Source of the DNA: an uncultured bacterium
GTDB lineage: Bacteria > Bacillota_I > Bacilli_A > RFN20 > CAG-826
NCBI GenBank assembly: GCA_949299335.1
Contig: CASGAD010000024.1
Span: forward strand, 1-48,983
Length of the DNA: 48,983 nucleotides
Direction of reading: 5' to 3'
The notes beneath the pieces are model-generated. The model was not told the origin of the DNA. It worked only from the letters and a program-made list of their open reading frames with translations, and made no database searches. Below, piece by piece: positions 1-48,983 of this stretch. A program made the translations under genes and the position numbers. Each line of letters opens with the position of its first letter. Position 1 is the first letter of the stretch.

Positions 1-1
1 T

Positions 2-97
2 GATTATCTTATAAAACTTATAAACATTCTTGGTACTACAAATAATATCAGTAAAGAACTACTTGATAACTTATTACCTTGGAAAATAAAACTTTAA
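2..97 (+). CDS. IS66 transposase C-terminal fragment (partial at window start)
   Basis: Reading from base 2, an open frame of 31 codons ends at TAA 95-97. Its end reads ELLDNLLPWKIKL, resembling the C-terminal element of IS66 transposases, where a short helix is followed by LLPW and a basic/aromatic end. No catalytic DDE residues are in the window, so whether the full gene is intact is unknown. The assignment rests on the LLPW ending plus the IS66-like inverted repeat 34 bases downstream. Confidence 0.5.
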   Translation, partial: DYLIKLINILGTTNNISKELLDNLLPWKIKL

Positions 98-100
98 AAA

Positions 101-135
101 AGACCGAACTTGATTTCGAACGGTCTATATTTTAC
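101..135 (+). terminator. Terminator of the IS66 transposase gene
   Basis: AGACCG (101-106) pairs with CGGTCT (121-126), followed by an AT-rich T-containing stretch. It lies four bases after the transposase stop and inside the inferred element. Confidence 0.5.
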
Positions 136-264
136 GCTTACTTTATTTTTAATAATTTAATCGCTTACTAAAAAACACATACTTTAATATGTTTAAATAA
201 ATAAAACTAATAGCTATCATAATTAAATGGATAATAGTAAAACTTTAAAAATTATGTATATACT

Positions 265-672
265 ATGAAAATAACAGAAGAAAATATTGCTAAGCGTGGG
301 ATGAATTGTGCACTATGTATCGCTTATCAAAGTAAAATAAAACCTTGCCCTGGATGTAGAAATAATTTATCTAATGCAAGGAGAGGCTGTCAAAATTGTT
401 ATTATTATCGATGTAATCCCAAACTAGCCTATTGCTATGAGTGTGAAAAATTTCCTTGTCAAAAATTAAGAAAACTCGATCAAAGGTATATTCGAAAATA
501 CCATATGAGTATGATTGAAAATCTATTAAATATTAAAGAACATGTAATTGATAATTTTATTAGTCAACAAGAGAAAAAATATACCTGTAAAAATTGCCAA
601 GAAATCATTAGTGTTCATAGAGATTATTGCTTAAATTGTAAAAATAAAATTGATTTTGACGACATGAAATAA
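265..672 (+). CDS. DUF3795-family cysteine-rich protein
   Basis: A 135-residue soluble protein with a dense set of cysteines in CxxC-type pairs: a CALC motif near residue 16, CPGC near 28, CQNC near 42, then a CYECEKFPC segment near 57-65, and a C-terminal pair of CxxC knuckles (CKNC, CLNC) near 108-122. The first part fits DUF3795, a family of small putative metal-binding proteins of unknown function. The last 30 residues look like an added zinc-ribbon, not typical of the shortest family members. There is no recognisable ribosome site. A -10-like TATACT at 259-264 directly abuts the ATG, so the mRNA could be leaderless or start further in (the GTGGGATG at 296-303 is an alternative). Neighbours give no functional clue. 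Confidence 0.6.
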   Translation: MKITEENIAKRGMNCALCIAYQSKIKPCPGCRNNLSNARRGCQNCYYYRCNPKLAYCYECEKFPCQKLRKLDQRYIRKYHMSMIENLLNIKEHVIDNFISQQEKKYTCKNCQEIISVHRDYCLNCKNKIDFDDMK

Positions 673-787
673 TAAAAAATACGAAATATTACGTTAATAA
701 TTTTAAAAAATAATCACAAAAAATGCTTTGATTTTTTTATAAGACCTTATATTTTTAAACTCTAATATTTATTAAAAAGAAAAACCT

Positions 788-835
788 AAAAAGGAACAAA
801 AAGGAACAAGAACACATTCATCATTTTGTTATAAT
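788..835 (+). promoter_or_regulatory. Promoter of the XRE regulator with tandem 10-bp repeats
   Basis: TATAAT at 830-835 is preceded by TG at 827-828, an extended -10. There is no good -35; where it should lie there are two direct copies of AAAAAGGAAC (788-797 and 798-807, partly overlapping A-runs). Repeated direct sites over a promoter without a -35 fit an operator, plausibly for the product of the next gene, but this is inference. Confidence 0.4.
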
Positions 836-852
836 AGGTAATAGAGGAATTT

Positions 853-1470
853 ATGTTAATAAAAGATAAATTAAAAGAATTACGAAAAGAAAGAAATATT
901 ACTCAAGAAGCAATGGCAAAAGAACTATCAGTAAGTAGATCAACATATGCTAAATGGGAAAATGGTATTCGAGTACCACAAAAATATTACTTAGAAGAAA
1001 TAGCAAAGTTTTATAACATTAGTGTTTATGATATTTTTGATGTTGAAGATACTAAAAACTTAGTTATCACCACAAATAATAAATTAAATAAAACTATTTT
1101 AGGAATAGTATTAGGTTTTTTGATGCTTTTAGTAATTGGTGTTTCCATTTTATATTTTCTAAAAATATATGGTACATATTGTATAGATTTAATTGGTTTT
1201 ATTGAAGGAGAACCATATATTTACATTACATATAGCTTATCAGATATGGAAAATAACTATTTTCCATTTATCTCATTAGCTTTAAATGTACTCTTTATTA
1301 TCTTTGCGTTTATTTTATTTTTTAATTATGAGAAGCGTATATATAAAATACTAATGAAAATATTTATTGTTTATTTTGTGATTACAATCGCCTTTATTAT
1401 AGTAACTTTTTTATCTGGGAGATTTATGCTCAATGATTGGCTAGGAGATTATTTATATGTCGAGATTTAA
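853..1470 (+). CDS. Membrane-anchored XRE-family transcriptional regulator
   Basis: The protein is 205 residues long. Residues 1-62 form a Cro/C1-type helix-turn-helix (LRKERNITQEAMAKELSVSR, followed by YAKWENG), the usual XRE signature. Three hydrophobic helices follow, around residues 79-102, 136-159 and 164-188, so the DNA-binding domain is tethered to the membrane. A GAGG ribosome site at 844-847 fits the ATG. The 3' end overlaps the lipoprotein gene by 14 bases, implying co-translation. Membrane-bound XRE regulators paired with an exported protein often respond to envelope signals (family knowledge). What this one senses is not visible. It probably regulates its own promoter, which has tandem repeats. 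Confidence 0.8.
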   Translation: MLIKDKLKELRKERNITQEAMAKELSVSRSTYAKWENGIRVPQKYYLEEIAKFYNISVYDIFDVEDTKNLVITTNNKLNKTILGIVLGFLMLLVIGVSILYFLKIYGTYCIDLIGFIEGEPYIYITYSLSDMENNYFPFISLALNVLFIIFAFILFFNYEKRIYKILMKIFIVYFVITIAFIIVTFLSGRFMLNDWLGDYLYVEI

Positions 1471-2263
1471 AATGAATTCTAAAATATTTTTACTAACTAC
1501 TTTTTTATTAATAGGTTGTAGTAATCAAAAAACGCTTGATTATGATGATTTTTTAAATAAATTTAATGATATTACTTTAAAAGCAAGTGAAAAAGATGAG
1601 TATCAATATTTCACATATGAAGAAGAAAATTATAGTGCGGAAGATGATCTATTAACAAATTATTGCTATAAGTATAATGCTACAAATTATTATTTAGATG
1701 CTACTATTACTTCTAATTCATCAAATAACGATTCAATGATTATGAATTTTACTACATATATCAAGAACACAAATTTATATTATTTTTATTCAGTTCAAAT
1801 TAATAAGAGGGTGGCAAGTAAAATTTATTTTGTTGCTGATTCTTCATATGCAATCGAAGGCGCTAGTTACACATTATATGAAGAATATATAAACTCATTT
1901 AATAACATATTAAGTAAAAATGTCTTACTTGATAGATTAACCTATTTAAAAAATAATTTTATAAATAATGAACCTATTTTCGCATCACAAAAATCTTTAA
2001 CGCCTTATATTAAAGACGATAATTTATTGATTGAATTTAATTTTGAAAATAATAATAAAGATGAATATAATGACACAACTAATATAAGTATTCTTTTTAA
2101 TGAAGATTCAATTATAGAAATTAATAGTCGTTACGAGGATAAAAGTTATATTTTTAAAAAATATGATGATCAAAAAGAAGTTATATTTTTAGAAAAAAAC
2201 ATAGAAGACTATGAATTTAACAAAATGTCATATATAAAAACACATCGTTTTAACTATTTATAA
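1457..2263 (+). CDS. Putative lipoprotein of unknown function
   Basis: A 268-residue protein with a type II signal peptide: short basic N-terminus, hydrophobic FLLTTFLLIG, then lipobox cysteine at residue 21 (LIGC). The mature part is rich in Asn, Asp, Tyr and Ser and has no domain I recognise. An AGGAGA ribosome site at 1443-1448 supports the ATG at 1457, inside the end of the XRE regulator gene. The tight overlap suggests the two products work together, for example an extracytoplasmic sensor or target linked to the membrane-bound regulator. That pairing is inference. A terminator follows at 2300. Confidence 0.65.
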   Translation: MSRFKMNSKIFLLTTFLLIGCSNQKTLDYDDFLNKFNDITLKASEKDEYQYFTYEEENYSAEDDLLTNYCYKYNATNYYLDATITSNSSNNDSMIMNFTTYIKNTNLYYFYSVQINKRVASKIYFVADSSYAIEGASYTLYEEYINSFNNILSKNVLLDRLTYLKNNFINNEPIFASQKSLTPYIKDDNLLIEFNFENNNKDEYNDTTNISILFNEDSIIEINSRYEDKSYIFKKYDDQKEVIFLEKNIEDYEFNKMSYIKTHRFNYL

Positions 2264-2299
2264 TATATTCATATAATTATTAAATTATTTGTATTTAAA

Positions 2300-2330
2300 A
2301 AATCCCTATACTTTGTATAGGGATTTAGTT
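2300..2330. terminator. Bidirectional terminator
   Basis: A 12-bp stem (AAATCCCTATAC with GTATAGGGATTT) and a TTT loop, between the convergent lipoprotein and permease genes. T-runs suit the + strand; A-runs upstream suit the - strand. Confidence 0.75.
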
Positions 2331-2345
2331 AAAACATAAATTTAA

Positions 2346-3854
2346 TTATTTATTCATTAATGGGGTTGCTAACAATATAAAATTCAATAAGAATAATACA
2401 GATGCTATGGCTAAAATGACGCTAATATTAAGTTTTGGTTTAGCAGCTACTTCACCATTTTCGTTTACTGTAGTTTCGTTTCTTTTATAAACAATTAAAT
2501 CTTTAACGTAAATTGCTATTTCTATTAAACAATATGTTATAAAGCCCATTGCAACACCATATGAAATACTATAACAAAGTGCCATAAATACTGAAGCAAA
2601 GAAAGCAGGAATTGCTTCTTCAAGTTTATTCCAATGAATATCCATAAAGTTACTTGCCATCATACAACCAACAACTACTAATACTGGAGCAGTTGCTGCG
2701 CTAGGAACAGCACTAATTGGGCCAGCAAAGAAAATTGAAAGCATGAAACATAAAGCAGTAACACAGCTAGCTAAACCTGTTCTTGCTCCAGCTTCAATTC
2801 CTGAAGCACTTTCAACAAATGTTGTTGTATTACTTGTACCAAAAATTGCACCGATTGAAGTTGCAACGCTATCAGAGAATAATGCTTTATCCATTTTTGA
2901 CTTAAAGCCTTTGCTATTTTCTAAAGACATCATATCTTCATCAGTGAAGATTCCACTCTTTCTTCCGGTTCCAATAAATGTACCTAATGTATCAAAAGTA
3001 TCTGATAATGAAAAAGAGAAAATCGTAATAATAGCTGTGATAGCTTTAACACCATCATTGAATAAGGAGCCAAATCCTTCTCCTGTGAAGATGACACCAA
3101 ATGTTTGTGGAAGTTGTTTAAATGCTTCAATAAAGCCATCCATATAACCATACTCAGCACTTCCAACACCTAAAGAACCAATCGAAGTTACTTGTGTGGA
3201 TCCATCAAAAGGAATTAAGCCAATTAAAGTTGTAGCAATAATAGAAATGATCATTGCTCCTTTTATTTTTAAAACATTTAAAACAATGCAAATAATTAAC
3301 CCAATTAAAAATACTATAATTGCTGGACTATTCCATAAAGATGTACCGCTTGACATAGCAGGGACTCCATTAAAAGAAATAAATCCAACATTTAATAAAC
3401 CAATATAAGCAATAAATAAACCAATTCCACCACTTATTGCGCTTTGAAGTGATTGTGGAATCGCTTTAATAATCATTTTTCTAACTTTTGTAACGGTAAT
3501 TAAAATATTAATAACACCACAAACAAATACCATTGTTAACGCTTCTTGCCAGGTAAAGTTTAAAGCAAAGCAAACAGTATAAGTAAAGAACGCATTTAAG
3601 CCCATGCCTGGAGCTTGTGCATATGGAACATCTGCAAAAAGTCCCATAATTAAAGTTCCAATCATACTTGAAATAATAGTAGCAATGAATACTGCTCCCC
3701 AAGGAATTCCTGATGCACTTAAAATCCCTGGATTAGTAATAATGATATAGCTCATTGCGAAGAATGTAGTTAAACCACCAATTACTTCTTTCTTCCAAGT
3801 AGAGTTTGTACCCTTAATGTCGAAAAGTTGTAATTTTCCATCAACCATTCTCAT
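2346..3854 (-). CDS. NCS2-family purine (guanine/hypoxanthine/adenine) permease, AzgA/PbuG type
   Basis: A 502-residue polytopic membrane protein with the AzgA-branch NCS2 features: N-terminal FDIKGTNSTWKKEVIGG, then FFAMSYIIITNPGILS, the QAPGMGLNAFFTY segment of TM3, and FSDTFDT-like SLSDTFDTLGTFIG plus NTTTFVESASGIEAGART in the core. These motifs mark H+-coupled nucleobase importers such as B. subtilis PbuG/PbuO. The exact purine cannot be told from sequence. The start is set by a strong GGAGGAGGT site eight bases before the ATG. The gene is monocistronic and has a ~237-base leader with an attenuator-like hairpin, so expression is probably controlled after initiation. Confidence 0.9.
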   Translation of the reverse strand: MRMVDGKLQLFDIKGTNSTWKKEVIGGLTTFFAMSYIIITNPGILSASGIPWGAVFIATIISSMIGTLIMGLFADVPYAQAPGMGLNAFFTYTVCFALNFTWQEALTMVFVCGVINILITVTKVRKMIIKAIPQSLQSAISGGIGLFIAYIGLLNVGFISFNGVPAMSSGTSLWNSPAIIVFLIGLIICIVLNVLKIKGAMIISIIATTLIGLIPFDGSTQVTSIGSLGVGSAEYGYMDGFIEAFKQLPQTFGVIFTGEGFGSLFNDGVKAITAIITIFSFSLSDTFDTLGTFIGTGRKSGIFTDEDMMSLENSKGFKSKMDKALFSDSVATSIGAIFGTSNTTTFVESASGIEAGARTGLASCVTALCFMLSIFFAGPISAVPSAATAPVLVVVGCMMASNFMDIHWNKLEEAIPAFFASVFMALCYSISYGVAMGFITYCLIEIAIYVKDLIVYKRNETTVNENGEVAAKPKLNISVILAIASVLFLLNFILLATPLMNK

Positions 3855-4017
3855 CTTTTTTACCTCCTCCCTTAATTAAAAAGACTTTTTAATCATAGCC
3901 TATAAAAATTAAGAGAGCCTAAGAATTTATGCCTAAATAATGAAAAATTAATGTTAACTTTATATAGATTTTTTTCTTAATTTTTTATTATAGTAAATTC
4001 AAAATTAATATTGTGTT

Positions 4018-4079
4018 AAAAAAGAAAAAGATACATCTGGGTGGTTGCCTAGGGGTTAAAGCAACCAGCCAAATGTATC
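4018..4079 (-). promoter_or_regulatory. Attenuator-like leader hairpin of the purine permease (candidate riboswitch/terminator)
   Basis: On the minus strand a 50-base imperfect hairpin (4079-4030) has an outer 11-bp stem (GATACATTTGG with CCAGATGTATC, one G-U), a 2x2 internal loop (CT/AC), an inner 6-bp stem (GGTTGC with GCAACC), and a 12-base loop containing ACCCC. It is followed at once by U5-C-U6 (4029-4018). This is a full intrinsic terminator about 15 bases after the predicted transcription start and 160 bases before the gene. It does not carry the purine-riboswitch core. It could be a terminator-type regulator of unknown class or the end of a ~75-base small RNA. Confidence 0.55.
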
Positions 4080-4090
4080 TCATCTATCCC

Positions 4091-4126
4091 GTCTATTATC
4101 GTATAATAATTAACCATATTTAACAA
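4091..4126 (-). promoter_or_regulatory. Promoter of the purine permease leader
   Basis: On the minus strand, -35 TTGTTA (4126-4121), 17-base spacer, -10 TACGAT (4103-4098), giving a start near 4091. It lies downstream of the nitroreductase terminator, so the leader is an independent unit. Confidence 0.55.
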
Positions 4127-4236
4127 ATGTTTTTTTAAAATTTTTTAATAATATATAATTTTTGCAAAGATAATTGCTAAATTTCTAATGAATTAATTTA
4201 TCATAGTAAAATTTTCTACCAAAGTTAAATATAAAT

Positions 4237-4270
4237 TAAAACATAGGCGCTTCAAGGCGCCTATGTTTTA
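4237..4270 (-). terminator. Terminator of the DegV-nitroreductase unit
   Basis: Perfect 14-bp stem (4237-4250 with 4257-4270) and a six-base loop, immediately after the nitroreductase stop, followed on the minus strand by a T-rich stretch. Confidence 0.8.
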
Positions 4271-4777
4271 ATCATAAACTTTAACTTTTATATCATGTTC
4301 AATATCTCTTACATTTTCATTAGCTTTATATCCGAGAGTTACTGCACACATTACTTTATATCCATTTTCTATATCTAATAATTCTTTATTAATAAATTTA
4401 TTTTCGTTCATTACATCTACTAAAGAATGAAGATATACACTTCCAATATTTATATCAGCTGCCGCTAAGCAAATATGTTCTGCGACAATTGCAGCATCTT
4501 GATTAGCAAGTTGCTCGTTTTCACCTTTATGTAAAACAACTATTAATGTACTTCCACCATAAGTGTTGTCTCTACCATTAATTTTGACAAATTCGTTTTG
4601 TAGAGTCATTAAGGTTTTGCCTTTCACAATAAGTAATTCTAAATTTTCATATTTGCCTATTGCTACAGGAGCTCTTTTAGCAATCTCTAAAATATAGTTT
4701 ATTTCTTCACTTTTTAATGGCTCATTAAGTAAAAAACGATTACTTCTTCTAGCATAAACTGTCTTTTTAAATTCCAT
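4268..4777 (-). CDS. Nitroreductase-family FMN oxidoreductase
   Basis: A 169-residue protein starting with the nitroreductase signature (ARRSNRFLLNEPLKSEEINYILEIAKRAP): an early R-S/R-R phosphate contact for FMN followed by the first long helix, then the middle AAIVAEHICLAAADINIGSVYLHS segment, which matches the family's central helix and cofactor loop. The family uses FMN and NAD(P)H to reduce nitro-aromatics, quinones or flavins. The natural substrate is not predictable. Length is at the short end of the family. A GAGAGGAG site before the ATG overlaps the end of the DegV gene, five bases upstream, so the two are cotranscribed. Confidence 0.85.
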   Translation of the reverse strand: MEFKKTVYARRSNRFLLNEPLKSEEINYILEIAKRAPVAIGKYENLELLIVKGKTLMTLQNEFVKINGRDNTYGGSTLIVVLHKGENEQLANQDAAIVAEHICLAAADINIGSVYLHSLVDVMNENKFINKELLDIENGYKVMCAVTLGYKANENVRDIEHDIKVKVYD

Positions 4778-4782
4778 AGATT

Positions 4783-5670
4783 CTACTCCTCTCTTTTTTT
4801 ACCCCAGAAAAACAAAGCGACTGTGCCTGGACCTGTATGTGCCCCAATTGTCGTACCAATATCATTTATCATTATTTTGCCTTTAAGATTAGGGAACTTT
4901 TCTTCAATAGCACTAGCTAATCTATTAGCAATATCTAACGAATCTGAATGTGAAATAAGACATTTTTCGTTATAGTTGGTGCCATTATTTGCTAACTCTA
5001 ACATTTTAGATAAAGTGGCTGATATAGCTTTTTTAGTGCCAATACATTTTTCACGAGGAATAAGTTTTCCTTCATTATTAACATTAAGTAAAGGGCAAAT
5101 GTGTAACATATTGCCGATTAATCCACTAGTTTTGGAAACTCTACCTCCCTTTACATAGAAGGTTAAATCTGTTGAGAAAAACCAATGGTGTAAATTCAAT
5201 TTATTTTCTTCACAATATTTAGCAACTTCATCAAGTGTTTTTCCTTCGTCTCTTAAATCTGCAAGACGGTCAACTAATAAACCAAATCCACTTGAAGCAG
5301 CCAATGAATCTATAACATAAATTTTTGCATCTTTATACTTTTCCAAAATCATATTTTTAGCAATTGTTGCAGCATTGAATGTTCCACTTATTCCACTTGA
5401 TAAAGTTAAATGTAATAAAGCTTTTCCTTCTTTAATAAATTTTTCAAAGTATTCAAAATATGTTTCGACATTTATTTGACTTGTTTTTGTGGTTGCTCCA
5501 TCAACCATCTTTTTATAAAACTCTTTATATGGAATTGATTCCCCAAAATCATCAACGTGCTCAACTCCATCTAAAAAATAATGAAAACATAAATAAGAAA
5601 TATTTCTTTTTTCCAAATATTTCTTGTTTAAATCACATGTTGAGCAGCAACTTAAAACAAAGTTTTCCAT
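4783..5670 (-). CDS. DegV-family (FakB-like) fatty-acid-binding protein
   Basis: The protein has 295 residues from the ATG at 5670, chosen because an AAGGGAGAA site lies just upstream; a longer open frame runs back into pepC but has no such site. It shows the DegV fold landmarks: an early TTKTSQIN loop, the SSGISGTFNAA motif, DSLAASSGFG, a GGRVSKTSG segment, and a C-terminal GTTIGAHTGPGTVAL. In characterised FakB proteins these residues bind the carboxyl group of a fatty acid for phosphorylation by FakA. The last residues (FFWGKKREE) are family-typical. Nearby genes do not include fakA. The acyl chain preference is unknown. Confidence 0.88.
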   Translation of the reverse strand: MENFVLSCCSTCDLNKKYLEKRNISYLCFHYFLDGVEHVDDFGESIPYKEFYKKMVDGATTKTSQINVETYFEYFEKFIKEGKALLHLTLSSGISGTFNAATIAKNMILEKYKDAKIYVIDSLAASSGFGLLVDRLADLRDEGKTLDEVAKYCEENKLNLHHWFFSTDLTFYVKGGRVSKTSGLIGNMLHICPLLNVNNEGKLIPREKCIGTKKAISATLSKMLELANNGTNYNEKCLISHSDSLDIANRLASAIEEKFPNLKGKIMINDIGTTIGAHTGPGTVALFFWGKKREE

Positions 5671-5687
5671 AAAATTCTCCCTTAAAT

Positions 5688-7037
5688 TTAATCTGCTAAT
5701 GTTCCCATTGGATCCCATGGTGAAAGTTTAATGAGTGGCTTTGTTAAAGCTTTTTTCTCGTCTTCAGTAAGATATTTTTTATTGATTACAGCTTGATAAA
5801 CATAAGAATCAAACCAATTTCCACTCATCATATAATATCCCTTATTTCCTGACTCGCTTCCCCATGAATTTTCAATTTTCCAACGATTAGGCACTCCTTC
5901 TTTTAAATTAACGCCTGTTAAAACCATGGCATGATTCATGCATGATTCATGATAATCTAACATTTTCTCTTTGCTAAATTTTATATCAAATCCAAAAGCT
6001 GACATATAATCATAACTTAAATCATCCCATATACCTAATTCACGATCTCTATAGTTTGAAACATCGCTTCCAAACCAAACAATTTCACCGTTTTTTAATT
6101 GCTCAATAATTAATTCTTTAACTCTATCCATTGGCAAATTTAAATGAGTAATTGGTTTACCTTCAATTACATTATTTAAATATTCAATTGTATAAGCTTT
6201 ATAATATGGTTTGTCTTTGGTTGGTGAATTAATAATGGACACATACTCATCAATTGAATCACCTACAAATCGATCAAAGAAAGTTTTAGGTGTAAAATCT
6301 TTTATAATTTCATATTTTCCATCTTTATCAGTATATTCGAAATCAAATTTTTTAGGCGGAACGCCAAAAGAATTCAATAATAAAGAGTAAATTTTAAATA
6401 AAACATTTTCTTTTAATTGTGGAATTTCTTTTTCTTTTCCTTCTTCATATAACTTTTGAGCATTAGCTGCAAATTGACGAATTAAAGAATTAATCAATAT
6501 ATTAGATTCTCTAGTCCCACTAGATTGTTTAGTTTCTTTCATTACATTTTTAGGAACTATTCCATATTTTTTAACGATGTTAGTAAACATATCCCATTGT
6601 CCACCATCGCTAACTCCATTAACAAGTAAATGCATTAAAACTCTTTCATCAGGACTATTTTTAATTAAATCAATAATACTGGAAAGTAAATAATTGGATT
6701 TTTCTAACTTGTCATAAAAAGCAATATAATTTTGAGAAATCTCAAAATTCTCGAGATTTAATTCCTTTGCTATTTTTTCTCTTAAAACATTACAAGCAGC
6801 AAAAATCCAGCATCTACCACTTTGTTTTTGGTTACAAACGGGTAATGTTTTGACTTCAACTGAAAAATCAAAATTCATATCACCTTCATTTTTTGCATCA
6901 TAAACGACACTAGAAATATCATTTTTTGTTAATGCGTGACGTACAATTGCGTTTTTAGTATTTGACAAGTAGTCTTTATCAAAACTACTAAGTTCATCCA
7001 TACTAATTGAATTAAATTTAATATCTATATTTTTCAT
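5688..7037 (-). CDS. pepC: Aminopeptidase C (bleomycin hydrolase, peptidase C1B)
   Basis: A 449-residue cytosolic cysteine aminopeptidase. The papain-type triad is present: Cys76 in QKQSGRCWIFAACN, His369 in MNHAMVLTG, Asn390 in IENSWG. The oxyanion Gln is in the same NQKQSG run. The C-terminal end (PLIKLSPWDPMGTLAD) matches the family, where the last residues reach into the active site and enforce aminopeptidase activity. Length is normal. A GGAGGAAAT site precedes the ATG. DegV follows 17 bases downstream, so the three-gene run pepC-degV-nitroreductase probably shares a promoter in the divergent gap at 7038-7163. Confidence 0.93.
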   Translation of the reverse strand: MKNIDIKFNSISMDELSSFDKDYLSNTKNAIVRHALTKNDISSVVYDAKNEGDMNFDFSVEVKTLPVCNQKQSGRCWIFAACNVLREKIAKELNLENFEISQNYIAFYDKLEKSNYLLSSIIDLIKNSPDERVLMHLLVNGVSDGGQWDMFTNIVKKYGIVPKNVMKETKQSSGTRESNILINSLIRQFAANAQKLYEEGKEKEIPQLKENVLFKIYSLLLNSFGVPPKKFDFEYTDKDGKYEIIKDFTPKTFFDRFVGDSIDEYVSIINSPTKDKPYYKAYTIEYLNNVIEGKPITHLNLPMDRVKELIIEQLKNGEIVWFGSDVSNYRDRELGIWDDLSYDYMSAFGFDIKFSKEKMLDYHESCMNHAMVLTGVNLKEGVPNRWKIENSWGSESGNKGYYMMSGNWFDSYVYQAVINKKYLTEDEKKALTKPLIKLSPWDPMGTLAD

Positions 7038-7090
7038 ATTTCCTCCATTAAAGTTGAAAAAATTACTAAAAATGCTTAAATAATTAAAGT

Positions 7091-7112
7091 TATACTTAGC
7101 AAAGTAAGTATA
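7091..7112. promoter_or_regulatory. Palindromic site in the divergent pepC / DUF5662 promoter region
   Basis: Perfect 8-bp inverted repeat TATACTTA (7091-7098) and TAAGTATA (7105-7112) with a 6-base centre. It lies where divergent -10 elements could be (TATAAC on minus, TATCAT on plus), so it may be an operator. The regulator is unknown. Confidence 0.4.
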
Positions 7113-7163
7113 TCATGGTAGTAAAATTAATGTTAATCAATTGCAACTGAAAGGAACTTTAAA

Positions 7164-7748
7164 ATGGGTAAATATCATTTAATTAAGCATTTTAATTTAG
7201 TCAATAAACATCGTTTTCTTGTCTTTATTCATTCAGTTAAACTTGGTATTCCTTTACGTGGACTACTTCATGATTTATCTAAATATTCACCTACAGAATT
7301 CTTAGATAGTGCTAAATATTATAATGGCACCTCTTCTCCAATTTATGCTCAAAGACTTGAGCACCAAATGTATTCAACAATTAGTGTTCATCATATTAAG
7401 CATAATAAACATCACTTCGAATATTGGATTGATATTTATAAAGGAGACTTAATTTTAAGAGCAATGCCTTATAAATTTGCTTTAGAGTATGTCGCAGATA
7501 TGATTAGCGCAAGTAAAGTGTATAATGGCAAAAATTATACTCGAGATTTTCCTTTAAAATATTTTTTGAAAAGAAAAGATCACTTTTTAATGAATTCATG
7601 CACCAAAGATTTTGTTATTAATATGTTAACTATATATAAAGATAAAGGATTTAGGCCATTAAAAAGAAAATTCACAAAATCTTTATATGAAGAAACTTTA
7701 AAAAGACATAATCAAGTAGAAATTATTAAAGTAAATAAAATTAATTAA
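7164..7748 (+). CDS. DUF5662-family protein (HD-like, possible phosphohydrolase)
   Basis: A 194-residue protein matching DUF5662: an N-terminal HRFLVFIHSVKLGIP helix, the LLHDLSKYSPTEF motif with an H-D pair and a second Asp/Lys patch, then the HH/HK-rich stretch around residues 78-92 (SVHHIKHNKHHFEYW), and VADMISASKVYNGKNY. The spaced His/Asp pairs suggest a metal-dependent HD-superfamily fold. No activity has been assigned to the family as far as I know. An AAAGGAA site precedes the ATG. It is convergent with the CpXC gene, overlapping by four bases at the stops. Confidence 0.75.
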   Translation: MGKYHLIKHFNLVNKHRFLVFIHSVKLGIPLRGLLHDLSKYSPTEFLDSAKYYNGTSSPIYAQRLEHQMYSTISVHHIKHNKHHFEYWIDIYKGDLILRAMPYKFALEYVADMISASKVYNGKNYTRDFPLKYFLKRKDHFLMNSCTKDFVINMLTIYKDKGFRPLKRKFTKSLYEETLKRHNQVEIIKVNKIN

Positions 7749-8335
7749 AATAAATCATTTTTAATAATATATTTTTCATCAATAATTTGCTCTAACTTAT
7801 TGATTTTATCTTTAAAGCGTTCTTCTATTTCGAAGTATCCACTTAAGCTATATTTCATATCACCTATATATCTTTCTTTATCAAATACTAGAAAATAAAG
7901 AAAACCATTTTGCATCTTATAGAAATATATACTATCGATTTTTAGATTTTCATTAGAATTCTCTAAATCTTTTTTAAGTAAATACTTAATTGTTTCTACA
8001 TAATAGTCTTCTAATAAATAATTAAAGATTCTAATTTTCTCATTAGCTTCGTTTAAATCTTTAACTATACGAATTTTATATCCTTCTTCGTTATTTAATA
8101 AGTATAAATTTTCTCCTGCAGTGTTAATTTTTAAGTAATACTTATTAAAAGAATTTTTAATTAATATAGGATATAAGACTAAATTCTTTTTATGGCAACT
8201 TAAACATTCGTGCTCAAAATAGGTGTTATCTAAAATAGACATTAATAAGTCCTTTTTATTAGTAACATCTATTTCATCATCTACTTCAACAATATTTTCT
8301 TTACCACAATTAGAACATATAAATCTTATTTCCAT
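7745..8335 (-). CDS. CpXC-domain protein
   Basis: The protein has 196 residues from the ATG at 8335. It begins FICSNCGKEN and continues to CLSCHKKN, a two-CxxC zinc-ribbon of the CpXC type at residues 6-53, followed by a ~140-residue mixed alpha/beta region with no family I recognise. The longer open frame uses a TTG start that would overlap the upstream gene, so the ATG was preferred even though its ribosome site (GGAGCG) is 13 bases away. It probably forms one transcript with the M29 aminopeptidase, whose stop is two bases upstream. Function unknown. Confidence 0.65.
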   Translation of the reverse strand: MEIRFICSNCGKENIVEVDDEIDVTNKKDLLMSILDNTYFEHECLSCHKKNLVLYPILIKNSFNKYYLKINTAGENLYLLNNEEGYKIRIVKDLNEANEKIRIFNYLLEDYYVETIKYLLKKDLENSNENLKIDSIYFYKMQNGFLYFLVFDKERYIGDMKYSLSGYFEIEERFKDKINKLEQIIDEKYIIKNDLF

Positions 8336-8337
8336 AT

Positions 8338-9573
8338 TTAAAAAGATTCGCTCCAATCACCGTTTTTAAAGATTGTAACTTTTTTGCCGTTAAAATCTAT
8401 ACCTTCAATAGTCAAATCATCAGTTCCAATCATAAAATCTGTATGTACTATCGATTTATTAATATTTACTTTTTTAATTTCTTCTTCATTCATGTCTTCA
8501 TAACCTTGGATTAACATAGGAAAAGCTGTACCTAAGGCAAGGTGGCAAGATGCATTTTCATCATATAAAGTCGAAAAGAATAATATTCCTGTGTCATTAA
8601 TTGGTGAATGGAATGGCACAAGAGCACATTCACCTAAATATCTAGCGTTTTCGTCTAAATCAAGCATATTTTTTAATAACTCATCACCTTTTTTAGCAAA
8701 CGATTCAACAACTTTACCATTCTCAAATTTTAAATAAAATTCATCGATAATTTGTCCACGATAGCTTAATGGTTTTGAAGAATAAACTATACCATTGGTT
8801 CCAAATTTATTTGGAGATGTAAAACATTCTTCTGTTGGGATATTTGGTTGAAAATGAATTTTTGTTCCTTTTGTATATTCACCACCTGCTTCCCAATTAA
8901 CATTTGGCAATAATTCAATAGTCAAATCTGTTCCGTTACTTGCTTTATAGTGTAAATAATGTAACTTTAACGCATTTAACTTCTTAGCTTTTTCGACTAG
9001 ATTTTTGTCGTGTTCCTCCCAATTTTTAATTGGATCACCATCAAACGCCCTACTTACCTTTAAAATGAGTTCATAAAGATGTTCTTTAGCTTCTTCAATA
9101 GGTAAATCTGGAAACACTTTTTTAGCCCATTTTGCTCCTGGTACCCCAGCAATAACCCATTGACAATAATCATCGTATTTATCTCTATATTCTCTAATTT
9201 CTTTTCCTTTAGAAGCAAGGATTCTCCCGTACTTTTCTTGATCTAAATCTTTCAATCCATCTGGGTCGCTACTATCGATATAAATTCTTGCTGGATGATT
9301 TTCGATATTGAATTCTTGTCTAGCTTTTTCATAACTTGTTAAATGAGCTAACTTGTTTTCATCAGCATATTTAACATTTAATTTAGTTAAATCATCATCA
9401 CTCCAATCTATAGTAACTTTACTAGCTCCAGCTTTATAACATTCTTCTACTAAGATTAAGATAAAATCTTTAATTTCAATATCGCTAACTATAGTGACTT
9501 CTTGTCCTTTTTGAATGTTTGCACCGACTTTTGCAATCAATTCAGCATATTTTACAATTTTATTTCTATCCAT
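8338..9573 (-). CDS. M29-family metallo-aminopeptidase (AmpS/PepS-like)
   Basis: A 411-residue cytosolic aminopeptidase of family M29. Landmarks are VGANIQKGQEVTIVSD at the N-terminus, a central GTDLTIELLPN beta-hairpin region, FTSPNKFGTNGIVYSSKPL with the metal-site Glu/Thr run, ECALVPFHSPIND, and ALGTAFP followed by VHTDFMIGTDDLTI, which supplies the His and Asp metal ligands. The length is the standard ~410. Two cobalt/zinc ions activate a water that removes N-terminal residues (family knowledge). An AGAGGA site precedes the ATG. This window thus carries two aminopeptidases (also pepC), consistent with peptide use. Confidence 0.9.
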   Translation of the reverse strand: MDRNKIVKYAELIAKVGANIQKGQEVTIVSDIEIKDFILILVEECYKAGASKVTIDWSDDDLTKLNVKYADENKLAHLTSYEKARQEFNIENHPARIYIDSSDPDGLKDLDQEKYGRILASKGKEIREYRDKYDDYCQWVIAGVPGAKWAKKVFPDLPIEEAKEHLYELILKVSRAFDGDPIKNWEEHDKNLVEKAKKLNALKLHYLHYKASNGTDLTIELLPNVNWEAGGEYTKGTKIHFQPNIPTEECFTSPNKFGTNGIVYSSKPLSYRGQIIDEFYLKFENGKVVESFAKKGDELLKNMLDLDENARYLGECALVPFHSPINDTGILFFSTLYDENASCHLALGTAFPMLIQGYEDMNEEEIKKVNINKSIVHTDFMIGTDDLTIEGIDFNGKKVTIFKNGDWSESF

Positions 9574-9665
9574 ATTAATTCCTCTTTTTCCATTAACTAT
9601 TATAAATGATTATTTAAAATTTAAGAATTAAGTTTATACTTTATTTAAAGGAAAGAATTATTTAT

Positions 9666-10469
9666 ATGGCAAGGAAAATAAATACAGGAAAAGATGTTGC
9701 ATCTTATAAGTGGGTTAAAATTATTCAATCGTTATTATTAATTATTTTTGGAGCGGTCTTATGCGCTTTTTGTAATTCAAAAGATATTCAAAATGCTTTA
9801 GGCTATATCACTGCTTCGATTATTTTACTTTATGGTTTCTTAACTATTGGGTTTGGAATGGTTTTTGCTAGAGGAACATTAAGTGCGGAAAATGTTAGTG
9901 GCTCTGCTTTAGTTGCTCTTTCAATACTAATATATGTTAATCCTAATATTGTCATGGATTATATACCTACATTTGCAGGAGTCATGTTTTTAGCCTTTGG
10001 CTCAATATTTTTAATTGAAGGAATTATCAATTCACTTAAAAAGAATAGGCATGTAAGATTTGCTGTTATTAACTATTTATCCGCATCTTTATTTATAATT
10101 TTAGGAATCACTACCCTAGTTTTAAATTATTCTTCTTCAGAAAGTAATCAAGAACTAATAAGAATGATTTTAATTATAATTATTGGTTTAATTCTTGTTG
10201 TTTCTGGCATTTTCTTTATAATTTATTATGCACTCAATCCTAAATTCAAAGTAAGAGAAAAAATTGTTGTAAATAAAGACGGAACCAAAAGATATACAGT
10301 CATTGAAGGCCATAATATTCCTTATGATGATCCAGATGAAATAGTTGAAGAGAAAAAAACTAAACGACTTGAGAAGAAAAACTCAAAAAATATTAAAAAG
10401 ACAAAAACAGACGATTATATCGACTCAAATTCTTCAAGTGATAAACATGAAATAGTAAAAACCGAGTAA
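9666..10469 (+). CDS. DUF308 membrane protein
   Basis: A 267-residue protein with six predicted membrane helices in residues ~18-190, in short hydrophobic pairs separated by small loops (for example SLLLIIFGAVLCAFC, TASIILLYGFLTIGFG, TFAGVMFLAFGSIFLIEG). This pattern matches the DUF308/HdeD-like family, whose role is unknown in Firmicutes. The C-terminal ~70 residues are hydrophilic, Lys/Glu/Asp-rich, likely a cytosolic tail. An AAAGGA site precedes the ATG and a TATACT -10 lies at 9635-9640. It is transcribed alone and ends at a shared terminator. Confidence 0.65.
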   Translation: MARKINTGKDVASYKWVKIIQSLLLIIFGAVLCAFCNSKDIQNALGYITASIILLYGFLTIGFGMVFARGTLSAENVSGSALVALSILIYVNPNIVMDYIPTFAGVMFLAFGSIFLIEGIINSLKKNRHVRFAVINYLSASLFIILGITTLVLNYSSSESNQELIRMILIIIIGLILVVSGIFFIIYYALNPKFKVREKIVVNKDGTKRYTVIEGHNIPYDDPDEIVEEKKTKRLEKKNSKNIKKTKTDDYIDSNSSSDKHEIVKTE

Positions 10470-10496
10470 CATCAATCGACGTTAACTCGGTTTTTT
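10459..10496. terminator. Bidirectional terminator
   Basis: AAACCGAGTAAC pairs with GTTAACTCGGTTT (one bulge) across a ~10-base loop, with six T's after it on the plus strand and A's before it. It overlaps the ends of both convergent genes. Confidence 0.75.
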
Positions 10497-11428
10497 GTTT
10501 CTCCATTTATGTAGTTGAATAAATTGTCTTTTATAATTTCGAAGCGCTTTATCATGGCTTCTTTTGTGAAATACCCTATATGAGGTAATAGTATTAAATT
10601 GCTAAATGCAATTAGAGGGTCGTTACTATCTAATGGCGGCTCTTTATCATAAACATCTAACGCTGCCCCACTTATTAAATCTTCCTTTAAAGCTCTTATT
10701 AATGAATCTTTATCTATAATAGGTCCTCTTGCGGTATTTATAATTAATGGTTTTTTCTTCATCATTTTAAAGGAACTATAATCAAAAATACCTCTTGTTT
10801 CCTCGTTCAATGGAGTATGTATACTAATAATATCACTTTCATTTAATAAAGTATTAAAATCAATCTGAGATACATCCTTAGGTAAATCTTTAATTTTATG
10901 ATGAGAATAAGTCAAGATTTTAACATTAAAAGACTTTAATAACTCAAAAACTCTTCTAGCGATTTTTCCAAAACCAAAAAGTCCTACTACTTTATTTTCT
11001 AATTCTTCACCTAATAAATTCCCTTTAGTTTTTAAATCCCTGCTTACCTTATCAAAAAATAAAACATTTCTAAGGTAACTTATAATTAATCCAATCGTTA
11101 ATTCAGCAACAGCTTCTGTAGAATATCCACTGGCATTGCTTATAGTGATATTATGTTCTTTACAATAAGCCAAATCAACATGATCTAAGCCTGTAAAGGC
11201 AACATTTAGATATTTTAATTTTTTTGCTGCTTTTAAAACATCCCCTGTTGTTTTAATGTTATCAATAATTAAGACATCAGCATCTTTAATTCGATTTTGA
11301 TATTCTTCAATTGAAATAGGGGGATTTAGATAATAGAAAAATTCATGATTTAAACTAGCTAACTCAAATTGCAATTGTTTTAACTTATCTTCTTCTACAT
11401 TTAAAGAATTAATTAAAACAATTTTCAT
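10472..11428 (-). CDS. D-isomer-specific 2-hydroxyacid dehydrogenase
   Basis: A 318-residue NAD-dependent dehydrogenase. The Rossmann loop is GLFGFGKIARRVF near residues 150-162. The catalytic trio is present: Arg in NTARGPIID, Glu in DVYDKEPP and His in LLPHIGYF. The order (catalytic domain, NAD domain inserted) and length fit lactate/glycerate/phosphoglycerate-type members, but the substrate is not determined by these motifs. The ATG overlaps the stop of the ThyX-like gene by one base, so it is the last gene of the nfeD-SPFH-folD-thyX-like run. Confidence 0.85.
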   Translation of the reverse strand: MKIVLINSLNVEEDKLKQLQFELASLNHEFFYYLNPPISIEEYQNRIKDADVLIIDNIKTTGDVLKAAKKLKYLNVAFTGLDHVDLAYCKEHNITISNASGYSTEAVAELTIGLIISYLRNVLFFDKVSRDLKTKGNLLGEELENKVVGLFGFGKIARRVFELLKSFNVKILTYSHHKIKDLPKDVSQIDFNTLLNESDIISIHTPLNEETRGIFDYSSFKMMKKKPLIINTARGPIIDKDSLIRALKEDLISGAALDVYDKEPPLDSNDPLIAFSNLILLPHIGYFTKEAMIKRFEIIKDNLFNYINGETKNRVNVD

Positions 11429-12021
11429 TATCGTTTAACCCCAGTTAACTCCACAAACTTTGGTAAACTTTCACACCACTTGCAGAAATCGTGCCATTCA
11501 GATAATTTATGTTCTTTTCTTTGATTATACATGGTCTTTAATTGTTGATAATTTGTAACCATGGTGGCGCCAAGGCAGAAACCACATGGAGTAGAAGCAA
11601 CTAGTTCTTTCCATTTAGCTTTTTTCTTCTCTCTATCATTTTCATCAATTGCATTATATTCATCTTTAATTTTTTCAACGATAGCTAAAACTTCTTTATT
11701 GGTTTCGCTTACGCATTGAGAAGAAATATCAAATTTTAATAAACAATGCATTGTTGATTGAGAAGAAACATATTCAAAGAAATGGTACCTTTGAGCTTGT
11801 TTCCACCAATATAATGGTGCTGTAATATCAAATTCAACAACAATTCCTTTTAAATAATTATCGTGTCCTTCACCTCCACGGGAATTACCTAATTTAACAG
11901 CTCTTAAATAATCTTTTTCATTATTTTCTTCTCTATTTAATACTGTTCTCATAGGATTCCCGCTTGCTTTAATAGCGAACTCTAATCCGTAAATTTCTGT
12001 TTTTCCAATGTTAAAATTCAT
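11428..12021 (-). CDS. Divergent ThyX-like protein (flavin-dependent thymidylate synthase fold), overlapping folD
   Basis: A 197-residue protein. Residues 53-92 align by pattern to ThyX: H-D-N-Y-L-K where ThyX has HSPFEH, FDITAPLYWWKQAQRYH where ThyX has F-h-i-k-A-P-I-F..R-Q-W-F-R-H-R, and VSSQSTMH where ThyX has NELSGRY. The C-terminal TNYQQLKTMYNQRKEHKLSEW resembles the ThyX NaRsL..fl.lR...AQwEI helix. The ThyX signature is therefore only partly kept (RYH for RHR, Ser for the nucleotide-side Asn-Glu). The ATG at 12021 has a GAGGTT site and lies 11 bases inside the end of folD. FolD makes the methylene-folate ThyX uses, so the link is biologically coherent. True catalytic activity is inference. 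Confidence 0.55.
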   Translation of the reverse strand: MNFNIGKTEIYGLEFAIKASGNPMRTVLNREENNEKDYLRAVKLGNSRGGEGHDNYLKGIVVEFDITAPLYWWKQAQRYHFFEYVSSQSTMHCLLKFDISSQCVSETNKEVLAIVEKIKDEYNAIDENDREKKKAKWKELVASTPCGFCLGATMVTNYQQLKTMYNQRKEHKLSEWHDFCKWCESLPKFVELTGVKR

Positions 12022-12814
12022 TTTTTGTAACCTCACATAAATTCAATAACAAAGCAAGCCTTGTTAATAGCCCAACTCCTCCAGGAACTGGGCTTTGGTA
12101 TTTAACGTTTAAATTAGGTATTACATCGCCATGTAATTTACCATCTTCTCCTCGATTAATACCTACGTCAATAATCACTGAATTTTCATTTATATCAAAT
12201 TCATTCGATAAGAAGCCCTCTTTTCCAACAGCTACTATCACTAAATCTGCGTGTTTTAAATAAAAATTCATATCTTTTTTACTAGTTTTAGAATGTACTA
12301 CAGTAACATTCATATCATGTTCAAGAAGTAATTTTGCCATTGGCTTACCAACTATATTACTTCTTCCTATCACCAAAGCATTTTTACCTCTAAATTCAAA
12401 ACCATTATCTTTTAAATATGTAAAGATTCCAAATGGTGTAGCAGGAACAATTCTTGACAAAGGATTAAATCCATCAACATCTTTTTTAGGTGAAATTGCT
12501 AATTTAATTTTTTCCTCGTTTATATGCTTAGGAAGAGGCAATTGAACAATAAAACCATTGATTGAATCATCTCTATTTAACTTATCTACTAAGTTTAATA
12601 GTTCACTCTCTTTGGTTGATTCAGGCAATTTTATATGATCATAAAGAAAACCAACTTCAGTTAAATCTTTGATTTTTCCTTTAATGTAAGAATTGCTAGC
12701 AGGATCATCATTTACTTGAACTATTACAATTTTTGGCTTTTTGAATGGTGCATCTAAAGGCAACGCTTTTAGTTCTTCTTTTTTTCTAGCAACGTAATCT
12801 TTGATATTTTCCAT
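12011..12814 (-). CDS. folD: Bifunctional methylenetetrahydrofolate dehydrogenase / methenyltetrahydrofolate cyclohydrolase
   Basis: A 267-residue protein, slightly shorter than the usual ~285. The family block D-P-A-S-N-S-Y-I-K-G-K (catalytic Tyr and Lys) sits near residues 37-47, followed by GFIVQLPLPKHI, KDVDGFNP, the Rossmann loop VIGRSNIVGKP and the C-terminal SPVPGGVGLLTRLALL. The reaction interconverts methylene-, methenyl- and 10-formyl-tetrahydrofolate using NADP. The N-terminal helix is trimmed, starting directly at MENIKDYVARKK after an AAAGGAAT site. The gene sits between the SPFH gene and the ThyX-like gene and overlaps the latter. Confidence 0.93.
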   Translation of the reverse strand: MENIKDYVARKKEELKALPLDAPFKKPKIVIVQVNDDPASNSYIKGKIKDLTEVGFLYDHIKLPESTKESELLNLVDKLNRDDSINGFIVQLPLPKHINEEKIKLAISPKKDVDGFNPLSRIVPATPFGIFTYLKDNGFEFRGKNALVIGRSNIVGKPMAKLLLEHDMNVTVVHSKTSKKDMNFYLKHADLVIVAVGKEGFLSNEFDINENSVIIDVGINRGEDGKLHGDVIPNLNVKYQSPVPGGVGLLTRLALLLNLCEVTKNEF

Positions 12815-12819
12815 AGCTA

Positions 12820-13761
12820 TTATTCCTTTGAGCTATTGAATACATCATTTATTGAAGCTAAATTTTGCAATTCGCTAGGTACAATAATTTTTGTAGCTTT
12901 TCCGTCAGCAACTTTTTCAAATGTTTTTAAGCTTTCAAGTTGAATAACTTGTTTTGAAGGGTTAGCCTCATTAATTAATCTAATTGCATCCGCTTCTGCT
13001 TGTTTAATTTTAATGGTACTTTCAGCAAAACCTTCAGCTTTTTTAATTTGAGAAATTTTTTCAGCTTCTGCTCTTAAAATAGCACTTTCTTTTTCGCCTT
13101 CTGCAATTAAAATTTGTGATTGCTTTTGGCCTTCTGCTAAAAGGATTTTTTCTCTTTTTTCTCTTTCAGCTCTCATTTGTCTTTCCATTGCATCACGAAT
13201 ATCTTGTGGAGGTAAAATATTTTTGACTTCAACTCTAGTAACTTTAATTCCCCATGGATCAGTTGCTTCATCAAGAATAGTTTTCATTCTAGAGTTAATA
13301 GTATCTCTACTTGTTAAAGTTGTATCTAAATCTAAGTCACCAATGATATTTCTTAAGGTGGTTGCAGTTAATTTTTCAAGTGCTTGAGTAGGATCTGTAA
13401 CACCATAAGTAAATAGTTTGCTATCAGTTACAAAGTAAAATACAACTGTATCAATTTGCATTGTAACATTATCTTTAGTAATAACTGCTTGAGGAGGGAA
13501 ATCCCCAATTTGCTCTTTCATAGAAACTTTGGAAGCAATTCTTTCAAAAAATGGTAATAAAAAGTGTAATCCGACTCCCCAAGTTGTTGTGTATTTACCT
13601 AAACGTTCGATAACAAACTCATCAGTTTGTTTAACTACTTTAATGTGACAAATAATAACGATAATAATAATTATTCCAACAATCGCAAAAATGATTCCGA
13701 TAATAAATCCAGTCATAATTCCCGAATCGGTATCAGCAAGAACATTTAATAATTTATTCAT
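12820..13761 (-). CDS. SPFH/stomatin-like membrane protein (QmcA/HflK-type)
   Basis: A 313-residue protein: one membrane helix (residues ~17-42), the SPFH domain (VVKQTDEFVIERLGKY ... DTVVFYFVTD ... LPPQDIRDAMERQM, residues ~45-200), then a long Ala/Glu/Lys coiled coil with repeated AEGEKES/AEAEK units (~205-265), and a short C-terminal tail. This is the paraslipin/QmcA arrangement that forms membrane oligomers. The coding start overlaps the nfeD gene by eight bases, a pairing seen in many bacteria. Its role is thought to be scaffold formation in membrane microdomains and protease regulation (family knowledge). Confidence 0.9.
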   Translation of the reverse strand: MNKLLNVLADTDSGIMTGFIIGIIFAIVGIIIIIVIICHIKVVKQTDEFVIERLGKYTTTWGVGLHFLLPFFERIASKVSMKEQIGDFPPQAVITKDNVTMQIDTVVFYFVTDSKLFTYGVTDPTQALEKLTATTLRNIIGDLDLDTTLTSRDTINSRMKTILDEATDPWGIKVTRVEVKNILPPQDIRDAMERQMRAEREKREKILLAEGQKQSQILIAEGEKESAILRAEAEKISQIKKAEGFAESTIKIKQAEADAIRLINEANPSKQVIQLESLKTFEKVADGKATKIIVPSELQNLASINDVFNSSKE

Positions 13762-14200
13762 GATTTATCTCCTTAACAACTAACTTATTTCCTTCTAATT
13801 TAACAATCTCAACGACCTTTCCTTCTTTAATTGCTTTACCATCGATACTTTTGCAATCCCAATTAACGCCATTGATTTTAGCTTCGCCTAAATTAAGGCC
13901 TTCAATTTTCTTGGTTAATTTGACTTTTTCACCAATTAACCCTTCTAAATTCGTCTTAATTGCCTCTTTTTCTTTAAGAAACTTTCTTACAAATGGTCTA
14001 GTGACAGCTAATAGTATAAGGCTTAGTGAAATGAAAATTATAATTTCACCCCAAAAAGGTAAACCTTCAATGAAAGAAAGTGGCAAAGTTATTAATGCAG
14101 CTAATGAAATCCAAATAGAAATTAACCCACTAACAGAAACTTCTACTATCATTGCTATAGCAAAAATAGCTAACCATAAAACCCACATCCAGCTTTCCAT
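13754..14200 (-). CDS. NfeD-like membrane protein
   Basis: The protein has 148 residues from the ATG at 14200, set by an AAGGAGG site six bases away. It has two or three membrane helices in residues 3-75, then a small soluble OB-fold-like domain ending in VKLEGNKLVVKEI, which is the NfeD C-terminal domain. It lies directly before and overlaps the SPFH gene. NfeD and SPFH partners are known to form membrane complexes, and the tight overlap supports such an interaction here. An upstream -10-like TATAAT is visible on the minus strand near 14227. Confidence 0.85.
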   Translation of the reverse strand: MESWMWVLWLAIFAIAMIVEVSVSGLISIWISLAALITLPLSFIEGLPFWGEIIIFISLSLILLAVTRPFVRKFLKEKEAIKTNLEGLIGEKVKLTKKIEGLNLGEAKINGVNWDCKSIDGKAIKEGKVVEIVKLEGNKLVVKEINHE

Positions 14201-14279
14201 TATGTTCCTCCTTGTATAACTAATATTAATTATATAGATATAATCTATTTTCATAAAATAAAATTAGTATTAAAAATAT

Positions 14280-14311
14280 AAAAAGTCCCTTTTATGCTTT
14301 AGGGACTTTTA
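14280..14311 (-). terminator. Terminator of the feo operon
   Basis: Stem AAAAGTCCCT with AGGGACTTTT and a 10-base loop, followed on the minus strand by T-rich sequence. The small Cys protein's stop codon sits at the edge of the stem. Confidence 0.75.
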
Positions 14312-14491
14312 TTTGTTTTGATTATACTTTATTCTATATTCTTCTACTAGCTTCTTACCATTCATTTTATGCTTCCCACAATCGCAAGTATTCACTGGTA
14401 TTTTTTTAATTTTCTTATAAATATACCTAGATATAATACTTAAAAAAATTAATAAAAGTAGGCATAAAATAGATATTTCTATAGGTCCCAT
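14309..14491 (-). CDS. FeoB-associated cysteine-rich small membrane protein
   Basis: A 60-residue protein with one N-terminal membrane helix (residues ~5-25), a basic stretch (KKIKKIP), then a CDCGKHKM motif near residue 36-43. This is the FeoB-associated Cys-rich protein pattern (often annotated as virus attachment p12-like). It lies two bases after feoB and has an AAGGAAA site. Its small size and position argue for an accessory subunit of the ferrous iron transporter. The exact role is not established. Confidence 0.85.
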   Translation of the reverse strand: MGPIEISILCLLLLIFLSIISRYIYKKIKKIPVNTCDCGKHKMNGKKLVEEYRIKYNQNK

Positions 14492-14493
14492 AT

Positions 14494-16770
14494 TTATTTC
14501 CTTAATCCTTTAATATTCAACTTTCCGTCTCTATATAAATTAAATAAATATATTCCTATAAAAACTAATGTTATTACTACTAACCAAATAAATAAACTCC
14601 ACCACCAAGTAATTACTGTATAAACAAAACTACTTACAATATAGGAAGTTGCAATCCAAAATAGCAAAGTCCATTTAAATGTTCCTCTTCTTAGTTCGCC
14701 TCTTGCGGTTGCTACAGCAGCAAAACAAGGTATAGTTAATAAGTTAAATACAATGAATGATAATGCACCTGCAAAAGTCAATCCTGTCTGATTTATCATA
14801 AAAACCATCGCATCTATTCCGTTGCCTTCTACATCAATACCACTTGCCCCGATTGAAACAGCTAATATAGTTAAAGTTGCTGGAACTTGTTCTTTAGCAA
14901 TAAGTCCTGTAATAGCAGCAACAGCAAACACCCAGCCTAAACTAGTTAACTGTGATCCAAAACCTAAGGGGGTGAATAAAGGTTGAACAAATTGACCTAA
15001 AGATTCTAATATTGACTTGTCGATTGAATTATCAATATATTGCCAATCCCATGTAAAATGTTGCAAAACCCATATAAAAATTGTAGAAATGAAGATAATT
15101 GTAAAAGCTTTTTTAATAAAATGTTTTATTTTATCCCATAAATGTATCATTAAAGCTTTTATTTGAGGCAAGTGATATTGAGGCAACTCCATAATAAATG
15201 GTGGTTTTTCACCTTTCATTGTTGTTGACTTCATAAGAATTAAAGTTAAAACCGCTACGCTCATACCAAGAACATAGATTAAAAATGTTATTAAATCTGC
15301 GTTAGGAACATTAAACATTATGACCATAGAGCCTGCAACAGCTACTAAAATTGGTAGTTTTGCTCCACACGAGAAGAAAGGTATCACTCGAATCGTTGCT
15401 ATTCTTTCCTTTTCATCACTTAGGGATCTAGTATTTATCATTGCAGGAACGCTACAACCAAAACCCATAATCATAGGCATAAAGGCTTTTCCAGAAACAC
15501 CAAACTTTCTTAATGCTCTATCTAAAATAAAAGCAACTCTAGCCATATATCCTGAATCTTCTAATATTGAGAAAAATAAGAATAATAAGAGGATTTGAGG
15601 TAAGAATCCTATGACAGCAAATATTCCTGAGAATACACCATCACAAACTAGACCAACTGCCCAGCTTTGTACATTTGCTCCTTCCATTAACCCTCTTATC
15701 CATTCACTAAATCCACCAGTAATGCTATTTACAAAATTCATTAGTATTACACCTACTGAATTTATTCCGTTCGAAGTGTAAAATAATCCTTCAAACATCG
15801 TTCCTTCAAAGTTATTTCCAAAAGTAACTCCTAATGAATGCAAATAAAAAAGATCTTCACTAAACACTAAATGGAATATTACAAATAAAAGGGCAAAAAA
15901 TATAGGAATTCCTACCCATTTATTAGTTAACACACTATCAATCTTGTTTGAAATATTGCTATTGCTTTTAATGTCATAATAGTCTACTTCTTTTTTTGTG
16001 ATTACTTCGCTTACAAGACTTTCTGTAATATACTCGTACCTATCATTAGCAATTAAAGCTTCTAAATCCTGATGAAATAATTCATCATCGAAGTTGATTT
16101 TATATTCTTCTATATATCTTAAATATTTAGGATAATCTTGAATTTCCTTTTCGTCGTTTTCGGCTAATTTGATGGCGTGAAATAACGAGTTATCTACTTT
16201 GTCTTCTTTTAGTTTTTTATTTAATGTCTCAATTAAATCGTTGATTTTACTGTTATTTAAAGAAGTCCAAGCTTCTCTTTTTGTGTTCGATGTCTTTATA
16301 GATTCTTCAACTAAAGCGTTTAAATTTTGCTCTTTTAATGCACTAATAGGTACAACAGGAACACCTAAAAGTTCACTTAATCGCTTTTCGTTAATTTTGG
16401 TTCCTTCTTTTTTAACTAAATCAATCATGTTTAAAGCGACAACAACTGGGATATTTGTTTCTAATACTTGTAAAGTTAAATATAAATTTCTTTCTAAGTT
16501 TGTTGCATCAATGATATTAATTATGCAATCAGGTTTATTATGCAGGATAAAATCCCTAGAAATTATCTCTTCTGGAGAATATGGGGAAAGAGAGTATATA
16601 CCTGGTAAGTCAACAATCGAAACTTGTTCACTTCCTTTTTTATATACACCTTCACGCTTTTCTACAGTTACGCCCGGCCAATTACCTACATACGCAGTTG
16701 AACCAGTTAAAGAATTAAATAATGTTGTTTTACCACTATTAGGATTACCAATTAAAGCAAACTTTTTCAT
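14494..16770 (-). CDS. feoB: Ferrous iron transporter FeoB
   Basis: A 758-residue membrane GTPase. The N-terminal G domain has G1 GNPNSGKTT (residues 8-16), G3 DLPGIYSLSPYSPEE and G4 NMID, then a helical insertion to about residue 250. The C-terminal part contains the multi-helix permease with the gate sequence PFFSCGAKLPIL. GTP binding drives Fe2+ uptake across the plasma membrane. The order feoA, feoB, small Cys protein is typical of Firmicutes. A GTAGGTTTAT site precedes the ATG, seven bases after feoA. Confidence 0.95.
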   Translation of the reverse strand: MKKFALIGNPNSGKTTLFNSLTGSTAYVGNWPGVTVEKREGVYKKGSEQVSIVDLPGIYSLSPYSPEEIISRDFILHNKPDCIINIIDATNLERNLYLTLQVLETNIPVVVALNMIDLVKKEGTKINEKRLSELLGVPVVPISALKEQNLNALVEESIKTSNTKREAWTSLNNSKINDLIETLNKKLKEDKVDNSLFHAIKLAENDEKEIQDYPKYLRYIEEYKINFDDELFHQDLEALIANDRYEYITESLVSEVITKKEVDYYDIKSNSNISNKIDSVLTNKWVGIPIFFALLFVIFHLVFSEDLFYLHSLGVTFGNNFEGTMFEGLFYTSNGINSVGVILMNFVNSITGGFSEWIRGLMEGANVQSWAVGLVCDGVFSGIFAVIGFLPQILLLFLFFSILEDSGYMARVAFILDRALRKFGVSGKAFMPMIMGFGCSVPAMINTRSLSDEKERIATIRVIPFFSCGAKLPILVAVAGSMVIMFNVPNADLITFLIYVLGMSVAVLTLILMKSTTMKGEKPPFIMELPQYHLPQIKALMIHLWDKIKHFIKKAFTIIFISTIFIWVLQHFTWDWQYIDNSIDKSILESLGQFVQPLFTPLGFGSQLTSLGWVFAVAAITGLIAKEQVPATLTILAVSIGASGIDVEGNGIDAMVFMINQTGLTFAGALSFIVFNLLTIPCFAAVATARGELRRGTFKWTLLFWIATSYIVSSFVYTVITWWWSLFIWLVVITLVFIGIYLFNLYRDGKLNIKGLRK

Positions 16771-16776
16771 ATAAAC

Positions 16777-17019
16777 CTACTTTCTATTTTCGTTCAATTC
16801 AATTTCTATTAAAGATGCTTCACTTTTTCTTAAAGTTAGTTCATACCCTCGAATTGTAATTTCAAGAGGATCACCTAGAGGTGCTTTTTTTCTCAATAAA
16901 ACATTTGCTCCCGGCGTTACCCCCATGTCCAATAAGCGTCTTCTTAGTTTACCTTCTCCTTCAACAAAAGTGATTTTCCCACCTTCCCCTATTTTTAATT
17001 TACTTAATTTCTTAGTCAT
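16777..17019 (-). CDS. feoA: FeoA-family SH3-like protein
   Basis: The protein has 80 residues from the ATG at 17019. It is an SH3-like beta-barrel protein with the FeoA hallmark RRLLDMGVTPGANVLLRKKAPLGDPLEITIRGYELTLR split over its length, ending IEIEL. FeoA is a small cytosolic regulator required for FeoB function. The start was chosen because AGGGAAC lies just upstream; a longer open frame reaches back through the operator and promoter and is not credible. Expression is under the palindromic operator at 17041-17056. Confidence 0.9.
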   Translation of the reverse strand: MTKKLSKLKIGEGGKITFVEGEGKLRRRLLDMGVTPGANVLLRKKAPLGDPLEITIRGYELTLRKSEASLIEIELNENRK

Positions 17020-17040
17020 AAATAGTTCCCTCATATAACA

Positions 17041-17091
17041 GTTAGTTTTCACTAACGATACTAGTTTAATATGACTAACTACCATTGTCAA
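17041..17091 (-). promoter_or_regulatory. feo promoter and metal-regulator operator
   Basis: On the minus strand, -35 TTGACA (17091-17086), 17-base spacer, -10 TAAACT (17068-17063). A perfect inverted repeat GTTAGT-GAAA-ACTAAC (17056-17041) covers the transcription start, and a second TTAGT lies in the spacer. A palindrome with TTAG/CTAA half-sites at an iron-uptake promoter fits a DtxR/MntR- or Fur-type repressor. Which one is inference. Confidence 0.6.
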
Positions 17092-17279
17092 ATAAAATTA
17101 TAAGCATTTTAAATTATCTAAGTTTTGAGAGAAATTTATTAATTTTGCTTAGTTTTTAAAATTAAGTACAACTATAAAATTGTCTAAATAGTTCTTTTTT
17201 GCAACGTTTTTAATTAAATTAAAGATATTTTAAGCAATTTATTTCTATTTTATAACCCTTAACACTTGATTATAAATTT

Positions 17280-17301
17280 AGTGAATATTAAAATATTCAC
17301 T
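17280..17301 (+). promoter_or_regulatory. Inverted repeat abutting the ktrB start codon
   Basis: Arms AGTGAATATT and AATATTCACT are separated by two A's and end one base before the ATG at 17302. There is no Shine-Dalgarno site. It may be an operator over the transcription start (a TATAAA -10-like box lies at 17271-17276) or an mRNA hairpin over the start codon. Confidence 0.45.
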
Positions 17302-18720
17302 ATGAAGATTAAAAGTAAAGAGCCCAAGCAATTTAGATTGCATAAATTTACTTTAAGCCCTATTGCTATAATAGTTATTTCTTTTTTGGCTGTTATCTTA
17401 ATTGGCAGTATCCTTTTAATATTACCTATTGCTCATAAACCTGGAGCTACAGTAACTTATTTAGATGCGTTGTTTACTTCGACTAGTTGTACTTGCGTTA
17501 CCGGACTAGTAAGCGTTAAATCAGGTATAGCTGATTCCTTTTCTATTTTCGGAAGAGTCACAATGGCTATTTTAATTCAACTAGGTGGATTGGGTGTTAC
17601 AACATTAGCAGTTATTTTCTTTTTAATTGCTAGTAGAAAACTTACATTTGGTGAACAATCACTCATTAAAGAAAGTTGGAACCTAAAAAATCTTAGTGGG
17701 ATTAAAAAAATATTCTTTTTAGTTTTGCTTGTTTCTTTCTCTTTTGAAACATTTGGGGCTATTTTATCATTTTTAGATTTTTATTATATCCACAATTTTG
17801 ACATGAGTACTGCTTGGGGATATGCATTTTTCCATAGCGTTAGTTCTTTTAACAATGCAGGATTTGATATTCTTGGAAATAACAGTTTAATTAGTTATGA
17901 AAATGATATTTTCTTAAATTTAATTACTTCTTTTTTAATTATCGCGGGTGGATTAGGATTTTTTGTCAATATTGATATTATTAAAAAGAAATTACACTTT
18001 AAAAAATTTACATTACATACAAAAATCGTTCTCCTTTATACAGCGATTTTAGTTGTTTTTGGCACTTTATCTATTTATTTAATCGAATTAACTAATGAGG
18101 TAACCCAAGTTTCTTTTATGGGTTCATTTTTCATGAGTGTTTCAACTCGTACTGCTGGTTTTACCATGTATAATCTTGGAACATTTAATGACGCAACAAT
18201 AATTATAATGTGTATTTTAATGTTTATTGGTGCTTCCCCAGGAGGTACTGGTGGTGGTATCAAAACTACAACATTTGCACTTTTATTAGCTTATTTAAGA
18301 GGTGTTATAACAGCAAAAAGACCTTATGCTTTTAGAAGAAGTATAAATAAAGACTTAATTAGACGTGCACTTCTTATTATCATTTTGGGATTTAGTTTCT
18401 TTGTTATTGGATTTACCTTAATTTGTGTATTTGAAGGAAATTACAATTATATTGACTATTCAACTGGTGAAAAACTTATTATATATAAAGATGGAGCTAC
18501 TAGATATAATGCTATAGATTTTGGCTTTGAAGCTATGTCAGCGTTTGGTACTGTTGGATTATCAACTGGAATAACCCCTTATCTAGCCCCTGCAAGTAAA
18601 ATTATATTAATCTTCTTAATGTATGTCGGAAGAATTGGACCATTAACAATTTCCACTGCTTTTAGAGGAAAGAATACTGCTACATATCATTATGCCGAAG
18701 AAGATGTTTCAATCGGATAA
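17302..18720 (+). CDS. ktrB: Potassium transporter membrane subunit, KtrB/TrkH family
   Basis: The protein has 472 residues from the ATG at 17302. Four pore-loop repeats are visible: TSCTCVTGLVSVKSG, SFNNAGFDILGN, ASPGGTGGGIKTTTF and SAFGTVGLSTGITP. These selectivity-filter glycines, two membrane helices each, make the TrkH/KtrB fold. It pairs with the RCK regulatory subunit encoded 15 bases downstream. The upstream TTG frame is not supported by a ribosome site. No c-di-AMP (ydaO) leader is seen upstream. A palindrome touches the start codon. Confidence 0.92.
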   Translation: MKIKSKEPKQFRLHKFTLSPIAIIVISFLAVILIGSILLILPIAHKPGATVTYLDALFTSTSCTCVTGLVSVKSGIADSFSIFGRVTMAILIQLGGLGVTTLAVIFFLIASRKLTFGEQSLIKESWNLKNLSGIKKIFFLVLLVSFSFETFGAILSFLDFYYIHNFDMSTAWGYAFFHSVSSFNNAGFDILGNNSLISYENDIFLNLITSFLIIAGGLGFFVNIDIIKKKLHFKKFTLHTKIVLLYTAILVVFGTLSIYLIELTNEVTQVSFMGSFFMSVSTRTAGFTMYNLGTFNDATIIIMCILMFIGASPGGTGGGIKTTTFALLLAYLRGVITAKRPYAFRRSINKDLIRRALLIIILGFSFFVIGFTLICVFEGNYNYIDYSTGEKLIIYKDGATRYNAIDFGFEAMSAFGTVGLSTGITPYLAPASKIILIFLMYVGRIGPLTISTAFRGKNTATYHYAEEDVSIG

Positions 18721-18735
18721 AAAGGAGTCTAAATT

Positions 18736-19401
18736 ATGAAAAGTAAAAAAGCAACAATCGGAATTATTGGATTAGGTAAATTTGGAATGTGCTTAGCAAA
18801 TGAACTAGTTCAATCAGGTAAAAATATTGTTTGTATAGATAAAGAAGAAATTAAAGTTAAAAAAGCCTTGGAATTTTGTGATTACGCTTTTGTAAGTGAA
18901 GATCTTTCTAAAAGTACACTTGAAGAAACTGGTTTTAAAGAATGTGAAACAATAGTTGTTTGTATTGGTGAACATATGGATACAGCTATTTTTGCTACTT
19001 TAAACGCTTTAGCTCTAGGTGTGAATAAAGTTATTGCTATGTCTAATACAGAAGAACAAGGCCTTGTTTTAGAAAAACTTGGAGCGGAAGTTATCTATCC
19101 TTACAAAGATAGTAGTGATAAATTAGCTAAAAGGATCCTTTCAAATAATGTTTTAGACTTTATTTCTTTAAATGATGAAATTGAGATTCTTGAAGTTAAA
19201 GTTCCTTCTAAATACATTGGAAAATCAATTTTAGATACCAATATAAGACAAAATTATGGACTAAATATTATCGCATTAGAAAGAGCTGATGTTGATAAAA
19301 TTGAAACTAGGATCGACCCACAATACATATTTAAAGAAGGCGACTGTATAGTCGTGATTGGTGAAAAGAAAGCTTTAAGAAAATTTGAATCTTTAAAATA
19401 A
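18736..19401 (+). CDS. ktrA: Potassium transporter regulatory subunit, KtrA (RCK domains)
   Basis: A 221-residue soluble protein. The RCK_N Rossmann domain shows GIIGLGKFGMCLANEL and CIDKEE near the N-terminus; residues ~140-221 match the RCK_C (TrkA_C) domain ending in VVIGEKKALRKFE. The octameric RCK ring binds ATP/NADH and, through RCK_C, often c-di-AMP, and opens KtrB (family knowledge). An AAAGGAG site precedes the ATG. The gene ends three bases before a terminator, closing a two-gene operon. Confidence 0.93.
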   Translation: MKSKKATIGIIGLGKFGMCLANELVQSGKNIVCIDKEEIKVKKALEFCDYAFVSEDLSKSTLEETGFKECETIVVCIGEHMDTAIFATLNALALGVNKVIAMSNTEEQGLVLEKLGAEVIYPYKDSSDKLAKRILSNNVLDFISLNDEIEILEVKVPSKYIGKSILDTNIRQNYGLNIIALERADVDKIETRIDPQYIFKEGDCIVVIGEKKALRKFESLK

Positions 19402-19426
19402 AAAATCTTCAAAACGAAGATTTTTT
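19400..19426. terminator. Bidirectional terminator
   Basis: AAAAATCTTC pairs with GAAGATTTTT around an AAAAC loop. It lies between convergent ktrA and secG. Confidence 0.75.
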
Positions 19427-19450
19427 ATTTATTTTTCTTTATTTATATTA

Positions 19451-19756
19451 TTAAAGGATTGTTGTTAAATAATTTATTAATAAAGCAATTGTTGTTGTAG
19501 TTGTATCATCAGTTGTTTCGGCTGGAGCTTCTGTTAATGAAGTTGATAATAAAGCAAGGAATAAAAAGACAATACCAAATCCTAATGTTAAATAGGAAAT
19601 AATTAATTCGCTTCCTCTTTCTTTAGTCTTAACAAAAACATTTAATCCACCACCAGTAATAGCACCAGATGCACCTTCACTTTTACCGCCTTGTAATAAT
19701 CCTAAAACTATAATAATAAATGCTATAACCCAGAATACATAATCATACCATTGCAT
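19451..19756 (-). CDS. secG: Preprotein translocase subunit SecG
   Basis: A 101-residue membrane protein starting at the ATG 19756 with a GGAGGT site. SecG features are two membrane helices (WVIAFIIIVLGLLQ and LGFGIVFLFLALLS) joined by the conserved loop LLQGGKSEGASGAITGGG. Length exceeds the usual ~75: after helix 2 there is a Thr/Asp/Ala-rich segment and a short hydrophobic end. The tail has no obvious function. SecG aids the SecYE channel and SecA cycling, and secA lies 4 kb upstream in the same orientation. Confidence 0.85.
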   Translation of the reverse strand: MQWYDYVFWVIAFIIIVLGLLQGGKSEGASGAITGGGLNVFVKTKERGSELIISYLTLGFGIVFLFLALLSTSLTEAPAETTDDTTTTTIALLINYLTTIL

Positions 19757-19873
19757 AATAATAACTACCTCCAATTAATTAAATTTAACGAGCTTGTAAT
19801 ATTTTACATTTATATAATACTTTTTTCTATACTTTTATTTATTGTAAACTTCTTAGAAACTTAAATTGATAAA

Positions 19874-21841
19874 TTATTTGTTTCTTTCAGCCTTTAATTC
19901 AAAAAGCATATCTCTTAATTCTATAGCTCTTTCAAAATCAAACTCTTTTGCAGCTTGGTTCATACTACGTTCAATTTCCTTGATTCGTTTATCAAGTTCT
20001 TTCTTAGTAAGTTTGGCATTAGATACAACAATCTCAGTCTCTTCTTTTTCAGTAACATGAATTGGTGGCTGAATCGGTTTAATAATAGTTTGAGGAATAA
20101 TTCCGTTTTCATCATTATAAGCTTTTTGGATAGCTCTTCTTCTATTGGTTTCTTTTATACATTCTTCCATAGATTCAGTCATTTGATCCGCATACATAAT
20201 TGCTTTTCCGTGCTCATTTCTCGCTGCTCTACCAACAACTTGAATCAAACTTCTTGTACTTCTTAAAAACCCTTCTTTATCAGCATCCAAAATGGCAATC
20301 AAACTAACTTCTGGGATATCAAGACCTTCTCTAAGAAGATTAATGCCTACTAAAACGTCATATTTTCCTTTTCTTAATTGATAAATGATTTCGCTTCTTT
20401 CTAAAGTTTTACATTCACTATGTAAATACACAGTTTTAATATCATGTTCTTTTAAGAAATTAGTCAAGTCTTCAGCCATTCTAATAGTCAAGGTGACAAC
20501 CATTACTCTTTCACCTTTTTTGATTCTCTCTTTTATTTCGTAAATTAAATCATCTATTTGTCCTAAAGTTGGTCGAACTTCTATTTCTGGATCTAATAAT
20601 CCTGTTGGACGAATAATTTGTTCAACTGTTTCTCCTCCTGTTTTTTCTAATTCATAGTCTCCAGGAGTTGCGCTTGTGCAAATAACTTGATTAATTTCAC
20701 CTTCAAATTCAGTAAAGTTTAAAGGTCTATTATCAAGAGCACTTGGTAATCTAAAACCATATTCAACTAAAGTGGTTTTTCTAGATCTGTCTCCATTAAA
20801 CATTCCTCTTACTTGTGGAAAAGTAACATGACTTTCATCGACTATTAATAGATAATCTTTTGGAAAATAATCCATTAAACAAAATGGTTTTTGACCTGGT
20901 TTACGTCCATCAATATGTCTAGAATAATTTTCTATTCCTGGGCAAAACCCAAATTCTCTCATTGCCGCAACATCTTGCTTTGTGCGCATTTCTATTCTTT
21001 CACGTTCAAGTGGCTTGTTTTCTTTTGCAAAATAATCCATTCTCTCCTGTAATTCTTCCATAATTTGGTCACAGGCATGCAAAATTATTTCATGAGTTGA
21101 AGCGTGATCATAGGCAGGAAATAAATCATAATAATGATATCTTTCCATAACTTCACCAGTTAAATAATTACACTTGGCAATAGTTTCAACATCTTCATCG
21201 AAACAATCGATTCTTATATACCAGTTCTCACTATTTGCAGGCATGATATCAATGACATCACCATGCACTCTAAATCTTCCTGGTCCTAAGTCAATATCAT
21301 TTCGTTTATATTGAGAATCAAGTAATTTCTTAAAAAAGGCTTTTCTATCAATTTTCTCCCCAATTCTCACCTCAAAAATCAATTTTTTGTATTCATCTGG
21401 ATCAGCAAGCCCATAAATAGAGGCAACACTGGCTACAACGATTGTATCTCGCCTTGAAACAACCGAGTTAATTGCACTAACCCTCATCATTTCAATTTCT
21501 TCATTCATCAACGCGCTTTTGTCTATATAAGTATCACTAGCAGGCAAATAAGCTTCAGGTTGATAAAAATCAAAGTTCGAGACAAAGTATTCAACTCTAT
21601 TTTCTGGGAAGAGTTCCTTCATCTCAGCGTAAAGTTGACCAGCTAATGTTTTATTATGAACTAATATTAAAGTAGGTTTATCAATTGCGGTAATAACATT
21701 AGCCATCGTAAAGGTTTTACCAGTTCCGGTTGCACCCAAAAGAACCTGGTATTTTTTTCCTTCTTTAAGTCCTTCAACTAGACTCTTTATTGCCTCAGGT
21801 TGATCTCCATTAGGCTTAAAATGTGTTACTAGTTTAAACAT
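19874..21841 (-). CDS. uvrB: Excinuclease ABC subunit B
   Basis: A 655-residue helicase-like damage recognition protein. Walker A is GATGTGKT (residues 36-43). The damage-binding beta-hairpin YFVSNFDFYQPEAYLP follows, and the DESH box and other helicase motifs are present. The C-terminal UVR domain (KEFDFERAIELRDMLFELKAE) binds UvrC. It partners with UvrA and UvrC in nucleotide excision repair. The ATG overlaps the yitT-like stop by one base. uvrA does not follow in the window. Confidence 0.96.
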   Translation of the reverse strand: MFKLVTHFKPNGDQPEAIKSLVEGLKEGKKYQVLLGATGTGKTFTMANVITAIDKPTLILVHNKTLAGQLYAEMKELFPENRVEYFVSNFDFYQPEAYLPASDTYIDKSALMNEEIEMMRVSAINSVVSRRDTIVVASVASIYGLADPDEYKKLIFEVRIGEKIDRKAFFKKLLDSQYKRNDIDLGPGRFRVHGDVIDIMPANSENWYIRIDCFDEDVETIAKCNYLTGEVMERYHYYDLFPAYDHASTHEIILHACDQIMEELQERMDYFAKENKPLERERIEMRTKQDVAAMREFGFCPGIENYSRHIDGRKPGQKPFCLMDYFPKDYLLIVDESHVTFPQVRGMFNGDRSRKTTLVEYGFRLPSALDNRPLNFTEFEGEINQVICTSATPGDYELEKTGGETVEQIIRPTGLLDPEIEVRPTLGQIDDLIYEIKERIKKGERVMVVTLTIRMAEDLTNFLKEHDIKTVYLHSECKTLERSEIIYQLRKGKYDVLVGINLLREGLDIPEVSLIAILDADKEGFLRSTRSLIQVVGRAARNEHGKAIMYADQMTESMEECIKETNRRRAIQKAYNDENGIIPQTIIKPIQPPIHVTEKEETEIVVSNAKLTKKELDKRIKEIERSMNQAAKEFDFERAIELRDMLFELKAERNK

Positions 21842-22887
21842 TATTTCTTAGCCTTTTTATTTATTTTCTTAATTAACTTGATTGACTCGGCTTCGCTTGT
21901 ATTTATTTTTTCAAATCCAAGACCACCAATAAAAAGAGTTTGGCTAAATGTACAAAAAGCGTTTGGGTCTATTTTAGCAATTCCATTTTTTATTTTTACA
22001 TATTCTCTTCTAGAGAAACAAACTCTTATCATTATTTTCTTTTCGTTTGAGTATCCACCGGTTACTTCAAATAGAGTTGCACTTCTATCTAATTCATTTA
22101 AAACAAACGATAATATCTCATCTTTTTTATCGCTAATAATATCAACCATATAAGCACTAGCATTTCCTGAATAAATGACTTCTACTAAAGAAGATGTTAT
22201 AAATGCGGTAATAATGCCTATAAATCCAGAAATCAATTTAATATGATCTCCACCAACCATATCAATAATTATTCCTATCAAAACTACTGTTCCATCCAAA
22301 CAAAAGAAAGGAATAGACTCTTTTAACCCTGTATATTTAGAAATTATAAAAGTTAAAATATCTAAACCTCCAGTTGATCCGCCAGCATGAAATGTTAAAG
22401 AACAACCAATTCCGACAAGAGCACCACCTAATACACCAATAATTAATAATAATCCTATATCTAAAGAAAGAGAATTTAGATTTTGAATAACTCCATTCTC
22501 AATTATGATTTTTGCGTCACCACCTATTAAAATAGGGATGAATAGTTCTAATAGTCCACTACGTAAGGCAATAGATAAAAATATAGGGTAAAAAATTGTG
22601 GATATAATCGAAGAAATTGTAAATTTAACTCCTAAAAATATAAAACCAATTATGAAAAATACCCAACTAAGGATATAACTCATCACATCTGGCGAAATAA
22701 AAAAGGAAGTTAAAATTGTTATACCGGTCATACCACCACTAACAATTCCAAATGGTATTAAAAATAGTCCACTGCCAAAACTTAAAATAAATGTTCCAGC
22801 AAGTAGTAAGAAAAGATTAAATAAGTTCTTTTTTAAGTTTTCTTTCTTAAAATAATTTTTGCCTATAGTTAATAACTCATTCCACAC
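21841..22887 (-). CDS. YitT-family membrane protein (DUF161/DUF2179)
   Basis: The protein has 348 residues and begins with GTG, supported by a GGAGGC site eight bases upstream. About five membrane helices occupy residues 20-220, with the characteristic [15 protein letters not shown] and [18 protein letters not shown] repeats of the DUF161 tandem. The C-terminal ~80 residues ([22 protein letters not shown]) match the DUF2179 cytosolic domain. The family is common in Firmicutes; its transport or signalling role is unproven. The start overlaps the prfB stop by 11 bases. Confidence 0.88.
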
Positions 22888-23990
22888 GATTTTTTGCCTC
22901 CATTTCTAAATATGAATATATGAATTTTTCAAGATCGCCATCCATAACTTTATCAATTTGAGTGTCTTCACAATCGGTTCTATTATCCTTCACTAAAGTA
23001 TATGGACAAAAAACATAGCTTCTAATTTGAGAACCCCATTCAATATTTTTTTGTTCGCCAACAATGCCTTTTAATTTTGCTTTTCTTTCTTCTTCTTGAC
23101 GTTGAAAAAGCTGACTTTTAAGCATATTCATTGCAAGTTCCCTATTTTTTAATTGAGTTCTTTCAACCTGACAAGAAACAACTATGCCGGTTGGAATGTG
23201 AGTTATTCTTACAGCAGTTTCAACTTTGTTGACATTTTGTCCACCAGCTCCGCCACTTCTATAGGTATCAATTTTTAAATCACTTGGATTAATATCCACC
23301 TTGATACTATCATCAAATTGAGGAATTACATTTACACTAGCAAAACTTGTATGTCTTCTAGCATTTGCATCAAATGGCGAAATTCTAACAAGTCTATGAA
23401 CTCCTTTTTCACCCTTAAGCATTCCATAAACGTTTTTTCCTTCTATTAACAAAGTGACACTTTTTACCCCGGCCTCATCGCCTGGTAAATAATCTAAAAT
23501 TTTAAAACTGTAATTATGTTTTTCAGAAAATCTTTCATACATCCTAAGAAGCATATCCGCCCAGTCACAAGCCTCAGTACCTCCTGCGCCAGGATGGATC
23601 TCCAAAACAGCATCTAAAGAGTCATATTCACCACTAAAAAGAACTAACTTCTTTAGTTCTTTAAGTTCTTTGTTAGTAGCATTAAAAGATTCGATAGCTA
23701 ATTCGCCCATCTCATCATCGTTAATGTCTAAAGAATCAACAAGTTCAGAAATGTCGTTGATTTCTTTTTCTAACTTTGTAAATAAATTTATTTTGTAAAC
23801 TAAATCATTTTTCTTATCAATGATTTTGCTGGCTTCTCTTTGGTTACTCCAAAAATCATCAGCCATTGAAAGTTTTTCGTATTCGTCTATTTTAATCTTC
23901 AATTTAGGGACGTCAAAGAGAATCACCGAGCTGAGAAATTTCTTTCTTAGCCTCATTTAATCCTAACTTTAAACTATATAAATTTAACAT
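22877..23990 (-). CDS. prfB: Peptide chain release factor 2 with programmed +1 frameshift
   Basis: The protein is about 370 residues. The coding start is the ATG at 23990 (GTGAGGT site). Codons 1-25 read [16 protein letters not shown]..., then CTT-TGA-C at 23918-23912 gives an in-frame stop (TGA 23915-23913); a +1 shift continues at GAC to the main frame ([14 protein letters not shown]). This is the known RF2 autoregulatory frameshift: low RF2 leaves the ribosome at UGA and shifting occurs. The stop-recognition SPF motif and the GGQ ([11 protein letters not shown]) are present. The internal Shine-Dalgarno-like element upstream is weak (CGGTGA). It overlaps the YitT gene downstream. Confidence 0.96.
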
Positions 23991-24005
23991 TAAAATACCT
24001 CACGA

Positions 24006-26600
24006 TTAATTTGTATGAATATCATCATATTCATGATCTTCAGCAGCTTTAGCTTTTTTATCAATATGTGTGATATTCAAATCAGTAGTTCCTTTATCAA
24101 CTACCTTCAAATTTTCTTCCTTCTTTTCAACTTTTACTGGCTCGTTTTCAATTGGAGCATCATTTTGAGTGTTAATTGTAAATGCTTCTTTTGGTTTTTC
24201 ATCTACTTTTCTTTCAATCTTAATATTCATTAAGTTTAAAACAACCTCAAGAGAAATAGTTTCAAGCATTTCTCTAAACATATCCCATCCTTCATTAACG
24301 TAATCTTGTAATGGGTTGATTTGTCCATAGCTTCTTAATGAAACAGATTCTCTAAAACGAGTCATATTGTCAATTTGTTGAGTCCAGTTTCTATCAATAC
24401 ACTTAAGTGTAATTTGTCTTTCAACTCTATCAGCAATTTCAGGTTCCCATTCTTTCTTTTTAGCAGAATAAGCTTCTAAAAGAATTTCACCTAAATCTTC
24501 ACCTGCTTCTGTTGGAATAGCTTCATCATATAAAGCTGGTTTAATAACTCCATCAGGTAAGAATCTTGGGACAATAAGATTAACAAGATTTTCACCATTA
24601 ACACCCTTATTTTGTGAATTTTCAGGAACTGATCTCTTACATAAAGCAACTCCACAATCCTTGAATGTGTCATAGAGTAATTCACTAATATTTGATGCAA
24701 AAAGAATTTGGTCACGCTTTGAATACATAATTTGTCTTTGCTTGCTTAAAACATCATCATAATCAAGTAAGTTTTTACGAACATCGAAGTTTTGACCTTC
24801 AATTCTCTTTTGTGCACCTGTAATTGCGCTTGTTAATAATCTACTTTCAATGGCTTCTTCACCATATCCAGCAAACATTTTCTTTAAATTGTCATTTGCA
24901 AAACGAACCATCAATTCATCTTCAAGTGAAACATAGAATCTAGAAAAGCCTGGGTCACCTTGTCTACCACTACGGCCTCTTAATTGGTTATCAATACGTC
25001 TAGATTCATGTCTTTCTAAGCCGAAAACACACAATCCACCTAAAGCTCTTGTTTCAGGTGTTAATTTAATATCAGTTCCACGGCCAGCCATATTTGTAGC
25101 TAATGTAATATGGCCTTTTTCCCCAGCATGAGAAATAATTTCTGCTTCACGAGCATGGTTCTTAGCATTTAACATTTCAAATCTAAGTCCAGCTTCTTCT
25201 AAATATTTTGCAACTTCTTCACTTGCTTCAACTGAAGGTGTACCAATCAAAATTGGTTGTCCTTTTAAATGACGTTCTTTAACTTCTTTGACTAAAGCTT
25301 TAGTTTTAAATTGCTTATTAGCAAAGACATAGTCTGTAGCATCTTCTCTTATTACAGGCTTGTTTGTTGGGACACAAACAACCTTCATACTATAAATTTT
25401 TCTAAATTCTTCTTCTTCAGTTTTTGCTGTACCAGTCATACCTGCAAGTTTTTTAAACAATCTAAAAAAGTTTTGATATGTAATTGTAGCCAAAGTAACA
25501 GTCTCTTCTTTAATTTTCACTCCTTCTTTAGCTTGTATAGCTTGTTGAAGGCCATCGCTATATTCTCTTCCTTTTAAAACACGTCCTGTGAATTGATCTA
25601 TAAGTTGAATCTCGTTATCTTGGTCAACAAGATACTCAACATCTCTAGTCATAATATAATTTGCTTTTAAAGCTTGGTGAATTCTATGAACTAAATCTTG
25701 ATATTGAGGAGCATATAAATTTTTAATTCCAAACATTTTTTCGGCTTTATCAACGCCTTTGTCAGTTAAATTAACAGACTTTGTTTTAACATCAATTTCA
25801 AAATCACCATCAGGGACATAATCTGGGTGTCTCTTTTTATAATCTTCATCAACTTGTGTGCTTGGTTTTAAAATTTTTACAAATCTATCGGCAACAGTAT
25901 ATTGGGAAGCGCTTGCTTTCGCACCACCAGAAATAATAAGTGGCGTTCTTGATTCATCAATTAAAACGCTATCAGCTTCATCAACAATACAATAATTTAA
26001 TGGTCTTAAAACTCTTTGTTTAACTGTTGGAGCCATGTTATCTCTTAGGTAGTCAAAACCGAGTTCACTATTAATAGTGTAAGTAATATCACAAGCATGA
26101 GCTGCTTTCTTTTCTTCAGTGGTTAAACTATGTAAATTAACTCCAACTGTGAGTCCTAACCAACGGAAAATTTGTCCCATTTCATTAGCATCTCTTTGTG
26201 CAAGATATTCGTTAACTGTAACAACGTGAACACCTTTTCCCTCTAAAGCGTTTAAATAAACTGGCATAGTTTCAGTTAATGTTTTACCTTCACCAGTTTT
26301 CATTTCAGCGATATCACCATCATTTAAAACAAGCCCGCCTATAACTTGGACATTAAAAGGATACATTCCTAAAACTCTTTTTGCTGCTTCTCGAACAGCG
26401 GCAAAGGCTTCATATTTAATATCTTTTAGAGTTTCCCCGTTTTTGAGTCTTGCTTTAAACTCAGTTGTTTTTGCTCTTAAAGCATCATCAGAAAGTTGAG
26501 CCATTTGATCAGCTAATTTATTTACATTTTTAGCTTCTTTCTTATACTTTTTTAAAATTCTTTCATCTAATCTAAATATTTTCTCAATAACATTTGACAT
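24006..26600 (-). CDS. secA: Protein translocase motor ATPase SecA
   Basis: An 864-residue SecA. Walker A is KTGEGKT (101-107); the DEAD-like box is DEADSVLIDESRTPLIISGG; the second ATPase half carries ATNMAGRGTDIKL and the arginine finger QLRGRSGRQGDPG. The protein lacks the usual C-terminal zinc-binding SEC-C motif (CxCxSGx8CH) and instead ends in a Glu/Lys/Asp-rich tail. Many Firmicute SecAs keep the zinc site, so this is a noteworthy absence but may be lineage-normal. AGGTGAT precedes the ATG. Downstream is prfB, 15 bases away. Confidence 0.97.
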   Translation of the reverse strand: MSNVIEKIFRLDERILKKYKKEAKNVNKLADQMAQLSDDALRAKTTEFKARLKNGETLKDIKYEAFAAVREAAKRVLGMYPFNVQVIGGLVLNDGDIAEMKTGEGKTLTETMPVYLNALEGKGVHVVTVNEYLAQRDANEMGQIFRWLGLTVGVNLHSLTTEEKKAAHACDITYTINSELGFDYLRDNMAPTVKQRVLRPLNYCIVDEADSVLIDESRTPLIISGGAKASASQYTVADRFVKILKPSTQVDEDYKKRHPDYVPDGDFEIDVKTKSVNLTDKGVDKAEKMFGIKNLYAPQYQDLVHRIHQALKANYIMTRDVEYLVDQDNEIQLIDQFTGRVLKGREYSDGLQQAIQAKEGVKIKEETVTLATITYQNFFRLFKKLAGMTGTAKTEEEEFRKIYSMKVVCVPTNKPVIREDATDYVFANKQFKTKALVKEVKERHLKGQPILIGTPSVEASEEVAKYLEEAGLRFEMLNAKNHAREAEIISHAGEKGHITLATNMAGRGTDIKLTPETRALGGLCVFGLERHESRRIDNQLRGRSGRQGDPGFSRFYVSLEDELMVRFANDNLKKMFAGYGEEAIESRLLTSAITGAQKRIEGQNFDVRKNLLDYDDVLSKQRQIMYSKRDQILFASNISELLYDTFKDCGVALCKRSVPENSQNKGVNGENLVNLIVPRFLPDGVIKPALYDEAIPTEAGEDLGEILLEAYSAKKKEWEPEIADRVERQITLKCIDRNWTQQIDNMTRFRESVSLRSYGQINPLQDYVNEGWDMFREMLETISLEVVLNLMNIKIERKVDEKPKEAFTINTQNDAPIENEPVKVEKKEENLKVVDKGTTDLNITHIDKKAKAAEDHEYDDIHTN

Positions 26601-26625
26601 ATAATCACCTATAAAAATCTCTAAA

Positions 26626-26654
26626 ATTATACCATTATATATAATGGTAATAAA
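26626..26654 (-). promoter_or_regulatory. secA promoter with perfect palindrome
   Basis: On the minus strand an extended -10 (TGG then TATAAT, 26634-26626) lies next to the perfect 18-base palindrome ACCATTATATATAATGGT (26648-26631). The -35 (TTTATT) is poor. The palindrome may be an operator, or chance in AT-rich DNA. Confidence 0.4.
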
Positions 26655-26673
26655 GTTTAAATTTTCTTTAAAC
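26655..26673 (-). terminator. Possible terminator after comFC
   Basis: AT-only stem GTTTAAA with TTTAAAC, GAAAA loop, followed on the minus strand by TTTATT. Weak, but the only candidate between comFC and secA. Confidence 0.35.
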
Positions 26674-26690
26674 CAACTTGACTTTTTTCA

Positions 26691-27413
26691 CTAGATAATT
26701 TCATCTACTTTTTTCATTTTACTTAATTCTTCCTTGGTGAATTCACGCTTGGCTATTACTAATATTTGAATCTTTCTAGGCTTATACGGACTAATTAATT
26801 TAATTGCTGCTTTTAAGGTAGAACCCGTTGTACAAATATCATCTACCAATAAAATGTTTTTACCTTCTATTTTTTCACCATTTTCAACTTCTAAAAAATT
26901 AATAACACTTTTTCTTTCTTCAAAAGATAAATTAGACTGCTTATGCTTTTTCGTTTTCTTTAAAACGTTTAAAAAGGGTAAATTTAATACTTTAAAAAGT
27001 TCAACGACATGATTAAATCCTCTTTTTTCATCATCTAATTTTGAAGAAGGCATAGGCACTAAATAATAATTAAAATAACGCAGGCGAATTTCTAATTTAA
27101 AATAGTATAAAAATGTGTCTTTTAATTCATAATCATGACATCCTTTAAAAATAAAAATATTCTCTTTTACTTTATCTTCATAAAAATATATTGCTAAGCA
27201 CTTAATCCCATTAATTCTAAACTCCTTAAAAACTGGTTTATATTCTTTAAAACATTTATCACAAATTACCTCATTCTCGAATAGCGAATGAAAGGAATCA
27301 TCAACAAAATCATTAAAACATCCTTTACAAATATGAGTTTGATTTTCGTATCTCAGCGATTGAATCAACCATTGCTTGAGTTTTTTTATTTGCAATATAA
27401 TAGACTTCTCCAT
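26691..27413 (-). CDS. comFC: ComFC-like phosphoribosyltransferase (competence)
   Basis: A 240-residue protein with an N-terminal zinc-ribbon (CKGCFNDF ... CDKCFKEY, residues ~29-56), then a type I PRTase core with ILLVDDICTTGSTL (residues ~190-203) as the PRPP loop and RGFNHVVEL earlier. It is the partner of the ComFA helicase in DNA uptake. The ATG at 27413 has a GGAGC site but overlaps comFA by 89 bases, more than usual; the zinc-ribbon starts only near residue 29, so an internal start near the comFA stop cannot be excluded. Confidence 0.85.
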   Translation of the reverse strand: MEKSIILQIKKLKQWLIQSLRYENQTHICKGCFNDFVDDSFHSLFENEVICDKCFKEYKPVFKEFRINGIKCLAIYFYEDKVKENIFIFKGCHDYELKDTFLYYFKLEIRLRYFNYYLVPMPSSKLDDEKRGFNHVVELFKVLNLPFLNVLKKTKKHKQSNLSFEERKSVINFLEVENGEKIEGKNILLVDDICTTGSTLKAAIKLISPYKPRKIQILVIAKREFTKEELSKMKKVDEII

Positions 27414-28467
27414 CAGTTGCTCCGATTACTCTCCCAACTCTTCCTGATATTTGAATTAAGCTTTCTTTTGTATAAATTTCGTGAGATGCATTATGTATAA
27501 TAACTTGCAAATTTTTTATTGTTACCCCTCTTTCTAGAACAGCCGTAGTAACTAAATATTTGTGCTCACCTTTCCTAAATTTATTTATAATTTCTCCTCT
27601 ATCTTTTCTTTTTGAATGAACATAATTCCCATCTTTTGCGAAGATTTTTAATAATTTAAATAGCATTTCACATTCATTTATAGTAGGTACAAATATTAAA
27701 ACAGGTTTCTTGTCATCAAGGAATTTCTTTAATTTTTTCAATGTTTTATACATTAATAACAAGTTACTACTTACAATAATTTGAGGCACTGGTATTGGCT
27801 TTTTATGATAGCGAGTGTGCAACTCTAAATAACCTTTTCCGTTCATATTTTTAAATTGATTAATAATGTCCATGTGTGGCGTTGCGCTCATTAAAATATA
27901 ATTTTTCCTTACACTCCTTTTAAATAGCGCATTTAAAACAAAATTGTCTTTAAAAGGAAAAGCATCAATCTCATCTAAAATCAATAAGTCAAAAAAGTGG
28001 TCAAATCGATATAATTGGTGTGTAGTCAAACAAATAATGTCTCCCATTAAATCTCTTGTATGCCCTCCATAAATACTAATTACCTTGTATTTATCAAATA
28101 CTTTTTTAAAACGTGTTTCTAATTCAATAACAACATCTCTTCTTGGAACGGCAAAGCCAACCGATAATTTATTTTTTAAAGCATACTCAATTACTCCAAA
28201 TACAAGTTCGGTTTTTCCAGCCCCACAAACAGCATAAACTAAAGTATCTAATCCATTCTCAAAATTAGATAAAATTTCTTTAGAAATAGTTTTTTGCTCA
28301 TTACTCAATTCATAATTTAAGGATATTTCACCTTTATATTCTCTTTCATAGTTAGAATCATTAGCTTCTTCGCCACAAAAAGAAATGCATCTTCTACAAT
28401 ATGGTTTGCCATTTCTATAGCCAATATATCTTTCTTCTTCATTTCCACATATAGGACACTTAAAAAT
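27325..28467 (-). CDS. comFA: ComFA-like DNA-uptake helicase, probable ATT start
   Basis: Helicase domains run from GAGKTELVFGV (Walker A) through DEID (Walker B), SATPH, LERGVTIK and ISGRVGRVIG (arginine-rich motif VI). A TTG near 28308 gives 327 residues but lacks a ribosome site. Reading upstream in the same frame gives another ~53 residues without stops: FKCPICGNEEER ... YCRRCISFCGE, the four-cysteine zinc finger of ComFA. That extension begins after an AAAGGAG site with six bases to an ATT codon at 28467. The total is then 380 residues. The site and ATT lie in the 3' arm and U-run of the rpiB terminator. Confidence 0.85.
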   Translation of the reverse strand: MFKCPICGNEEERYIGYRNGKPYCRRCISFCGEEANDSNYEREYKGEISLNYELSNEQKTISKEILSNFENGLDTLVYAVCGAGKTELVFGVIEYALKNKLSVGFAVPRRDVVIELETRFKKVFDKYKVISIYGGHTRDLMGDIICLTTHQLYRFDHFFDLLILDEIDAFPFKDNFVLNALFKRSVRKNYILMSATPHMDIINQFKNMNGKGYLELHTRYHKKPIPVPQIIVSSNLLLMYKTLKKLKKFLDDKKPVLIFVPTINECEMLFKLLKIFAKDGNYVHSKRKDRGEIINKFRKGEHKYLVTTAVLERGVTIKNLQVIIHNASHEIYTKESLIQISGRVGRVIGATDGEVYYIANKKTQAMVDSIAEIRKSNSYL

Positions 28468-28513
28468 AAAAAACTCCTTTCACTAATACAACATAGTGAT
28501 TTAGGAGTTTTTT
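28468..28513 (-). terminator. Terminator of prfA-rpiB unit overlapping the comFA translation start
   Basis: On the minus strand AAAAAACTCCT pairs with AGGAGTTTTTT, and the inner TCACTA pairs with TAGTGA, with ~8 loop bases. The 3' arm contains the comFA ribosome site GGAG, and the U-run forms the spacer before the ATT start at 28467. Confidence 0.7.
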
Positions 28514-28531
28514 CTATTTTTCTTTTCTAAT

Positions 28532-28975
28532 CTATTTATTTTCTTCTTCGATAATAGTATTAACTCTTGCTTGATGTCTGCCACCTTCAAAATTAGAGTT
28601 TAAGAATATATCTATTCTTCTAATTATATCTTCAATTTGCATAAATTTTGCTCCAAAAGCAATCATATTAGCATCATTATGCTCTCTTAATAAATGTGAA
28701 ACATCATCATTATAGCCTACTCCACATCTTATTCCTTTGATTTTATTAGCTGCGATGGAAATGCCTTCACCACTTGAACAAATAATCACCCCAAAATCAG
28801 CTTCCTTATTTGCAACTTTCTTAGCAGCATTTATTCCGAAAATAGCGTAATTACAACTGTCTAATGAACTAGTCCCAACATCGATTACTTCGTATCCTTC
28901 TTTTATTAAATGTTCTTTAACTTTTTCTTTTGCTTCATAACCACCATGGTCACAGCCTAATGAGATCTTTTTCAT
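28532..28975 (-). CDS. rpiB: Ribose-5-phosphate isomerase B
   Basis: A 147-residue protein of the RpiB/LacAB fold: N-terminal LGCDHGGYEAKEKV, catalytic-site Cys in IICSSGEGISIAANK, and REHNDANMIAFGAKF. It interconverts ribose- and ribulose-5-phosphate. The order prfA-prmC-tsaC-rpiB is typical of Firmicutes (in B. subtilis ywlF follows ywlC nearby). The start overlaps the tsaC stop. Confidence 0.9.
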   Translation of the reverse strand: MKKISLGCDHGGYEAKEKVKEHLIKEGYEVIDVGTSSLDSCNYAIFGINAAKKVANKEADFGVIICSSGEGISIAANKIKGIRCGVGYNDDVSHLLREHNDANMIAFGAKFMQIEDIIRRIDIFLNSNFEGGRHQARVNTIIEEENK

Positions 28976-29571
28976 TTAATTACCTCCATAATTTCTTTTA
29001 GAGTTAATGTCCCCTCTCTAATCATTTCGATAGAATTACCATTTATCTTAATTATTGTAGAAGGTACACCACTTTTACAGGCTCCTTCAATGATATATAC
29101 TGAATCTTTAAAGTAATTATAAACTTCCTTATCGCTTTTTGCAGGTGGTTCGCTTGATATATTCGCACTTGGAACTAATAAAGGTACACCAACCGCATCA
29201 ATAAGTTTTAAAACAAAATCATCGTCTGGAATTCTAATTCCTACAAAGCCAGTTCCTAAATCTAAATAATAAGGAATGTCTTTTTTTGTTTTTAAAATTA
29301 AGGTAATTGGCCCTGGAACAAAATTATCGATTATTATTTGAGTTATATTGTTAATTTCAACTATGTCTTGAACTTGAGTTAATGATGAACACATTAAAGT
29401 AAAAGGCTTATTAGGCGGTCTTTTTTTAGTCTCAACTAGTTTATTAAAAGCTTCTTCACTACTTGATATAGCACCTAGCCCATAAACCGTTTCAGTAGGA
29501 AAAGCAAGTAATTCCCCACTTAATAACACTTTTTTGCATTCATTAATATCACTTTTTGTTAAGAATTCCAT
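28972..29571 (-). CDS. tsaC: Threonylcarbamoyl-AMP synthase (TsaC/YwlC, Sua5-YrdC domain)
   Basis: A 199-residue YrdC/YciO-fold protein: N-terminal GELLAFPTETVYGLGA (nucleotide-binding), KKRPPNKPFTLM and the SANISSEPPA loop. It makes threonylcarbamoyl-AMP for t6A37 of ANN-decoding tRNAs. It lacks the extra Sua5 C-terminal domain, so it is the short TsaC form. It overlaps prmC by 23 bases upstream and rpiB by four bases downstream. Confidence 0.92.
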   Translation of the reverse strand: MEFLTKSDINECKKVLLSGELLAFPTETVYGLGAISSSEEAFNKLVETKKRPPNKPFTLMCSSLTQVQDIVEINNITQIIIDNFVPGPITLILKTKKDIPYYLDLGTGFVGIRIPDDDFVLKLIDAVGVPLLVPSANISSEPPAKSDKEVYNYFKDSVYIIEGACKSGVPSTIIKINGNSIEMIREGTLTLKEIMEVIK

Positions 29572-30436
29572 CTTTATATCCTTTCAAAATCACTAAGTAG
29601 CGAGGCAAGTTATAAATATCTTTATAAAATTCAAATTGTAAATTGTCTTCGTTTACAAAGTATTTTTTAATTAGTTCAGTTAATTTATTTTCCTCATCGT
29701 AATTAATTTCAAAGGCCATTAAAAACTTGTCATCATTCATAAATTTTGTGTAATTTTTGAAATAATTTTCATAAAAAGTTGTGCCGCTCGGAGTCACAAT
29801 AGCATCGATTGGTTCATACTTTTTCACTTTTTCTTCAATTTCACTGTCATTTGGAGCATATGGGGGATTAGATATTAAAACATCTACACGTTCCTCAATA
29901 TCTTTTAATGGTTCACACATATTACCTTGAAGAAAATGAATATTCGCCTTAAATTTCTCGGCATTAATCCTTGCCACATCTAGACATCTAGAATGAATAT
30001 CTGTTGCATAAACTTTAGATTCCTCAAAATATGCTTTTAAATAAATCGCTAAGCATCCAGATCCAGTGCAAACATCAGCGATAACTTTATGCTTTATTTT
30101 GTTATCTGCAATCAAATTTTTAACAAGCAAAGCTAACCCTTCTGTTTCAGGACGAGGAATTAAAACTCTTTCATCGACATAGAAATCAAAATCTAAAAAA
30201 GGTGCTATGTTTAAAACATATTGAATTGGCTCACCTTCAATTACACGATCTAATCGAGTAAAAAAGAATTCTTCATTAATTATTTTTTTATCAAAGTTAA
30301 TGATTACATCGCTATATGAACTAAATTCATTAGCAAAAATTAATAACTCATATATTTCACTATCAGTTACTTTAGAGTTTTTGCTTTTAATTATCTCTTT
30401 AGCTTTAAAAAATGCTTCTCTATTAGTTAAGTCCAT
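29549..30436 (-). CDS. prmC: Release factor glutamine methyltransferase PrmC
   Basis: A 295-residue SAM-dependent methyltransferase. Motif I is VADVCTGSGCLAIYLK; the catalytic NPPY is in DVLISNPPYAPND; an N-terminal helical substrate-docking domain covers residues ~1-85, with RPETEGL at its end. It methylates the Gln of the GGQ motif in RF1 and RF2, both encoded in the window. The gene overlaps prfA by 14 bases, so RF1 and its modifier are co-made. Confidence 0.94.
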   Translation of the reverse strand: MDLTNREAFFKAKEIIKSKNSKVTDSEIYELLIFANEFSSYSDVIINFDKKIINEEFFFTRLDRVIEGEPIQYVLNIAPFLDFDFYVDERVLIPRPETEGLALLVKNLIADNKIKHKVIADVCTGSGCLAIYLKAYFEESKVYATDIHSRCLDVARINAEKFKANIHFLQGNMCEPLKDIEERVDVLISNPPYAPNDSEIEEKVKKYEPIDAIVTPSGTTFYENYFKNYTKFMNDDKFLMAFEINYDEENKLTELIKKYFVNEDNLQFEFYKDIYNLPRYLVILKGYKDGILNKK

Positions 30437-31508
30437 CTTTATGACCTGCGATTTTTTGTTCTTGATCGTAATTAATTAAAGCATCAATAATTGAATCTAA
30501 ATCACCATCCATAACTCTATCAAGTTGTTGAATAGTAAAACCTATTCTATGGTCTGTGACTCTATTTTGTGGATAATTATAGGTTCTAATCTTTTCGTTT
30601 CTATCTCCGCTACCAATTTTACTTCTATATTGAGCTTCGGTTGCAGCTTTCTTTTCTTCTTCTAATTGAGCCAATTTACTAGCTAACATTTGTAAACAAA
30701 TTTCATGGTTCTGAATTTGGCTCTTTTCTGTTTGACAACTAACAACAATACCTGTAGGAATGTGAGTAATTCTAACGGCAGACTCTGTTTTATTAACGTT
30801 TTGTCCACCTGCCCCTTGAGATCTATATCTATCAACCTTTAAATCAACTGGGTTAATATTAACATCATTTGTCTCAACTTGAGGCATAACCACAACTGTT
30901 GCAGTTGAAGTATGAATTCTGCCATTAGCTTCGGTCTTTGGAACACGTTGAACCCTATGGACACCACTTTCAAATTTTAGTCTTGAATATGCATCATCTC
31001 CACTAACAATAAATTGGACATAAGAATATCCACCTAAACCAGTAGGTGATTCATCAACAATTTTTACTCTCCAACCTTTTGCTTCACAATATCTTGTGTA
31101 CATTCTAAAAAGGTCACCAGCAAAAATATTTGCTTCATCTCCACCAACAGCTCCTTTAATTTCAAAAATTATATCTTTTCCATCGTTAGGATCTTTAGGA
31201 ATAAGTAAAATTCTTAATTCTTCTTCTATTTGTTCAAGTAATGCTTCATTTTTCTTAAGTTCTTCTTTTCCCATTTGAGAAATTTCAGGATCACTATCAC
31301 CACACATAACTAAAGCATCACTTTTATTTAAGTCAGCATAAGTCCATTCGTTAAACTTTTCTACGATTGGTTCAAGAGCGCTTCTTTCCTTATTTAGTTT
31401 TTTAAACTCTTTCATATCGTTACTTGTTTCAGGGAGCAATAATAACTCGTCAATCTCTTTAATTCTCTTCTCGCTCGCTACCAATCTATCGTGCATATTT
31501 TTATCCAT
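30423..31508 (-). CDS. prfA: Peptide chain release factor 1
   Basis: A 361-residue RF1. The stop-recognition P-x-T motif appears as VPKTEANGRIHTS, and the peptidyl-hydrolysis GGQ lies in [15 protein letters not shown]. The tip loop and N-terminal helical domain are complete. RF1 reads UAA/UAG, and TAA is the most frequent stop here. AGGAGTGATT precedes the ATG. It is the first gene of the prfA-prmC-tsaC-rpiB unit. Confidence 0.96.
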   Translation of the reverse strand: MDKNMHDRLVASEKRIKEIDELLLLPETSNDMKEFKKLNKERSALEPIVEKFNEWTYADLNKSDALVMCGDSDPEISQMGKEELKKNEALLEQIEEELRILLIPKDPNDGKDIIFEIKGAVGGDEANIFAGDLFRMYTRYCEAKGWRVKIVDESPTGLGGYSYVQFIVSGDDAYSRLKFESGVHRVQRVPKTEANGRIHTSTATVVVMPQVETNDVNINPVDLKVDRYRSQGAGGQNVNKTESAVRITHIPTGIVVSCQTEKSQIQNHEICLQMLASKLAQLEEEKKAATEAQYRSKIGSGDRNEKIRTYNYPQNRVTDHRIGFTIQQLDRVMDGDLDSIIDALINYDQEQKIAGHKDGLN

Positions 31509-31530
31509 AAAATAATCACTCCTATAATTC

Positions 31531-31545
31531 TTTGAAATTATACCA
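31531..31545 (-). promoter_or_regulatory. prfA promoter
   Basis: On the minus strand an extended -10 TGG-TATAAT (31545-31537), giving a start near 31530, 22 bases before the prfA ATG. Confidence 0.5.
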
Positions 31546-31743
31546 AAAAATAAGTCTAATATTAATAATTATTATAAGGTTCTTAAAATTAAATAATTTT
31601 AAACTTATTAAGCAATAAATTGCTATATTTATTCTTTTTAGTGGGGTTTTGCAAGTATTTTACATATAATTTGATGTATTTTTATAGATTTTATATTAAT
31701 ACAATTTTGAAATAGTTTTCTTTAATACATAGCCTAGAACGTG

Positions 31744-31767
31744 TATAATATTAAAAGGTATTAACTT
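31744..31767 (+). promoter_or_regulatory. dnaX promoter -10 and ribosome site
   Basis: TATAAT at 31744-31749 with a weak -35 and an AAAGG site before the dnaX ATG. The 31546-31743 gap holds nothing else I can identify; no SRP RNA, which often precedes dnaX in Firmicutes, is recognisable. Confidence 0.5.
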
Positions 31768-33498
31768 ATGTCATATTTAGCACTTTATAGAAAATATAGA
31801 AGCAAAAATTTTGAAGAACTTGTAGGTCAAGATGCAATTAAGCAAACCTTAATGAACGCCTTAACAATCAAAAAGATTTCTCATGCTTATTTATTTGGTG
31901 GTCCTAGAGGAACTGGTAAAACAAGTGTCGCTAGACTTTTTGCTAAAGCTTTAAATTGTGAACATGGCATCGGAAGTATATGTAATCAATGTAGCAATTG
32001 CCTTGCTATTAACGAAGGTGTCCATCCAGATATTATCGAAATAGATGCCGCAAGCAATAGTGGAGTTGATGAAGTTAGAAACTTAATTGAACAAGTAAAA
32101 TACGGACCAATAAAAGGAAAATATAAAGTTTATATTATTGACGAAGTTCATATGATGACGAATAGTGCTTTTAATGCTTTGTTAAAAACACTTGAAGAAC
32201 CACCAGAATATGTAGTTTTTATTCTTTGTACAACTGAACCTTATAAACTTTTGCCTACTATTTTGAGTCGTTGCCAAAGATATGATTTTAAAAAAATTAG
32301 TGATAGCGACTTAAAAACATTATTAACTAGAGTCCTTGTTCAAGAAAAAGTTACCTGTTCTACTACTGCTTTAAATTTAATTGTTGAATTAGCTAATGGC
32401 GGGGCTAGAGATTCCCTTTCCTTACTTGACCAAATTATTTCTTATTGTGGAAGCAATATCGAAGAAAAAGACATTATAAAAATGTTTGGTTTAACTACTT
32501 CTAAAGAAAAAGTTCAATTAATGGAAGAAATAAAGACTAAGAATACTTTAAAAGTTCTTTCTTATTTTGAAACTTTACAAAATAGACATATTGATTTGTC
32601 GAGACTTGTAAACGAACTTCTATTAATGTTAAAAGATGCCTTAGTTTATAGTAAAACTAGAAGCAAAGAATTAATCACTTTTTCTAACGAGGAAGATGCT
32701 AAAGAGTTAATGCTTAGCTTCGATGATGCTGAGTTATCTTTCTATATCGATACTTTATTAAAGTGTCAAAATGAATTTAAAACCACTTCAAATCCAGCAT
32801 TTTTATTTGAAATCTACTTATTAAAAATGGTTGATTTTATTGGAAAGGTTGATTCTCAAACTTCTTCTATTAAAGAAAATAAAGAAGTAATTGCTTCTAA
32901 ACCAGAGTTTAAAAAAGAACCATTTAGACCTCTAAATTCAATTCCTAATAAAGTTGAAACTACCGCTCCTAGTGTGCAAGTTGTTGTAGAGGCAGCTAAA
33001 GAAGAACCTGAACCACAGGTAGTTCCAAAGACTCCTGAAGTTCCATTTAAGTTGTCAAAAGCATCTTTGGAATTAGAACCATTAAAAATTGAGGGAGATT
33101 CTAATAAAGTTCCATTAGAGGAAATCATGCAACTAACGATTATCGCTAATAAAGCAGAAAGAACATCATTACTTTCTAGATGGTCACAACTTAATGCTTT
33201 ACTTGATGATCCAACTCAAGCCCCTTATGCTGCTTTATTATTAGAAGGTAAACCATTCTTATTAACAAATCTTAATCTAATTATCCTTTTTGATTTAAAG
33301 GCTCCAGCCTTGAAACTTAATATCAAAGATAATCAAGAAGGCATAGTAAAAATTGTTAAAAAATTACTTGGTAGAAAAGTTTGTGTCTATGGTTTAAATA
33401 GAGACGATTCAACTCAATTATTAAAGATGTATAGAAATTTAGAGGAATTAAAGCAACTCCCTAAAAAAGACAACATCGAAGATAAAAAATTATTTTAG
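31768..33498 (+). CDS. dnaX: DNA polymerase III subunits gamma/tau
   Basis: A 576-residue clamp-loader AAA+ ATPase. Walker A is GGPRGTGKTS, with a zinc site of four Cys in CEHGIGSICNQCSNC just downstream, Walker B IIDEVHMM and sensor region ILSRCQRYDFKKI. After the AAA+ and collar (~residue 360) comes a Pro/Glu-rich linker (KPEFKKEPFRP ... EEPEPQVVPKTP) and a C-terminal tau-like region. It heads the replication/recombination cluster. Confidence 0.95.
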   Translation: MSYLALYRKYRSKNFEELVGQDAIKQTLMNALTIKKISHAYLFGGPRGTGKTSVARLFAKALNCEHGIGSICNQCSNCLAINEGVHPDIIEIDAASNSGVDEVRNLIEQVKYGPIKGKYKVYIIDEVHMMTNSAFNALLKTLEEPPEYVVFILCTTEPYKLLPTILSRCQRYDFKKISDSDLKTLLTRVLVQEKVTCSTTALNLIVELANGGARDSLSLLDQIISYCGSNIEEKDIIKMFGLTTSKEKVQLMEEIKTKNTLKVLSYFETLQNRHIDLSRLVNELLLMLKDALVYSKTRSKELITFSNEEDAKELMLSFDDAELSFYIDTLLKCQNEFKTTSNPAFLFEIYLLKMVDFIGKVDSQTSSIKENKEVIASKPEFKKEPFRPLNSIPNKVETTAPSVQVVVEAAKEEPEPQVVPKTPEVPFKLSKASLELEPLKIEGDSNKVPLEEIMQLTIIANKAERTSLLSRWSQLNALLDDPTQAPYAALLLEGKPFLLTNLNLIILFDLKAPALKLNIKDNQEGIVKIVKKLLGRKVCVYGLNRDDSTQLLKMYRNLEELKQLPKKDNIEDKKLF

Positions 33499-33516
33499 TT
33501 AAAGGAGATAAAAAAT

Positions 33517-33822
33517 ATGAACATGCAACAAATGATTCAAGCAATGAATAAAGTTCAAAGACAATACGAAAAAGATAAAAAAGTATTAGATGATAAATCA
33601 TTTGAGTACACTGCTAATGGTGTTGTCACAGTCACTTTAAAAGGTGATTATTCAATGTTTGGTATTAGTTTTGCTGATCCAGATGTATTAAAAGAAGATC
33701 CTGAAATGGTCAGTGATTTAATTAAATTAGCGTATGATGGTGCTAAAGCCTTAATTGACAAAGCTAATGATGAACTTGTTGAAAAATATCAAAAGAACGC
33801 AGCCGGAGGATTACCATTTTAA
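33517..33822 (+). CDS. YbaB/EbfC nucleoid-associated protein
   Basis: A 101-residue protein (NMQQMIQAMNKVQRQYEK ... MFGISFADPDVLKEDPEMVSDLI ... KYQKNAAGGLPF), of normal family length, with the typical C-terminal GLPF. It is a dimeric DNA-binding protein usually found between dnaX and recR, as here. A GGAGAT site precedes the ATG. Its stop overlaps the recR start by one base. Confidence 0.93.
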   Translation: MNMQQMIQAMNKVQRQYEKDKKVLDDKSFEYTANGVVTVTLKGDYSMFGISFADPDVLKEDPEMVSDLIKLAYDGAKALIDKANDELVEKYQKNAAGGLPF

Positions 33823-34421
33823 TGAAAGAGTTAGAAGCAATCGAAAAACTTGCTGACTCTTTTACATTATTTCCATCGATTGGCAATAAAACTGCTGAAA
33901 GAATGGCATATGCATTATTAGATATGCCTTTAGAAGATGTGAATAGAATTATTCACTCTATCTCTAATGCCAAAACAAAGGTCCATCAATGTCCAAATTG
34001 TGGATTATTGACCGAAGATGAAATATGTTCGATTTGTTCCGATAAATCAAGAGATCACTCTACTTGCATCGTTTTAGAATCAACTAAAGATGCGTTATCT
34101 TTTGAGAGCACAAATTCCTTTAATGGTGTTTATCATATTTTAAATGGATTAATTAATCCTAGTAAAAATATCGGACCAGAAAATATAAGAATTAAGGAAT
34201 TAATTTCTAGAGTTCAAAATGAAGGCATTAAAGAATTAATTATTGCTACTAGTGGAACAATTGATGGAGAAACCACTGCTTTATATATAGCAAAATTGTT
34301 AGAAAACGAAGACGTTAATGTAACTAGAATTGCCTATGGTATACCAATTGGAGCTAATTTAGATTATATGGATTCATTAACACTTGAAAGAGCGTTAAAA
34401 GGAAGAACAAAAATAAAATAG
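33822..34421 (+). CDS. recR: Recombination protein RecR
   Basis: A 199-residue ring-forming RecR. It has an N-terminal helix-hairpin-helix, the zinc finger CPNCGLLTEDEICSIC (residues ~57-72) and a Toprim domain with CIVLESTKDALSFE and GTIDGETTALYI. It acts with RecO/RecF to load RecA at gaps. The ATG overlaps the EbfC stop by one base. Confidence 0.95.
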   Translation: MKELEAIEKLADSFTLFPSIGNKTAERMAYALLDMPLEDVNRIIHSISNAKTKVHQCPNCGLLTEDEICSICSDKSRDHSTCIVLESTKDALSFESTNSFNGVYHILNGLINPSKNIGPENIRIKELISRVQNEGIKELIIATSGTIDGETTALYIAKLLENEDVNVTRIAYGIPIGANLDYMDSLTLERALKGRTKIK

Positions 34422-34431
34422 AGGTGATGAT

Positions 34432-35058
34432 ATGTTTATAACATTTGAAGGTCCTGATGGAAGCGGGAAAAGCACAATAATTAAAGAACTTCACAAAAAA
34501 TTAATTGATGAAGGCTATAATATTTTATTAACTCGCGAACCAGGAGGCACTCCTATTTCAGAAAAAATTAGAGATATTATTTTAGACAATAATAATACTA
34601 ATTTAGACTATAGAACTGAGGCTCTACTTTATGCAGCTAGTCGTAGACAACATTTAGTTGAAAAAATTTGGCCAGCTTTAAAAAGAGGTCAAATAGTTCT
34701 TTGCGATCGCTATTTAGATTCTTCTTTAGCATATCAAGGTGGAGCTAGAAAACTTGGAATCAAAAATATCTTAGACATTAATTTATTCGCAACTGAAAAT
34801 ACATATCCAGACTTAACTATATTTTTCGATGTTTCACCAGAAGTTGGGTTAAGTAGATTAAGCCAAGATAAAAAGCGTGTAGCAGATAGACTTGATAATG
34901 AAAGCGAAAACTTTCATCAAGAAGTCTATGAAACATTTAAGAAAGTTTGTGACATGTATCCTGATAGAATCGTTAAAATAGATGCTTCTAAATCTATTAG
35001 TGAAGTTTTGAATGAAACTTATACAATAATTAAGAAAAAACTCAATGAATTGCGTTGA
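34432..35058 (+). CDS. tmk: dTMP kinase
   Basis: A 208-residue P-loop kinase. GPDGSGKST is at residues 7-15, the DR motif in CDRYLDSSLAYQGGAR, and the lid is near DKKRVADRLDNE. It phosphorylates dTMP to dTDP in dTTP synthesis. GAGGTGATG precedes the ATG. It ends with TGA, evidence that UGA is a stop in this organism. It overlaps holB by 14 bases, without the yaaQ/yaaR pair found in B. subtilis. Confidence 0.95.
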   Translation: MFITFEGPDGSGKSTIIKELHKKLIDEGYNILLTREPGGTPISEKIRDIILDNNNTNLDYRTEALLYAASRRQHLVEKIWPALKRGQIVLCDRYLDSSLAYQGGARKLGIKNILDINLFATENTYPDLTIFFDVSPEVGLSRLSQDKKRVADRLDNESENFHQEVYETFKKVCDMYPDRIVKIDASKSISEVLNETYTIIKKKLNELR

Positions 35059-36034
35059 TTATTTACAAAAATATCAAGATATACCTTATAAGATTTTTTA
35101 TAACTCTATAAAAAATAATAAACTTTTCCATGCTTATTTGTTGTCTGGGGAAGTTGGTTCACCTTTGGTAGAAGTTGCAAAATTTTTAGCAACTACTATC
35201 ATCGAAGGCAATCCTGAACCATTCGTAATCAAAGATGAATTATTAAAAAAGAGAATTGAAAACAATAAATTTGGAGATTTTGTTTTTTTAGATGCTAAAG
35301 AAGGAACTGTTAAAATTGATGACATAAGAAACTTAGAAACTAAATTTGCTAGAACCTCCGAAGAAAAATACGGAAAAAAAGTTTATATGATTAATGGCGT
35401 AGAAAATTTATCAATTGAATGTATAAACGCCTTGTTAAAATTTTTAGAAGAGCCTTTAGCTAACACTTATGCTTTTTTATTAACTGAAAATGAATTTGCT
35501 ATCTTGCCAACAATTAAAAGTAGAGTACAAATAATTCATTTTCAGTCAATAGATCAAGAAGTCTTAATTAATCACGCAATAGAAATAGGTGTGGAAAGGT
35601 CTTTAGCTGAAATCTTATCGTTTTTTTATAATAGTTCGGACTCTATTTTAGAAAAATCAAAAGATGAGTCCACTACTAAAATAATTAACATTGCAATTGA
35701 AACATTAAAAAACATTAATCTAAAAAGACAATTATTCGATGTCTTGTTTAACTCAGTACTAAAAACTTGTAATAACAAGATTACTATTAGATGGTATTTT
35801 GATTATTTGATAGTCTTTTTTAAAGAAGCTCTTAAATTAAAAAATAGACAAGATACTATTTTAAAATCTTATGTTAATATATTTAAAGATTTAGCCTCCT
35901 TCCCTAATTTAGAAGGGGCAATATTAAAATTAATGCACTCTAGAAACGAAGTAAATTACAATTTAAATAGTAATTTATTAATAATACACACTTTTAGAGA
36001 TATCTTTGGAGATACAAAATGGAATACTATATAA
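35045..36034 (+). CDS. holB: DNA polymerase III delta' subunit
   Basis: A 329-residue clamp-loader subunit with a degenerate P-loop (LLSGEVGSPLVEVAKFLA), the expected Asp/Glu run in KIDDIRNLETKF and the sensor LLKFLEEPLANTYAFLLTE. Delta' cannot hydrolyse ATP but stabilises the ring with DnaX. No zinc finger is present. It overlaps tmk at its start and ricT at its end, part of the same operon. Confidence 0.9.
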   Translation: MNCVDYLQKYQDIPYKIFYNSIKNNKLFHAYLLSGEVGSPLVEVAKFLATTIIEGNPEPFVIKDELLKKRIENNKFGDFVFLDAKEGTVKIDDIRNLETKFARTSEEKYGKKVYMINGVENLSIECINALLKFLEEPLANTYAFLLTENEFAILPTIKSRVQIIHFQSIDQEVLINHAIEIGVERSLAEILSFFYNSSDSILEKSKDESTTKIINIAIETLKNINLKRQLFDVLFNSVLKTCNNKITIRWYFDYLIVFFKEALKLKNRQDTILKSYVNIFKDLASFPNLEGAILKLMHSRNEVNYNLNSNLLIIHTFRDIFGDTKWNTI

Positions 36035-37311
36035 ACGTTAAATTTGGTGTAAGTAATAAAACTTATTATTTCGCAACAGATGATATTTCTTTAGAAATTG
36101 GGCAAAAAGTTGTTGTCGAAACCATTGTTGGTTTAGAACTTGGTGAAGTAACTACTTTCCCAAAACTCATTTCTTCATTAAATTATGATAAAGAAATCAA
36201 GCCAATCAAAAGAAGAGCCACTGAAGAAGATTTAAAGGCCTATAAAGCGAACGAAGAATTAGCGATTTACGCTTCACAAATGTTTGTAAAGGTAGTTAAT
36301 GATTTAAAACTCGATATGAGATTAATCGGTGCTCAATATACTCTTGATAAAACAAAGGTTTTATTTACTTATGTTGCAGATGATAGAGTTGATTTCAGAG
36401 AATTATTAAAAATATTAGCAGCTCAACTACATTGTCGTATTGAACTAAGACAAATAAATAGTAGAGAAAGAGCTCAACTAGTTGGTGGACTTGGAGTTTG
36501 TGGTCTTCCTTTATGTTGTACATCTTTTTTCACTCAATTTGATGGAGTGTCTTTAAGCAAGGCCAAAAATCAAATGTTAGCAATTAACATCCCTAAATTA
36601 AGCGGCCAATGTGGAAAATTAATGTGTTGTTTAAAATACGAGGATGATTTATATACTGAAGCTAAAAAAGATTATCCTGCTATTAACACTAAAGTAATGT
36701 ATGAAGGTAAAGAATTTAAAGTTAATAGTTTTAATGTTCTTAGTATAATGATTAAACTTGTTAACGAGGATGATGTTGAATTTTTACCTTTAGAAAAAGT
36801 AAATACTTTACTTGGTAAAGGCAATACCACTTATGAAGAAAAGAAAGTCACTACTGAACTCTCTAAAGACAAAATTCTTTATGAGAATAAGCAAGTTAGT
36901 AAAGAAACGATTAAACAACCTGTTTCTTCTAAGCAAAATAAACCTCAACAAATACAAAAGCAGCAAAAAGAAAGCGAGAAACAAGGCACGCCTCTTCAAG
37001 TAAATAAAGGTAATAAACAAGACTCAACAGTTAATAATAGCGATAAAAAAATTAATCTAAAGCAAAAGAATAAGCCTCAAAATCAAAGCAAAAAGCCTGC
37101 AAAACCTGAAAATATTTCAAATAATCAAAGCGAACAAGGTGAAACTAAAATTCTTTTTGCAGGTCAAGCGAACAAGGTAAAAGCTTATCAAGATCAATAC
37201 TACAAAAATAATCCACACGATAAAAAGAAGAACAATTTTAAGTCAAAAGAAAACTTCAAGCAAAAACGTAATGAAGATTCTTCTATAACTAAAAAGACAC
37301 CAAAGGAATAA
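36019..37311 (+). CDS. ricT: RicT/YaaT (PSP1-domain) protein with long low-complexity tail
   Basis: A 430-residue protein. Residues 1-~265 match the PSP1/YaaT fold, with the cysteine sets VCGLPLCC (Cys 161, 166, 167) and CGKLMCC (198, 203, 204) that hold Fe-S clusters in the RicAFT complex of B. subtilis (family knowledge). RicT is involved in RNA processing with RNase Y and in biofilm and sporulation control. From residue ~270 there is a ~160-residue Lys/Gln/Asn-rich region, absent from the ~275-residue B. subtilis form. Confidence 0.88.
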   Translation: MEYYINVKFGVSNKTYYFATDDISLEIGQKVVVETIVGLELGEVTTFPKLISSLNYDKEIKPIKRRATEEDLKAYKANEELAIYASQMFVKVVNDLKLDMRLIGAQYTLDKTKVLFTYVADDRVDFRELLKILAAQLHCRIELRQINSRERAQLVGGLGVCGLPLCCTSFFTQFDGVSLSKAKNQMLAINIPKLSGQCGKLMCCLKYEDDLYTEAKKDYPAINTKVMYEGKEFKVNSFNVLSIMIKLVNEDDVEFLPLEKVNTLLGKGNTTYEEKKVTTELSKDKILYENKQVSKETIKQPVSSKQNKPQQIQKQQKESEKQGTPLQVNKGNKQDSTVNNSDKKINLKQKNKPQNQSKKPAKPENISNNQSEQGETKILFAGQANKVKAYQDQYYKNNPHDKKKNNFKSKENFKQKRNEDSSITKKTPKE

Positions 37312-37313
37312 TT

Positions 37314-38135
37314 ATGGGAGAATTATTTTTAGTTCCTTCACCAATTGGCAATTTAAAAGAAGTCTCTCCTAGAGTTATGGAGGTTCTTTCCGCTATTGAC
37401 TTAGTAGCTTGCGAAGATACTCGTAACACTTCAAAGTTGCTTGCTTTACTTGGCATAAGCAAAAAATGTATTTCATGTCATGTACATAACGAGTCTTTTG
37501 AGAGTGAAAAAATCATCGAACTACTTTTAAATGGTAAAAAAATCGCTTATCTTTCTGATGCAGGATATCCTTGTATTAGTGATCCAGGCTCAATTCTAGT
37601 TAAAAAAGCAATTGAAAATAATATTAAAATTACTCCTTTAAGTGGACCTAATGCTTTTTTAAATGCCTTGATTGCCTCAGGAATTGATACATCTCACTTC
37701 TTATTTTATGGATTTTTAGATTCTAAAGAGTCTAAGCGAGAAAATGAATTAGATAAACTTAAAGAGTTCCCTTACACTTTAATTTTTTATGAAGCCCCTC
37801 ATAGAATTAACGACACTTTAAAATCAATGTTAAAAGTCTTAGGAAACAGAAAAATAACAATCGCTAGAGAATTAACAAAACTTCACGAAGAATTTATTAG
37901 AAGTGACTTACTTACTCTAATAAATGAAAATCGAAATTTTATTGGTGAACTTGTTATTGTCGTTGAAAAATACGAAAAAGAGGACATAAAAGACTTAGAT
38001 GAATATGTTACTAAAGTCAAAGAATTAGTAAAAAGTAACTACAAATTGAAAGAAGCAGTCTCTATTGTAAGTTTATTATTCAGTGTAAATAAAAATAAAT
38101 TATATAAAGAAGCAATTGAAAAAATCGAAGACTAA
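37314..38135 (+). CDS. rsmI: 16S rRNA (cytidine-1402-2'-O)-methyltransferase RsmI
   Basis: A 273-residue tetrapyrrole-methylase-fold enzyme with PSPIGNLKEVSPR at the start, CEDTRNTSKLL and LSDAGYPCISDPG in the SAM pocket. The reaction 2'-O-methylates C1402 with RsmH's N4 methylation. It closes the dnaX cluster, two bases after ricT; the yabA gene that usually lies between them is absent. Confidence 0.94.
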   Translation: MGELFLVPSPIGNLKEVSPRVMEVLSAIDLVACEDTRNTSKLLALLGISKKCISCHVHNESFESEKIIELLLNGKKIAYLSDAGYPCISDPGSILVKKAIENNIKITPLSGPNAFLNALIASGIDTSHFLFYGFLDSKESKRENELDKLKEFPYTLIFYEAPHRINDTLKSMLKVLGNRKITIARELTKLHEEFIRSDLLTLINENRNFIGELVIVVEKYEKEDIKDLDEYVTKVKELVKSNYKLKEAVSIVSLLFSVNKNKLYKEAIEKIED

Positions 38136-38156
38136 TAAATATCTTCGATTTTTTTA
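38118..38156. terminator. Bidirectional terminator
   Basis: AAAAATCGAAGA (38120-38131) pairs with TCTTCGATTTTT (38142-38153), 10-base loop. It lies between rsmI and the convergent GH2 gene. Confidence 0.8.
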
Positions 38157-39883
38157 TTCAACTTCATTAATTTTTCTTTATTTAACTTTAAGACTTTTCT
38201 ATCAAAAGTATAAATACCATTATATTCTTTTTCGCAATCACTTACTTCCGTATAGATTACTCCATTCAGTTTTCCTTTTTTCATTTGCTTAATAAACTTT
38301 TTATATAGTTTGAAGTATTTTCTATTAAATGTTTTAGTTGAATGAGCATAACCATGTCCAAAGCTACCTTTAAAGAAAGAATGTCCTTTCACTTTATAAC
38401 TTATTCCTCCTGTTTCAGTTAATACATAAGGTCTATGATATTTTTTATCGTATCTTTTTCTAGCAGGAATCGTATAAGAATGTACTGAGTAAAAATCACT
38501 ATTTTTCGAATCTACCCATCCACTCGCTGTATCATAAAGTCTAGAAGAATCATATTCTTTAAAAATTTTATAAACTTTACTAGGCTCAAATTCTCCCCAC
38601 GCTTCATTAAAAATTGTATAGATAATTATTGAAGGATAGTTATATAAAGTATCGACTATTTCCTTACTTTCTTTAATAAATTCTTCTTTTCCTTCGTTAG
38701 ATTCTCTACCAAACATTCCTTCTTTTATCCATGACTCTTTATTAATAAAAGCGGTAAATAATCTAGGGAAAACTACCTCTTTAAATTTATAAGGCGTTCC
38801 TCCATTAACAAAATCTTGAATTACTAGCATTCCATATTTGTCGCATAAATAATAGAAAGTATCACACTCAATTTTAATGTGCTTTCTTAAAGTGTTATAA
38901 CCTAACTCCTTTAAAGCTTTAATTTCATTTTCGTAATCATCATAACTTTTTGGAGTTAAATTTCCTAAATAATAGTAACCTTGGTCTAATAATCCATTTA
39001 AAATAATTCTTTTATTATTTAGATAAATACCTTTTCTATGTTTTTTGCCTTCTTTTATTTCTATTTTTCTAAAGCCAAAATAAGATTCTATTGTATCGCT
39101 TAAATAAGTGACTTTAACGTGATACAAGAAAGGATCATCATAACTCCATGGATGAGGGTTAGTTAGTTTTATTAAATTTTTGGAATTAGTTTTTATATTA
39201 TAATATTTTCCATCTAAAAATAATCCAGCTACCCCGTTTTCTTTAGTATCAACTCTAACTTCAACTATACTTTCATCGTAATGAATTATAAACTTAACAT
39301 TTTCAATATATTCGGTAGGAACTTCTTCTATCCATACAGGCTTATAAATTCCACTACTAGTTGTATAAAAATATCCCGTTGGATTTAAAGTTTGTTTTCC
39401 TCTTAAATGATAAGACGTGTCGCTTATATCTCTCACTTTAATAATTAATTCATTATTTCCTTCATTAATAAAGTCCGTAATATCAAAATGAAATTTTGTG
39501 TATCCGCCTTCATGATTTCCCACAAATTTTCCATTTAAATATATCCATGAAAACATGTCTATTCCATCAAAATTAAGCAAAACTCGATTATTTTTTCTAC
39601 TTTTATGAAATTCAAAATTCTTATGGTAATAGATGAAATCATCATCTTCAACTAAATAATTTACTCCACTTAAAGGAGCTTCTAAAGCAAAAGGAACAAT
39701 AATTTTTTTAGAATAAATTAAAGGCAATTCATCAACTTTATTAACCTCAAGTTCCCATTCACCATTTAAAGAAAAATAACTCTGTCTTACAAAATTAGGT
39801 CTAGGATATTCTTTTAAAGGATCTTTTATTAACTCAACTTTTTCATTAAGTTTATCTAAATATGGTCGTCCATTATTTTTCAT
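38132..39883 (-). CDS. Glycoside hydrolase family 2 protein
   Basis: A 583-residue cytosolic GH2 enzyme without a signal peptide. It has the sugar-binding domain (residues ~20-190, SLNGEWELE ... DGIDMFSWIYLNGKFVG), an Ig-like domain (~190-285) and a TIM barrel with acid/base Glu427 (FNEAWGEF) and nucleophile Glu490 (TETGG). The length fits beta-glucuronidase/beta-galactosidase-like members. The substrate cannot be set from these motifs. The start overlaps the end of the MFS gene, so uptake and hydrolysis of a glycoside are probably coupled. Confidence 0.9.
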   Translation of the reverse strand: MKNNGRPYLDKLNEKVELIKDPLKEYPRPNFVRQSYFSLNGEWELEVNKVDELPLIYSKKIIVPFALEAPLSGVNYLVEDDDFIYYHKNFEFHKSRKNNRVLLNFDGIDMFSWIYLNGKFVGNHEGGYTKFHFDITDFINEGNNELIIKVRDISDTSYHLRGKQTLNPTGYFYTTSSGIYKPVWIEEVPTEYIENVKFIIHYDESIVEVRVDTKENGVAGLFLDGKYYNIKTNSKNLIKLTNPHPWSYDDPFLYHVKVTYLSDTIESYFGFRKIEIKEGKKHRKGIYLNNKRIILNGLLDQGYYYLGNLTPKSYDDYENEIKALKELGYNTLRKHIKIECDTFYYLCDKYGMLVIQDFVNGGTPYKFKEVVFPRLFTAFINKESWIKEGMFGRESNEGKEEFIKESKEIVDTLYNYPSIIIYTIFNEAWGEFEPSKVYKIFKEYDSSRLYDTASGWVDSKNSDFYSVHSYTIPARKRYDKKYHRPYVLTETGGISYKVKGHSFFKGSFGHGYAHSTKTFNRKYFKLYKKFIKQMKKGKLNGVIYTEVSDCEKEYNGIYTFDRKVLKLNKEKLMKLNKKIEDIY

Positions 39884-41099
39884 CTTTTTGTGCTCCTTCT
39901 TTTTTATTTTTAATTATGATAAATATAATTAAGGCAATTGCAATTAATAGAATAAATAATCCAACTAAATATCCATAATTAGAAGGTAATGGGCTTTTAA
40001 CTCCATACTCTCCTTCGTAAGTTGCGCCAAATGCTTTATTTAACGCATCTCCAATAAACGGACCAATACACATTGGTAAAGCAACGACAAAAATCATTCT
40101 TATTCCCATAAAAGTTCCTTCTTTACCTTTAGGGATATAACTTCTAACCAAAGAGTTTAAAATCGTTGGAACACTTACATACCCTAAAATCATTATTAAT
40201 CCACTAATTGAAGCGTATACAGTTCTTAAGGTTGTATTTTCAATAAATGGTATAAAAAACATCATAAATAAGCCAATAATCAAAATAACTATTACCGGTA
40301 TAATCATTTTCTTTTTGCCAACCTTATCAGCAATTATTCCTATAATTACGCTAAGTATTGAACCTATTAAAAGGGCAACGGCCATAACTATTGCAAATGG
40401 AGTTAAAAATGATTCTCCTGTATTAGGAATATTACAAGTTTTTTCTATATATACCATTAAATAAGGAAAATAAACTTGGATAGCTACTCCATATATAAAA
40501 TAAATTAATAAAACTAAATATAAATTTTTATGTTCTTTAATAGTTTTAATTTTGAAACCTTCTAAAAATAAATTTCCATAATTTGTTGATGGCGCTATTT
40601 CTTTTTTCTCTTTTGGAATTAAAAACACAGAAATTAAACCAACTAAAGCAACTAATCCACCAACAATATAAAAAAATAAATCCCACCTATATCCATTGGC
40701 TTCTGTTGTTAATCCATTTAACCCAACAAATATTATTAACATTGCAATTAAAGGAAGGATTGATAAAACTCCCTCAACTTTTGCTCTATTTTCTTCATTT
40801 GTATTTCGAGTTACATAACTATTAAATGCTGCATCATTACTTGTAGATCCTAAAAAAGTCATAATACAATCAATTACTATAACCATAATTGCTGCACTTT
40901 GAGCGGTCATAGAAATTACAAATAATGAAGTATCACTATTAACATTAAGCATACCAAATGAAGCAGTTGATATGCCCCATAAAATATAACCTAACGAAAT
41001 AAAAATTTTTCTTTTATTAACTTTATCAGTTAATGTTCCCATAAATAAAGTAGTCAAAGTCGCCACTATCGCACTTAAAGCAGTAGTTATAGCAATCAT
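39873..41099 (-). CDS. MFS transporter, main part (frame-split from TM1 segment)
   Basis: The protein has 408 residues and about eleven membrane helices, with the MFS loop motif GTLTDKVNKRK after the first helix and the matching GIIADKVGKKKM in the second half. It starts abruptly at what would be TM2 of a glycoside transporter. The missing TM1 is in the frame immediately upstream (41096-41272), whose TGA overlaps this ATG as ATGA. The two together look like one transporter of the glycoside/sugar type that imports the GH2 substrate. See the finding on this split. Confidence 0.8.
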   Translation of the reverse strand: MIAITTALSAIVATLTTLFMGTLTDKVNKRKIFISLGYILWGISTASFGMLNVNSDTSLFVISMTAQSAAIMVIVIDCIMTFLGSTSNDAAFNSYVTRNTNEENRAKVEGVLSILPLIAMLIIFVGLNGLTTEANGYRWDLFFYIVGGLVALVGLISVFLIPKEKKEIAPSTNYGNLFLEGFKIKTIKEHKNLYLVLLIYFIYGVAIQVYFPYLMVYIEKTCNIPNTGESFLTPFAIVMAVALLIGSILSVIIGIIADKVGKKKMIIPVIVILIIGLFMMFFIPFIENTTLRTVYASISGLIMILGYVSVPTILNSLVRSYIPKGKEGTFMGIRMIFVVALPMCIGPFIGDALNKAFGATYEGEYGVKSPLPSNYGYLVGLFILLIAIALIIFIIIKNKKEGAQKDEK

Positions 41100-41272
41100 A
41101 AGACATAATCAAAGCCACCATCTTTACTTGTAAAATTTAAATAGGTTATATATGTATTTAAATACATATTTTCAATCGACCAAGCAAATTGACCTGCTAA
41201 ACCTATGATTATAAAGATGAACCATTCTCTAACCGATATTTTATTATTGCTATTTACTTTTTCTTTTAGCAT
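41096..41272 (-). CDS. MFS transporter N-terminal segment (TM1), separate frame
   Basis: A 58-residue frame with SVREWFIFIIIGLAGQFAWS as its single helix. It aligns in order and spacing with the N-terminus expected for the MFS gene at 39873-41099, but its TGA (41098-41096) overlaps that gene's ATG in an ATGA arrangement in the -1 frame. The start ATG at 41272 is 12 bases after the P-II-like gene's stop and has only a weak ribosome site. Confidence 0.75.
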   Translation of the reverse strand: MLKEKVNSNNKISVREWFIFIIIGLAGQFAWSIENMYLNTYITYLNFTSKDGGFDYVL

Positions 41273-41284
41273 AAACTTTATTTA

Positions 41285-41632
41285 TTATTCGTTTGAAATT
41301 TTATCGATATCTTCTAAAGGTGTTAACCCTACAACGTCACTAACTTTTAAAGAGAAAGCAATTCCACTTCCTTGAGTTTCAAGTCCAGCCCCTTTATATA
41401 TTTCTAAAAGGACCTTATCTTTAATCTCTTCTTCAACTAAAACGAAGACAATTTCCTTTTCTGGTTGAATCGCAATACCAAAAAATTCACCCATTTCTTT
41501 ATTTCCAGTACCTCTAGCCACAAACGTAGTGCCACCTCTAGCACCTGCATCCTTTGCAGCTTCCATTACTAAATCGGTAAATCCTTTATTAATAATAACG
41601 ACAATTAAGTCATAGTTCTTATCAGTTGTCAT
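41285..41632 (-). CDS. P-II-like signalling protein (second copy)
   Basis: A 115-residue P-II-fold protein. It keeps beta1 LIVVIINKGF, the GARGGTTFVARGTG element, a short T-loop region, the GIAIQPEKEIVFVLV strand and a B-loop-like GLETQGSGIAFSLKV. The T-loop lacks the usual long Tyr-uridylylation loop, so it is probably not a canonical GlnB. It overlaps the first P-II-like gene by 11 bases and forms one operon with DUF1538 and the MFS/GH2 genes. Confidence 0.75.
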   Translation of the reverse strand: MTTDKNYDLIVVIINKGFTDLVMEAAKDAGARGGTTFVARGTGNKEMGEFFGIAIQPEKEIVFVLVEEEIKDKVLLEIYKGAGLETQGSGIAFSLKVSDVVGLTPLEDIDKISNE

Positions 41633-42074
41633 GGTTTTCTTTCCTCTTTATATTTTCTTTAGTATTTGTTAGATACTTATATAATAAAACACCCGCTATA
41701 GAATCTACATCCATAAAAAAGGCAACACCTTTAGCTTTTTTAGAGATTTTAAATCTATTAACAATAATTTCTTTTAAAGAAGGTACATCACTTTCTTTAA
41801 CAATGCTCAAAACAATATCTTTTTTTGTTTCACCAATTCCCAAAATATCATAAATTTCTCTACTTGCTGTACCTGTTCCATAGACTAAAAAAGAGGCACC
41901 AACTTCACGAGAAGCAAATTCATTAATATAATAATCACCTTGGTGACGATTAACGATAATGCAAAGTACTTTGAGTTTTTTTAACTCAAATTCTTGGTCA
42001 TAAGATTTTTTCTCTACCTTGGTTTCTTGTGATTTTTCGTTATTTCTTTCAGCTTTTCTTTTTATTTTAACCAT
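41622..42074 (-). CDS. P-II-like signalling protein (first copy, basic N-terminus)
   Basis: A 150-residue protein. Residues ~33-140 have the P-II fold: KLKVLCIIVNRHQGDYYINEFASREVGASFLVYGTGTAS and KKDIVLSIVKESDV ... KKAKGVAFFMDVDSI. The first ~30 residues are highly basic. The usual B-loop glycine cluster is reduced to KAKGVAF. It follows the DUF1538 gene by five bases. A direct role in gating or sensing for the DUF1538 protein is inferred from adjacency, not shown. Confidence 0.7.
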   Translation of the reverse strand: MVKIKRKAERNNEKSQETKVEKKSYDQEFELKKLKVLCIIVNRHQGDYYINEFASREVGASFLVYGTGTASREIYDILGIGETKKDIVLSIVKESDVPSLKEIIVNRFKISKKAKGVAFFMDVDSIAGVLLYKYLTNTKENIKRKENHDN

Positions 42075-42079
42075 AATAA

Positions 42080-43633
42080 TTACCCAAGATGAATGATTTG
42101 AATATCATCTGCTTCTTTAACACGTTTACGAGCACGTCTATATTTAATTTTGGTCTCAACTTCAGCATTTAAGCCTAATAATTGAACACAAATTAATGGC
42201 ATAGAACTAATTAATCCAATTACTCCAAAGCCACTTCCAACATCTAACGCTCCACTAATACCTAAAACAAAAGGTAAAACAAAACAACTCGACATTGTCC
42301 CGCTAGCAACTCCACCAGAGTCAAACGCAACAGCTGTATAAATATCTGGAACAGTAAATGTTAAAGCTAAAGCAATAACATAGAATGGAACTAAATAATA
42401 GGCAATACTAAACCCACCACAGAGTTCTCTAATAACTTCTAAGACAATAGCTAGTGAGACACCTATACAAAGAGCAAAAAGCATCTTCTTTTTAGTGATT
42501 ACACCACCACTAATTTCTTCAACTTGTTCATTTAAAACATGTACGCCAGGTTCAACTAAAACAACAGCCAAACCGATGACAATAGCTAAAATTATAATCA
42601 TGTAGTTATAACTACCATCATAAATAGGATTAGCAAGTCCATTTCCTAAACTATAAGCCAAAGGAATAAGACCAAGTTTTGCACTTGTTAAGAAAATTGT
42701 TAAGCCTAAAAATGTATATATAAAACCAATATAAATTCTAATTAATTCTTTTTTATTAATCTTAATAAATAAGGCTTGATAAACTGTAAAGAAAACACAA
42801 ATTGGTAAAATAGCAATTAAAACCTCTAAAAATGTAGCCCCTAAAACAGCGACAAATTCAGGATCAGTTTCAACAACATTTTCAATATTATTAAATGCTC
42901 CATAATTTCCTAAGCATAAAAACAATATCATAGAAGTTAAAATTGGTCCGATAGAACATAAAGTAGTGACACCAAATGAGTCACTTGATGAGTTTTTACC
43001 ACCTCTAACGCTTGCAACACCAGCACCAAATGTTAATAAAAAGGGAACGGTGACTGGTCCAGTAGTAACTCCACTTGAATCAAAAACTATTGAAATTATT
43101 GCATCTCCACCATCAACAGTTTCAAATATGCAAGCCATTCCAAAAATTAAAGCATAGAAAAATAATAACCATAGCTTTAAACTTTTTTGAAAAACAATTC
43201 TAAATAATCCGATAACAAGGAAAATTCCTACACCAACACCAATAATTATCTTAAAAATCCATTGATTATTCATAGGCAAAACACCTTCAAGGAGTTCACT
43301 TAAAACTGCTAGATCAGGTTCAGCAATTGTTATCATAATGCCTAAAAGTAAGGCCACAATTCCCATAAAAACTAGTGATCTTTTTTTAGTAACATTAGCA
43401 CCAATATATTTACCAACTTTACTCATGGCAATATCACTACCAAGTGAAAATAAAGCCATACCTAAAATTAAACAAACAACACAAATTAAAAAAGTGACAA
43501 GCACATCGACCGGAATGGTATTATCAGGGAAAATGCTTGAGTATTGTAAACCAAAAATAACTAGTACCAATACACAGATTGGAACTACAGAAATTAATGC
43601 TTCTAAAAGTTTGTCACGAGCTTCTTTAATCAT
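42080..43633 (-). CDS. DUF1538-family membrane protein (putative transporter)
   Basis: A 517-residue protein with about 12-14 predicted helices in two homologous halves. The repeated element is V-T-V-P-F-L-L-T-F-G-A-G-V-A-S in half one and SGGVASGTMSSCFVLPFVLG in half two, each followed by SSDSFGVTTLCSIGPI or SGFGVIGLISSMPLI. This fits DUF1538, a family of unknown substrate. The start has no Shine-Dalgarno site. A TATAAT lies about 10 bases upstream, so a very short leader is possible. Two P-II-like genes follow. Confidence 0.75.
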   Translation of the reverse strand: MIKEARDKLLEALISVVPICVLVLVIFGLQYSSIFPDNTIPVDVLVTFLICVVCLILGMALFSLGSDIAMSKVGKYIGANVTKKRSLVFMGIVALLLGIMITIAEPDLAVLSELLEGVLPMNNQWIFKIIIGVGVGIFLVIGLFRIVFQKSLKLWLLFFYALIFGMACIFETVDGGDAIISIVFDSSGVTTGPVTVPFLLTFGAGVASVRGGKNSSSDSFGVTTLCSIGPILTSMILFLCLGNYGAFNNIENVVETDPEFVAVLGATFLEVLIAILPICVFFTVYQALFIKINKKELIRIYIGFIYTFLGLTIFLTSAKLGLIPLAYSLGNGLANPIYDGSYNYMIIILAIVIGLAVVLVEPGVHVLNEQVEEISGGVITKKKMLFALCIGVSLAIVLEVIRELCGGFSIAYYLVPFYVIALALTFTVPDIYTAVAFDSGGVASGTMSSCFVLPFVLGISGALDVGSGFGVIGLISSMPLICVQLLGLNAEVETKIKYRRARKRVKEADDIQIIHLG

Positions 43634-43693
43634 CTTATATATTATATTACAAATTTAAATATATTTTTAAGAAAAGATAAAAATTTTTAAAAT

Positions 43694-44683
43694 TTATTTT
43701 TTACTTGGTTTTACAGGCTTTTTCTCGTTTTTTATTATCTTTTTATAGTCAGGATTTTTCATCAAAGTGTTAAACTCTTCAGGCATTTTAGCTTTTAATT
43801 TATAGACTTTTCCAGTTAAAGGATTCTTAATATCGAGTTCATAAGCATGTAAACACAATCTATTAATAGGATTAGCAGGTTCTCCATACTTATCATCGCC
43901 TAAAACATAATGACCTAATGAGCCTAATGTAACCCTAATTTGATTCTTTCTGCCAGTAAAAATATTAACATCTAATAAACTATATTTTGCATTTTCTTCA
44001 ATTACTTTATATTCAGTAATACACTTTTGAGCTTTAGGATCTTTACTTGAAGCAATATACATTAAGTTTAAAGAGTTCATCTTTAAATAATTCACTATAT
44101 GATTTTCTTTTTTATCAAGAGTTCCTTCTACTATGGCGTAGTATCCTCTTTTAGTTACTAAATCATTCCAATTATCTTGTAATTCTTTTTTTAATTCTTC
44201 GTTTTTAGCAAATATTAAAACACCACTAGTCTCTTTATCTAATCTATGGACAACAAAAATACGATTATGTTTACTTTTGTCTTGAACATAATCCATAACA
44301 AGTCGATAAGCTGTAATAGCTTTTTCTTTATCATTAGCTACGCTCAATAATCCAAAAGGCTTATTTAAAGCAATAATATACTCATCCTCATAAATGATTG
44401 GTAATTTACTTCTTTCCTTTTTCTTAATAGGATTTTTACTAATTATTAAAGAATCTCCAGGATAAATCATAAAGTTAAATTGAGAAACTGGTGCTCCATC
44501 AATAGCAATTAAATGATGAGAAAGAAGACTTTTTGCGTTATTTCTTGAAAATTTAAGTTCTTCAATTAAATAAGTTAAAAGTTCGCTTTCTTTTTTAACT
44601 TTGTATTCTTTAATATCTAGTTTTCTTCTTGTATCTTCTTTAATATTTCTAGTTTTTAAGTTTTCTTTATAATTTTTGTTCAT
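43694..44683 (-). CDS. RluA-family 23S rRNA pseudouridine synthase
   Basis: A 329-residue protein. It has an S4 RNA-binding domain near residues 30-85 and the catalytic domain with HRLDKETSGVLIFAK, containing the catalytic Asp, and a following TGRKNQIRVTLG motif. The C-terminus ends in Lys-rich sequence. It may modify 23S rRNA (RluD-like); the exact uridine is not known. The gene starts one base after pyrG's stop. Confidence 0.88.
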   Translation of the reverse strand: MNKNYKENLKTRNIKEDTRRKLDIKEYKVKKESELLTYLIEELKFSRNNAKSLLSHHLIAIDGAPVSQFNFMIYPGDSLIISKNPIKKKERSKLPIIYEDEYIIALNKPFGLLSVANDKEKAITAYRLVMDYVQDKSKHNRIFVVHRLDKETSGVLIFAKNEELKKELQDNWNDLVTKRGYYAIVEGTLDKKENHIVNYLKMNSLNLMYIASSKDPKAQKCITEYKVIEENAKYSLLDVNIFTGRKNQIRVTLGSLGHYVLGDDKYGEPANPINRLCLHAYELDIKNPLTGKVYKLKAKMPEEFNTLMKNPDYKKIIKNEKKPVKPSKK

Positions 44684-44684
44684 A

Positions 44685-46298
44685 TTACCTTTTTATTTTA
44701 TTTGCTGCTTCTATAAATCCTACAAATAATGGATGTGGTTGTAAAGGTCTTGATAAAAATTCAGGATGGAATTGGCAAGCCATGAAGAATGGATGATTAT
44801 TTAATTCAATCATTTCACATAAATTTGTTTGAGGATTTATTCCACTAAAAATAACTCCGGCTTCTTCAAAGGCTTTTTTATATTCGTTATTAAATTCATA
44901 TCTATGTCTATGTCTTTCTCTAATTTCTTTTTGACCATATAATTTATAAGCTTTGGTTCCTTCTTTAATTACACAATCATATTCACCTAAACGCATAGTT
45001 CCACCCATTTTAATGCCCTTATATTGGTCAGGTAAATAATCAATAATCTTATTTTTAGCATTTTCTTTAAATTCACTAGAATTAGCATCTTCAATTTTTA
45101 AAACATCTCTAGCAAATTCTATTAAGGCTAGTTGCATGCCTAAGCATAATCCTAAGTAAGGAATATTAATTTCTCTAGCGTATTTAATAGCGAGCATTTT
45201 GCCTTCCACTCCTCTATTACCAAATCCGCCTGGAACAATAATGCCTTGAGCATCCTTTAAAATACTTTCTACATTTTCTCTAGTTAAATCTTCACTATTA
45301 ACCCAGTCAACTTCAACTTTTAAGTCAAAATTATAACCAGCATATTTTAAGCTTTCATATACTGAAATATAAGCATCATGTAAATCAACATATTTACCGA
45401 CTAATGCAATTTTTATGTTCTTTTTTAAATTATTAATCTTATCTATTAAGCCAATCCAATCAGACATATCAGCTTTTTCTTTACAGTCTAATCTTAAGTG
45501 TTTGCAAATTAAATCATCAAGATGTTGTTTTTGTAAATTTAAAGCGACTTGGTAAATAATAGGGACGTCAGGAACACTAATAACAGCCTCATTATTAACA
45601 TTACAGAATAAAGCAACTTTGCTTTTACTTGCTTCATCAATGTCAACTTCACATCTTAATAATAAAGCATCTGGTTGAATTCCTAATCCAGTCAATTCTT
45701 TAACACTATGTTGAGTTGGTTTAGTTTTAATCTCGCCTGTAGTTTTTAAATAAGGAACTAAGGTGTTATGAACAAAGAAAGTGTTTTCATAACCTAAGTC
45801 TCTTCTTAATTGTCTAATAGCTTCTAAAAATGGTAAAGATTCGATGTCTCCTACTGTTCCACCAATTTCAACAATACAAACATCGGTGTCACCTTTAGCG
45901 TTAAACCCATCAATTAATCTTTTTTTAATTTCATTAGTTATATGAGGAATAATTTGAATTGTAGCTCCTAAAAATTCCCCTCTTCTTTCTTTTTCTAAAA
46001 CGGTAGAATAAACTTTTCCACTTGTAACGCTGCTTTCTTTAGTTAATGAAGTATTAATTATTCTTTCATAGTGGCCAAGATCTAAGTCGGTTTCTGCACC
46101 ATCTTTAGTCACGAAAACTTCTCCATGTTGATAAGGAGACATTGTGCCTGGATCAATATTTAAATATGGATCAAGTTTAATAGAAAATATATTTAATCCT
46201 CTTCTTTTTAATAGTCTACCAATTGAAGCAGCACTTATTCCTTTTCCTAAACTTGAAACAACCCCTCCAGTAACAAAAACAAACTTTAACTCTTTCAT
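44685..46298 (-). CDS. pyrG: CTP synthase
   Basis: The protein has 537 residues from the ATG at 46298 (GGAG site). The N-terminal synthetase domain starts [17 protein letters not shown] (P-loop); the C-terminal class I glutamine amidotransferase carries the nucleophile Cys in YLGLCLGMQ and the His/Glu in ACQFHPEF. It converts UTP to CTP. The longer frame to 46328 runs through the leader terminator and is not used. Expression is controlled by the CTP-sensing leader at 46318-46359. Confidence 0.96.
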
Positions 46299-46317
46299 AA
46301 AACTTACTCCATTAAAT

Positions 46318-46371
46318 AAAAAAAGCACCTACTATCATATTTGATATTTGGGGGTGCCCTTTAATATTCTA
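46318..46371 (-). promoter_or_regulatory. pyrG CTP-responsive attenuator (reiterative transcription leader)
   Basis: On the minus strand -10 TAGAAT (46371-46366) and start G at 46359, so the transcript begins GGGC. A terminator follows: GGGCACC pairs with GGTGCTT, inner TATCA/TGATA stem, then U7 (46324-46318). The C-run after GGGCA can pair with extra G's. This is the known Gram-positive pyrG mechanism, where low CTP makes the polymerase add G's, forming an antiterminator. Confidence 0.75.
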
Positions 46372-46454
46372 TAAAAACCTAAAAATAAAATCATTAATAA
46401 TCTTTATTAATTTTTAAGAAATCTTAGGTAGAAAAATAAATGTTTTATTTATAA

Positions 46455-46490
46455 AAAAGAAAAGAGTCGATTGACCCTTATCTTTTTTCT
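46455..46490 (-). terminator. Terminator of the ROK kinase gene
   Basis: On the minus strand GATAAGGGTC pairs with GACTCTTTTC (one mismatch), AATC loop, followed by T-rich sequence. It overlaps the stop codon at 46478-46480. Confidence 0.65.
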
Positions 46491-47446
46491 CCATCCATTG
46501 CTAAGCAAGCGGCTCCAATGACTCCAGCGTCATTTTTTAATGATGCTACTCTTATTTCAACAATTGGAGTATTTTTATATCCATAGTTTCTATCAGCACA
46601 ATACTTTTTAACTTTTTCAATTAAATATTTATCTTGGTTAGAAATTCCTCCACCAAGTAATATGACTTCTGGTCTAAAAATATTACAGAAATTAAGAACT
46701 CCTTCACTTAAATATTTAACATATGTATCAATGACTAAATTAGCACTTACATCGCCTTTTTTAGCGCATTCAAAACTTGTTAAGCCATCTACATTTTCTA
46801 TATCACCTTTACAATAATCCCACATCATGGAGTCACGATTTCTTTTCATCTCTTGACGTGTATATCGTAATAATGCTGAGGCGCTTGCATAAGCTTCAAA
46901 ACATCCTTTTCTTCCACAAGCACAAGGTTCACCATCTACAACGATTGTAGTATGCCCAAGTTCAGCGCCTTTTCCTTCAACGCCTTCAAATAATTTATCC
47001 TCAATGACGACGCCTCCACCGATACCGGTTCCTAGAGTTAATAAAACAACATTATCATAATCTTTAGCAGCACCAAATCTTTCTTCACCTAAACAAGCTA
47101 CATTAGCATCATTACTTAAATATATAGGTAAATTCAATTCAGATAAGTAGTCCCTTAAATTGACATTTTCAACTCCAAGATTACATGCATAATCAATTGT
47201 ACCTTTAGCATTATTTACTACTCCAGGTATACCAAAGCCTATGCCTTTAACAACATCCCCATTTCTTTTAGCATACTCGATATGTTCAATCATGAGTTCT
47301 TTAATATCTTTTAATAAAACTCCTGGCCCACCTTCGACACTATTTGTTTTTTTAGTGGATTTATAAATAATTTCCCCTTGTTTATTAACAAGAGCAGCTT
47401 TAATTGACATTCCACCAACGTCAACACCAATATAAAGTTTTTCCAT
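46478..47446 (-). CDS. ROK-family glucokinase
   Basis: A 322-residue sugar kinase with the N-terminal DVGGMSIKAAL phosphate motif, the GTGIGGGVVIE loop and the ROK zinc motif CACGRKGCFE near residue 178-188, plus the ELGH pair. Together these mark a Gram-positive GlcK-like kinase for glucose or a similar hexose. No DNA-binding domain, so it is a kinase, not a ROK repressor. The AGAGG site and a promoter with an operator-like palindrome lie upstream. Confidence 0.88.
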   Translation of the reverse strand: MEKLYIGVDVGGMSIKAALVNKQGEIIYKSTKKTNSVEGGPGVLLKDIKELMIEHIEYAKRNGDVVKGIGFGIPGVVNNAKGTIDYACNLGVENVNLRDYLSELNLPIYLSNDANVACLGEERFGAAKDYDNVVLLTLGTGIGGGVVIEDKLFEGVEGKGAELGHTTIVVDGEPCACGRKGCFEAYASASALLRYTRQEMKRNRDSMMWDYCKGDIENVDGLTSFECAKKGDVSANLVIDTYVKYLSEGVLNFCNIFRPEVILLGGGISNQDKYLIEKVKKYCADRNYGYKNTPIVEIRVASLKNDAGVIGAACLAMDGEKR

Positions 47447-47487
47447 AAAGACCTCTTTTAGTTTTTTCTTAATTACAATTTTAGCAA

Positions 47488-47506
47488 TGTGAAAATCGTT
47501 TTACAA
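47488..47506 (-). promoter_or_regulatory. glucokinase promoter with imperfect palindrome
   Basis: On the minus strand -35 TTGTAA (47506-47501), 17-base spacer, -10 TAAAAT (47483-47478). The site TGTGAAAATCGTTTTACA (47488-47505) is an imperfect palindrome in the spacer, of LacI-family operator type, though not a proper cre box. Confidence 0.5.
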
Positions 47507-47884
47507 GTCGAGTAAAAAGATATGTTTTATATTTATATATAAACTTTTAATTTATATTTCTAGTTTACCTTTGTTACTACTATCAGTGCGCTTATATAAA
47601 GAATTTACTTTATTTGACTTAGAAGAAATAAATACTTATAAAAATATTAATATTAAAATCTAGTTTTAAATTAATTTATATTTAAGTCTTATACACAATT
47701 TTGTCATTTAATTATGTGTTTATAGGTCTATTTTTTTATAAATATAAGGGGGGTTATTAAAGCACTTTTATTTTTTGTGTTTCCAATACTAATATTAGAT
47801 ATTAAATTAAACTGATTAATTTACATTATTATTTCTTATAAAAAAACGCAAAACTCATATATTTTAATTATATTAATGTAAAAG
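47507..47884. other. AT-rich intergenic region
   Basis: About 380 bases between the ROK kinase promoter and the end of the pseudogene. I see no open frame, RNA gene or clear terminator. One GGGGGG run at 47750-47755 is the only non-AT feature. Confidence 0.5.
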
Positions 47885-48627
47885 TTAAATAAAATCCGCT
47901 ATTACCGGAGTATTCCCATAAATTACAGTAGCAATATCCCCTGTTGTTGTACAACCACAAGGAGTAAAAGTATAATAACTCCTCCATCGCTACAAGAATA
48001 ATTAGGCGTTAACACGTCGTACTTGTCCTCATTTGTTGGACTATTAGGATCATATGACCAATAAATTGTGCAAGGTGTATACCTCTCGCCACTAGCAAGA
48101 TAATTACCTAAATTTAAGGTCACCGCATTATTTCCGTGTCTAATAATTAAGTTGTCTTTATGATTAACAAAGAACTCTTTTGTTGTTCAGTTGTTACTTC
48201 AACATGATTAACCACGCCACCATCATAAAATCCCAAAGCATAAGCTTTAGTTATGAACTTAATATACCCTTTGCTATGAGTAAACTCTTGACTTTGAGAA
48301 TCGCCTATTTCAAGCGTTGTAATATCCAATTAATCTAATAAATAGTCAGTAGGTATAACTTCTTCAAAAGGCAAACATTCTTCTTGGATATAAACACCCA
48401 TTGATCTAGTAGCTTCATGTTCACTAATGTTATATTTTTCAAATAGAGAAAAAGACTTCTCATCTTTTGAAATTGATGTTCTATTATTATGCCATTGAAT
48501 ACTCGTTACATTATCTTCACTTGCTTGAACAATAATTTAATTTGGAGTTGTATTATTTGGAGCAGCATTAATACCCACTCCTAATGCGCTTTAATCCTAA
48601 AATAGCAAACGCAATTAAACTAATCAT
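47885..48627 (-). pseudogene. Decayed gene for a secreted protein of unknown function
   Basis: A GGAGGAG site precedes ATG 48627, then a signal-peptide-like start (ISLIAFAILGL). Continuity needs a frame shift near 48588 (to ALGVGINAAPNN), passes two TAA codons (48537-48539 and 48330-48332), shifts again near 48180 (to FFVNHKDNLIIRH) and again near 47990 (to YTFTPCGCTTTGD), ending at TAA 47885-47887. Between the lesions each piece is coherent protein. No domain is recognised. The multiple lesions argue for an inactive gene rather than sequencing error. Confidence 0.7.
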
Positions 48628-48811
48628 TTTTTTCTCCTCCTTTTTTTGAGACTTCATACAAGATTAAACTTCCATAGACGGCTATCTCAAAAAACATTAT
48701 TGGTAAGAAAATATTCGAAAAATATTGTCCATTTTTATAACCATCTATCACAAAAAATAATATGAAATCTGCTAAGCAAAATATGATAAATAAAATAACT
48801 GCTTTCTTCAT
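48620..48811 (-). CDS. Small two-helix membrane protein
   Basis: A 63-residue protein with two hydrophobic helices (residues ~4-20 and ~33-52) and a charged C-terminus (KKGGEKND). It is not a family I recognise. Its end overlaps the start of the pseudogene's reading frame by eight bases, so it was probably co-transcribed with the secreted protein. Its ATG lies in a 16-base AT palindrome (48807-48822) and has a poor ribosome site. Confidence 0.45.
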   Translation of the reverse strand: MKKAVILFIIFCLADFILFFVIDGYKNGQYFSNIFLPIMFFEIAVYGSLILYEVSKKGGEKND

Positions 48812-48876
48812 TTTAAAATGAAAACTCGATTGTGTTTCTTTATTGTAGGTAGAGCCTAAAAATTTCTATCATATAT

Positions 48877-48983
48877 TTAATGACCATATTTGATGTTTGT
48901 AAATAGTTTTCTCATTGAGTAACTCATTCCAGATGTATCAATAACGTATTTTTCAAGTTCCATTCTTTCAATAGAATTAATAA
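48877..48983 (-). CDS. C-terminal end of an unknown gene (cut by window edge)
   Basis: An open frame reading from the window's right edge ends at TAA 48877-48879. The visible 35 codons include SIERMELEKYVIDTSGMSY and a Lys/Asn-rich end. No family is recognised. The rest lies outside the window. Confidence 0.35.
   Translation of the reverse strand, partial: INSIERMELEKYVIDTSGMSYSMRKLFTNIKYGH

Follow-up and report, generated by a model that had tools for sequence, protein, structure and literature searches.

Cells cannot do without thymidylate synthesis, which is usually assumed to be the work of two enzyme families, ThyA and ThyX. The flavin-dependent family, ThyX, is the closest described system to the gene considered here. 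In the enzyme of T. maritima, Arg78, Arg80, Ser88 and Arg90 hydrogen-bond dUMP (PMC3498832). The uracil is activated by Arg174, transfer of the methylene group is helped by Ser88 and Tyr91, and the R90A and Y91A changes strongly impair the T. maritima enzyme (PMC8316439). Bacteria that lack both thyA and thyX are also known, and these carry tdk (PMC1971073).

The window analysed here is the whole of a 48,983-nucleotide stretch from an uncultured bacterium (GTDB lineage Bacillota_I; Bacilli_A; RFN20; CAG-826; contig CASGAD010000024.1 of assembly GCA_949299335.1). On its minus strand, at 11428..12021, lies a gene for a 197-residue candidate for a divergent ThyX-type thymidylate synthase, recognised by its open reading frame, its membership of the PHROG 6721 family, a ThyX fold and phyletic complementarity. 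Its upstream partner on the same strand is folD (12011..12814; PF00763/PF02882), which encodes a methylene-tetrahydrofolate dehydrogenase/cyclohydrolase. The candidate starts with the ATG at 12021 and overlaps folD by 11 bases, as an earlier, sequence-only reading of this DNA had claimed, and the Pfam matches back the identity of folD. A Shine-Dalgarno-like GAGG (12031..12034, minus strand) is located inside folD, 9 nt before the candidate ATG, and may couple translation of the candidate to that of folD. On the other side, the ATG of a D-2-hydroxyacid dehydrogenase gene (10472..11428, minus strand; PF02826/PF00389) overlaps the candidate's stop codon by one base. This gene adjoins the ThyX-like gene at only seven related loci and probably lies outside the candidate's function.

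At all 48 chromosomal loci of the clade, folD stands directly upstream on the same strand, while some other neighbours vary. The linkage recurs in another family of the order (G059) and elsewhere in the class (G417). The sequence-only reading had taken separation of the two genes in all relatives as a sign against its proposal. They are apart in most other host families, in phages and in G117, where the gene lies near an anaerobic ribonucleotide reductase (nrdD), but adjacent throughout the clade.

The 197-codon open reading frame is real and conserved, with 59-89% identity across the 48 chromosomal loci, all of which are in Bacilli MAGs. Two relatives in a Ruminococcus assembly are about 30% identical. 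Further relatives are found in isolated phages of Fusobacterium, Clostridioides and Desulfovibrio, in plasmid records from Ilyobacter, Cetobacterium, Selenomonas and Monoglobus, and, by a profile-derived scan of IMG/VR, in at least 589 confirmed viral stretches. The PHROG 6721 profile matches the candidate end to end (E 2.1e-57, residues 2-194 of 197). Annotated copies of the family carry the name 'hypothetical protein', and no description of it was found in the open-access papers searched.

Sequence models of known synthases barely register the family. The window protein has no ThyX match in Pfam or NCBIfam (none to Pfam Thy1 at E<=5), and neither it nor the family profile matches any PDB sequence. 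A match to ThyA (PF00303) is likewise absent, both for the window protein and for 83 relatives. In the family alignment (A2; 83 members, mean column identity 40%), Thy1 matches 35 members weakly at E<=1, with a best E of 3e-5, and among the matches listed the scores fall below the gathering cut-off of 24.8 bits (best 21.3 bits). These weak matches speak for a distant relationship to ThyX in sequence.

The predicted structure is ThyX-like. An AlphaFold (AF2) model built from A2 has a pLDDT of 95.1 and a pTM of 0.88. When it was compared with the PDB by Foldseek, the best 50 rows were ThyX only, led by 3ah5 (E 6e-7, TMq 0.69), and TMq reached 0.70 among them. The 47 best PDB entries in VIA-align were all ThyX or PolB (Z 13.9-10.9), including 6j61 (Z 13.9) and 1o26 (Z 13.1, rmsd 2.7 over 177 residues), after which Z drops to 4.6 for unrelated chains. 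Among viral models, annotated ThyX proteins come right behind the two best matches, both of them uncharacterised proteins (22-24% identical). The model thus has the ThyX fold along the whole chain, the outcome on which the sequence-only reading had staked its proposal. Standard annotation overlooks the candidate because this fold is combined with a different active-site signature.

The ThyX landmarks named by that reading are all present in the protein: GHDNYLK (H53), FDITAPLY..KQAQRYH (64-80), VSSQSTMH (85-92) and L..MYNQRKEHKLSEW (161-176). The altered RHR and NExS signatures are not due to chance, since Y79, S87, S89, M91, H92, R168 and H171 are invariant across the 83 members. The RHR place, assigned by alignment and by a fragment model of residues 1-82, corresponds to codons 78-80 (11782..11790, minus strand) and is occupied by RYH in most members and by TYK in a far branch. 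The equivalent of ThyX Arg78 (R78) is kept in 78 of 83 members and Y79 in 83 of 83, while the equivalent of Arg80 is His in 73 of 83. The NExSxRY place, assigned by alignment and by its invariants (83/83), corresponds to codons 86-92 (11746..11766, minus strand) and reads SSQSTMH, or NSxSxMH in the far branch. In contrast to NExSxRY, SSQSTMH has one inserted residue, so that the positions of Arg90 and Tyr91 become M91 and H92, both found in all 83 members. In this sequence-based mapping, the equivalents of Ser88 (S89) and Arg174 (R168; 11518..11520, minus strand) are also kept throughout (83/83).

When the 83 family members were compared with 13 close phage ThyX proteins, hhalign returned a rival register, pairing QSTMH with QLVRH, at only 6% probability. 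It was also chosen by a joint MAFFT alignment, whose T. maritima sequence agrees with printed segments. This register was rejected because it would turn helix 70-76 into an insertion, because APLYWWKEFDTYK..NSCSTMHK of the far members faces APIFVARQWFRHR..NELSGRYSK, and because the model of fragment 1-82 superposes on residues 7-81 of T. maritima ThyX, which places RYH at the RHR position within about one residue. The superposition is found with every listed T. maritima entry, and its Z of only about 4 lends the RYH/RHR register support rather than proof. Foldseek with fragment 1-82 alone gave no significant match.

The genome that carries the window is 98% complete. No ThyA, ThyX or DHFR was found in it, and it has one thymidine kinase. 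This was the check for thyA elsewhere in the genome that had been proposed with the original observation. Throughout the order, the three types of synthase proved mutually exclusive. The same 196 genomes of the order were searched for the family, ThyX, ThyA and DHFR, which occur in 72, 29, 80 and 79 of them, respectively. Pairwise overlaps of family, ThyX and ThyA are 0/0/0, and exactly one of the three is present in 181 of 196 genomes, or 136 of the 142 of high quality; 15 of 196 have none. DHFR (PF00186) is present in 0 of 72 family genomes and 0 of 29 ThyX genomes, and coincides with ThyA except in three genomes. The Fisher p of 5e-39 for this exclusion ignores kinship, and overstates independence because the genomes are mostly MAGs and mutually related. 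Single-contig genomes also fit the pattern, namely G101 within the order and, without ThyA, G321 and the genomes of f18.

This exclusion is not a single ancestral event, since the family and ThyA alternate between species inside at least five genera (family:ThyA of 16:1 in g1, 11:8 in g19, 1:11 in g20, 14:8 in g23 and 1:12 in g26); the two have repeatedly replaced each other within genera. The genus of the window has the gene in 20 of 25 genomes; G004 is without it and, alone in the genus, has switched to ThyA with an adjacent DHFR. In G004 the ThyX-like gene is gone from beside folD (L246:3333-4124, G004:C17), and the folD match, as reported, contains one TAA. Four families outside the order account for 23 further genomes with the gene; 20 of them are without ThyA, and the two occur together in three.

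Two further observations concern hosts. Three closed genomes of 2.4-2.8 Mb without ThyA (G264, G370 and G423) carry a standalone chromosomal copy (L236, L237 and L238) that forms a long branch of its own and may be the sole synthase of their genus. Of four high-quality genomes with no synthase that were tested, three (G018, G022 and G084) are also without folD, and are candidates for true thymidine auxotrophs or for a shared assembly gap; the fourth, G120, keeps folD.

Viral and plasmid copies lie among genes of deoxynucleotide metabolism. In 89 phage and plasmid loci, some of them near-identical, the pyrimidine 5'-deoxynucleotidase NT5C (PF06941) is encoded within 6 kb in 38, often overlapping the gene, with NrdD in 30, an NrdG-like protein in 29 and dUTPase in 23; all of these neighbours share the strand of the gene. 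The order in Ilyobacter is nrdD-nrdG-gene, and a dCMP deaminase gene stands close to one family copy within a prophage-like region. ThyA was found in 0 of 37 phage and plasmid records, many of which are fragments. A quick tree (SH-aLRT only, with long branches) places the folD-linked clade, f18 and two f20 groups apart from one another among viral sequences. These separate host positions suggest several exchanges between phages and hosts, in either direction.

Several features of the viral copies stand on their own. NT5C abuts or overlaps the ThyX-like gene at L141:6596-7153 and 37 further phage loci; a dNMP phosphatase beside a thymidylate synthase is an unexplained pairing that might bear on the true substrate. 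In two copies (L102:6001-6591 and L103:6001-6591), codon 141 is an in-frame TGA that aligns with Trp of most hosts, and their phages may read TGA as Trp. In two others (L149:5989-6573 and L152:3740-4324), codon 57 is an in-frame TAG that aligns with Gln or Asn of most phages, and these copies possibly belong to TAG-recoding phages. Two different ThyX-like copies occur on one viral contig in IMGVR_UViG_3300029305_000264 (L110, L115), and again in IMGVR_UViG_3300024999_000029 (L111, L141).

We consider it likely, with good confidence, that the candidate belongs to the flavin-dependent (ThyX) structural class of thymidylate synthases, forming a divergent branch that uses the methylene-tetrahydrofolate made by FolD and returns tetrahydrofolate. 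The gene is very probably the missing thymidylate synthase of a large group of gut bacteria and of many of their viruses. FolD and the candidate would be made together, and methylene-tetrahydrofolate would pass its one-carbon unit to bound reduced flavin. The flavin would hand this unit to C5 of dUMP and then reduce the adduct, so that dTMP is formed and the folate product is tetrahydrofolate, not dihydrofolate. With tetrahydrofolate as the product, the cell would have no need of DHFR. From the alignment, R168 would activate the uracil like ThyX Arg174, S89 would act as Ser88 does, and H92 would take the place of Tyr91 as general acid.

Against a synthase stands the replacement, in every member, of Arg90 and Tyr91, two residues held to be conserved in ThyX, along with the change of RHR to RYH. 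The three genomes outside the order that hold both the family and ThyA, and G120, which keeps folD with no synthase, also count against it. The changes at Arg80 and Arg90, which hydrogen-bond dUMP in ThyX (PMC3498832), could point to a ThyX-fold C5-methylase or hydroxymethylase with the same chemistry and another substrate, such as UMP, deoxyuridine, dUTP or a phage-modified pyrimidine. PolB, which methylates UMP/dUMP, turns up as a structural neighbour (4p5b, Z 12.5), and NT5C is the commonest phage neighbour. Yet in bacteria the family replaces ThyA with DHFR, or ThyX, one for one, and the dUTPase and NrdD neighbours fit a supply of dUMP, so that another substrate seems unlikely. Even a thymidine product, with thymidine kinase, could still amount to a thymidylate pathway.

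The same altered signature residues might instead mark a repurposed flavoprotein (a regulator, an oxidoreductase or a partner of FolD) in cells that take thymidine from the environment through Tdk. Thymidine kinase is encoded in nearly all of these genomes (38 of 41), so thymidine salvage is possible, and tdk-carrying bacteria without thyA and thyX provide a precedent (PMC1971073). However, Tdk is just as common in genomes with ThyA or ThyX, loss every time ThyA and DHFR are present would not be expected of a dispensable flavoprotein, and phages carry the family widely in dNTP gene clusters. We judge this explanation to be very improbable. MAG binning errors, or families that the models overlooked, are hardly credible as the source of the exclusion pattern: the genomes are mostly MAGs and 15 of 196 have none of the three types, but the high-quality and single-contig genomes show the pattern too. 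Of the two options offered by the sequence-only reading, a new branch of thymidylate synthases is strongly favoured over a repurposed flavin enzyme as the predicted function.

A bolder version of the synthase reading is also conceivable, and we hold it only tentatively. The family might represent a third working solution to thymidylate synthesis on the ThyX scaffold, in which Tyr79 and Ser87-Gln-Ser89-Thr-Met91-His92 form the core of a remodelled active site that needs neither the arginine nor the tyrosine of ThyX, perhaps with another nucleotide form as its substrate. It would have spread via phages of anaerobes and become the sole synthase of large gut lineages on several separate occasions. 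A divergent sister branch of ThyX with the same overall reaction is nevertheless the most economical reading.

If a synthase of this kind is indeed encoded here, a pathway gap would be filled in many gut Bacilli that can now be scored as thymidine auxotrophs, and a large phage family so far without a function would acquire one. Intrinsic insensitivity to trimethoprim would be predicted in these bacteria because they have no DHFR. The family would also serve as a natural experiment on which active-site residues of ThyX flavin-mediated methylation really requires.

Among known systems, ThyA with DHFR fills this metabolic role in sister species, but has an unrelated fold and mechanism and yields dihydrofolate. 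PolB is part of natural-product synthesis. This UMP/dUMP methylase of Streptomyces cacaoi (PDB 4p5a/4p5b) has the ThyX fold in common with the candidate; no PolB-type natural-product gene cluster was seen in the loci read, and the candidate family, unlike PolB, replaces the essential synthase and has folate and dNTP genes around it. PHROG 6721 (Fusobacterium phage Fnu1, C. difficile phiCDIF1296T, Desulfovibrio ProddE) is the same family by sequence, a set of phage proteins given no function, and the folD-linked chromosomal branch of hosts lies outside that collection. ThyX itself (PF02511 Thy1; T. maritima TM0449, H. pylori ThyX) shares the whole-length fold (Z about 13, rmsd 2.5-3.0), the order of landmarks (H53, AP69, the 78-80 motif, Ser88, Asn163, Arg174) and the genomic logic of lacking DHFR, with only about 8-17% identity in structural alignment. 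The candidate falls outside ThyX as presently defined, because it lacks the RHR and NExSxRY signatures and scores below the Pfam threshold; by fold, residues and genomic logic, it is predicted to work like ThyX.
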